Positions 1 through 31,734 of a DNA stretch of 31,734 bases are shown here, one piece after another (the first letter of the stretch is position 1; every line of letters begins with the position of its first letter). The notes beneath the pieces were generated by a model. The model had not been told where the DNA came from and ran no database searches. It was given only the letters and a program-made list of their open reading frames with translations. Made by a program: the position numbers and the translations under genes. This DNA comes from a virus. The stretch lies in the IMG/VR virus record IMGVR_UViG_3300047554_000144, positions 1 to 31,734 of that record; one strand, 5' to 3'.

Positions 1-25
1 TGGAGTGGTGCAGCTTTTTTAAATT
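1..25. repeat. Terminal direct repeat, left copy (circular join)
   Basis: The first 25 bases match bases 31710-31734 at 24 of 25 positions. The one difference (T at 17, C at 31726) is silent: TTT versus TTC, both Phe, in the gene that runs through the join. This is what a circular or circularly permuted phage genome gives when the contig is opened at an arbitrary point. The mismatch points to a population variant or read error rather than a plain k-mer overlap. Confidence 0.85.
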
Positions 26-122
26 CAAGAGGCTATCCGACCACAAGCACTTTGAAGTACCAATCACCAAAATAATAGAAACCAAAAAAGAGGGCAGAGC
101 AACACTCTGCAAATGCAAATGA
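1..122 (+). CDS. 3' part of the gene that spans the contig join
   Basis: Read in the frame whose codons start at 3, 6 and so on, this stretch is open and ends at TGA 120-122. It continues in frame from the gene that starts at 31601, giving a protein of about 76 residues ending in CKCK. The stop overlaps the ATG at 119 (ATGA), the same stop/start overlap used throughout this genome. That supports both the circular join and the start of the next gene. Function not recognised; the whole protein has six cysteines and a basic C-terminal half. Confidence 0.75.
   Translation, partial: EWCSFFKFKRLSDHKHFEVPITKIIETKKEGRATLCKCK
94..110 (+). promoter_or_regulatory. Short hairpin just before the DnaA-like gene
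   Basis: GCAGAG (94-99), loop CAACA, CTCTGC (105-110): a perfect 6-bp stem ending 8 bases before the ATG at 119. It lies in the 3' end of the upstream coding sequence. It could limit ribosome access or protect an mRNA end. No T-run follows, so it is not a terminator. Confidence 0.35.
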
Positions 123-532
123 GAGCCTTTGAACTACAACAAATGAAGCGAGCGAAGAACGCTCTGATGGCACGTCTTGGACTTGATGACAAAGACACAC
201 GCAAAAGAGAATACACGCTCGCAAGAGGCGCATTCATCAACGCTTACCGACACAAAGCCACGCTGATGGAACTTGGTTCAATACTTGACCGTGACCATTC
301 CACCGTAGTACACGCACAGAAGGAACACAAATCAAGACTCAATTACAAAGACTACCGATGGGCATACAAAGTAGCCTGCGAAATCCGTGATGAGTACCCT
401 ATTGAGGTTCTGGATGCGGTAGATATTAAGTCCCTTGAGGAAGAAATCAAAAGGCTTAACGAAATTGTAACGGAGTTAATTAAATATAAAGAACTATATT
501 TAACCCTGAAAAAGACATTTGATGAATTTTAA
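119..532 (+). CDS. DnaA domain IV-like DNA-binding protein
   Basis: 137 residues. The middle, about residues 32-72, resembles the C-terminal DNA-binding domain of DnaA, with DRDHSTVVHA at 57-66 matching the DnaA signature (RDHTTVLHA type) that reads the DnaA box. There is no Walker A or other ATPase part, so this is the DNA-binding domain alone, followed by a Lys/Glu-rich, probably coiled C-terminal tail (about 104-137). ATG 119 is preferred over ATG 113 because it gives the ATGA overlap with the stop of the upstream gene. It heads the rightward early operon. Likely roles are origin binding, competition with host DnaA, or transcription control. The family match is clear; the role is inferred. 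Confidence 0.7.
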   Translation: MRAFELQQMKRAKNALMARLGLDDKDTRKREYTLARGAFINAYRHKATLMELGSILDRDHSTVVHAQKEHKSRLNYKDYRWAYKVACEIRDEYPIEVLDAVDIKSLEEEIKRLNEIVTELIKYKELYLTLKKTFDEF

Positions 533-671
533 CGTAGGCTTCTACCCCATCTACGGATTCGTTTTAGGTGCAGTTTGGTCAAAAACCGAATACCTTGATG
601 AAGAATATACCGAGCATCAGATACAGTTTGCTCTTGGTATAATAATGCTTGAACTCACTTGGAACTCCTAA
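522..671 (+). CDS. Small conserved-looking protein, 49 aa
   Basis: ATG 522 overlaps the end of the DnaA-like gene by 11 bases, and TAA 669-671 lies inside the start of the sigma-like gene. The protein begins MNFNVGFYPIYGFVLGAVWS and ends MLELTWNS. It has a hydrophobic first half followed by an acidic stretch (EYLDEEYTEH). I recall similar small proteins from Bacteroidetes phages but no function. The tight overlaps on both sides favour a real gene. Confidence 0.6.
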   Translation: MNFNVGFYPIYGFVLGAVWSKTEYLDEEYTEHQIQFALGIIMLELTWNS

Positions 672-1195
672 ACATACTTGCTGAACGCCACACCGATTGG
701 ATTCGGATGGTCAAGAGTTTTGGAGCAGACCAAGACCTTGCCAACGACATAGTGCAAGAGATGTACGTTCGCCTGTATAAGTACGTTGAGGAGCCTGAAA
801 AGATTATGTACAACGAAAAGGAGGTCAACACCTTTTTCGTGTATGTTACGCTGCGGAATATGTACGCCACCTTGATGAAGGCAAAGAGCCGTATTGAGTT
901 CGTAGATGTAAGCCAATTAGAAGATGAGCTAATCTTTGAGGAGGCCAACGAAGAAGCCGAGACACAAATGGTAGCTCTCTATGATGAGATATGGGAGCAG
1001 GCATCCGATTGGCATTGGTACGACCGTAAGATATTTGACCTGTACCACAACACCGATATGAGCATCAGAACGCTCGCAGACAAAACTAAAATTTCAGCAC
1101 GTTCAATATTTAATACCCTAAAAAATGCAAGAGAACGAATCCAAACCGATTGCAACGACACCTACCAAGCGTGGAAGGAAGCCAAAGAAGAGTAG
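659..1195 (+). CDS. Sigma-70-like (ECF-type) transcription factor
   Basis: 178 residues from a TTG start at 659; no ATG lies in frame before M17 (707), which would cut into the conserved part. Residues 24-80 look like sigma region 2 (DQDLANDIVQEMYVRLYKY, then WxxxxxxN-type helices). Residues 123-162 look like a region 4 helix-turn-helix (SIRTLADKTKISARSIFNTL). An acidic linker joins them. The size and layout fit the ECF group. It could direct host RNA polymerase to phage promoters. The family match is fairly good; the target promoters are not known from sequence. Confidence 0.65.
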   Translation: MELLNILAERHTDWIRMVKSFGADQDLANDIVQEMYVRLYKYVEEPEKIMYNEKEVNTFFVYVTLRNMYATLMKAKSRIEFVDVSQLEDELIFEEANEEAETQMVALYDEIWEQASDWHWYDRKIFDLYHNTDMSIRTLADKTKISARSIFNTLKNARERIQTDCNDTYQAWKEAKEE

Positions 1196-1538
1196 CGGCT
1201 TAGGCGATACCATTGAGGCTATCACCACCGCCACAGGCATCAAGGCTGCCGTAGACTGGTTCAGCGAAGCAACAGGCATAGACTGCGGATGCGATGCCCG
1301 TAAGGAGAAGCTAAATAAGATTTTCCGTTACCGCAAACCTGAATGCTTGACCCAAGCCGAGTACGAGTTCATTGGCAAGATGAAAGGCCGTAACGTGGTG
1401 ACTGCGTTTGAGCAGACTGAACTTAATAAAATCTACAACCGAGTGTTCAACGATAACGTGCAGCCAACCAGTTGCGGTAGTTGTATGCGTGGTAGGTTGC
1501 AAGAGCTTGAGGCTTTATACAACGCCTATGGTCAGTAA
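1125..1538 (+). CDS. AT-hook-like protein with cysteine pairs
   Basis: 137 residues. The N-terminus holds a basic stretch with the AT-hook core (TKRGRKPKK, about residues 14-22). Next come a helix (GLGDTIEAITTATGIKAAVDWF), a cysteine pair (GIDCGCD), and a second Cys cluster near the C-terminus (CGSC). The four cysteines could bind zinc. The gene overlaps the sigma-like gene by 71 bases, unusually long here, and the AT-hook lies in that overlap. A DNA-binding structural or regulatory role is plausible. I recall relatives in marine Bacteroidetes phages without known function. Confidence 0.6.
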   Translation: MQENESKPIATTPTKRGRKPKKSSGLGDTIEAITTATGIKAAVDWFSEATGIDCGCDARKEKLNKIFRYRKPECLTQAEYEFIGKMKGRNVVTAFEQTELNKIYNRVFNDNVQPTSCGSCMRGRLQELEALYNAYGQ

Positions 1539-2031
1539 GGAGCGCAGGCAGTACTCCAATCAGGTAGGAGACCTTACCGCACAACGCTTCGTAGAGGCTT
1601 GTGAGGCGATTGGCTACTCCTGTACCAAGTCAGACCGCAACACCGACATATACGACCACATTGACTACTTCGTTACACGCATCAACGATGAGACATCGGT
1701 AGACGTGAAAGGAGGCAACCATCCCAATACGATATGGGTGGAGTTCAAGAACGTAAACGGTGATGCTGGATGGCTATATGGTAAGGCAGAGTACATCGCC
1801 TTTGATATGCCTGAGGTTGGTGGTTTTGTGATGGTACGCACATCGGAGCTTGCGAGGCTATCCGAGAAGATTGTAGAGCCTGTGTTTGTGACAAAGCAAG
1901 AGGCTACAAGAAAATGGTATCAGCGAGCAGGTAGACAAGATGTAATCAGCCGCCTTGAGTTGACCGATATTGAGAAGTTAGTTTCATTTAAAATCCTAAA
2001 GTATGCCAATCCCCAAACCAACAAGTGGTGA
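1528..2031 (+). CDS. Possible PD-(D/E)XK-type nuclease
   Basis: 167 residues from ATG 1528, overlapping the previous stop (1536-1538) by 11 bases. Features consistent with a restriction-endonuclease-like fold are an acidic run with DHIDYF, then TSVDVKGG and WVEFKN. These could supply the D...(D/E)xK residues, followed by helix-strand elements. The length suits a small single-domain nuclease. The match is by motif only, and other beta-strand-rich folds are possible. It sits in the early operon with recombination genes. Confidence 0.4.
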   Translation: MVSKERRQYSNQVGDLTAQRFVEACEAIGYSCTKSDRNTDIYDHIDYFVTRINDETSVDVKGGNHPNTIWVEFKNVNGDAGWLYGKAEYIAFDMPEVGGFVMVRTSELARLSEKIVEPVFVTKQEATRKWYQRAGRQDVISRLELTDIEKLVSFKILKYANPQTNKW

Positions 2032-2140
2032 GAAGCAATCCGACTACATCCAGCGTTGCATGGAAGCCATCGGAAGCGAGTACCAAGACAAAGACCAAGC
2101 GGTAGCAGTTTGCTACACACAATGGAAGGAGGGCAAATAG
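2003..2140 (+). CDS. Small protein, 45 aa, GEKQSDYIQRCM..VAVCYTQW family
   Basis: ATG 2003 overlaps the previous gene by 29 bases; TAG is at 2138-2140. Pattern: MPIPKP, GEKQSDYIQRCM, then VAVCYTQWKEG. I know this pattern from many phages, both as a stand-alone small protein and as a tail on head or portal proteins. Two Cys residues (19 and 37) are conserved in that pattern. Its role is unknown. It is the last gene before a strong terminator. Confidence 0.65.
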   Translation: MPIPKPTSGEKQSDYIQRCMEAIGSEYQDKDQAVAVCYTQWKEGK

Positions 2141-2151
2141 CCCTCTTTTTT
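2129..2151 (+). terminator. Rho-independent terminator after the first operon
   Basis: Perfect stem GAGGGC (2129-2134), loop AAATA, GCCCTC (2140-2145), then six T (2146-2151). The stop codon of the upstream gene lies within the loop and stem. It closes the operon that starts at the contig join. Confidence 0.85.
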
Positions 2152-2203
2152 ATGCAATGGATATTCGTTTTGGTGCAAATGCCTGATTTTTAGGAATTGC
2201 CTA

Positions 2204-2233
2204 TTGTCGGGTCAAATGACCGAACTATATTTG
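2204..2233 (+). promoter_or_regulatory. Bacteroidetes-type promoter with possible operator
   Basis: TTG (2204-2206), 19-bp spacer, TATATTTG (2226-2233): a full match to the Bacteroidetes -33/-7 consensus TTG...TAnnTTTG. In the spacer is a palindrome GGTCA AA TGACC (2210-2221), placed where a repressor or activator would bind. The promoter lies 24 bases upstream of ATG 2257, and the leader AAAACCAATCAGA lies between them. Confidence 0.75.
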
Positions 2234-2243
2234 GGTATCATTT

Positions 2244-2256
2244 AAAACCAATCAGA
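2244..2256 (+). promoter_or_regulatory. Shared 5' leader motif AAAACCAATCAGA
   Basis: AAAACCAATCAGA sits directly upstream of ATG 2257. Close versions stand before other starts: 2447-2460 (ATG 2461), 3087-3098 (ATG 3099), 3908-3920 (ATG 3931), 27265-27271 (ATG 27272), 29671-29684 (ATG 29685), 29824-29838 (ATG 29839) and 30350-30361 (ATG 30362). At 2.2, 3.1, 29.7 and 30.3 kb it follows a -7 box, so it would be the very 5' end of the mRNA. It is not a Shine-Dalgarno sequence. It looks like a translation enhancer or a common target for an RNA or protein. Confidence 0.7.
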
Positions 2257-2448
2257 ATGAAAAATCGCAAGACATACAACATCAACTTCAACGGAGTTGA
2301 CTTCTTTGTTCAGTATTTAGGTGCTGAAGTGGAGGGTTGTTTGAAGTGGTACGTTTGGTCTAACGATGTAAATATCGCAGAGCAAACTGACCAACTTTGG
2401 TACACCAAGCAAGAAGCTATGGATGCCATCTACGATTTGAACTTCTAA
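2257..2448 (+). CDS. Hypothetical protein, 63 aa
   Basis: ATG 2257 is chosen because a promoter and leader lie directly upstream; a TTG start at 2197 would sit upstream of the promoter. The protein begins MKNRKTYNINFNGVDFFVQY and is rich in Trp and Tyr, probably a small beta-alpha fold. It is first in a short operon (2257 to about 3071). Function not recognised. Confidence 0.65.
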   Translation: MKNRKTYNINFNGVDFFVQYLGAEVEGCLKWYVWSNDVNIAEQTDQLWYTKQEAMDAIYDLNF

Positions 2449-2460
2449 AAACCAATCAAA

Positions 2461-2580
2461 ATGAAACAAATATCTGCACACCAAGTCAAGGTCTTCTTTG
2501 CGAAGCTCATTGCCTCTATCGTTATCATTGGCTGCCTTATGGGTTCAATGGCTATTGTTGAATTTATTACTGGAATGTAA
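2461..2580 (+). CDS. Small single-pass membrane protein, 39 aa
   Basis: ATG 2461 follows the leader AAAACCAATCAAA. A polar N-terminus (MKQISAHQVKVFFAK) is followed by one strongly hydrophobic helix (LIASIVIIGCLMGSMAIVEF), so it is likely an inner-membrane peptide. It ends at TAA 2578-2580, one base before the next ATG. Function unknown; a small early host-takeover protein is one possibility. Confidence 0.55.
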   Translation: MKQISAHQVKVFFAKLIASIVIIGCLMGSMAIVEFITGM

Positions 2581-2581
2581 G

Positions 2582-2896
2582 ATGCTATTTGAAATTGATG
2601 ACCTTCAGATGTGGCTTGAGGATTCCAATGTAATGCCACAGGCTTATTGGGATGCCGTAGAAGCAGGAACCGACCAAGAATACCTTGCGGAATGGCTTGG
2701 CTACGAATCGCCAATGAAGATGTACACATACGAAATGATTATTGAGTACAAGGAAGAATCCTACAACGAGGATGGCTACACCAACACTACGAGCTACCCG
2801 ACCTCACACATCAGCAATCCACCTACCAAGATGGATATTGAATTGTACTACAAGTGGATTAACTGGGCAACCGAAGTAGCAGCAGATGAATACTAA
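2582..2896 (+). CDS. Hypothetical acidic protein, 104 aa
   Basis: ATG 2582 begins one base after the preceding stop. Acidic and aromatic-rich (MLFEIDDLQMWLEDSN; later ELYYKWINWATEVAADEY). The central run of Thr and Tyr (DGYTNTTSYPTSH) looks flexible. No motif recognised. It overlaps or abuts the next small gene at TAA 2894-2896. Confidence 0.6.
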   Translation: MLFEIDDLQMWLEDSNVMPQAYWDAVEAGTDQEYLAEWLGYESPMKMYTYEMIIEYKEESYNEDGYTNTTSYPTSHISNPPTKMDIELYYKWINWATEVAADEY

Positions 2897-2897
2897 A

Positions 2898-3071
2898 ATG
2901 AAAACACCATTCACCGTGTTCTTTGAGAATCATCCCGAATTCAGCGATGCAACAAAGGAGGCTTTCCTTCACTTTGAGCGCAACACAATCCAATCAGCCT
3001 ACTTCTTGGGCAAGGTGCAGCACGATTCAGGCAAATCAGAAGAACAATTTTTTGATGCTTTCTACGAATAA
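2898..3071 (+). CDS. Small protein, 57 aa, distant relative of the cassette family
   Basis: ATG 2898 is chosen over ATG 2886 because it gives MKTPFTVFFEN, like the MKTPMQ starts of the array at 3.9-6.7 kb. The end (EEQFFDAFYE) resembles the AEEFYNETYA or YYNETF ends of that family. It is therefore probably an outlying, diverged member. Function unknown. The promoter of the exonuclease gene begins inside its 3' end. Confidence 0.5.
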   Translation: MKTPFTVFFENHPEFSDATKEAFLHFERNTIQSAYFLGKVQHDSGKSEEQFFDAFYE

Positions 3072-3084
3072 TTTAGTATCTTTA
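3052..3084 (+). promoter_or_regulatory. Promoter for the RecE-like exonuclease gene
   Basis: TTG (3052-3054), 22-bp spacer, TATCTTTA (3077-3084), one base off TAnnTTTG. The leader AAAACCAATCAG follows at 3087-3098 and the ATG at 3099. The spacer is at the long end of the usual range. Confidence 0.5.
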
Positions 3085-3098
3085 ACAAAACCAATCAG

Positions 3099-3869
3099 AT
3101 GAAAATCATAGAACTACTTGACGGCAGCACTTGGGATTTAGAAACCCTAAAGAGCCGTATGCACGATGATGACTTCTACTACGGCAACCTCTCAAAGAAT
3201 GCCCTGTCATCTTCAGCTTGTAAATTATTATTAACCTCACCAAAGACCTACCACTACGTCACCAAGTACGGCAGCGAGGATTCCGATGCCTTCTCGGTAG
3301 GTCGGCTCGTTCACCTGATGGCTCTTGAGCCGCATCGTGTGGAGGAGTACAACGTGATTGAGGTGCAGAGTAAGAACGCAAAGGCGTGGCAAGAAGCAAA
3401 AGGCCAACGCAACATCTGCACCCGTAAGGAGATGGATGAAGCGCAGCGCATTGCTGATGCCCTACTACGCAACGAATACTTTTTGTCAATGATTCAAGGC
3501 TGCGAGTTTGAGCAACCAGCAATCGGTATGATAGAAGGGATGCCATTCCGAGCAAAGGCAGACATCATCGCTGATGGCTTCTTGGCTGACTTGAAAACAA
3601 CAACCGACCTACGGGCGTTCCCTTACTCGGCAAAGAAGTACGGCTACGATGTACAGGCGTTCATCTACACTCGGTTATTCGGTGTGCCGATTGACAAGTT
3701 CTACTTCATCGCTATTGACAAGGCGAGTTTGGATGTAGGTATCTACTCCATCACTCCCGAGTTCGTAGCAGAAGGCGAAAGAAAAACGCTTGAGGCCATC
3801 CAACTGTATAAGCAGTTCTTCATCTTGGGTGAGGACTTGGACTCGTACACCATCTTTGGGGAGCTTTAA
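3099..3869 (+). CDS. RecE-type exonuclease (PDDEXK, DUF3799-like)
   Basis: 256 residues. It shows the RecE/exonuclease VIII C-terminal domain pattern: SSSACKLLLTSP near 37-48, GRLVHLMALEP at 69-79 (His72), E138, AKADIIADGFLADLKT with Asp155 and Asp164-x-Lys166, then YDVQAFIY at 183-190 (Gln186). These are the metal-binding and catalytic residues of this nuclease class. It would resect dsDNA ends 5' to 3' for single-strand annealing recombination. No classic RecT/Beta annealase is visible nearby; the OB-fold-like protein at 29839 could be the ssDNA-binding partner. The length is that of the stand-alone domain. Confidence 0.82.
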   Translation: MKIIELLDGSTWDLETLKSRMHDDDFYYGNLSKNALSSSACKLLLTSPKTYHYVTKYGSEDSDAFSVGRLVHLMALEPHRVEEYNVIEVQSKNAKAWQEAKGQRNICTRKEMDEAQRIADALLRNEYFLSMIQGCEFEQPAIGMIEGMPFRAKADIIADGFLADLKTTTDLRAFPYSAKKYGYDVQAFIYTRLFGVPIDKFYFIAIDKASLDVGIYSITPEFVAEGERKTLEAIQLYKQFFILGEDLDSYTIFGEL

Positions 3870-3930
3870 AAAACCGAGAAGCCTGATGCGGTTAAATGAG
3901 GGCAAACAAAACCAATTAAATTTTAGAGAG

Positions 3931-4188
3931 ATGAAGAAGATTATTTTTGAAAATGAAGTGAAGCTACAGACTCCAATGCAACAACTCCTCAAAGAGGTGA
4001 AGGCGCAGTATGATGAGTCAACCGATGTGTCAGTTAAAAATGAACTTGGGCGCATTTACTGGTCAATCAAAGATGTATACCTCAATAAAGAGAAACAAAT
4101 GATTGAGGATATTCATACTGATGCTCGTGAATGTCACGTTGTTTCAAGTATGACCGCAGAGGAATTCTACAACGAAACATACGCCTAA
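3931..4188 (+). CDS. Cassette-family small protein, 85 aa
   Basis: ATG 3931 follows a leader copy (AAAACCAATTAAA, 3908-3920). After an extra N-terminus the core TPMQQLLKEV begins, then LNKEKQMIEDI and the end AEEFYNETYA. This is the family pattern: MKTPMQ-type start, long helix, KEKxQM, then YNET. It is the first clear member of the array but lacks the FNTNEK tail and ends at TAA 4186-4188. Similar helical proteins are common in Bacteroidetes phages; function unknown. Confidence 0.65.
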   Translation: MKKIIFENEVKLQTPMQQLLKEVKAQYDESTDVSVKNELGRIYWSIKDVYLNKEKQMIEDIHTDARECHVVSSMTAEEFYNETYA

Positions 4189-4193
4189 TAGAA

Positions 4194-4292
4194 ATGAGAA
4201 CTCCGCCCGCTTATGGCGCATTAGGATTCAGCAAGCGGAATGCAACCGCACTGATTAACGGAGTCTTTTTCTTTAACACCAACGAGAAATGA
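4194..4292 (+). CDS. Possible 32-aa product ending in the FNTNEK tail
   Basis: ATG 4194 to TGA 4290-4292, ending FFFNTNEK and overlapping the next ATG (4289) as ATGA. The body (MRTPPAYGALGFSKRNATAL) does not resemble the family core. The same bases can fold into a nested RNA structure (4200-4270). Either this is a degraded or remnant cassette, or the open frame is a by-product of the repeat plus a structured RNA. Confidence 0.35.
   Translation: MRTPPAYGALGFSKRNATALINGVFFFNTNEK
4200..4270 (+). other. Nested stem structure, possible RNA element
   Basis: Outer stem ACTCCG (4200-4205) with CGGAGT (4259-4264). Inside are one arm CCGCTT (4207-4212) with AAGCGG (4233-4238) and a second short arm TGC (4241-4243) with GCA (4248-4250). 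Five T follow at 4266-4270. The arrangement is a three-way junction ending in a T-run, so it may terminate transcription or be a small structured RNA at the head of the cassette array. It lacks tRNA T-arm and D-arm signatures. Confidence 0.35.
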
Positions 4293-4495
4293 AAGTAAAA
4301 TGGACACAAGTGATGGAAGCCGCACATAAAATCGGTTTCACGGATAAGGAATACGGATTGATGTACATCAGTTCACCGCTTGATAAAACAATCGGGGTTG
4401 AGGAGTATGCCGTAGGAGAAAAAATCAAAAAACTTATGGAGGCATTGGGGGTTGAAATTGAAATTGACGTAACCTTTAACACTAACGAAAAATGA
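4289..4495 (+). CDS. Cassette gene, 68 aa, core unlike its neighbours
   Basis: Starts at the ATGA overlap and ends VTFNTNEK. The core (MKVKWTQVMEAAHKIGFTDK ... KIKKLMEALGVEIEID) is mostly helical with a short terminal strand. It does not have the MQxL/KEKEQM pattern. It shares only the tail and start context with the other cassettes, as expected if the repeat carries unrelated genes. Function unknown. Confidence 0.6.
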   Translation: MKVKWTQVMEAAHKIGFTDKEYGLMYISSPLDKTIGVEEYAVGEKIKKLMEALGVEIEIDVTFNTNEK

Positions 4496-4767
4496 AACAG
4501 ACAGCAGTAGAGTGGTATGAAAATGAAATCAATGCTTTATTTGATAAATATGAGAATAAAGAAATTTCAGAAAGTGAGTTTCTGATAATGAAGCACAACC
4601 TTTTTTACCCAGCCAAAGAAATGGAGAAGGAGCAGATGTTAAAAACATTTGCTGAATCAAGAGTCATTTCCGTTGAATGTGCAGTTTGGAATTGCGAAGG
4701 TGACAGAAAAAAATGGGAATCATTTGAACAATACTACAACGAAACATTTAAAGCCAACGACAAATGA
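4492..4767 (+). CDS. Cassette-family small protein, 91 aa
   Basis: Begins MKQTAVEWYENEINALFDKY, has AKEMEKEQMLKTFAES in the middle and ends FEQYYNETFKANDK. The family core (helix, EKEQM, helix, YYNETF) is complete. The start MKQTAVEW recurs in the cassette at 5851, so these two form a subgroup. It shares ATGA overlaps on both sides. Likely cytosolic; function unknown. Confidence 0.65.
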   Translation: MKQTAVEWYENEINALFDKYENKEISESEFLIMKHNLFYPAKEMEKEQMLKTFAESRVISVECAVWNCEGDRKKWESFEQYYNETFKANDK

Positions 4768-4997
4768 AAACACCGATGCAAGAACTATTGGAATGGGTTA
4801 GAGCAACCCTACCAATGGATTTGGAAACACCACAAATGATTGAGCAAAAGATTGAATCAATGCTTGAAAAAGAGAAGCATCATTTTATATGTTACTCATT
4901 AGCATATCTTGAGGTTCATCAGTTTGTTCACCCCGATGAATTTTATAATACATTTATAAATTTTGAAGATGACAACATTAACACCAACGAGAAATGA
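4764..4997 (+). CDS. Cassette-family small protein, 77 aa
   Basis: Begins MKTPMQELLEWVRATLP, has ESMLEKEKHHFICYSLAYLE in the middle and DEFYNTF before the tail NINTNEK. It is a typical family member with a slightly altered tail. The internal pattern LEKEK recurs in the genes at 6057, 6307 and 6534. Function unknown. Confidence 0.65.
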   Translation: MKTPMQELLEWVRATLPMDLETPQMIEQKIESMLEKEKHHFICYSLAYLEVHQFVHPDEFYNTFINFEDDNINTNEK

Positions 4998-5224
4998 AAC
5001 ACATAATGATTATATACATAGTTAGGGTTGGCGAATATAATGGGATTAATATGGGTTACTTCACCAACCGAGAGGCGGCTGAAGAATGCGAGGAGTTTTT
5101 TAATAAACTTGACCCCTATGGATACTGTTGCATTGTCGAAGAAGAAGTTCAGCAAACGTTTAACCCAAACAATTATTGTACAGAAGTAAAAGGAGAAATA
5201 ACCTTTAATACCAACGATAAATGA
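4994..5224 (+). CDS. Cassette gene, 76 aa, unrelated alpha/beta core
   Basis: MKHIMIIYIVRVGEYNGINM begins with a hydrophobic strand, followed by FTNREAAEECEEFFNKLDP and a Cys pair (YGYCCIVEEEV). The tail is TFNTNDK. It resembles small phage proteins in which a strand is followed by an AAEECE helix, but I cannot name the family. It has the same tail and overlap as its neighbours despite a different core. Confidence 0.6.
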   Translation: MKHIMIIYIVRVGEYNGINMGYFTNREAAEECEEFFNKLDPYGYCCIVEEEVQQTFNPNNYCTEVKGEITFNTNDK

Positions 5225-5403
5225 AAAACTACTTTTCACGATTGAAGAATCACGCAGGGTTACCGCTTGCTATTGGTATTGCGTTATTCCTTTTTGCCTA
5301 CTCATATCCTACCAAACCTTTGGCTGACAGTATTGCTTTGGGATTGTTTTGCAGTTCGCCAATATGGTTAACGGTATTGATTTCAAACTTTTTTAATGAC
5401 TAA
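5221..5403 (+). CDS. Cassette gene, 60 aa, two-helix membrane protein
   Basis: The basic start MKNYFSRLKNHAG is followed by a hydrophobic helix (LPLAIGIALFLFAYSY), a short loop (PTKPLADS) and a second helix (ALGLFCSSPIWLTVLI). Probably an inner-membrane hairpin. It lacks the FNTNEK tail: TAA 5401-5403 comes first, and the junction repeat follows as non-coding DNA. It could be an accessory membrane or exclusion protein; this is inference only. Confidence 0.55.
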   Translation: MKNYFSRLKNHAGLPLAIGIALFLFAYSYPTKPLADSIALGLFCSSPIWLTVLISNFFND

Positions 5404-5415
5404 CACCAACAAGAA

Positions 5416-5565
5416 ATGAAATTAAAAAGATATTACATATTACCATTTGTATCATTTAACATTGCAGAAAATCCATACCAGAAAATGTATTTTTTAGATT
5501 TTGGCACTCGCACAAAAAGTATTTATCACATAATAATAAAAATCTCTAACACCAAAGAAAAATGA
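5416..5565 (+). CDS. Cassette gene, 49 aa, hypothetical
   Basis: ATG 5416 lies in a junction repeat. The protein reads MKLKRYYILPFVSFNIAENP and ends KISNTKEK, a variant of the SNTNEK tail, at TGA 5563-5565 overlapping the next ATG. The composition is Tyr/Ile/Lys-rich with very AT-rich codons. It may be a shortened cassette. No motif recognised. Confidence 0.45.
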   Translation: MKLKRYYILPFVSFNIAENPYQKMYFLDFGTRTKSIYHIIIKISNTKEK

Positions 5566-5693
5566 AACAAAAAGAACCAAGCAACGATATGTGCGAATGC
5601 AAAGTCCCACAACCACAAATCAAAGTCAGTGAAAATGGAACATATGCTTACTGCACAAAATGTATAAGAACAATTAACAACAACAAGAAATGA
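5562..5693 (+). CDS. Cassette gene, 43 aa, zinc-ribbon-like cysteines
   Basis: ATG 5562 to TGA 5691-5693. CxC at residues 11-13 (MCECK) and CxxC at 31-34 (YCTKC) give four cysteines spaced as in a tiny zinc ribbon. The basic end is RTINNNKK, a worn version of the tail. Such small zinc proteins often bind nucleic acid or polymerase subunits, but nothing here proves it. Confidence 0.5.
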   Translation: MKQKEPSNDMCECKVPQPQIKVSENGTYAYCTKCIRTINNNKK

Positions 5694-5854
5694 AAAGAAC
5701 ACTAATTATTTACAACACAAAAGAGACTACACAAGAAGAAGCAGCACACCTTCTTGATATCCTTAACTGCGATGATTCTATGATATGGGATAATGCAGAT
5801 AGATGCGGAGTAGAAATTATTGAAGTACCAACAGATAAAACAAAAGATAAATGA
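5690..5854 (+). CDS. Cassette gene, 54 aa, hypothetical
   Basis: ATG 5690 to TGA 5852-5854. MKRTLIIYNTKETTQEEAAH, then HLLDILNCDDSMIW, VEIIEV and the tail TDKTKDK. Strand-helix-strand pattern. It resembles the 4994 cassette in opening with a hydrophobic strand and an EEAA helix. Tail and overlap fit the array. Function unknown. Confidence 0.5.
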   Translation: MKRTLIIYNTKETTQEEAAHLLDILNCDDSMIWDNADRCGVEIIEVPTDKTKDK

Positions 5855-6060
5855 AACAGACAGCAGTAGAGTGGCAACACATTGAGTTATCAAAATTTCT
5901 TTATGGAAAATCAGAATTTACAGACGCAAATGATATTCTAATTAAAGCCAAAGAAATGGAGCAGGAGCAAATGATTGATTGGTATGCTACTGGGCAGGCA
6001 GATACAGTAAATATGTATGAGCAACACCTCAACAAAAACTCTAACACCAACGAGAAATGA
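5851..6060 (+). CDS. Cassette-family small protein, 69 aa
   Basis: Begins MKQTAVEWQHIELSKFLYG, has AKEMEQEQMIDWYATG and ends NKNSNTNEK. It shares its start with the 4492 gene and the KEMEQEQM segment with the family. The YYNET block is replaced by MYEQHLN. It looks like a paralogue from duplication and divergence inside the array. Confidence 0.62.
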   Translation: MKQTAVEWQHIELSKFLYGKSEFTDANDILIKAKEMEQEQMIDWYATGQADTVNMYEQHLNKNSNTNEK

Positions 6061-6305
6061 AAACAGCAATGCAACTGCTACTTAAAGAAGTAACTGAAGC
6101 ACGAGATATATCAGTTGATGTAAATTTTCGTAGCGCCTTAGATTTTGTTCGTGATGCAATAGAATGGGATTATATTGAGAAAGAGAAAGAAATGTTAGCG
6201 GGGGTTTGGCTTGACGCACAAGTAGCATATCAAGGAGATGAATATATTAAACCATCTGACCCAACATTTGATGAGTATTATGAAGAAACCTTTAACACAA
6301 AATGA
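6057..6305 (+). CDS. Cassette-family small protein, 82 aa
   Basis: MKTAMQLLLKEVTEARDISV, then YIEKEKEMLAGVWLDAQVA, then FDEYYEETFNTK. Full family core with a shortened tail: the junction repeat here has lost several bases, so the protein ends FNTK and the next ATG lies one base beyond the TGA instead of overlapping it. Function unknown. Confidence 0.65.
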   Translation: MKTAMQLLLKEVTEARDISVDVNFRSALDFVRDAIEWDYIEKEKEMLAGVWLDAQVAYQGDEYIKPSDPTFDEYYEETFNTK

Positions 6306-6306
6306 A

Positions 6307-6537
6307 ATGAAGACACCAATGCAAGAAATGTTTGACCAACTGAAAGCGTCAAGAAAGGATGAGTACGGATTGGCATTCGCAATAGATATGTTGCTTGAAA
6401 ATGAACAAGCAATGCTCAAGAAAGAGAAAGAGGTAATTATAGATGCATTTGACAAAGGCAAATGGGATTCAATCGCCTTTAAAGCAACACTTGGCGAAAA
6501 ATACTACAACGAAACCTTTAACACCAACGAGAAATGA
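6307..6537 (+). CDS. Cassette-family small protein, 76 aa
   Basis: ATG 6307 is chosen because it yields MKTPMQEMFDQLKAS, the family start; upstream in-frame starts lie inside the previous gene. Middle: MLKKEKEVIIDAFDKGKWDS; end: KYYNETFNTNEK. It matches the family consensus closely. It shares the ATGA overlap with the next gene. Confidence 0.65.
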   Translation: MKTPMQEMFDQLKASRKDEYGLAFAIDMLLENEQAMLKKEKEVIIDAFDKGKWDSIAFKATLGEKYYNETFNTNEK

Positions 6538-6746
6538 AAACAGCAATACAAGAGTTGATTGAGTGGCTTAATGACTACCCAACAAATGTGCCCACAATTC
6601 ACAAATCAGCAGTAATAAGTAAGGCAGAATCAATGCTTGAAAAAGAGAAGGAGCAGATGGTTGACTTTGCTTTTAAGTACGGAGATTTAACTACCCGTCA
6701 GATTGCAGATTCTTTTGATAAAGAATACAAAACCAACGAGAAATGA
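6534..6746 (+). CDS. Cassette-family small protein, 70 aa
   Basis: MKTAIQELIEWLNDYPTNV, then AESMLEKEKEQMVDFAFKYG, then SFDKEYKTNEK. This is the cleanest form of the helix-LEKEKEQM-helix core. It is the last family member; its tail leads into a different conserved gene at 6743. Function unknown, although proteins of this type recur in multiple copies in Bacteroidetes phages. Confidence 0.65.
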   Translation: MKTAIQELIEWLNDYPTNVPTIHKSAVISKAESMLEKEKEQMVDFAFKYGDLTTRQIADSFDKEYKTNEK

Positions 6747-6964
6747 AAGCAACACTCGTATACAACCTACCCGATGAGCAAGAGGAGTTCCAAGATGCGG
6801 TCAATGGTGCTAAATGGAAGTACGTTGCTTGGGTAATGGACAACGAACTGCGAGCTTTGACCAAGTACGCTCCTGACTCAATGCCCGATATGGAACACGA
6901 AACGTACGAGAAGATTCGCACTACCCTTCACCGCATCCTAAACGAAAACGAACTAACCCTATGA
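6743..6964 (+). CDS. Conserved phage protein, 73 aa
   Basis: MKATLVYNLPDEQEEFQDAV, then GAKWKYVAWVMDNELRALTK, ending ILNENELTL. I recall this family (NLPDEQEEF, then KWxYVxW..D..LR) from many Bacteroidetes phages, with no assigned function. It starts in the last junction repeat, so it may define the array's right border. Its codon use is less AT-rich than the array. It overlaps the next gene by four bases. Confidence 0.65.
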   Translation: MKATLVYNLPDEQEEFQDAVNGAKWKYVAWVMDNELRALTKYAPDSMPDMEHETYEKIRTTLHRILNENELTL

Positions 6965-7227
6965 GAGAGCAATTTATGCGTATCGCAATGGCGAGGCTAC
7001 GCAGCACCTATCCGTTTAAACCCCAACGCCAAGCAGTAGCAGCTCGTATGTGGGTAACCTATCTTGAACGCTACGCAGCAAAACAATGGGAACGTGAGCA
7101 GATGCGCCAAGTACGTGCCTGTGCTATGCACGCAGCACAACAGGAATGGGAGCTTATGGAGGATGAACTCAATAAGCGAATGGACATCATCGGAACTAAC
7201 GGCAACGAGGGAACGCATTATGAGTAG
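6961..7227 (+). CDS. Hypothetical basic protein, 88 aa
   Basis: MREQFMRIAMARLRSTYPFK, then a long helix rich in Arg, Gln and Ala (KQWEREQMRQVRACAMHAAQ) and an acidic end. Probably all-helical. It overlaps the array-border gene by 4 bases and the glycosyltransferase by 8, so it is in the same operon. Not recognised. Confidence 0.55.
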   Translation: MREQFMRIAMARLRSTYPFKPQRQAVAARMWVTYLERYAAKQWEREQMRQVRACAMHAAQQEWELMEDELNKRMDIIGTNGNEGTHYE

Positions 7228-8161
7228 GCCGTTTGTAGTGGCCTTTCACAAGCCCAATTCTGGAGTAACCTATCACCGAGTCTTCGCTCCGCTAATCTGC
7301 CACCAAGAGGCGGATATCTACTTCATTGAGAAGATAACGGACATTGCTCCTGAGGTGTGGCCTAAAATCACTCACTTCTTTGCTAGCCGTGCATTTCCCG
7401 TTGAGCCGTTTGAGGACTTCGTTAAGCTATGCCGCAAGGAAGGAATCAAGCTAATCGTAGATAATGATGACTGGTGGGTGCTACCTGCTAACCATCCCCT
7501 CAACGGATTCTACGGAAGTCAGATGAAAGACCGCATCATACGGTCTATGAAAGCAGCAGATGAGGTATGGGTAACCAACAAGCACCTAGCCTCAAAGGTG
7601 AAGAAGTACAACACCAACATCCGAATCATCCCTAACGCCATCAGCGTACCAACTTGGCAGATAAACCGAGAGCCATCAGAGAAAGTGCGCTTCGGCTACA
7701 TCGGAGGCAACCACCACCAAGCGGATGTAAAAGCATCTACCATTGACCTCACGGGCTACGAAGCATATGTTGCAGATGTGGATGGCTACCCCGAAATGAT
7801 GAAAGCACCATACAAGCTCAACACCTTTCCCCCGAACTCATACCATCGCCTGTATGACTTCTTTGATGTGAGCCTTGTGCCGTTGGTTGGTTCGGAATTT
7901 GCCAAGTGCAAATCGCATCTGAAGATGCTTGAGGCGGGCTTCAGCAAGTGTGCGCTCGTAGTAAGCAACACGCAACCCTACACACCCTACATCACCAAAG
8001 ACAACTGCATTGCTATCAACCACCCAAGCGAATGGGCAGGAGCAATCAAGAGGCTAAACGAAAACCCTAACCAAGTCCAAGACCTTGCAGATTCGTTATA
8101 CGAGTACGTGCAAGACTACACGATGGACAAAATAAACGAACTGCGATGCTTTACATTGTAA
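7220..8161 (+). CDS. Glycosyltransferase, GT-B fold, family 1-like
   Basis: 313 residues from ATG 7220 inside the end of the previous gene. The N-terminal half has FHKPNSGVTYHRV and LIVDNDDWW. The C-terminal half carries a nucleotide-sugar-binding pattern: NIRIIPNAI, KVRFGYIGGNHHQADV, then LVPLVGSEFAKCKSHLKMLEA and LVVSNTQPY, as in group 1 glycosyltransferases where the acidic end binds the donor. It could glycosylate phage DNA or capsid, or alter host surface sugars. It is paired with a GT-A-like gene. The class is fairly certain; donor and acceptor are unknown. Confidence 0.7.
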   Translation: MSRPFVVAFHKPNSGVTYHRVFAPLICHQEADIYFIEKITDIAPEVWPKITHFFASRAFPVEPFEDFVKLCRKEGIKLIVDNDDWWVLPANHPLNGFYGSQMKDRIIRSMKAADEVWVTNKHLASKVKKYNTNIRIIPNAISVPTWQINREPSEKVRFGYIGGNHHQADVKASTIDLTGYEAYVADVDGYPEMMKAPYKLNTFPPNSYHRLYDFFDVSLVPLVGSEFAKCKSHLKMLEAGFSKCALVVSNTQPYTPYITKDNCIAINHPSEWAGAIKRLNENPNQVQDLADSLYEYVQDYTMDKINELRCFTL

Positions 8162-8673
8162 CCCCCTGCTCACGCCCACAAAACCTCAAACGCATCAAGC
8201 AGCACATTCCTGAATGGGCTACGTGGGTTGTGATGATGGATGCCTCTACCGACTTCAAGGAAGCAACAGGCGCAAACGTAACCCACTACTCAAAGAAGAC
8301 AGGCTACTGGGGAAACCCACTACGCAACGAGTTCCTTGACCTTTACCAAGACCAATTCACCGACAATGACTGGGTGTACTTTTTAGATGATGACAACATC
8401 ATCCACCCAAAGTTCAATGAGCTATGGGACTCACTAAACCGACTTGACTGCTCAATCGCAACGTGGGGACAAGAGGGAAGGCTACGCCCTACTGACCAAC
8501 CAAGAGTCGGCAACATAGACACCGCCTGTTTTATGTTCAGACCATACCAACTACCCAAGCTGCGCTTCTCTAACATATATGAAGCCGATGGTCAGTTTGC
8601 TGCTGCGTTAGCGGCTCAAGGAACGCTTATCTGCGTGGATGCTTACCTTTGCTACTACAACGCTCTGCGATGA
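8146..8673 (+). CDS. Glycosyltransferase, GT-A-like, DxD motif
   Basis: 175 residues. It opens MLYIVTPCSRPQNLKRI, the nucleotide-binding start of GT-A enzymes, and has YFLDDDNIIHP (DDDN at 81-84), the metal-binding DxD motif. Later come GNIDTACFMF and a Cys/Tyr-rich end. The length is short for the class but includes the whole nucleotide-sugar part. It overlaps the GT-B gene by 16 bases, so both probably act in one pathway. Confidence 0.7.
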   Translation: MLYIVTPCSRPQNLKRIKQHIPEWATWVVMMDASTDFKEATGANVTHYSKKTGYWGNPLRNEFLDLYQDQFTDNDWVYFLDDDNIIHPKFNELWDSLNRLDCSIATWGQEGRLRPTDQPRVGNIDTACFMFRPYQLPKLRFSNIYEADGQFAAALAAQGTLICVDAYLCYYNALR

Positions 8674-8753
8674 AGAAGCACACGAAGGTCTACCTAAAGG
8701 GGATGGGCTATGATACAACCGATACATATTGGAACAAATGTAATAATATGTAG
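8670..8753 (+). pseudogene. Severed 5' end of the packaging HNH gene
   Basis: ATG 8670 (ATGA overlap with the glycosyltransferase stop) opens a 27-residue frame, [18 protein letters not shown], then unrelated residues to TAG 8751-8753. The first 18 residues match the start of the HNH gene at 9242 at 16 positions (start codons ATG and TTG counted as a mismatch). The DNA of the two copies is only about 69% identical, with almost every third codon position different. It is the original start of the HNH gene, cut off by insertion of the homing endonuclease. Confidence 0.7.
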
Positions 8754-8763
8754 TTATTTAGGT

Positions 8764-9270
8764 ATGGAGGAGATTTGGAAAGCCATACCTGAACTTGATG
8801 GCAAATACGAGTGCAGCAATATGGGTAATGTACGCAGAGTCAATAAAGACCCAAGATGCGAAAAATACAAAATGCTCAAGCTGCAAAAAACAAAGGATGG
8901 GTACATTTCAGTAAACCCAACCACGTCATTTCGCAAAAGGGTACATCGCCTCGTTGCTGAATTGTTTATACCCAATCCGAGCAACAAGCCATTCGTCAAT
9001 CACAAGAATTTAGACAAGCGAGATAACAGGGCATCAAACCTTGAGTGGGTAACCGCATCAGAGAACTCAATTCACGCTATGCACAATGGAAAGCTCGGAA
9101 GGATGTCATATACGATTGTCAGCGATGATGGTCTTCAAACATTCTCAACCGCTAAAGATTTAGCCAAGCACCTCAACGAGTGCTATTCTTGCGTTGCTGC
9201 TAAAATCAAAAAGCAAGGATTCTATAAAAACTATAAGGCAATTGAAAAAACATACAAAAGTTTATCTTGA
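8764..9270 (+). CDS. Free-standing HNH homing endonuclease (NUMOD4-HNH)
   Basis: 168 residues from ATG 8764. Residues 2-45 ([20 protein letters not shown]) match NUMOD4. Residues 60-103 are the HNH domain ([33 protein letters not shown]). The rest (about 117-165) looks like a NUMOD1-type DNA-binding tail ([12 protein letters not shown]). It would nick or cut a recognition site and copy its own gene into uninserted relatives. It sits between a severed gene start (8670) and the rebuilt HNH gene (9242), and its last 29 bases are shared with that gene in another frame. Confidence 0.88.
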
Positions 9271-9505
9271 TGGAATGGGTTACGATGTAACCGACTTCAT
9301 TTGTTGCGAGGTATGCCAAGCGCAGGCGAATGCGGTGCATCATATCCGACCAAGAGGCATGGGTGGAAGCAAGACACGAGATAACATAGAGAATCTTATG
9401 GCACTATGTCAGTCCTGTCATCACGAAGCAGACTTTGGAACAAAGCTATCAGAGGAGTATCTATCTGAAGTTCACAACCACCACCTGTCAAAGCGGGTTA
9501 TTTAG
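9242..9505 (+). CDS. HNH endonuclease next to terminase, packaging type
   Basis: 87 residues from TTG 9242, chosen because the resulting start ([15 protein letters not shown]) matches the severed start at 8670. Zinc-finger-type HNH: CCEVC at 21-25, [12 protein letters not shown] with His33-His34, [14 protein letters not shown] with Cys56, Cys59 and His60-61. HNH proteins of this kind beside the terminase genes assist DNA cleavage during packaging in HK97-like phages. Its start has been rebuilt by the inserted homing endonuclease gene. Whether the TTG start is efficient is not known. Confidence 0.75.
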
Positions 9506-9507
9506 TT

Positions 9508-9521
9508 GAATTATACAATTC
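9508..9521. promoter_or_regulatory. Short palindrome before the terminase genes
   Basis: GAATT ATAC AATTC, a perfect 5-bp inverted repeat in the 22-bp gap between the HNH gene and the terminase small subunit. It could be an operator or a small-subunit (cos/pac) binding site. Too short to decide. Confidence 0.25.
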
Positions 9522-9527
9522 CATACA

Positions 9528-9827
9528 ATGCCATTTGAAAAAGGAGTAAGCGGCAACCCAGCGGGCAAACCAAAGGGAGCAGCAAACAAAACGACCAACA
9601 AAATACGTGAGGCATTCCAAAACCTCATTGAAGCCAATCTTGAGAATATGACCCTTTGGCTCACGCAGGTTGCTGCCGATGATCCGAAGGGCGCCCTTGA
9701 CCTACTGAACAAGATGGCAGAGTACACGACACCCAAGCTCGCACGGGTGGAGAACTCCCACGAAGCAGCAGATGAACTCACCCAAATCAAAGTAGAGATT
9801 GTCCGTACTCCAAGTCAAGACAAGTGA
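9528..9827 (+). CDS. Terminase small subunit-like protein (DUF5681-like N-terminus)
   Basis: 99 residues. The start MPFEKGVSGNPAGKPKGAAN is the FxxGxSGNPxGRPKG pattern of DUF5681, common in proteins just before phage terminase. A helical segment (NKIREAFQNLIEANLENMTL) and an acidic-basic end follow. It overlaps the large subunit gene by 29 bases. The expected role is recognising viral DNA for packaging. Assignment rests on position plus the N-terminal motif; no clear helix-turn-helix is visible. Confidence 0.65.
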   Translation: MPFEKGVSGNPAGKPKGAANKTTNKIREAFQNLIEANLENMTLWLTQVAADDPKGALDLLNKMAEYTTPKLARVENSHEAADELTQIKVEIVRTPSQDK

Positions 9828-10959
9828 ACTCTTTGAGAAGAACTACACCGCACCCACACGGATAGTAGTCAATCAAGGCGGTTCTCGTTCTGGTAAGACC
9901 TACTCCATCTTGCAGATGCTTATTGTCATCGCAATGCAAGAGAAGGGTAAGGTCTTCTCTATTGTGCGTAAGTCACTCCCATCGCTCAAGATGACCGCAT
10001 ACCGTGACTTCTTTGAGATACTCCGAAATATGGAGTTGTACGATGAGGCTCGCCATAACAAGAGCGACTATACATACACGCTCAACGGAAACCTCTTTGA
10101 GTTCATTTCGCTTGACCAACCGCAGAAGAAACGTGGAGCAAGACGTGACTACCTATTCTGCAACGAGGCCAACGAGCTTTCTTGGGAGGACTTCTTTCAG
10201 CTCCTCGTTCGTACCACAGGCAAGATATGGATTGACTACAACCCATCAGATGCGTTCCACTGGATATACGACAGGCTACTAACTCGTGATGACGTAACGT
10301 ACATACAAAGTACCTACAAAGACAATCCCTTTCTTGATGCCTCCATCGTAGCAGAGATTGAACGCCTCGCAACAACCGATGAAGACTACTGGCGCATCTA
10401 CGGCTTGGGTGAGCGTGGTATGAGCCGTGCCACCATCTTCCAATTCGGGATGAACGAGATACCAGCTGATGCGACATTGCTCGCCTACGGAATGGACTTC
10501 GGCTACACCAACGACCCGACCTCGCTTGTAGCGGTGTACAAGTCAGGGGATAACCTGTACGCTGATGAACTCATCTACCAAACGGGGCTAACCAACCCCG
10601 ACATCAGCAACCGACTGAAAGACCTAAACATTGACAGGCGCACAGAGGTATACGCTGACTCTGCTGAACCCAAATCTATTGAGGAGCTGCATCGTATGGG
10701 ATGGAATATAAAACCCACGCAGAAGGGCGCAGATAGCGTTATAGTGGGTATTGACGTGCTGAAGCGACACAAGCTATTCGTTACCCCACGCAGCAGCAAC
10801 CTAATCAAAGAGATGCAGAACTACAAATGGGTAGAGGATAAGAACGGAAACCTCTTAAACAAACCCATAGATGCATTCAACCACGCCATAGATGCAATGC
10901 GCTACGCAACATACAACAAGCTATCCAAGCCAAACTACGGCAGGTATGCCATACGTTAA
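9799..10959 (+). CDS. Terminase large subunit (packaging ATPase/nuclease)
   Basis: 386 residues from TTG 9799; no ATG exists in frame near the N-terminus. Walker A GGSRSGKT at 27-34, Walker B YLFCNEANE around 118-126, and a coupling segment WIDYNPSD. The RNase H-like nuclease part has Asp233 (GMDFGYTNDP), Asp287 (VYADSAEP) and Asp365 (HAIDAMRYA). All key residues are present, so it should be active. It pumps DNA into the prohead and cuts it. Short but within range for phage TerL. Confidence 0.92.
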   Translation: MSVLQVKTSELFEKNYTAPTRIVVNQGGSRSGKTYSILQMLIVIAMQEKGKVFSIVRKSLPSLKMTAYRDFFEILRNMELYDEARHNKSDYTYTLNGNLFEFISLDQPQKKRGARRDYLFCNEANELSWEDFFQLLVRTTGKIWIDYNPSDAFHWIYDRLLTRDDVTYIQSTYKDNPFLDASIVAEIERLATTDEDYWRIYGLGERGMSRATIFQFGMNEIPADATLLAYGMDFGYTNDPTSLVAVYKSGDNLYADELIYQTGLTNPDISNRLKDLNIDRRTEVYADSAEPKSIEELHRMGWNIKPTQKGADSVIVGIDVLKRHKLFVTPRSSNLIKEMQNYKWVEDKNGNLLNKPIDAFNHAIDAMRYATYNKLSKPNYGRYAIR

Positions 10960-10980
10960 TTTTAAAAGGTTATTTTATTG

Positions 10981-11697
10981 ATGGAACTAAAGGTCAATGT
11001 GCCCACCACCTTGAGCGAAATTACGCTTGAGCAATACCAACGCTTCGTTAAGTTAGAAGGCGATGAGGAGTTCCTTACCCACAAGATGCTGGAGATATTC
11101 TGCGGCTTGCCTCTTGCTGACTTGCCCAACGTACGTGTAAAGGATGTGAGTCACGTAACGAGCCACATCTACAAGATGCTCAACGAGAAGCCCAAGCTCA
11201 AGCCTACGTTCACGATTGGTAAACAGGAGTTCGGGTTTATCCCTGAGATAGACAATATCACCTACGGTGAGTTCATTGACCTTGACACCTACATCCAAGA
11301 CATCCAAAACCTACACAATACGATGGCGGTATTGTACCGACCCATCACCAAGCAAGTAGGCGATAGATACGTGATAGAGCCATACGAATCAGCAAGCAAG
11401 TACGCAGGGCTGATGAAGCAAGCTCCGATGGATGTGGTAATGGCAGCATCGCTTTTTTTTTATCGTTTAGGGAACGAGTTGTTGCAAGCTACCCTGACCT
11501 ATTTGGAGAAGGAGAATCAGAAAACGAGTTCAGCAGAGAAGGGCAATTCGCCAAGCGATGGGGATGGTACTCTACCATCTATCAGCTCGCTCAAGGAGAT
11601 ATTAGAAGGTTTGGAGGAGTCACTCAACTGGAGCTACACGAGTGCCTTCAGTTCCTCACCTTTGAAAAGCAAAAGCAAGAAGTTGAAAGCGACTTAA
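10981..11697 (+). CDS. Probable tail assembly chaperone, frame-0 product
   Basis: 238 residues from ATG 10981 (TTG 10978 possible). The N-terminal two thirds look like a folded helical protein: EITLEQYQRFVKLEGDEEFL, YGEFIDLDTYIQDIQNLHNT. A T9 run at 11453-11461 codes LFF. After it the frame-0 tail becomes Ser/Lys-rich and low in complexity (SSPLKSKSKKLKAT), whereas the -1 frame stays open and protein-like to 11717. This is the layout of lambda G/GT-type tail chaperones. Position: after terminase, at the head of the tail genes. The role is inferred from the frameshift and context. Confidence 0.6.
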   Translation: MELKVNVPTTLSEITLEQYQRFVKLEGDEEFLTHKMLEIFCGLPLADLPNVRVKDVSHVTSHIYKMLNEKPKLKPTFTIGKQEFGFIPEIDNITYGEFIDLDTYIQDIQNLHNTMAVLYRPITKQVGDRYVIEPYESASKYAGLMKQAPMDVVMAASLFFYRLGNELLQATLTYLEKENQKTSSAEKGNSPSDGDGTLPSISSLKEILEGLEESLNWSYTSAFSSSPLKSKSKKLKAT

Positions 11698-11717
11698 TTA
11701 AAAAATCAATACGATGA
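11460..11717 (+). CDS. Candidate -1 frameshift extension of the tail chaperone gene
   Basis: The slippery heptamer T TTT TTT lies in correct phase at 11454-11460. A -1 slip there reads on from codon 11460 for 85 codons without a stop. The product includes NEFSREGQFAKRWGWYSTIY, AQGDIRRFGG and FLTFEKQKQEVESDL, and ends at TGA 11715-11717. That stop makes an ATGA overlap with the next gene (11714), the junction style typical of this genome, whereas the frame-0 stop leaves a gap. Alternative: one T missing from the run in the assembly. Either way the shifted frame looks genuine. Confidence 0.55.
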   Translation, partial: LSFRERVVASYPDLFGEGESENEFSREGQFAKRWGWYSTIYQLAQGDIRRFGGVTQLELHECLQFLTFEKQKQEVESDLIKKSIR

Positions 11718-12181
11718 GGCAGTTTTACGACATCACCACCAAGCTCAAGGACACGCTGCTGGCGCATAGCCAAGTAAACGTGGTTACCACAGGTGACCTA
11801 TTTGACGTTGACCTGAACAAGCAGACCATCTTCCCCTTGAGCCATATCATCGTAAACCAAGCGACCTTTGAAGGTCAGGTGGTACGCATGAGCGTAAGCC
11901 TCGTTTGTATGGATGTGGTTGATGACACCAAAGAAGACCCTAGAGCGCAACCAGAGCCGTTCTACGGCACTTCTAACGTGCAAGACATACTCAACACCCA
12001 ACTCGCAGTAATAAACGATGTGGTGCAAGAATTACGCAGAGGCACTTTGTACTCTGACCTGTACCAATTAGATGGTAACCCAACCTGCACTCCGTTCTTG
12101 GAGCGATTTGAGAACTTGCTCGCTGGATGGACTGCTACGTTTGATGTGTTGCTTGCTAACACCGAGATAAGCGTTTGCTAA
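11714..12181 (+). CDS. Conserved tail or neck protein, 155 aa
   Basis: MRQFYDITTKLKDTLLAHSQ, then VTTGDLFDVDLNKQTIFPLS, SVSLVCMDVVDDTKED, and DILNTQLAVINDVVQELRRG. An alpha/beta protein of tail-terminator size: an opening helix, then strands around a region describing sample shape, as in tail completion proteins. I recall it next to the gp10-like gene in Bacteroidetes phages. Start is fixed by the ATGA overlap with the frameshift product; the end overlaps the next gene by one base (TAATG). Role inferred from position and size. Confidence 0.55.
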   Translation: MRQFYDITTKLKDTLLAHSQVNVVTTGDLFDVDLNKQTIFPLSHIIVNQATFEGQVVRMSVSLVCMDVVDDTKEDPRAQPEPFYGTSNVQDILNTQLAVINDVVQELRRGTLYSDLYQLDGNPTCTPFLERFENLLAGWTATFDVLLANTEISVC

Positions 12182-12714
12182 TGACACGGCAGGAGCGCAT
12201 ACAGGTAGTGCTTGACAAGTTCGGAAAGTACGTGGTGCAACAGGCGAGAGCAAACCTCACACGCCAACGCAAGAACGTATCTAAAGAACTATACGACTCT
12301 ATTCAATGGACTGCTGAGGCATCCAAGAGTGGAGAGTCATTTACCGCAGCTCTATCAATGCTTGACTACGGTCAGTTCCAAGACAAGGGTGTAAAGGGAA
12401 AGAGCAGCACGTATGGCTCGGCACAAGGTAGCCCATTCCGCTTCGGTACGGGCACAGGAAAGAAGGGCGGACTTACTGAGGCGATGAAGAAGTGGGTAGC
12501 CGCAAGGCGCATTCAGTTCCGCCAAGAGAATGGTAGGTTTATGAGCTACGATAGCACGGCATTCCTTATCGCAAGAAGCATATACCAAAAGGGAATACCT
12601 GCATCGTTCTTCTATTCACGACCATTTAACCTCGCATACCAAAAGCTGCCTGCTGAGTTAGTAGAGGCATTTGAATTGACTCCTGATGAATTCAAAGAAT
12701 TTCTAAAGAAATGA
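12181..12714 (+). CDS. HK97 gp10-like neck/tail completion protein
   Basis: 177 residues from ATG 12181 (TTG 12175 possible). It begins MTRQERIQVVLDKFGKYVVQ, then SIQWTAEASKSGESFTAALS, MLDYGQFQDKGVKGK, FYSRPFNLAYQKLP. The pattern of an N-terminal helix, small strands and a YGxFxDxGVKG turn with a late RPF segment fits gp10-like proteins that join head and tail. It is followed by the main tail gene with a 4-base overlap. Confidence 0.6.
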   Translation: MTRQERIQVVLDKFGKYVVQQARANLTRQRKNVSKELYDSIQWTAEASKSGESFTAALSMLDYGQFQDKGVKGKSSTYGSAQGSPFRFGTGTGKKGGLTEAMKKWVAARRIQFRQENGRFMSYDSTAFLIARSIYQKGIPASFFYSRPFNLAYQKLPAELVEAFELTPDEFKEFLKK

Positions 12715-13976
12715 GTACACCTGTATCAGCGACCCCAGCATCTATTGCTACGGCTCGCAGCCCCATCTTCATCACGGGCAAGAACAACACGCTACCCAAT
12801 GACTCGCTGGATGCGATGAGCGTGAACATCAGCTCGTACACGGGAGCGCAGACCCCTGTAAGCGGAGCAACAACCTACACGCTATCTAAGAACTACTCCA
12901 TCAACGAGGTCATCAACTTTGAGGTATCTGACCTTATCCGTGAGAAGTTTCAGCATCCATTCGGCAAGGCATTCATCACCGCACCAAGCGCATCAGAAAC
13001 AGGCGAAGCAGTATGGGTACGCAGAACAGGTGATTGGACTTATTCTGATAACGGAGCAGCCCCTACTACGGGTGTGATTGGTACGGTTTACTTCTTGGCT
13101 CTTGATGGCTATAAGTCATTGGGTGAGCTTCAGAACGCAGGCGTTACTCAAGCGGGACTTGTTACCTCACGACCCTTCCAAGTGCTTGCAGGCAACTCGC
13201 AGAGCCTTGCGGTATCGTACAACACCTACTCAGGCGTTAATGGCTTTACGATTGAGATTAATGGCGTAGAATACTGGTTCTCGCTAAAGGATGAACTCGG
13301 ATGGGCTAACACGACCACGAACTCTACGCAGATGGTCATCTACATACCGAGTGGGGTAACCAACGTAGCAACATTCTTGGGCGTAACGCCAACCGATGAC
13401 TACACCATAAATCTACTTGTAAACAACGAGTGCATCAGCTACAATGACCGAGTGAAGGCTGATGGCGGAACGGTAGAGGCACTTGACTGCCTATGCGAAG
13501 CGGTAGATGCTCTTGGCGGAAACGATGACAAGGTAGCCTACGACTTTGAGGTGGTATGTGAGCCTAAGTACGACCCATACCTCATTCAGTTCGTAAACAA
13601 GTACGGGGTATCTGACTACATCACGTTCTTCAAGAAGTCAACCGAGCAGGGTAACTTCACCCAAGACCAATACCAAAAGAGCATCTATGCCGATGCATAT
13701 ACGGATGTCAACTACGTGAACGGAAAATACCAATCGTTCAATATCAATTCTCGCAACACGCTAACGCTTAACACAGGCTTCGTGGATGAGTCGTATGGTG
13801 CTATTATGGAGGAGATACTGATGAGCGAGAAGGTAGCCGTATACGAGGATGGTCAATGGGTAGCAGTTCAGCCTAATCGTGGAAGCATTGACTACCAGAA
13901 GTCGGTAAACGACAAGACCATTAACTACACGATGAGCTTCACCTATGCGTTTGACCAACGGATGCTTGTACGATGA
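12711..13976 (+). CDS. Large structural protein, probable tail component, 421 aa
   Basis: Rich in Thr, Ser, Asn and Gly with alternating strands: SINEVINFEVSDLIREKFQH near the start, a middle segment PFQVLAGNSQSLAVSYNTYS, and the motif DRVKADGGTVEALDCL at about residue 247, shared with proteins at 21049 and 24319. The last part (NTLTLNTGFVDESYGAIMEE, INYTMSFTYAFDQRMLVR) is beta-rich. There is no collagen-like or enzymatic motif. It lies between the gp10-like gene and the tail tip-like gene and overlaps both by 4 bases. A tail or baseplate structural role is likely; the exact part is unknown. Confidence 0.55.
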   Translation: MSTPVSATPASIATARSPIFITGKNNTLPNDSLDAMSVNISSYTGAQTPVSGATTYTLSKNYSINEVINFEVSDLIREKFQHPFGKAFITAPSASETGEAVWVRRTGDWTYSDNGAAPTTGVIGTVYFLALDGYKSLGELQNAGVTQAGLVTSRPFQVLAGNSQSLAVSYNTYSGVNGFTIEINGVEYWFSLKDELGWANTTTNSTQMVIYIPSGVTNVATFLGVTPTDDYTINLLVNNECISYNDRVKADGGTVEALDCLCEAVDALGGNDDKVAYDFEVVCEPKYDPYLIQFVNKYGVSDYITFFKKSTEQGNFTQDQYQKSIYADAYTDVNYVNGKYQSFNINSRNTLTLNTGFVDESYGAIMEEILMSEKVAVYEDGQWVAVQPNRGSIDYQKSVNDKTINYTMSFTYAFDQRMLVR

Positions 13977-15985
13977 ATAAGGTTGATATTTACGTCAATG
14001 GTCAACGCCTTGACATCTTCCAAGATGAGGAGATAACCATCAACCTAAGCGTGCAGAATGTGCAGGACATCAGCAAGGTGTTCACGGACTTTACGCAAGG
14101 ATTCACCGTACCTGCTACCGCAACAAACAACGCCATCTTCGGATACTACTACCGAACGGATATCAATGGCTCATTTGATGGTCGGCTACGCCAGCCAGCA
14201 AGCATTGAAATCAACTCCCTACCATTCCGCACAGGGGTAGTGGAGATTGAGAGCGTTCAGCTCAAAGGGACAGAGCCGTATGCTTATACCATCACTTTCT
14301 ATGGCGATGTGGTAAGCCTCAGCGACCTATTCGGCGATGACTACCTGTACGACTTAAACTTCAGCGCATACAATCACGCTTACACGGATAACGCAATCTT
14401 TGAACGCTTTAGCACGGAGTATGACAATGCGTTCTTTTATCCGTTGATGAGTCCTGTAAAGAATTGGGTTTACAACTCAAGTTCAAGTGAACACAGGGAT
14501 GAGAACATTGCTTGGCATAGCGGGAGCGAAAATCACGGAATCCACTACTACGAGCTGAAGCCTGCGATGAAGGTCTATGCTATATTGGATGCAATAGAAG
14601 CAAAATACGGCATAACCTTCACGGGGTCATTCCTATCCGCTAACCCATTTGTAGACCTATCGCTATGGCTGCACCGCTTTGAGGGATATATGTTCTCAAG
14701 TGGCAACGACATTGAATGGAGGCTGATTAACTTCAACCGAAATAAGGGTGGGGGAACTCAATTTAATCTTTCTACTGATACGTGGACAGTTCAAGCAGAT
14801 GCTCTTTATAATTTAGAAATTGACATAGCAAATGCTGATGTTCCTTATGAAATTGGAGTGTTCACAAATGGAGTTTTATATCAATCAAAACTTCAATCTG
14901 CTCATCCTTCTTCTACGGTTACAAGCACATTTATTGCTTTAGGTATTCCAGCTGGAACCGAAGTAAAGCTTTACATAAGACCTCAAGCTGCGACTCAATT
15001 AAACTATCAGGTAACAGATTATAATGGATACAACACTACAACATTAGTAAGTCAATTTGATGTAGACCAAACGCTTGCAGCGGTGTACACGTTTACGGTG
15101 GTTGTTACTGACCTAATGCCTGAGATTAAGGTAAAGGACTTCCTTGCTGGTATCTTGAAGATGTACAATATGGTCATCGTGCCTACGACATCTACATCGT
15201 TCCTGCTTCAGCCTCTTGAGGCGTGGTACGCAGCAGGAAGCGATAAAGACTACCAGACCTACTTTGACATCACGGAGTATGCGGTAAACCGCCCACCATT
15301 GTACCGAGAGATTGAGTTCAAATACCAAGACACGGAGCAGATACTCGGCTTCCAATATCAGAAGACCAACAATACAGGCTTTGGTGACCTTCGTAGCTTC
15401 TTCAATTTTGATGGTGAGGAGTTCATTGTGGAAGTGCCGTTTGAGTGTCCATTGTTTGAGAGGCTAACTGACCTTGACACGGGTGCGCTAACAAACGTAC
15501 TTGTTTACAAGAGCATCACGGAGAATACAAACGAGGATGGCACATTTAACAAATACTTGGGTTCGCCTGTTGTTTTCTATGCGAGCTATGGTGACTACAA
15601 CATCAGCGCAAATCCTGTTGCGTTTGTAAACTCAGATAACACCACAAGCCGACAGGTGGATGCCTGCTGGTACGCCAATACCTCAAACCTACCAACAAGC
15701 GCAGGAGCATCGTACTCTACGTGCTTTGGTGCAGACATTGACCCATATCACCTCCAGAGCGTAAGCCGTAGCCTATACAATGAATACTGGAGCGACTACA
15801 TCACCGACCTATACAACGTGAAGCGTAGGCTCTTGCAAGTAGATGCGGTGTTGCCTCTTGGTACTATCCTCACGCTGAACCTTCAGAACGGGGTGATATG
15901 GAACAACAATAAATACATCGTTAACAACGTGAGCCTGAATATGACCACAGGCAAAGCAACATTTGAACTCCTTAACGTAGTATGA
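13973..15985 (+). CDS. Tail tip/baseplate-like structural protein, 670 aa
   Basis: Starts MNKVDIYVNGQRLDIFQDEE, a beta-rich opening, then DISKVFTDFTQGFTVPAT, LPFRTGVVEIESVQLKG and TITFYGDVVSLSDLFGDDYL. The end (LQVDAVLPLGTILTLNLQNG) is also beta-rich. I recall the opening from Bacteroidetes phage tail proteins. Bases about 14740-15070 (residues 256-366) use clearly more AT-rich codons than the rest, suggesting a swapped-in beta-sandwich domain (TDTWTVQADALYNLEIDI). It is the longest gene here and lies upstream of the tape measure. Confidence 0.6.
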   Translation: MNKVDIYVNGQRLDIFQDEEITINLSVQNVQDISKVFTDFTQGFTVPATATNNAIFGYYYRTDINGSFDGRLRQPASIEINSLPFRTGVVEIESVQLKGTEPYAYTITFYGDVVSLSDLFGDDYLYDLNFSAYNHAYTDNAIFERFSTEYDNAFFYPLMSPVKNWVYNSSSSEHRDENIAWHSGSENHGIHYYELKPAMKVYAILDAIEAKYGITFTGSFLSANPFVDLSLWLHRFEGYMFSSGNDIEWRLINFNRNKGGGTQFNLSTDTWTVQADALYNLEIDIANADVPYEIGVFTNGVLYQSKLQSAHPSSTVTSTFIALGIPAGTEVKLYIRPQAATQLNYQVTDYNGYNTTTLVSQFDVDQTLAAVYTFTVVVTDLMPEIKVKDFLAGILKMYNMVIVPTTSTSFLLQPLEAWYAAGSDKDYQTYFDITEYAVNRPPLYREIEFKYQDTEQILGFQYQKTNNTGFGDLRSFFNFDGEEFIVEVPFECPLFERLTDLDTGALTNVLVYKSITENTNEDGTFNKYLGSPVVFYASYGDYNISANPVAFVNSDNTTSRQVDACWYANTSNLPTSAGASYSTCFGADIDPYHLQSVSRSLYNEYWSDYITDLYNVKRRLLQVDAVLPLGTILTLNLQNGVIWNNNKYIVNNVSLNMTTGKATFELLNVV

Positions 15986-16134
15986 AGCAGACGTATTTAG
16001 GTTATTTGATTGAACTCCTTAACTCGGATGAGTGGATTGGTGCAGGCGAGAATGTAGAAATCGCCAAAGGCAAGCACAAACTACCCGAAGGATGGAACGA
16101 ATATATTAAGTTGCAATGGCGGCAGTTGAAGTAA
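15982..16134 (+). CDS. Small protein before the tape measure, 50 aa
   Basis: ATG 15982 gives an ATGA overlap with the tail gene; TAA is at 16132-16134, 19 bases into the tape measure gene. Begins MKQTYLGYLIELLNSDEWIG and ends YIKLQWRQLK. Basic at the end. No motif; tight overlaps on both sides support it as a real gene. Confidence 0.55.
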   Translation: MKQTYLGYLIELLNSDEWIGAGENVEIAKGKHKLPEGWNEYIKLQWRQLK

Positions 16135-17654
16135 TTGAGATTAAAGGTGATGCCTCCTCCGCTATTGCGGCTCTGAAGCAGGTAGGCATAGAGGCCAACA
16201 AGACCACACAGGCCGCACAAAAGAGCAACGAGGCTATCAATGACGGCCTTGAGGCATTAGACAAGCAGACCAACGGTGCGGTATCAGCATTCCGCAGCTT
16301 ACAGGGTGGCATCAAGAGTGCTATCTCTGCATTCACTACGCTCAAGGGTGCTATCATCGCTACGGGTCTTGGTGCGCTATTGGTAGCCGTAACATCGCTC
16401 GTTACCTACTTCAAAGAAACCGAACGAGGCGGAGATAAGCTCGCTGAGGTGATGGGCTTTCTGGGAGCAGCAGTCAAGGTAGTAATAGACCGAGTAATTG
16501 GCTTAGGAGAGGCTTTGGTTAAGCTATTTGAGGGAGACTTCAAAGGAGCGATTCAAGGCGTTACAGGAGCATTCAAAGGATTGGGCGATGAGATCGCCAG
16601 AGAGAGCAAGCTTGGTCGTGAACTCGCTAAGCAGCTCAACGATGTAGAGGATGCTGAACGTGCGCTTATCGCTCAACGTGCTATCGCCAACAAGCAGATT
16701 GCAGAGGCTCGCCTTATTGCCGATGACGTTAACAAGACCACCGAGCAGCGCATCGCTGCGGTTAAACGTGCAGGCGCTATTGAAGAGCGTGTTGCTCGCC
16801 AAGAGCTTGCCGTACAACGTCAGCGTTTGTCTATCCTTCAGCAGCAGGCTGCTATGGGAGAGGTTACCGAAGAGGGACTTACTCGTATTGAAGAGGCACG
16901 TGCAAGAATCTCCGAGCTTGAGCAGGCAAACATTATGCGCAGGAAGCGTTTGCAGACCGAGACCATCGGATTGCTAAACGAAGAAATCGCAAAGACCAAA
17001 GAGCTGGAGAAGGCTCGCCAAGATGCCGAGAAAGCACGCTTTGAGAATAGCGAGAAGAAGTTTAAGAAGTACGTTGATGATTCGGTAAATGCAGCCAATA
17101 AAGGCGCAGGACAGGTAGCAAGAGTCGGACAGTTCTACACAGAGGCTATTGCCGAAGGAACGCAAAAGACATCAGCAGACTTACAGGACTACATCAACTT
17201 CACGCTTGCAAACCTTGATGCGGTAAGCCAAGCGATTAGTGGCTTCGCTGCGCTCGCAGGAGAGAACACGAAACTCAGCAAGGCACTTGCCATATCGCAG
17301 ATTGTCATTGACACGTATATGGGTGCTACCAAAGCACTCGGTGCGTACCCGCCTCCGTTTGGCGCTATCGCAGCAGCAGGCGTTATCGCAGGGGGTATCG
17401 CCAACTTGAACAAGGTAAAGTCAACGCAGATACCTACATCTGCAAGTGCTGCGCCTACGGCTACCATCTCTGCTCCTACCGCAGCATCACAACCACCGCA
17501 GTTCAACATCGTTGGGCAGAGTGGCGTGAACCAATTAGCCCAGAGCATCGGTGGTCAGTTTGACCGACCCCTACGTGCGTATGTGGTGAGCCAAGACATT
17601 AGTACTGCGCAGCAGCTACAACGCCAACGAGTAAGAACCGCAACATTCGGATAA
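16116..17654 (+). CDS. Tail tape measure protein, 512 aa
   Basis: N-terminal Ala-rich helices (SSAIAALKQVGIEANKTTQA), hydrophobic helices near 78-100 (GAIIATGLGALLVAVTSLVT), then a long coiled-coil (about 175-330: ARQELAVQRQRLSILQQQ, KELEKARQDAEKARFE). A second hydrophobic Gly/Ala-rich part follows at about 400-435 (FGAIAAAGVIAGGIANLNK), then a Pro/Thr-rich tail. This is typical of tape measure proteins, which set tail length and help DNA entry. With about 0.15 nm per residue, the tail would be roughly 75 nm. The length implies a siphovirus with a short tail. Confidence 0.8.
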   Translation: MAAVEVIEIKGDASSAIAALKQVGIEANKTTQAAQKSNEAINDGLEALDKQTNGAVSAFRSLQGGIKSAISAFTTLKGAIIATGLGALLVAVTSLVTYFKETERGGDKLAEVMGFLGAAVKVVIDRVIGLGEALVKLFEGDFKGAIQGVTGAFKGLGDEIARESKLGRELAKQLNDVEDAERALIAQRAIANKQIAEARLIADDVNKTTEQRIAAVKRAGAIEERVARQELAVQRQRLSILQQQAAMGEVTEEGLTRIEEARARISELEQANIMRRKRLQTETIGLLNEEIAKTKELEKARQDAEKARFENSEKKFKKYVDDSVNAANKGAGQVARVGQFYTEAIAEGTQKTSADLQDYINFTLANLDAVSQAISGFAALAGENTKLSKALAISQIVIDTYMGATKALGAYPPPFGAIAAAGVIAGGIANLNKVKSTQIPTSASAAPTATISAPTAASQPPQFNIVGQSGVNQLAQSIGGQFDRPLRAYVVSQDISTAQQLQRQRVRTATFG

Positions 17655-18586
17655 TGAAACTTATTGAACTAATCTTAGATGAAACGATGGCACTCACGGG
17701 GATTGATGCCATCAGCCTCGTAGAGCATCCCGCTATTGAGGAGGACTTTATTGCGCTAAAGTCAGAGCGTGTGGAGTTCGCTGCACAGGATAACGAGAAG
17801 CGCATCCTAATGGGAGCAGCACTCGTACCCAACAAACCCATCTACCGAGTGAATGGTGAGGAGGAATTCTACGTTTACTTCAGCCAAGAGACCATCCGCA
17901 AAGCGAGTGAGATGTTCTTCCAAAAGGCAAACCAGAACAACGCTACGCTTGAACACGAGGTAGAGATTAACGGACTCACGGTTGTAGAGTCTTGGATTAT
18001 TGAAGACGAAGTCCACGACAAGAGCAAGAAGTACGGCTTTGAGTTGCCTGTTGGTACGTGGATGGTTTCTATGAAAGTCAACAACCCAGAGATTTGGGAT
18101 GGCTTCGTAAAGACTGGTCGTGTCAAGGGCTTCTCTATTGAAGGCTACTTCGTTGACAAGATGAACTTCGCCAAGCAGGAGATGGAGCGTATTGAGGAGC
18201 AAGAGGCGGCTCTCCTATTGTCGCAGATTGTAGCCATCATCAAAAAGGATGGTCGCAAGAAGTCAGGCAAGCGCATGGAGCTGGAATCCTACTCTGACTA
18301 CCCACAAGCAGTACGCAATAACGCCAAGCGTGGTATCGTGTTGAACGAGAAGAATGGCAACAAGTGCGCTACGCCTGTTGGTAAGGTACGTGCTCAGCAG
18401 CTCGCACAAGGCAAACCTGTGAGCGTAGAGACCATCACTCGGATGTACTCGTACCTATCAAGAGCCGAAGAGTACTACGATGAAAACGACACCACCGCTT
18501 GCGGCACTATCAGCTACCTGCTATGGGGAGGGCTTGCTGCAAAGCGTTGGGCAGAATCTAAACTTAAAGAATTGGGCAAATTATGA
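17654..18586 (+). CDS. XkdF-like prohead protease with extra C-terminal domain
   Basis: 310 residues. Residues about 1-170 fit the XkdF-type head maturation protease: ISLVEHPAIEEDF, GAALVPNKPIYRVNG, ATLEHEVEI with His101, and VKGFSIEGYF with Ser161 as likely catalytic pair. Residues about 205-310 are a separate domain (YPQAVRNNAKRG, NGNKCATPVGKVRAQQLAQG, MYSYLSRAEEYY, ACGTISYLLWGG) that I know from other phage head genes without known function. It lies just before the scaffold and capsid genes, as expected for a protease that trims scaffold and capsid. Confidence 0.7.
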   Translation: MKLIELILDETMALTGIDAISLVEHPAIEEDFIALKSERVEFAAQDNEKRILMGAALVPNKPIYRVNGEEEFYVYFSQETIRKASEMFFQKANQNNATLEHEVEINGLTVVESWIIEDEVHDKSKKYGFELPVGTWMVSMKVNNPEIWDGFVKTGRVKGFSIEGYFVDKMNFAKQEMERIEEQEAALLLSQIVAIIKKDGRKKSGKRMELESYSDYPQAVRNNAKRGIVLNEKNGNKCATPVGKVRAQQLAQGKPVSVETITRMYSYLSRAEEYYDENDTTACGTISYLLWGGLAAKRWAESKLKELGKL

Positions 18587-18744
18587 TCCGACCACAAAAG
18601 CTACCCGTAGCCTCACCAAGAGGCGGCAACAGAGGATGCCTCTGCAAGGACAATACCTACTCACGCAAGTGCTGCGATGGCTCTCTTCCTGCTCAAGGGA
18701 TAGGCTCATTGACTGGTCAAGGTGATGTAGAACTCAACCCATAA
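18583..18744 (+). CDS. Small Cys-rich protein, 53 aa (CLCKDNTYSRKCC type)
   Basis: ATG 18583 overlaps the protease stop (ATGA); TAA is at 18742-18744. The centre reads RGGNRGCLCKDNTYSRKCC then DGSLPAQGIGS. Four cysteines in CxC and CC pairs may bind a metal. I recall the CLCKDGTYSxxCCDGS pattern from Bacteroidetes phage head regions. Function unknown. Confidence 0.6.
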   Translation: MIRPQKLPVASPRGGNRGCLCKDNTYSRKCCDGSLPAQGIGSLTGQGDVELNP

Positions 18745-18783
18745 AATGTAACAAACCAACAACCCAAAGTGAATTAGTTAGAT

Positions 18784-19377
18784 ATGAAAGCAAATAATAT
18801 CCTTAACCGCATCCTTGCCGAACTTAGCTCCATTCGTGAGGTTAAGTTTGAGCAAATGACCCTTGAGAACGGTGCTGTTCTTGAGGCTGAAGTATTTGAA
18901 GCAGGAAACGAGGTATTTGTCGTTAGTGGCGAAGACCGTGTTCCTGCTCCTGTTGGTGAGCATCTCCTTGCTGATGGCCGTGTATTGGTTATCGCTGAGG
19001 AGGGACTGATTGCCGAAATTAAAGAGAAAGCTGAAGAAGTAGAGGAGAAGGTAGAGATTGAAGTTGAGGCTTCAGTTGAAGAACCTGCTACCGAGCTTGC
19101 TGAGGTTGAAGTAAAAGAAGAAGCTCCTGCCGTTGCAGATGTTGTAGCCAAAGTGCTAGAAGAAATCGCAATGATGCGTGAGGAGATGAAAGCAATGCGT
19201 GAGGAGATGGGCGGCTACGCCAAGAAGGAAGAGATGGCTGCCGTTAAGGCTGAGCTGTCTGCTGCACCTGCTGCTAAGCCCATCAAACACAACCCCGAAA
19301 CAAAGCAAGCCAACAAGGTTGAATTTAATCGTTCTCCAAAGGCGATTGACCGAGTCCTTGCACGTCTTAATAAATAA
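18784..19377 (+). CDS. Probable scaffold or head-assembly protein, 197 aa
   Basis: Strongly acidic with a predicted coiled middle: EEGLIAEIKEKAEEVEEKVE, VLEEIAMMREEMKAMREEMG. It has a Pro/Lys linker (APAAKPIKHNPETKQ) and a basic, Arg-rich end (KAIDRVLARLNK), like scaffolds whose basic end docks on the capsid protein. The N-terminal part has strands (ENGAVLEAEVFEAGNEVFVV). It sits directly before the major capsid gene. No decoration or enzymatic motif. Role inferred from composition and position. Confidence 0.65.
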   Translation: MKANNILNRILAELSSIREVKFEQMTLENGAVLEAEVFEAGNEVFVVSGEDRVPAPVGEHLLADGRVLVIAEEGLIAEIKEKAEEVEEKVEIEVEASVEEPATELAEVEVKEEAPAVADVVAKVLEEIAMMREEMKAMREEMGGYAKKEEMAAVKAELSAAPAAKPIKHNPETKQANKVEFNRSPKAIDRVLARLNK

Positions 19378-19389
19378 TAAAACCCGAAA

Positions 19390-20316
19390 ATGGCTACGAC
19401 CACTTCAATCACTACTTCGTACGCTGGACAATTTGCCAGCAAGTACATCTCTGCTGCTCTTCTGAGCGCAGACACCCTTGACAAGGGACTCGTTGAGATT
19501 CTTCCCAACGTAAACTTCAAAACCACCCTGCAAAAGGTCAACACCGACTCTATCGTTCGTGACGCTACTTGCGACTTTGACGCTACGTCTACGCTGACCT
19601 TGACTGACCGTGTTCTTGAGGTTGAGCCTTTCCAAGTTAACCTTCAGCTTTGTAAGAAAGACTACTACGATTCTTGGATCGGTGGTCAGATGGGCTTCTC
19701 TGCTTACGATAGCATCCCTGCTTCTTTCGCTGACTTCTTGATTGCTCACGTTGCTGCTAAGACTGCCCAGAAGATTGAGCAGAACATCTGGAACGGTAAC
19801 GCTGCTTCAGCTGGTGAGTTCTCAGGCTTCCTTTCTTTGATGACTGCTGACTCTGACGTTGTTGACGTAACTGCTACGACTGTAACGGCTGCTAACGTAA
19901 TCACTGAGCTTGGTAAGGTTGTTGATGCTATCCCTGCTGCCCTTTACGGCAAGGAGGACTTGACCATCTACGTACCGCAGAACGTAGCTAAGGCTTACGT
20001 ACGTGCGCTTGGTGGCTTTGGTGCTTCAGGTCTTGGTGCTAACGGTCTTGACAACAAAGGCACGATGTGGTACGGTGACCAACCTCTGTACTTTGACGGA
20101 ATCCGTGTATCTATGGTTAACGGCCTTCCTTCTAACAAGATGGTTGCTGCTCAGTCTTCTAACCTGTTCTTCGGTACGGGTCTGCTGAACGAGCGTAACG
20201 AGGTTCGTGTCCTTGATATGGCTGACCTTGACGGCTCTGACAACATCCGTGTTATCTTGCGCTTCTTCGCAGGTGTACAATACGGTATCGGTTCTGACGT
20301 AGTTCTCTACTCTTAA
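19390..20316 (+). CDS. Major capsid protein, HK97-type
   Basis: 308 residues. Features: an early TTSYAGQFASKYISAALLSA helix, ILPNVNFKTTLQKV, ASFADFLIAHVAAKTAQKIE (spine helix), TIYVPQNVAKAYVRALGG, YFDGIRVSMVNGLPSNKMVA, NIRVILRFFAGVQYGIGSDV. These are the alternating helix and strand parts of HK97-fold capsids of Bacteroidetes phages. Codon choice is unusually uniform (GCT, TTC, AAC, CGT), as expected for the most highly made protein. It follows the scaffold and ends in a strong terminator. Confidence 0.85.
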   Translation: MATTTSITTSYAGQFASKYISAALLSADTLDKGLVEILPNVNFKTTLQKVNTDSIVRDATCDFDATSTLTLTDRVLEVEPFQVNLQLCKKDYYDSWIGGQMGFSAYDSIPASFADFLIAHVAAKTAQKIEQNIWNGNAASAGEFSGFLSLMTADSDVVDVTATTVTAANVITELGKVVDAIPAALYGKEDLTIYVPQNVAKAYVRALGGFGASGLGANGLDNKGTMWYGDQPLYFDGIRVSMVNGLPSNKMVAAQSSNLFFGTGLLNERNEVRVLDMADLDGSDNIRVILRFFAGVQYGIGSDVVLYS

Positions 20317-20341
20317 TCCGAGTACATAGTTTAAACCACGA

Positions 20342-20373
20342 GGGGGTGTGGGTTCTGCCCCGCCCCCTTTTTT
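20342..20373 (+). terminator. Terminator after the major capsid gene
   Basis: G-rich arm GGGGGTGTGGG (20342-20352), short loop, GCCCCGCCCCC (20357-20367), then TTTTTT (20368-20373). The stem has five G-C pairs at its base, one wobble and one mismatch. It would lower read-through from the capsid gene. Confidence 0.8.
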
Positions 20374-20390
20374 AATTCTAAACAATAACA

Positions 20391-20939
20391 ATGGCTTGCG
20401 ATTTAACAAAAGGGCGTGCAGTACCGTGTAAAGACGTAGTAGGTGGCATTTATGCCGTTTACTTTGTAGACTTCGGTGACTTGGGCACTATCACTTTAAC
20501 TAACGATGAGGTTACCGACATTAGCGGTACGTTCTCTGCTTACCAGTACTTGGTAAAAGGAAACTCATCTTTTGAGCAGACCTTCAACTCAAGCCGTGAG
20601 AATGGTACTACCTTCTTCACGCAGACGTTGAACCTGACTTTGACTAAACTCACCAAAGAGGACAACAAGGAGCTTAAGCTCTTGGCCTACGGTCGCCCTT
20701 ACGTTATCGTACAGGACTACAACGGCAACGCCTTCTTGATGGGTAAGAACTACGGAGCAGAGGTAACTGGCGGTACTATCGTAACGGGTGCTGCTATGGG
20801 TGACCTTTCAGGTTACACGCTTGTAATGGAGGCTCAGGAGCAACTGCCTGCTAACTTCATCGCAGGTGCTACGACTGCAAATCCGTTTGCAGGACTTGCT
20901 TCTGCTAACGACACGATTGTTGTAGGTAGCAATTCTTAA
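20391..20939 (+). CDS. Tail tube-like structural protein, 182 aa
   Basis: Beta-rich: MACDLTKGRAVPCKDVVGGI, GTITLTNDEVTDISGTFSAY, SSFEQTFNSSRENGTTFFTQ, TQTLNLTLTKLTKEDNKELK, YVIVQDYNGNAFLMGKNYGA. Alternating strands with a long central hairpin suit a tail tube or similar ring-forming protein. It has the same uniform codon choice as the capsid gene, so it is probably abundant. It is set off by terminators on both sides. Role inferred; it could instead be a capsid accessory. Confidence 0.55.
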   Translation: MACDLTKGRAVPCKDVVGGIYAVYFVDFGDLGTITLTNDEVTDISGTFSAYQYLVKGNSSFEQTFNSSRENGTTFFTQTLNLTLTKLTKEDNKELKLLAYGRPYVIVQDYNGNAFLMGKNYGAEVTGGTIVTGAAMGDLSGYTLVMEAQEQLPANFIAGATTANPFAGLASANDTIVVGSNS

Positions 20940-20949
20940 CGTATATTTG
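20920..20949 (+). promoter_or_regulatory. Bacteroidetes-type promoter before a terminator
   Basis: TTG (20920-20922), 19-bp spacer, TATATTTG (20942-20949): same elements and spacing as the promoter at 2204. It overlaps the end of the upstream gene. The first downstream feature is a terminator at 20990-21014, so it would make a transcript of about 60 bases unless polymerase reads through. Confidence 0.65.
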
Positions 20950-20952
20950 TAC

Positions 20953-21014
20953 TGCGCCACTGAACGGAGTGGAGCTCTTGATGGAGAGAGGGGGGCGAAA
21001 GCCTCCCTTTTTTT
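20953..21014 (+). ncRNA. Candidate small RNA between promoter and terminator
   Basis: From about 7 bases after the -7 box to the end of the T-run there are three hairpins and no gene. They are CCACT/AGTGG (20957-20961, 20968-20972), CTCT/AGAG (20975-20978, 20985-20988) and the terminator stem. Length about 60 bases. It could act as a regulator, or the block may be an attenuator for the genes from 21049 on. The exact transcription start is inferred. Confidence 0.45.
20990..21014 (+). terminator. Terminator with GAAA loop
   Basis: GGGGGGC (20990-20996), loop GAAA, GCCTCCC (21001-21007), then seven T (21008-21014). Seven pairs including one G-T wobble. A strong Rho-independent terminator. Confidence 0.85.
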
Positions 21015-21048
21015 ATACAAAAGGTTTGCGTGAGGTTATTTACTTGAG

Positions 21049-21483
21049 ATGCATATTCTACAAGTATCGGCTTCGCCTCAAACAATTACCATCATCCCTC
21101 GTGAGTTTGTTTTCTCTCAAGAGGATTTGGATTTTTACTTTGAGCGTGTGTTGCTTGATGATGGTACGCTTGAGGGCGTATTATGCGTTGAGAGCGCATT
21201 AAACAACCTTGATGGTGTTACGCTACTCTTGACCGATGAAAGCACCAACACGACTGCTACAATCAATCCTACGATTGAGGAGGCTAACGGCTTTATGTAC
21301 CTGACCTCTACCTTTACATTGGTCAACAACCGATTCTACGGACTGAAGGTATTTTACGATGGCGATTTAATCTACCGAGATAGGGTCTTCGTAACGCCAC
21401 AAACCGACTACGCCAAATTCACGGTAAACCAAAATGTCTACACGGAAGAAACAAGCTACGACAATGACTACATCATCATCTAA
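21049..21483 (+). CDS. Conserved structural-region protein, 144 aa
   Basis: MHILQVSASPQTITIIPREF, then LDFYFERVLLDDGTLEGVLC, a strand-rich middle (SALNNLDGVTLLLTDESTNT) and RFYGLKVFYDGDLIYRDRVF. The segment ERVLLDDGTLEGVLCVESAL matches a motif repeated in genes 12711 and 24319. Probably a small beta-sandwich. It overlaps the portal gene by up to 50 bases. I recall it next to portals in Bacteroidetes phages; function unknown. Confidence 0.55.
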   Translation: MHILQVSASPQTITIIPREFVFSQEDLDFYFERVLLDDGTLEGVLCVESALNNLDGVTLLLTDESTNTTATINPTIEEANGFMYLTSTFTLVNNRFYGLKVFYDGDLIYRDRVFVTPQTDYAKFTVNQNVYTEETSYDNDYIII

Positions 21484-23227
21484 AGTCCACGTTGTAAACC
21501 TATCCTCTTACACCACGCCAAACATTAGCGAGGTGCAGGGTAAGGATTGGGTGCAATATGGCGATGACAATAACTACTTCCAGTACCTGATTGACCGATA
21601 CAACGGTTCACCAACCAATAACGCCCTAATCAATGGCGTAGTGGACTTCGTATACGGCAAGGGCTTGGATGCTACCAACTCGGCAAAGAATCCGAGTGAG
21701 TACGCAGCGATGAAGGGCTTGTTTAGCAAGGACTGCGTAAAGAAGCTGGTGGCTGACTACAAGATGATGGGTCAATGCGCCATTCAGGTAATCTACTCGC
21801 AAGACCACAATACCATCGTAGAGATTGAGCATATCCCCATTGAGACTTTGCGTGCTGAGAAGTGTAACGAGGATGGGGAGATTGAAGGGTACTACTACGC
21901 CAAGAGTTGGTCGGATGTTGCTTCACGTAAAGAAACGCCTGTACGCATCCCTGCGTTCGGCACAAGCCGTGAAGGATTGGAGATTCTCTACATCAAGCCC
22001 TACCGAGCAGGATTCTACTACTACTCACCAGTAGACTATCAAGGAGGATTGCCGTACGCAGAGCTGGAAGAGGAGATTGCAAACTTCCACATCAACAACA
22101 TTCAGAACGGCCTCAACCCTTCAATGCTCATCAACTTCAACAACGGAGTACCGAGCGAGGAGGAGCGTAGGGCTATTGAGATGCAGATTGCTAACAAGTT
22201 CAGCGGCACGAGCAACGCAGGAAAGTTCATCTTGGCGTTCAACGACAATGCTGAATCTAAAGCAACACTTGAGACAGTACAACTAAGTGATGCCCATAAC
22301 CAATATCAGTTCTTGTCCAACGAGGCAATGCAGAAGCTGATGGTGGCTCACCGCATCACTTCTCCGATGCTTATGGGCATCAAGGATAGCACAGGGCTGG
22401 GTAACAACGCAGATGAGCTTAAAACGGCTTCTATCCTGTTTGAGAACATCGTGATTAAGCCTATCCAAGAAACGCTGCTTGATGGCTTTGAGAAGATTCT
22501 CACGTACAACGACATCAACCTCAACCTGTACTTCAAAACGCTCCAGCCGCTTGAGTTCACGAGCGACATTGAAACGCCAATGGATGCTGAAACCCGTGAA
22601 GAAGAAACGGGAGTGAAGCTATCCAGCCAAGAGCCGAGCGATGAGCATTTTGATGAGGTCTTTGCTGCTTTGGAAGAAGTAGGCGAGGTCATCAACGAAG
22701 ATGAGTGGGAACTTGTAGATGAGCGACCCGTTGACTACGAGGCAGAGCAAGCGTTGAGCAAGTACGCATTCGCATCAACAGGCAGCGCATTCCCCAACGC
22801 TAAAAGCTCGCAGGATGGCGTAACCGAAGAAGGCCGCCAATACAAGGTGCGCTACGCTTACGCTCCGAACGCTACGAAGGCCAATAGCCGTGAGTTCTGC
22901 AAGAAGATGGTAGCAGCAAACAAGGTATACCGCAAGGAGGACATTGAGCGCATGGGAAGCCAAGCAGTCAACGCAGGATTCGGTGTAGCAGGAGCAGACA
23001 CGTACTCTATCTGGTTGTACAAGGGCGGAGCAAGATGCCACCACTTCTGGATGCGTAAGACGTACCTCGCAAAAGCCGAAGGAGTAACGCCTGATGTAGG
23101 TAACCCTAATGCAGAGGTAACGGTAAACCAAGCTCGCAGAGCAGGAGTAGATTTAGAGCAGAATCCTAAAGACGTAGCAATGCGCCCAACGGATATGCCA
23201 AACAATGGATTCGTAAACCCCCGATAA
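21434..23227 (+). CDS. Portal protein with C-terminal extra domain, 597 aa
   Basis: Residues about 15-400 fit a portal: KVHVVNLSSYTTPNISEVQG, NALINGVVDFVYGKG, the stem/clip region (IEHIPIETLRAEKCNEDGEI, GLNPSMLINFNNGVPSEEER) and the long crown helix near RITSPMLMGIKD, LKTASILFENIVIKPIQET. Residues about 440-597 are a different domain with many basic and aromatic residues (REFCKKMVAANKVYRKED, GGARCHHFWMRKTYLAKAEG), possibly a head-morphogenesis-type tail. ATG 21464 is an alternative start that cuts the upstream overlap to 20 bases. It forms the DNA entry ring at one vertex. Confidence 0.8.
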   Translation: MSTRKKQATTMTTSSSKVHVVNLSSYTTPNISEVQGKDWVQYGDDNNYFQYLIDRYNGSPTNNALINGVVDFVYGKGLDATNSAKNPSEYAAMKGLFSKDCVKKLVADYKMMGQCAIQVIYSQDHNTIVEIEHIPIETLRAEKCNEDGEIEGYYYAKSWSDVASRKETPVRIPAFGTSREGLEILYIKPYRAGFYYYSPVDYQGGLPYAELEEEIANFHINNIQNGLNPSMLINFNNGVPSEEERRAIEMQIANKFSGTSNAGKFILAFNDNAESKATLETVQLSDAHNQYQFLSNEAMQKLMVAHRITSPMLMGIKDSTGLGNNADELKTASILFENIVIKPIQETLLDGFEKILTYNDINLNLYFKTLQPLEFTSDIETPMDAETREEETGVKLSSQEPSDEHFDEVFAALEEVGEVINEDEWELVDERPVDYEAEQALSKYAFASTGSAFPNAKSSQDGVTEEGRQYKVRYAYAPNATKANSREFCKKMVAANKVYRKEDIERMGSQAVNAGFGVAGADTYSIWLYKGGARCHHFWMRKTYLAKAEGVTPDVGNPNAEVTVNQARRAGVDLEQNPKDVAMRPTDMPNNGFVNPR

Positions 23228-23752
23228 GTGAGAGAAGCAGGTGTATATAAGGTAACAAGCCCAAGTGGAAAGGTCTACATTGGGCAAGCATCCAATATAC
23301 ATAGGCGAATGATTGAGCATAAAAGTGATTCTAAAAAAATCATAAACAAATTCTACTCATCAATTAAGAAATACGGATTTGAAGCACATACGATTGAGGT
23401 ATTGTTTTTAAGTGATGTCCCGTATGAGCGAAACCGAATTGAACAATTCTACATTAACTATTACGATTCAATTAAAACAGGATTAAACCTAATTGATGTA
23501 ATTGGTCCTGTTCAATCATTTTCAGGAAAGAAACATACTCCCGAAGAAGTTGAACGAATCAAAGCCCGAATGAAAGGTGTAAATCCAACTTGGGCTATTG
23601 AAAAAATAAAGAAGCGTGTATTTTGCAGTTATCTCAATGAGGAGTTTGAATCAACTCGTGCTTGTGCTAAAGCGCTCGGAGTAAGTCAGGCACTTGTTTC
23701 AATGATGGCAAACGGAAAGACTACAAACAAATATAATATATCGTTTATATGA
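23228..23752 (+). CDS. GIY-YIG homing endonuclease
   Basis: 174 residues from GTG 23228, directly after the portal stop. GVYKVTSPSGKVYIGQASN (GIY-YIG core at residues 5-19), HRRMIEHKSD with the catalytic Arg, and a later IEQFYINYYDS with Glu. After it come NUMOD3-like KKHTPEEVERIKARMKG and a C-terminal helix-turn-helix (STRACAKALGVSQALVSMMA). It is markedly more AT-rich than the head genes around it, as expected for a recent arrival. Its TGA overlaps the ATG of the next gene, so it is fitted neatly between two head genes. Confidence 0.88.
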   Translation: MREAGVYKVTSPSGKVYIGQASNIHRRMIEHKSDSKKIINKFYSSIKKYGFEAHTIEVLFLSDVPYERNRIEQFYINYYDSIKTGLNLIDVIGPVQSFSGKKHTPEEVERIKARMKGVNPTWAIEKIKKRVFCSYLNEEFESTRACAKALGVSQALVSMMANGKTTNKYNISFI

Positions 23753-24246
23753 CCGCCCTCTGGATAAAACGAGAAGACCTTGTCCGCCAAACTGCCTTAG
23801 GAGGCAACGTGGACAGTGATAAATTTTTGCAATTTATTAAAGTCGCTCAAGAAATTCATTTACAAAACTACACAGGCACTCGCCTGTACGATAAGATTAG
23901 CAATGACATCATCGCAGGTACACTTGCTGACCCTTATTTGTCGCTTGTAAACGACTACCTTCAGCCCATGTTGATCCACTGGGCCGCCACCGAATACTTG
24001 CCTTTTGCTGCGTACACGATAGCCAATGGCGGTGTATACAAGCACACAAGCGAGAATTCAACAAGCGTAGAAAAGAACGAGGTTGACTTTTTGGTGGAGA
24101 AGGAGCGCAACATTGCTCAGTACTATACTGACCGCTTCATCACCTATATGAGCTACAACCAAGCGACATTCCCTGAATACTATCAAAACTCAAATGCCGA
24201 TGTCTTCCCCGATACGGATGCAAACTTTTCAAGCTGGGTCTTGTAG
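23749..24246 (+). CDS. Head-tail connector/adaptor-like protein, 165 aa
   Basis: MTALWIKREDLVRQTALGGN, VDSDKFLQFIKVAQEIHLQN, YDKISNDIIAGTLADPYLSL, LQPMLIHWAATEYLPFAAYT, then a long helix near FLVEKERNIAQYYTDRFITY. All-helical with an early DLV pattern, fitting the adaptor proteins that sit under the portal (DUF6712-like in Bacteroidetes phages). It was probably next to the portal before the GIY-YIG gene arrived. Confidence 0.6.
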   Translation: MTALWIKREDLVRQTALGGNVDSDKFLQFIKVAQEIHLQNYTGTRLYDKISNDIIAGTLADPYLSLVNDYLQPMLIHWAATEYLPFAAYTIANGGVYKHTSENSTSVEKNEVDFLVEKERNIAQYYTDRFITYMSYNQATFPEYYQNSNADVFPDTDANFSSWVL

Positions 24247-24322
24247 CAAGAAGCAATATGAACCCAAGAAGGGCAATATACTGAAGCTACAAAGTTATTT
24301 AAAGGAGAAAGAGAAGAAATGA
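24218..24322 (+). CDS. Small basic protein, 34 aa
   Basis: From ATG 24218 (ATG 24194 adds eight residues): MQTFQAGSCSKKQYEPKKGN then ILKLQSYLKEKEKK. TGA 24320-24322 overlaps the next ATG (ATGA). Lys-rich, with one Cys. The YEPKKGNILKL pattern is one I have seen in small phage proteins at this location. Function unknown. Confidence 0.5.
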   Translation: MQTFQAGSCSKKQYEPKKGNILKLQSYLKEKEKK

Positions 24323-24636
24323 ACCTAATCAGCTGGGGTATTATATATTGTTCGTCTTGGTTTGGACAAACCGATGAAACGACCTTGTCCATTCAGAACG
24401 AGTCAGCACCTCCGTGCTTCGCTCCTGTTAACGAAATCGCTGATGAGTTCGTTGACCGAGTTACTGCCGATGGTGGTGTTGTAGAAGGCTACGATTGCTT
24501 GGTAGGGGCATTGCAGGATTTAGGAGAGGACACCTACTACGATATTTTTGACACTTACATCCAGCGTATGACCGATGACGGAGCAACATTGGAGGGAGAA
24601 GAATGCTTGATTGACCAACTATTTATTTTGAACTGA
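24319..24636 (+). CDS. Small protein with two copies of the DGG..E..DCL motif, 105 aa
   Basis: A hydrophobic start (MNLISWGIIYCSSWFG) is followed by two related blocks: FVDRVTADGGVVEGYDCLVG (about residues 43-62) and YIQRMTDDGATLEGEECLID (about 79-98). The block also occurs in genes 12711 and 21049. It precedes the fibre-like gene with a one-base overlap (TGATG). It might be a linker or anchor for structural proteins. Confidence 0.6.
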   Translation: MNLISWGIIYCSSWFGQTDETTLSIQNESAPPCFAPVNEIADEFVDRVTADGGVVEGYDCLVGALQDLGEDTYYDIFDTYIQRMTDDGATLEGEECLIDQLFILN

Positions 24637-26342
24637 TGAGCTATTTTGACGATGCCAGCTTGGTAATGATTCCAAGCGGTTATAAAGACCAGAAGGTCTA
24701 CTCGGTGAAGCCTTTGGATGGGTCGGGTGACCTTACGTTCAGCCGTGCCTCAAGTGCAACCCGTGTTGCAAGTAATGGCCTTATTGAGAAGGTGCGCACG
24801 AATGTTGTTTTGCAGTCTGAGGCGTTCAATACGACTTGGGCGACTGCTTCGGTAAGCGTTACACCAAATACAACTGCAAATCCCTTAAATGGTGCGTTGA
24901 CTGCTGACACTATTACTTTGACGGGTGCGACTACGCAAAAGTTTATAACGCAGAGCATTATTTATGGTGGTTCAACAACAACAAGCGTTTACCTAAAGGC
25001 TGGAACGCATCAATTCGTACAAATTTGTTTAGGGGGAGACCCCGCCCCAAGCGCAAACTTTGACCTTGTAAATGGAACCGCCTCTGCAACAAATTCAACC
25101 GCAAGCATTGTATCGGTTGGCGGTGGGTTTTTTCGTTGTTCAATGGCGGCTACGTCTATTATTGGCACGGATATAATTATTTTAGCAGTAGATTCTTTGG
25201 CGGCTGCTCGTTTTGCGTCAACTGCGTCAACGGGTACTTTTATTGCCTTTGGCGCACAAGTAGAAGTAGGCGACATCGCAACAGACTACATCGCCACCAC
25301 CAGCGCAGCAGTAAGCGTTGGCCCTGTTAGTGGGTTACCCCGTTTGGACTACTTGAATAGTACTTGCCCTCGCCTGTTGCTTGAACCGCAGCGGACTAAC
25401 CTCTTGACCTATAGTTCAAATTTCTCAAGTGGATATTTTAACTTCAATTCAACCACGTCTGCAAGCACTACGTTAAGTCCAGAAGGATACCTTAATGCTG
25501 CAAGATTAACCTCATCAAGCTCGGGTGTTATATTTACTGGGGTTTCAGCAACTGGAACTCACACGTTTTCAGTTTTTGCAAAGTACGTAAACCAAGCAAA
25601 CTGCCGTTTAGGATTTACTGATGGTACCGATTACGAAACTACGTTCAACATTCAAAACGGAACAATCGTATCTTCAGGCGCAACACTTACGTCAAAGATT
25701 GAGGCTTATCCTAATGGATGGTATCGCTGCTCTATCACGAGGAATTTAACTGGTCCAACGCCAAACATCTACTTTGGTGCAACCGTACTTGTTGGAAACT
25801 TTGACTTCTACGGAGCGCAAGTAGAAGCAGGAGCCTACGCCACCTCGTACATCCCCACATTGGGAACGAGCGTTACAAGGGTTGCGGATGCTGCTTCTAA
25901 AGCGGGCATTAGCTCGCTTATCGGGCAGACGGAGGGTACTTTGTTTGCGGAGTTTAATTTTGACGGAAGGTATGATTCAAACGGAATTATTCCGATTGTT
26001 ATACGAACTTCAAATAATGAAGCATACATTTTTATTAGCGGAGCTGGTTCTTTGCTGTGTGAACTTGTAGTGGCTGGAGTACCACAAGCTTCAATATCTG
26101 GAAGTATTGGAGCTGTAGGAATTAAAAAAATTGCGTTTGCATACAAACAAAACGACTTTGTAGTTTATTTAAACGGAGTACAAATTGGCACCGATATTAG
26201 CGGAACTGTTGGCGCAATGGCTGATTTAAATGTTGGCTCATGGCATAGCTCTGGATATTCTACAATGAACGGAATTAACCAAGCCCTACTTTTCAAGACC
26301 CGCTTAACTAACGCCCAACTGGCAGAATTGACCACGCTATGA
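24636..26342 (+). CDS. Tail fibre/receptor-binding-like protein with tandem domains
   Basis: 568 residues, Thr/Ser/Ala/Gly-rich and beta-sheet in pattern. Two related modules follow each other. The first starts near RTNVVLQSEAF (54) and ends FGAQVEVGDIATDYIAT (about 205-221). The second starts near RTNLLTYSSNF (253) and ends YGAQVEAGAYATSYIPT (about 391-407). Each carries a GFFRCS/GWYRCS strand and resembles sugar-binding beta-sandwiches. The last 140 residues look like a concanavalin/LamG fold (TLFAEFNFDG, FVVYLNGVQIGTD, LLFKTRLTNAQLAEL). Codons in the second module and the C-terminal part are more AT-rich. It probably binds the host surface. Confidence 0.65.
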   Translation: MSYFDDASLVMIPSGYKDQKVYSVKPLDGSGDLTFSRASSATRVASNGLIEKVRTNVVLQSEAFNTTWATASVSVTPNTTANPLNGALTADTITLTGATTQKFITQSIIYGGSTTTSVYLKAGTHQFVQICLGGDPAPSANFDLVNGTASATNSTASIVSVGGGFFRCSMAATSIIGTDIIILAVDSLAAARFASTASTGTFIAFGAQVEVGDIATDYIATTSAAVSVGPVSGLPRLDYLNSTCPRLLLEPQRTNLLTYSSNFSSGYFNFNSTTSASTTLSPEGYLNAARLTSSSSGVIFTGVSATGTHTFSVFAKYVNQANCRLGFTDGTDYETTFNIQNGTIVSSGATLTSKIEAYPNGWYRCSITRNLTGPTPNIYFGATVLVGNFDFYGAQVEAGAYATSYIPTLGTSVTRVADAASKAGISSLIGQTEGTLFAEFNFDGRYDSNGIIPIVIRTSNNEAYIFISGAGSLLCELVVAGVPQASISGSIGAVGIKKIAFAYKQNDFVVYLNGVQIGTDISGTVGAMADLNVGSWHSSGYSTMNGINQALLFKTRLTNAQLAELTTL

Positions 26343-26731
26343 AATTCCTAAAATACGAGTTCACGCCCAGCCAATGGGCTACGGCTAAAGCCAAGATTGA
26401 AACAACGGGTACTGACCCCGAAGGTGAAACCTACACCACTTGGAACTCCGAGCTGGTTACGGCAGTAGTTGAGTTGGGCTACCTCTGCACCGAATGGGGA
26501 ACCGATGCCGAAGGCAACCAAGTTTGCTTGAAGACCTCACCGAAGTACGCAGTAGATATCCTGTGGACTGGTGAGCCTCTTGCTACCTCTTTTGCTTCGT
26601 ATGTTGTATGGCCTGCTCCTTGTGGTGTGCATATCATCGCAGGATGGGAGCAAGCCTACGCAGAGGAATACTGCAAGGCTAACCCCGAAGCAGCATACTG
26701 CCAACCTCCTGTTCCGCCTGTAACTGAATAA
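26339..26731 (+). CDS. Fibre-associated hypothetical protein, 130 aa
   Basis: MKFLKYEFTPSQWATAKAKI, a Trp-rich alpha/beta middle (SELVTAVVELGYLCTEWGTD, AVDILWTGEPLATSFASYVV), then CGVHIIAGWEQAYAEEYCKA and a Pro-rich tail (PPVPPVTE). I recall this family just after fibre genes in Bacteroidetes phages, so a chaperone or fibre-tip role is possible. Four-base overlap with the fibre gene. Confidence 0.55.
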   Translation: MKFLKYEFTPSQWATAKAKIETTGTDPEGETYTTWNSELVTAVVELGYLCTEWGTDAEGNQVCLKTSPKYAVDILWTGEPLATSFASYVVWPAPCGVHIIAGWEQAYAEEYCKANPEAAYCQPPVPPVTE

Positions 26732-26733
26732 CG

Positions 26734-26907
26734 ATGACAAAGGAATCCGCAGATTCAGTAATCACGTCTTGGTCTTTGACAGGCGCAGGCCTGTTGGTTG
26801 GCTACGTTCATCAGGCACTTGGTCTTTTAGTTCTGGTTGCCTCTCTTGCCTACACCTTGTGGAAGTGGCGCAGGGATTGGCTAAAGGAGAAGAATCGTGC
26901 TAATTGA
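26734..26907 (+). CDS. Holin candidate, 57 aa
   Basis: ATG 26734, two bases after the previous stop. An N-terminal polar part (MTKESADSVITSW) is followed by a hydrophobic region with a weak break (LTGAGLLVGYVHQALGLLVL, VASLAYTLW) and a very basic tail (KWRRDWLKEKNRAN). One or two membrane helices plus a charged tail are typical of small holins. It starts the lysis region ahead of the amidase. Confidence 0.5.
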   Translation: MTKESADSVITSWSLTGAGLLVGYVHQALGLLVLVASLAYTLWKWRRDWLKEKNRAN

Positions 26908-27085
26908 GCGACTCTTTAAGAATCCCAAGACCACCATCTTGGGACTTCTTATTATTGGGCTATGTTTTGTTCTGGTGTTCTACCAGCGAGCTACTCTTAC
27001 GGAGGTATCGGCATTCCTGATGGGAGCGTTTGCACTTATGTTTTTAAAAGACCCTAACGATGGCAAAGCAACAGGCGGTAAGTAA
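26897..27085 (+). CDS. Second small membrane protein, holin-like, 62 aa
   Basis: GTG 26897 overlaps the previous gene by 11 bases. LIERLFKNPKTTILGLLIIG, FVLVFYQRATLTEVSAFLMG, ALMFLKDPNDGKATGGK: two hydrophobic helices separated by a short polar loop. I recall the NPKTTxxGLL and EVSAFLxG pattern in Bacteroidetes phage holin-like proteins. It could form a holin/antiholin pair with the gene before it. Confidence 0.55.
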   Translation: MLIERLFKNPKTTILGLLIIGLCFVLVFYQRATLTEVSAFLMGAFALMFLKDPNDGKATGGK

Positions 27086-27188
27086 GTTCATCAGCAAGAG
27101 CAAGAAGCGAGGCAAGCATTCAAAGAGTGCAAGCAGCAACAAGCGGAGCAAGAACTACAAGAAGCCCTACGGAGGGCAAGGTCGTTAA
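27060..27188 (+). CDS. Very basic small protein, 42 aa
   Basis: ATG 27060 to TAA 27186-27188, overlapping the holin-like gene by 26 bases. Lys/Arg/Ser-rich (KSKKRGKHSKSASSNKRSKN, then KKPYGGQGR). Probably disordered and nucleic acid-binding. I recall similar K/S-rich small proteins near the lysis genes of marine Bacteroidetes phages; no function known. Confidence 0.5.
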   Translation: MAKQQAVSKFISKSKKRGKHSKSASSNKRSKNYKKPYGGQGR

Positions 27189-27271
27189 GTTGGTTTAACA
27201 ATTTTACTTAAGATTGTTAAGTAGGTTTATCAAAACCAATAACGAGCAAGATTTTAACAAAATCAAAACCA
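27184..27271 (+). promoter_or_regulatory. Repeat-rich control region before the amidase gene
   Basis: GTTAAGTTGGTTTA (27184-27197) recurs as GTTAAGTAGGTTTA (27216-27229), 32 bp apart. An inverted repeat TTAACAAT (27195-27202) with ATTGTTAA (27213-27220) surrounds CTTAAG. ATCAAAACCAAT, carrying part of the leader, occurs twice (27229-27240 and 27262-27273), the second running into the ATG at 27272. This looks like a regulated start for the lysis enzyme. No clean -33/-7 pair is visible. Confidence 0.5.
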
Positions 27272-27682
27272 ATGAGAACCCTGAAGCGCATAATCCTCCA
27301 TTGTACGGCTACCCCAGAAGGCAAGCACTTTGACGTAGCAACAATCCGCAAGTGGCACTTGGAGCGTGGATGGAAGGACATCGGCTACCACTACGTCATC
27401 TACCTTGACGGCTCGGTACACGAAGGCCGACCTGTTGAGAAGGTTGGTGCGCATACAAGCGGACACAACGAGGACTCTATTGGCGTGGTATATGTTGGTG
27501 GCGTTGATAAGAATGGCAAAGCAAAGGACACCTTGAACGAATCGCAAGAGGTAGCGTTAGTTAATTTGATACAGGCATTGCGAGCAGAATACGGAGAGCT
27601 GTCCCTTCACGGACACAACGAGTACGCAAACAAAGCCTGCCCTTCGTTTAACGTCAAAACAAAACTACATTGGCTTCTTTAG
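27272..27682 (+). CDS. N-acetylmuramoyl-L-alanine amidase (endolysin)
   Basis: 136 residues, the amidase_2/T7 lysozyme type. RIILHCTATPEGKHF holds His10, IGYHYVIYLDGSVHEGRPVE is the middle strand region, and HGHNEYANKACPSF holds His115 and Cys123 as zinc ligands with Lys121 nearby. All catalytic ligands are present. No signal peptide is seen, so it needs a holin. It cuts the bond between the glycan and the peptide in the cell wall. The leader AAAACCA precedes its ATG. Confidence 0.85.
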   Translation: MRTLKRIILHCTATPEGKHFDVATIRKWHLERGWKDIGYHYVIYLDGSVHEGRPVEKVGAHTSGHNEDSIGVVYVGGVDKNGKAKDTLNESQEVALVNLIQALRAEYGELSLHGHNEYANKACPSFNVKTKLHWLL

Positions 27683-27706
27683 AGGACTTCATCAACGATT
27701 TAGAAA

Positions 27707-28105
27707 ATGCGCCACAACCGACTTGCAACATTGACAATCCTGACGAGTGTACTTCTTGCGGCAGTTAGCGGATGCCGTACTGCTCAACCTATCCTTCAGA
27801 GTGTGATTGTCAAGGACACGGTGATTGTAACCGAAACAAAGTACCTTCTGGACACGCTGGAGGTGCTAAAGGACACGACCATCTACCAAGACAAGGTACG
27901 CCTTCAGCTCAAGTACATAGACCGAAAGGTAGTGGTCGAGGGCGTTTGTGAGGCCGATACTGTCCTCGTTGCTCAAACGAAGGTAATCACTACTCTTGAA
28001 CCAAAGCGCAAGGGGTGGAACTTTGACCAGTTGGTATTCGGTTCGTTGGTTGCTCTGCTCATCATCTACCTATTCAAGAGGTGGGTGGACAAGTTGACCG
28101 AATAA
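27707..28105 (+). CDS. Candidate unimolecular spanin (lipoprotein plus C-terminal TM)
   Basis: 132 residues. The N-terminal signal with lipobox (TSVLLAAVSGC, Cys near 23) should send it to the outer membrane as a lipoprotein. A long, mostly beta/coil periplasmic part follows (VIVKDTVIVTETKYLLDTLE, KVRLQLKYIDRKVVVE). The C-terminus has one membrane helix (QLVFGSLVALLIIYLF) with a basic end (KRWVDKLTE). That layout, one protein tied to both membranes, is that of u-spanins that fuse the envelope membranes after wall breakdown. It directly follows the amidase. Confidence 0.6.
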   Translation: MRHNRLATLTILTSVLLAAVSGCRTAQPILQSVIVKDTVIVTETKYLLDTLEVLKDTTIYQDKVRLQLKYIDRKVVVEGVCEADTVLVAQTKVITTLEPKRKGWNFDQLVFGSLVALLIIYLFKRWVDKLTE

Positions 28106-28118
28106 GCCCGTAGAGGGC
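28106..28118 (+). terminator. Weak hairpin after the lysis genes
   Basis: GCCC (28106-28109), loop GTAGA, GGGC (28115-28118), followed by ATTTAT. A short 4-bp stem directly after the stop codon with only a weak T-rich tail. It may stop rightward transcription ahead of the leftward HNH gene. Confidence 0.3.
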
Positions 28119-28193
28119 ATTTATATGCGTTCTAATGCACTTTCTACCCAAAGTGGTATGGTTGTATGTTTTAGCGTATAAAAGTCGCTTAAA

Positions 28194-28556
28194 TCAAAGA
28201 TTATTGTGTTTTTTGATATAATCAGCGATTTTTAGAATGTCCTCAAGAGTTCCGTTTTGTTTTATCCTATTGGCTTTCATTGAGATAATCAAAACATTAC
28301 CTGCAACATAGCCGCCTTTTGGGTCAACTCTGTCAAGCGATGGAGAGTTATCAGCCATTACCTCGTTGAAGTAGTCAAGCTCAATACCAAGAACAGGACA
28401 ATGACTTGGGAATGTCAAATCGTGAACTGACAACGATGAACCAAACTTTGTTTTCTTTTGATTCAAGAGTTGATTGAACTTGAACTTGAGATAAGCAAGA
28501 AACATCTTTTCTTTATCTACCTTCTCAAGATAACCTGATTTTAATTCTAACTTCAT
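28194..28556 (-). CDS. HNH endonuclease on the minus strand, 120 aa
   Basis: The only leftward gene. Start ATG at 28556 (MKLELKSGYLEKVDKEKMFL) is preferred over 28592 because a promoter lies between. HNH-type pattern: CPVLGIELDYF (53-63), NSPSLDRVDPKGGYVAGNVL (70-89), KANRIKQNGT (94-103). This is the SPSLDRxDxxxGYVxGNV family of small phage HNH endonucleases. AT-rich coding. It is probably a mobile free-standing endonuclease that has landed between the lysis and replication regions with its own promoter. Confidence 0.75.
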   Translation of the reverse strand: MKLELKSGYLEKVDKEKMFLAYLKFKFNQLLNQKKTKFGSSLSVHDLTFPSHCPVLGIELDYFNEVMADNSPSLDRVDPKGGYVAGNVLIISMKANRIKQNGTLEDILKIADYIKKHNNL

Positions 28557-28561
28557 AAACC

Positions 28562-28592
28562 TAAAGATACTTAATAAGAACTCAAGTATCAA
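28562..28592 (-). promoter_or_regulatory. Leftward promoter for the HNH gene
   Basis: On the minus strand: TTG (28590-28592), 20-bp spacer, TATCTTTA (28562-28569), the same -7 variant as at 3077. Its -7 box ends 5 bases from the start codon at 28556, so the mRNA would be nearly leaderless. Confidence 0.55.
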
Positions 28593-28606
28593 CCTGAAGG
28601 TTGATA
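28587..28606. promoter_or_regulatory. Perfect hairpin over the leftward -33 element
   Basis: TATCAACC (28587-28594), loop TGAA, GGTTGATA (28599-28606). It covers the TTG of the leftward promoter, so it is a good operator candidate. A second inverted repeat AAGTCA/TGACTT (28617-28622 and 28629-28634) stands nearby. Confidence 0.45.
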
Positions 28607-28654
28607 TTAAGTTAGTAAGTCAAGTAAGTGACTTGTATAAAAAACAAAATAATC

Positions 28655-28685
28655 TTGACATACGCAAGTGCCTGTGTTAAATTTT
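28655..28685 (+). promoter_or_regulatory. Rightward promoter for the replication genes
   Basis: TTG (28655-28657), 20-bp spacer, TAAATTTT (28678-28685), one base off TAnnTTTG. It also reads as TTGACA with a 17-bp spacer to TAAATT, so a vegetative sigma could use it too. It is back to back with the leftward promoter at 28562-28592. Confidence 0.45.
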
Positions 28686-28762
28686 TTCCAATAACTATAC
28701 ATAGCTCTTGCTTGGTGTGAATTATTTTCCACTTAATCAGCTCTTTGCAAAATTATTTTCCA
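28679..28762. repeat. AATTATTTTCCA short repeats
   Basis: AATTATTTTCCA at 28720-28731 and 28751-28762, with a weaker copy AAATTTTTTCCA at 28679-28690. They stand at 41 and 31 bp from each other in the AT-rich gap upstream of the replication genes. They may be protein-binding iterons near an origin or a promoter. The 28593-28826 gap otherwise holds no gene. Confidence 0.4.
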
Positions 28763-28826
28763 TAAACAGTGAACGACTATATTTTCTTGTACTGGGATGA
28801 CTTACCTTTGGGTAAACCATCAGACA

Positions 28827-29111
28827 ATGAGCAAGACACCAACGTATTACATCGGCAAGCTGAAGCAGATAGAGGCGAAGGATGTGGTGCAGGACTTCCA
28901 ACCAGACAACTACAATCTGGGGACTGCACTCACCTACCTGATGAGGGCAGGCAAGAAGCCTAACAACCCCATCACCCAAGACATCAAGAAGGCCATCGCC
29001 CATCTTGAGTTTGAATTAGAACGCCAAATCCACCTATCAGCACAAGATGAGCAATCAAGAGTTAGCGCAACAAGCGAAGTCAAATCAGTTGAGTATGCAG
29101 TACTATACTAA
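28827..29111 (+). CDS. DUF3310-like protein, 94 aa
   Basis: ATG 28827 gives MSKTPTYYIGKLKQIEAKDV; ATG 28797 is possible but starts within a few bases of a -7-like box. NYNLGTALTYLMRAGKKPNN and DIKKAIAHLEFELER are the classic DUF3310 pattern, small phage proteins in nucleotide metabolism or replication gene clusters. The C-terminal tail after about residue 70 is polar. First gene of the rightward replication operon. Confidence 0.7.
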   Translation: MSKTPTYYIGKLKQIEAKDVVQDFQPDNYNLGTALTYLMRAGKKPNNPITQDIKKAIAHLEFELERQIHLSAQDEQSRVSATSEVKSVEYAVLY

Positions 29112-29292
29112 TCCAGCCAAACGCAGAAAGATTGACTTCATCCTTGAGGAGTGTGCTTCTCTGTTCGCCAACTGCGGCAACTCGTATGCTGAACGCCAAC
29201 AGGCGAAATACAAAGAGCAAGAGCTACTCGCAGAGGTAGCAAAGCTTGACCACCACTTCGCCATCCAATGCGGTTACCAGCAGGCAGACTAA
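29047..29292 (+). CDS. Hypothetical helical protein, 81 aa
   Basis: Overlaps the DUF3310-like gene by 65 bases. MSNQELAQQAKSNQLSMQYY, RKIDFILEECASLFANCGNS, AKYKEQELLAEVAKLDHHFA. All-helical with a Glu/Lys-rich end. It overlaps the RusA gene by 25 bases. Not recognised beyond its place in the operon. Confidence 0.55.
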   Translation: MSNQELAQQAKSNQLSMQYYTNPAKRRKIDFILEECASLFANCGNSYAERQQAKYKEQELLAEVAKLDHHFAIQCGYQQAD

Positions 29293-29654
29293 CATCCTAC
29301 AAGGTCACCGTAGGCAAAGTACCAAGCCTAAACGCCTTCTACGCATCCAAGCATTGGACAGTCCGTGCAAAGGCTAAAGAGAAGCATTGTGGTGAAGTGT
29401 TGCAACAACTGCAAGAGTACGACAAGTACGAGCTGAATAACGTGCAAATCAAGTGTAAGGTAAACTACCGATACGACTTGGACAATAGCGTGATGGCTAT
29501 CAAGTTCGCTCTGGATGCATTCAAGCAATGGGGAGGGATAAAGGATGACTCACCCAAGTACGTGAACCGAATCAAGATGACCCATTCCGATGCCATCCCA
29601 AAGGACACCGCTGAAATTATTTTTGAGGGTTGGGTGGTAGATTCAGAATCTTGA
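29268..29654 (+). CDS. RusA-like Holliday junction resolvase, 128 aa
   Basis: RusA signature: NYRYDLDNSVMAIKFALDAF with Asp70, Asp72, Asn73 and Asp83, then KQWGGIKDDSPKYVNRIKMT with Asp93-Asp94. These acidic residues bind the metal ions of RusA. The N-terminal strand (KVTVGKVPSLNAFYASKHW) and the end (DTAEIIFEGWVVD) complete the fold. It would resolve branched DNA from recombination or replication before packaging. The length is normal for the family. Confidence 0.8.
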   Translation: MRLPAGRLTSYKVTVGKVPSLNAFYASKHWTVRAKAKEKHCGEVLQQLQEYDKYELNNVQIKCKVNYRYDLDNSVMAIKFALDAFKQWGGIKDDSPKYVNRIKMTHSDAIPKDTAEIIFEGWVVDSES

Positions 29655-29668
29655 GTATATTTGCTCAA
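29630..29668 (+). promoter_or_regulatory. Promoter with palindrome around the -7 box
   Basis: TTG (29630-29632), 23-bp spacer, TATATTTG (29656-29663). The -7 box is flanked exactly by TTGAG (29651-29655) and CTCAA (29664-29668), a perfect 5-bp inverted repeat with the box in the centre. This makes a repressor or activator site likely. The leader AAAACCAATCA follows at 29672. Confidence 0.6.
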
Positions 29669-29684
29669 ACAAAAACCAATCACA

Positions 29685-29825
29685 ATGACTCTCTCACTCT
29701 CTCAAGAAACCTACACCCAAGCCCTGCAAGTGCAGCAGGCGCAAATCAAAGCACTCCAAGAAAAGGTAACCGAGCTACAAGCAAAGGTTGAAGTATTGGA
29801 GCAGCAAGCAATTCTATTCATTTAA
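29685..29825 (+). CDS. Small coiled-coil protein, 46 aa
   Basis: ATG 29685 follows the promoter and leader. MTLSLSQETYTQALQVQQAQ, IKALQEKVTELQAKVEVLEQ: heptad repeats with L/V at a and d, so a short coiled coil, ending QQAILFI. TAA is at 29823-29825. Could be a dimerising or adaptor peptide. Function unknown. Confidence 0.6.
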   Translation: MTLSLSQETYTQALQVQQAQIKALQEKVTELQAKVEVLEQQAILFI

Positions 29826-29838
29826 AACCAATCTAACA

Positions 29839-30273
29839 ATGGCTAAAATCGTAAGCATCACCCCGAAAGGGCAATGGCAAGACCTGTTTAAGTTGGAACT
29901 CCGCTTTGATAACGGAGACTTCGGAACGGCATTCGCCAAATCACCAACCCCCTCTTATGCCGTAGGCGATGAGGTGGATTACACCAAGAACGAAAAGGGT
30001 ACTATCAAAATCAATAAACCATTTACTGGTGGATTTAGTGGAGGTTCAGGAGGCAGCTTTGCCACCGCATTAAGAACGGCAGGTGATGACCGCTCCGCCT
30101 CCATTATCCGCCAAGTAGCTTTGAAGGCTGCGGTGGAGTACGCTTGTGCCGCAGGTCACGATGTGAATACCATCTTGGCTAACGCAGCAACATTCAATGA
30201 GTGGATGAACGGTAACCAATCTACCGCCACTCACCAAGAGCATTTTGCTTCACGCAACGAAAGCCCGTTCTGA
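29839..30273 (+). CDS. OB-fold-like, possible ssDNA-binding protein, 144 aa
   Basis: ATG 29839 follows the leader copy at 29824; in-frame starts further upstream lie in the previous gene. MAKIVSITPKGQWQDLFKLE, RFDNGDFGTAFAKSPTPSYA, VGDEVDYTKNEKGTIKINKP: five short strands as in OB folds. A Gly/Ser-rich linker (FTGGFSGGSGGSF) and a helical end (DRSASIIRQVALKAAVEYA) follow. It sits with RusA and the helicase, which suits a replication or recombination role. Binding is inferred from shape and context only. Confidence 0.5.
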   Translation: MAKIVSITPKGQWQDLFKLELRFDNGDFGTAFAKSPTPSYAVGDEVDYTKNEKGTIKINKPFTGGFSGGSGGSFATALRTAGDDRSASIIRQVALKAAVEYACAAGHDVNTILANAATFNEWMNGNQSTATHQEHFASRNESPF

Positions 30274-30295
30274 TTGGTTTCTTCGGGCGTTGCGT
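30252..30295 (+). ncRNA. 3' UTR hairpin whose loop complements the leader motif
   Basis: Arms ACGCAAC (30252-30258) with GTTGCGT (30289-30295) and GCCCG (30263-30267) with CGGGC (30284-30288), with a GAAA bulge. The 16-base loop includes TTCTGATTGGTTT (30268-30280), the exact reverse complement of AAACCAATCAGAA found at the leader at 2245-2257. The stop codon of the upstream gene lies at 30271-30273, in the loop. The strong terminator at 30297 would give the RNA a defined 3' end. It looks like a 3' UTR-derived small RNA or an antisense control element. Confidence 0.55.
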
Positions 30296-30296
30296 A

Positions 30297-30321
30297 AGAG
30301 CCTCCTTCGGGAGGCTTTTTT
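30297..30321 (+). terminator. Terminator with TTCG loop
   Basis: GCCTCC (30300-30305), TTCG, GGAGGC (30310-30315), then six T (30316-30321), with extra A-T pairs at the base. A TTCG tetraloop makes the stem very stable. It closes the OB-fold operon. Confidence 0.9.
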
Positions 30322-30337
30322 ATTTCAGTAATGTTTG

Positions 30338-30361
30338 TATATTAGCAACACCAATCAGAAT
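30338..30361 (+). promoter_or_regulatory. Probable promoter and leader for the helicase gene
   Basis: TATATTAG (30338-30345) is one base off TAnnTTTG; TAATGTTTG just upstream (30329-30337) is a second, imperfect candidate. No clear -33 TTG at the right distance. The leader ACCAATCAGAAT (30350-30361) follows and ends at the ATG. Confidence 0.4.
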
Positions 30362-31306
30362 ATGAAACATCCAGACTTACTACCAAACGAAGCCTCGCTT
30401 CCCTACCTTCAAAGGGCGTTGAAGGGTAAATACTTTGACACGGGCAAGCTCGGTGTCTACGAACTTGATGAGTACGTTCGCTTTAAAGATGGCGAGTTCA
30501 TCGTAGTCACAGGCCACGCCAACGTGGGCAAGACCCACACCTTGATGTACCTGATGCTTCTTCAGTCCTATAATATGGGTAAGAAGTGGCTCATCTACTC
30601 GGCAGAGAACGAGGTCGCATCCCTCAAACGTAAGCTCATTGAGTTTATGGTGTGCAAGCCAATTCAGGGAATTGATGAACTCACGATGCACCGCAAGCTA
30701 GACTGGATAAACGAGTACTTTCAGTTTATTGATGGCAACAGGCTATTCAACGCCTTTGACCTCATTGAGGTGATGGAGTCCATCAAGAACGAATGGGACT
30801 ACACAGGTGCATTGATTGACCCGTACAACTCGCTGACCACCGACCAAAAGAAGCTTGGAAAGACAGGGATGCACGAATACCACTACGAGGTAGCATCCGC
30901 CATTCGGGTATACGCCCACAAGAACAACGTGACCACCATTGTAAACACACACCCAGTTACGGAGGCTATGCGTAGGACTCACTACAAAGGACACCCATAC
31001 GAGGGTATGCCAATGCCACCGATGACTTCGGATATTGAAGGAGGAGGTAAGTGGGGTAACCGTGCCGATGCGGTAGTCATCATCCACCGATACTCGCAGC
31101 ACGAAACGGATTGGGTATACACCCACATCCACGTGCGTAAGGTCAAAGAGATGGAAACGGGAGGCCGTGTAACTCCGCTTGATACACCTCTTGTTCTTCA
31201 GTCAATGATTGGTAACGTAGGATTTAAGATAAATGGGCGTAATTTGCTTACGCAAAAGAGAGATGAGCCTGTTGAACTAATCAATCCCGATGATGTACCC
31301 TTCTGA
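30362..31306 (+). CDS. DnaB/RecA-type ATPase, replicative helicase-like, 314 aa
   Basis: ATG 30362 directly after the leader. Walker A GHANVGKT at 51-58, the sensor-like YSAENEVASLKRK near 79-91, Walker B GALIDPYNSL with Asp153, and the VNTHPVT motif with His197, as in DnaB C-terminal domains. The long insert (TEAMRRTHYKGHPYEGMPMP) and the end RKVKEMETGGRVTPL are also typical. There is no N-terminal DnaB or primase domain, so it may act with host primase. It probably unwinds phage DNA at the fork. Confidence 0.75.
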   Translation: MKHPDLLPNEASLPYLQRALKGKYFDTGKLGVYELDEYVRFKDGEFIVVTGHANVGKTHTLMYLMLLQSYNMGKKWLIYSAENEVASLKRKLIEFMVCKPIQGIDELTMHRKLDWINEYFQFIDGNRLFNAFDLIEVMESIKNEWDYTGALIDPYNSLTTDQKKLGKTGMHEYHYEVASAIRVYAHKNNVTTIVNTHPVTEAMRRTHYKGHPYEGMPMPPMTSDIEGGGKWGNRADAVVIIHRYSQHETDWVYTHIHVRKVKEMETGGRVTPLDTPLVLQSMIGNVGFKINGRNLLTQKRDEPVELINPDDVPF

Positions 31307-31604
31307 AGAACTCCACGACCTGTACATTAGGGAGAAGCAACTGATGCTTTCGGGTACGGCTATCTGGCTTGCCCATCAAGCAGCAGACAAGTCCAAAGGG
31401 CGTGAGATACAGGATGAACTCCTTGACCACGTTATGAACTGCCACAACGCAGACCAGCTCTTGCAGCAGTTTATTGACTACCGATTGTTTGCTAACCGCA
31501 AGCTCAACGAGGTAATGCTCGCCAACGCTCAACTCCGAATCAATAACGAGGAGATGGTAATGGAGATAGAACGATTGCAGCGCATAATAGAGGACAATCT
31601 ATGA
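31290..31604 (+). CDS. Hypothetical protein with C-terminal coiled coil, 104 aa
   Basis: ATG 31290 (31293 also possible) overlaps the helicase gene by 17 bases. MMYPSEELHDLYIREKQLML, HVMNCHNADQLLQQFIDYRL, then a coiled coil (MLANAQLRINNEEMVMEIER). Probably a partner of the replication proteins; not recognised. Confidence 0.5.
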   Translation: MMYPSEELHDLYIREKQLMLSGTAIWLAHQAADKSKGREIQDELLDHVMNCHNADQLLQQFIDYRLFANRKLNEVMLANAQLRINNEEMVMEIERLQRIIEDNL

Positions 31605-31734
31605 AGCAGATATTTTCTCCGTTTCAGCAATACGAATGCTTCCGTGTGGATGGCGTTGACTACATCTGCTTGGACTACCAAATCATCCAAAATTACGAAG
31701 ACAAACTTGTGGAGTGGTGCAGCTTCTTTAAATT
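31601..31734 (+). CDS. 5' part of the gene that spans the contig join
   Basis: ATG 31601 (ATGA overlap with the previous stop). MKQIFSPFQQYECFRVDGVD, then YICLDYQIIQNYEDKLVEWC up to the contig end. Continues in frame at base 3 of the window and stops at 122, about 76 residues in all. Cys-rich, no motif recognised. It joins the two ends of the contig into one operon. Confidence 0.75.
   Translation, partial: MKQIFSPFQQYECFRVDGVDYICLDYQIIQNYEDKLVEWCSFFK
31710..31734. repeat. Terminal direct repeat, right copy
   Basis: Matches bases 1-25 at 24 of 25 positions (C at 31726 against T at 17, both Phe codons in frame). Marks the circular join. Confidence 0.85.

Follow-up and report, generated by a model that had tools for sequence, protein, structure and literature searches.

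Tail assembly chaperone pairs consist of a shared domain to which an optional helical domain, encoded in the -1 frame, can be added. In lambda (gpG/gpGT) and HK97, one gene supplies the shared N-terminal domain and a -1 shift leads into the added domain (PMC5009743). The P2 pair gpE/gpE+E' also depends on a -1 shift, which takes place at a T-rich sequence (GGTTTTTTG in the P2 sequence that was read), and carries a small helical domain. The locus described here has the layout of the lambda and HK97 genes and, like P2, a T-rich site and a small helical domain. It differs from lambda and HK97 in that its slippery site is a homopolymer of nine Ts (T9) and its frame-0 tail of 78 codons is under selection, whereas P2 has a six-T site and a short frame-0 tail. 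The gene follows that of the terminase, and more than 4 kb separate it from the tape measure gene downstream, while the chaperone genes of lambda, HK97 and P2 are close to theirs, directly before it in P2. Profile comparison (hhalign) with P2 gpE and with lambda and HK97 G was not significant.

A nearer counterpart was found in the isolated Nonlabens phage P12024L, whose genes 40 and 41 share a homologous N part (31% identity), the same T9 run with CTTTTTTTTTATCATTTAGGGAACGA at the same place and TTTAGGGAACGA, a WGWY domain in the -1 frame, and a position directly after the terminase gene. They differ in a frame-0 tail of only 25 codons and in being annotated as two separate hypothetical proteins. 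Gene 41 is the -1 frame continuation of gene 40, with its annotated start at an internal codon (locus L161, 8001-8695).

The window analyzed is the entire virus record of 31,734 nt, and its features at this locus are listed in the table. The T9 run is the sole homopolymer of at least eight bases in the window, as judged from all runs of identical bases; it closes the 160-residue frame-0 segment and is read in frame 0 as GCA TCG CTT TTT TTT TAT. The likely start of the frame-0 ORF is the ATG at 10981, and the listed ORF begins one codon before, at TTG 10978. A preliminary description of this DNA had noted an in-phase slippery heptamer in the nine-T run, an 85-codon open -1 frame ending in an ATGA overlap with the next gene (TGA 11715-11717), a frame-0 tail that stops earlier, two products of similar length, and a helical-looking -1 segment (RWGWYSTIY). 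All of these held on closer analysis; the products are 238 residues in frame 0 and about 245 with the -1 frame, and the -1 segment has a confident helical model.

Table. Features of the recoded locus and its neighbors in the 31,734-nt window
Feature	Position	Strand	Remark
Shared N-terminal domain, 160 aa, frame 0, PHROG 32199 (function unknown)	10981..11460	+	AlphaFold2 pLDDT 91
T9 recoding site with in-phase T_TTT_TTT (11454-11460)	11453..11461	+	8-11 T and heptamer in 375/375 distinct junctions
-1 frame C-terminal domain, 85 aa, WGWY motif, including TGA stop	11460..11717	+	Helical model, pLDDT 87
Alternative tail in frame 0 (78 codons, ends at TAA 11695-11697), dual coding with the -1 frame	11461..11697	+	
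Conserved TTTAGG past the run: -1 Phe-Arg, frame-0 Leu-Gly, third-frame TAG	11466..11471	+	
ATGA, overlap of -1 stop and next-gene start	11714..11717	+	ATG at this offset in 70 examined clusters
Next gene, 155 aa, PHROG 30964, conserved neighbor	11714..12181	+	Downstream in 101/108 clusters
Terminase large subunit, upstream neighbor	9799..10959	+	
Probable tape measure protein, the client expected for a tail chaperone	16116..17654	+	PHROG 3336, E 2.6e-10

Relatives were collected by scans with the N part, the -1 part and their alignments, all independent of the T run, and by one DNA pattern scan that depends on it. Six-frame profile searches were then used to pair the N part with the -1 part. 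The second part lies in the -1 frame in all 592 locus pairs, and every one of the 375 distinct junctions, which represent 121 clusters at 75% DNA identity, has T_TTT_TTT in phase. The run is nine Ts long in 363 of these junctions and ten in 10, with one junction each of eleven and eight, and the -1 domain is conserved as protein among the relatives. As far as sequence comparison can tell, the -1 recoding site is real and strongly conserved, and programmed -1 recoding at T9 is strongly supported. In one relative (L211, 3647-4127), the N-part match covers 481 bases, which is not a multiple of three and suggests an indel or sequence error inside it.

A tblastn search for single-frame relatives in isolates, using distant members as queries, returned only P12024L and P12024S. 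In a phylum sample of 395 bacterial genomes, the single match came from the centre genome itself, so this is mainly a virus family. Among the papers searched, none was found that reports this recoding for flavobacterial phages or for these genes.

The predicted structures of the two parts were compared with known and predicted proteins. The N and C models both find the same nine predicted viral proteins (226-267 residues) in the BFVD structure library, and the aligned lengths of N and C roughly sum to the whole protein; from the structure match and the lengths, these are probably single-chain relatives of both halves. One BFVD match is annotated as a tail assembly chaperone (E 0.15, TMq 0.50). 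Only low-scoring unrelated chains were obtained when the N model (Foldseek, VIA-align) and the C model (VIA-align) were searched against the PDB, which indicates neither a new fold nor the lack of one.

The preliminary description had proposed asking which C-terminus homologues conserve, and had held that conservation of the frame-0 tail and not of the -1 frame would speak against a shift. The -1 frame is kept over its full length, and the frame-0 tail is retained in part. Substitutions between relatives were counted in 121 pairs, each sequence being used once. Position 1 of the -1 codons, which is the frame-0 wobble position, takes 61% of substitutions in codons 4-8 and 43% in codons 8-12; past codon 60, the -1 wobble position takes 61-64%. 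With the -1 protein fixed and its codons redrawn from the usage of the N part, 31, 66, 16.5 and 73.5 frame-0 stops are expected in codons 0-4, 4-8, 16-24 and 40-48, and 0, 0, 0 and 9 are seen; this resampling ignores shared ancestry, for which the third frame serves as the control, and third-frame stops are not depleted in codons 0-16 or 40-64 and partially depleted in 16-40. Given the wobble bias and the stop depletion, the frame-0 tail is constrained as protein over roughly its first dozen codons and is kept open over about 45-50, with stops depleted to about codon 48. Judged from these patterns, selection also acts on the frame-0 tail, and the locus is dual coding, its two ends being similar in length.

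The third-frame TAG within the conserved TTTAGG was considered as a guard stop and rejected. In two relatives, L210 and L585, the frame-0 Leu is still encoded, as TTG, but the TAG is gone; the motif is therefore better explained by the encoded amino acids. A third-frame stop two codons on is present in 101 of the 121 clusters.

The best functional reading, drawn from architecture and gene context, is that the pair likely works like tail assembly chaperones. A G/GT-type tail chaperone had been suggested from the outset; the architecture, with its shared N part and optional -1 domain, agrees with that suggestion, while the profile comparisons with known chaperones are not significant. No convincing family emerged from sequence searches of Pfam, NCBIfam and the PDB. 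Weak matches to PHROG 166, which also recognizes P2 gpE, occur in 24 of 93 relatives (best E 2.2e-4), and there is one match to Phage_TAC_7 (E 0.0099). The terminase, recognized upstream in 65 of 110 clusters, is followed by the recoded gene and the 155-aa gene; then come a gene with weak similarity to HK97 gp10, two large genes without a recognized family, and the tape measure protein gene. The recoded gene is not between the tail tube and tape measure genes. The order over 9799-23227 is itself unusual, as the terminase, the tail-region genes and the tape measure gene precede an XkdF-like protease (17654), a probable capsid (19390) and a portal (21434).

We propose that most expression would read frame 0 through T9 to give the 238-residue protein with its own C-terminal tail, and that a fraction would slip one base back on T_TTT_TTT to give the longer protein with the helical WGWY domain. 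If the pair acts like lambda G/GT, its shared domain may bind to the tape measure protein, and its -1 domain may bring in the tail tube protein as the tail is assembled. We consider it highly probable that recoding at T9 yields two isoforms; we are less sure which machine slips and whether the pair acts as a chaperone. We infer from the sequences that both proteins are made, and likewise what is said here of their ratio.

A missing T in the assembly had been regarded beforehand as an equally good explanation, in which case the gene would be a single continuous frame. Homopolymers are prone to error and single-chain relatives seem to exist, but the -1 relation holds at run lengths of 8 to 11 in junctions from many metagenomes and in the isolate P12024L, and neither the depletion of frame-0 stops nor the substitutions at the frame-0 wobble position would be expected from a misread single frame; an assembly or sequencing error is thus extremely improbable. 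It is also conceivable that the recoding is real and that the protein pair serves another step, such as head or neck assembly. The position of the gene directly after the terminase would suit such a role, PHROG 32199 and 38404 are both without known function, and the profile comparison leaves chaperone homology unproven. Nevertheless, tail chaperones are typified by a shared domain that can be extended by a helical domain encoded in the -1 frame, the genes that come next are those of the tail region and the tape measure protein, and the weak PHROG 166 matches fall repeatedly on the same stretch of the N domain, so we consider a role outside tail assembly unlikely.

The slip itself could be made by the ribosome or by RNA polymerase. 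A stimulatory structure or an upstream SD is common at ribosomal sites and not obligatory. Neither was detected here: the consensus structure downstream reached -5.4 kcal/mol with zero compensatory pairs, single-sequence z values ranged from -0.94 to 0.92 (both for pseudoknot-free folds), and an SD-like motif precedes the slip site in 17 of 96 cases, which is not above the 2-26 at control offsets. Alternatively, RNA polymerase may add one U on T9 in some transcripts, after which ordinary translation would read the -1 frame, as in the unrelated Shigella gene mxiE, where transcriptional slippage places an extra U on a U run and joins two overlapping frames (PMC1088944). The run has at least nine Ts in 374 of the 375 junctions. 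A/T runs of nine are avoided in the genes of many bacteria (PMC1088944), and insertions during transcription climb exponentially with the length of such runs (PMC5574713). The run also stays at nine where the codon phase moves. In eight distinct relatives the codon before TTT TTT lacks a middle T (GGT, GCT and AGT in the four printed), and TTN follows in 8/8, restoring nine Ts, while TTN after TTT TTT is rare in the other junctions (7/367). However, these eight relatives probably represent few evolutionary events, protein constraint on both flanking codons could also fix the run at nine, and L585 has only eight Ts with the in-phase heptamer intact. The characterized tail-chaperone shifts are ribosomal (PMC5009743, PMC4493119), and by this precedent ribosomal slippage is slightly favored; as no stimulator was found and the run is fixed at nine despite phase moves, transcriptional slippage is nearly as likely, and we regard it as a serious possibility a little short of even.

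An SD-like motif before the gene start was seen in 0 of the cluster representatives tested, and its absence is consistent with a host that does not depend on SD. We tentatively suggest, with slightly more doubt than attaches to polymerase slippage in itself, that in a large phage lineage, probably of Bacteroidota, RNA-polymerase slippage on T9 may set the ratio of two tail-chaperone isoforms instead of ribosomal frameshifting, with both overlapping frames in use and a selected C-terminal tail on the frame-0 isoform.

Other features of the window were recorded separately. Between 4289 and 6746 there is an array of short ORFs of about 60-91 aa, most of them joined by AATGAAA stop-start overlaps; several start with MKTPMQELL, MKTAMQ or MKQTAVEW and end with FNTNEK, FNTNDK or similar. 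Their sequences suggest a set of tandem paralogues of unknown function, and the one that was searched had no Pfam match. Probable homing endonuclease genes lie at 8710-9270 (NUMOD4/HNH), 9194-9505 (HNH) and 23228-23752 (GIY-YIG).

In summary, devices of this kind are known, but the locus is unusual in its T9 homopolymer, in having two overlapping C-termini that are both selected and similar in length, and in its position beside the terminase. It provides a likely role for two families, PHROG 32199 and PHROG 38404; in the annotation of the hundreds of environmental phages concerned, the trans-frame protein is currently split or lost. It is an example of long dual coding past a recoding site. 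It also offers a natural, deeply sampled case in which experiment could separate ribosomal from transcriptional slippage.
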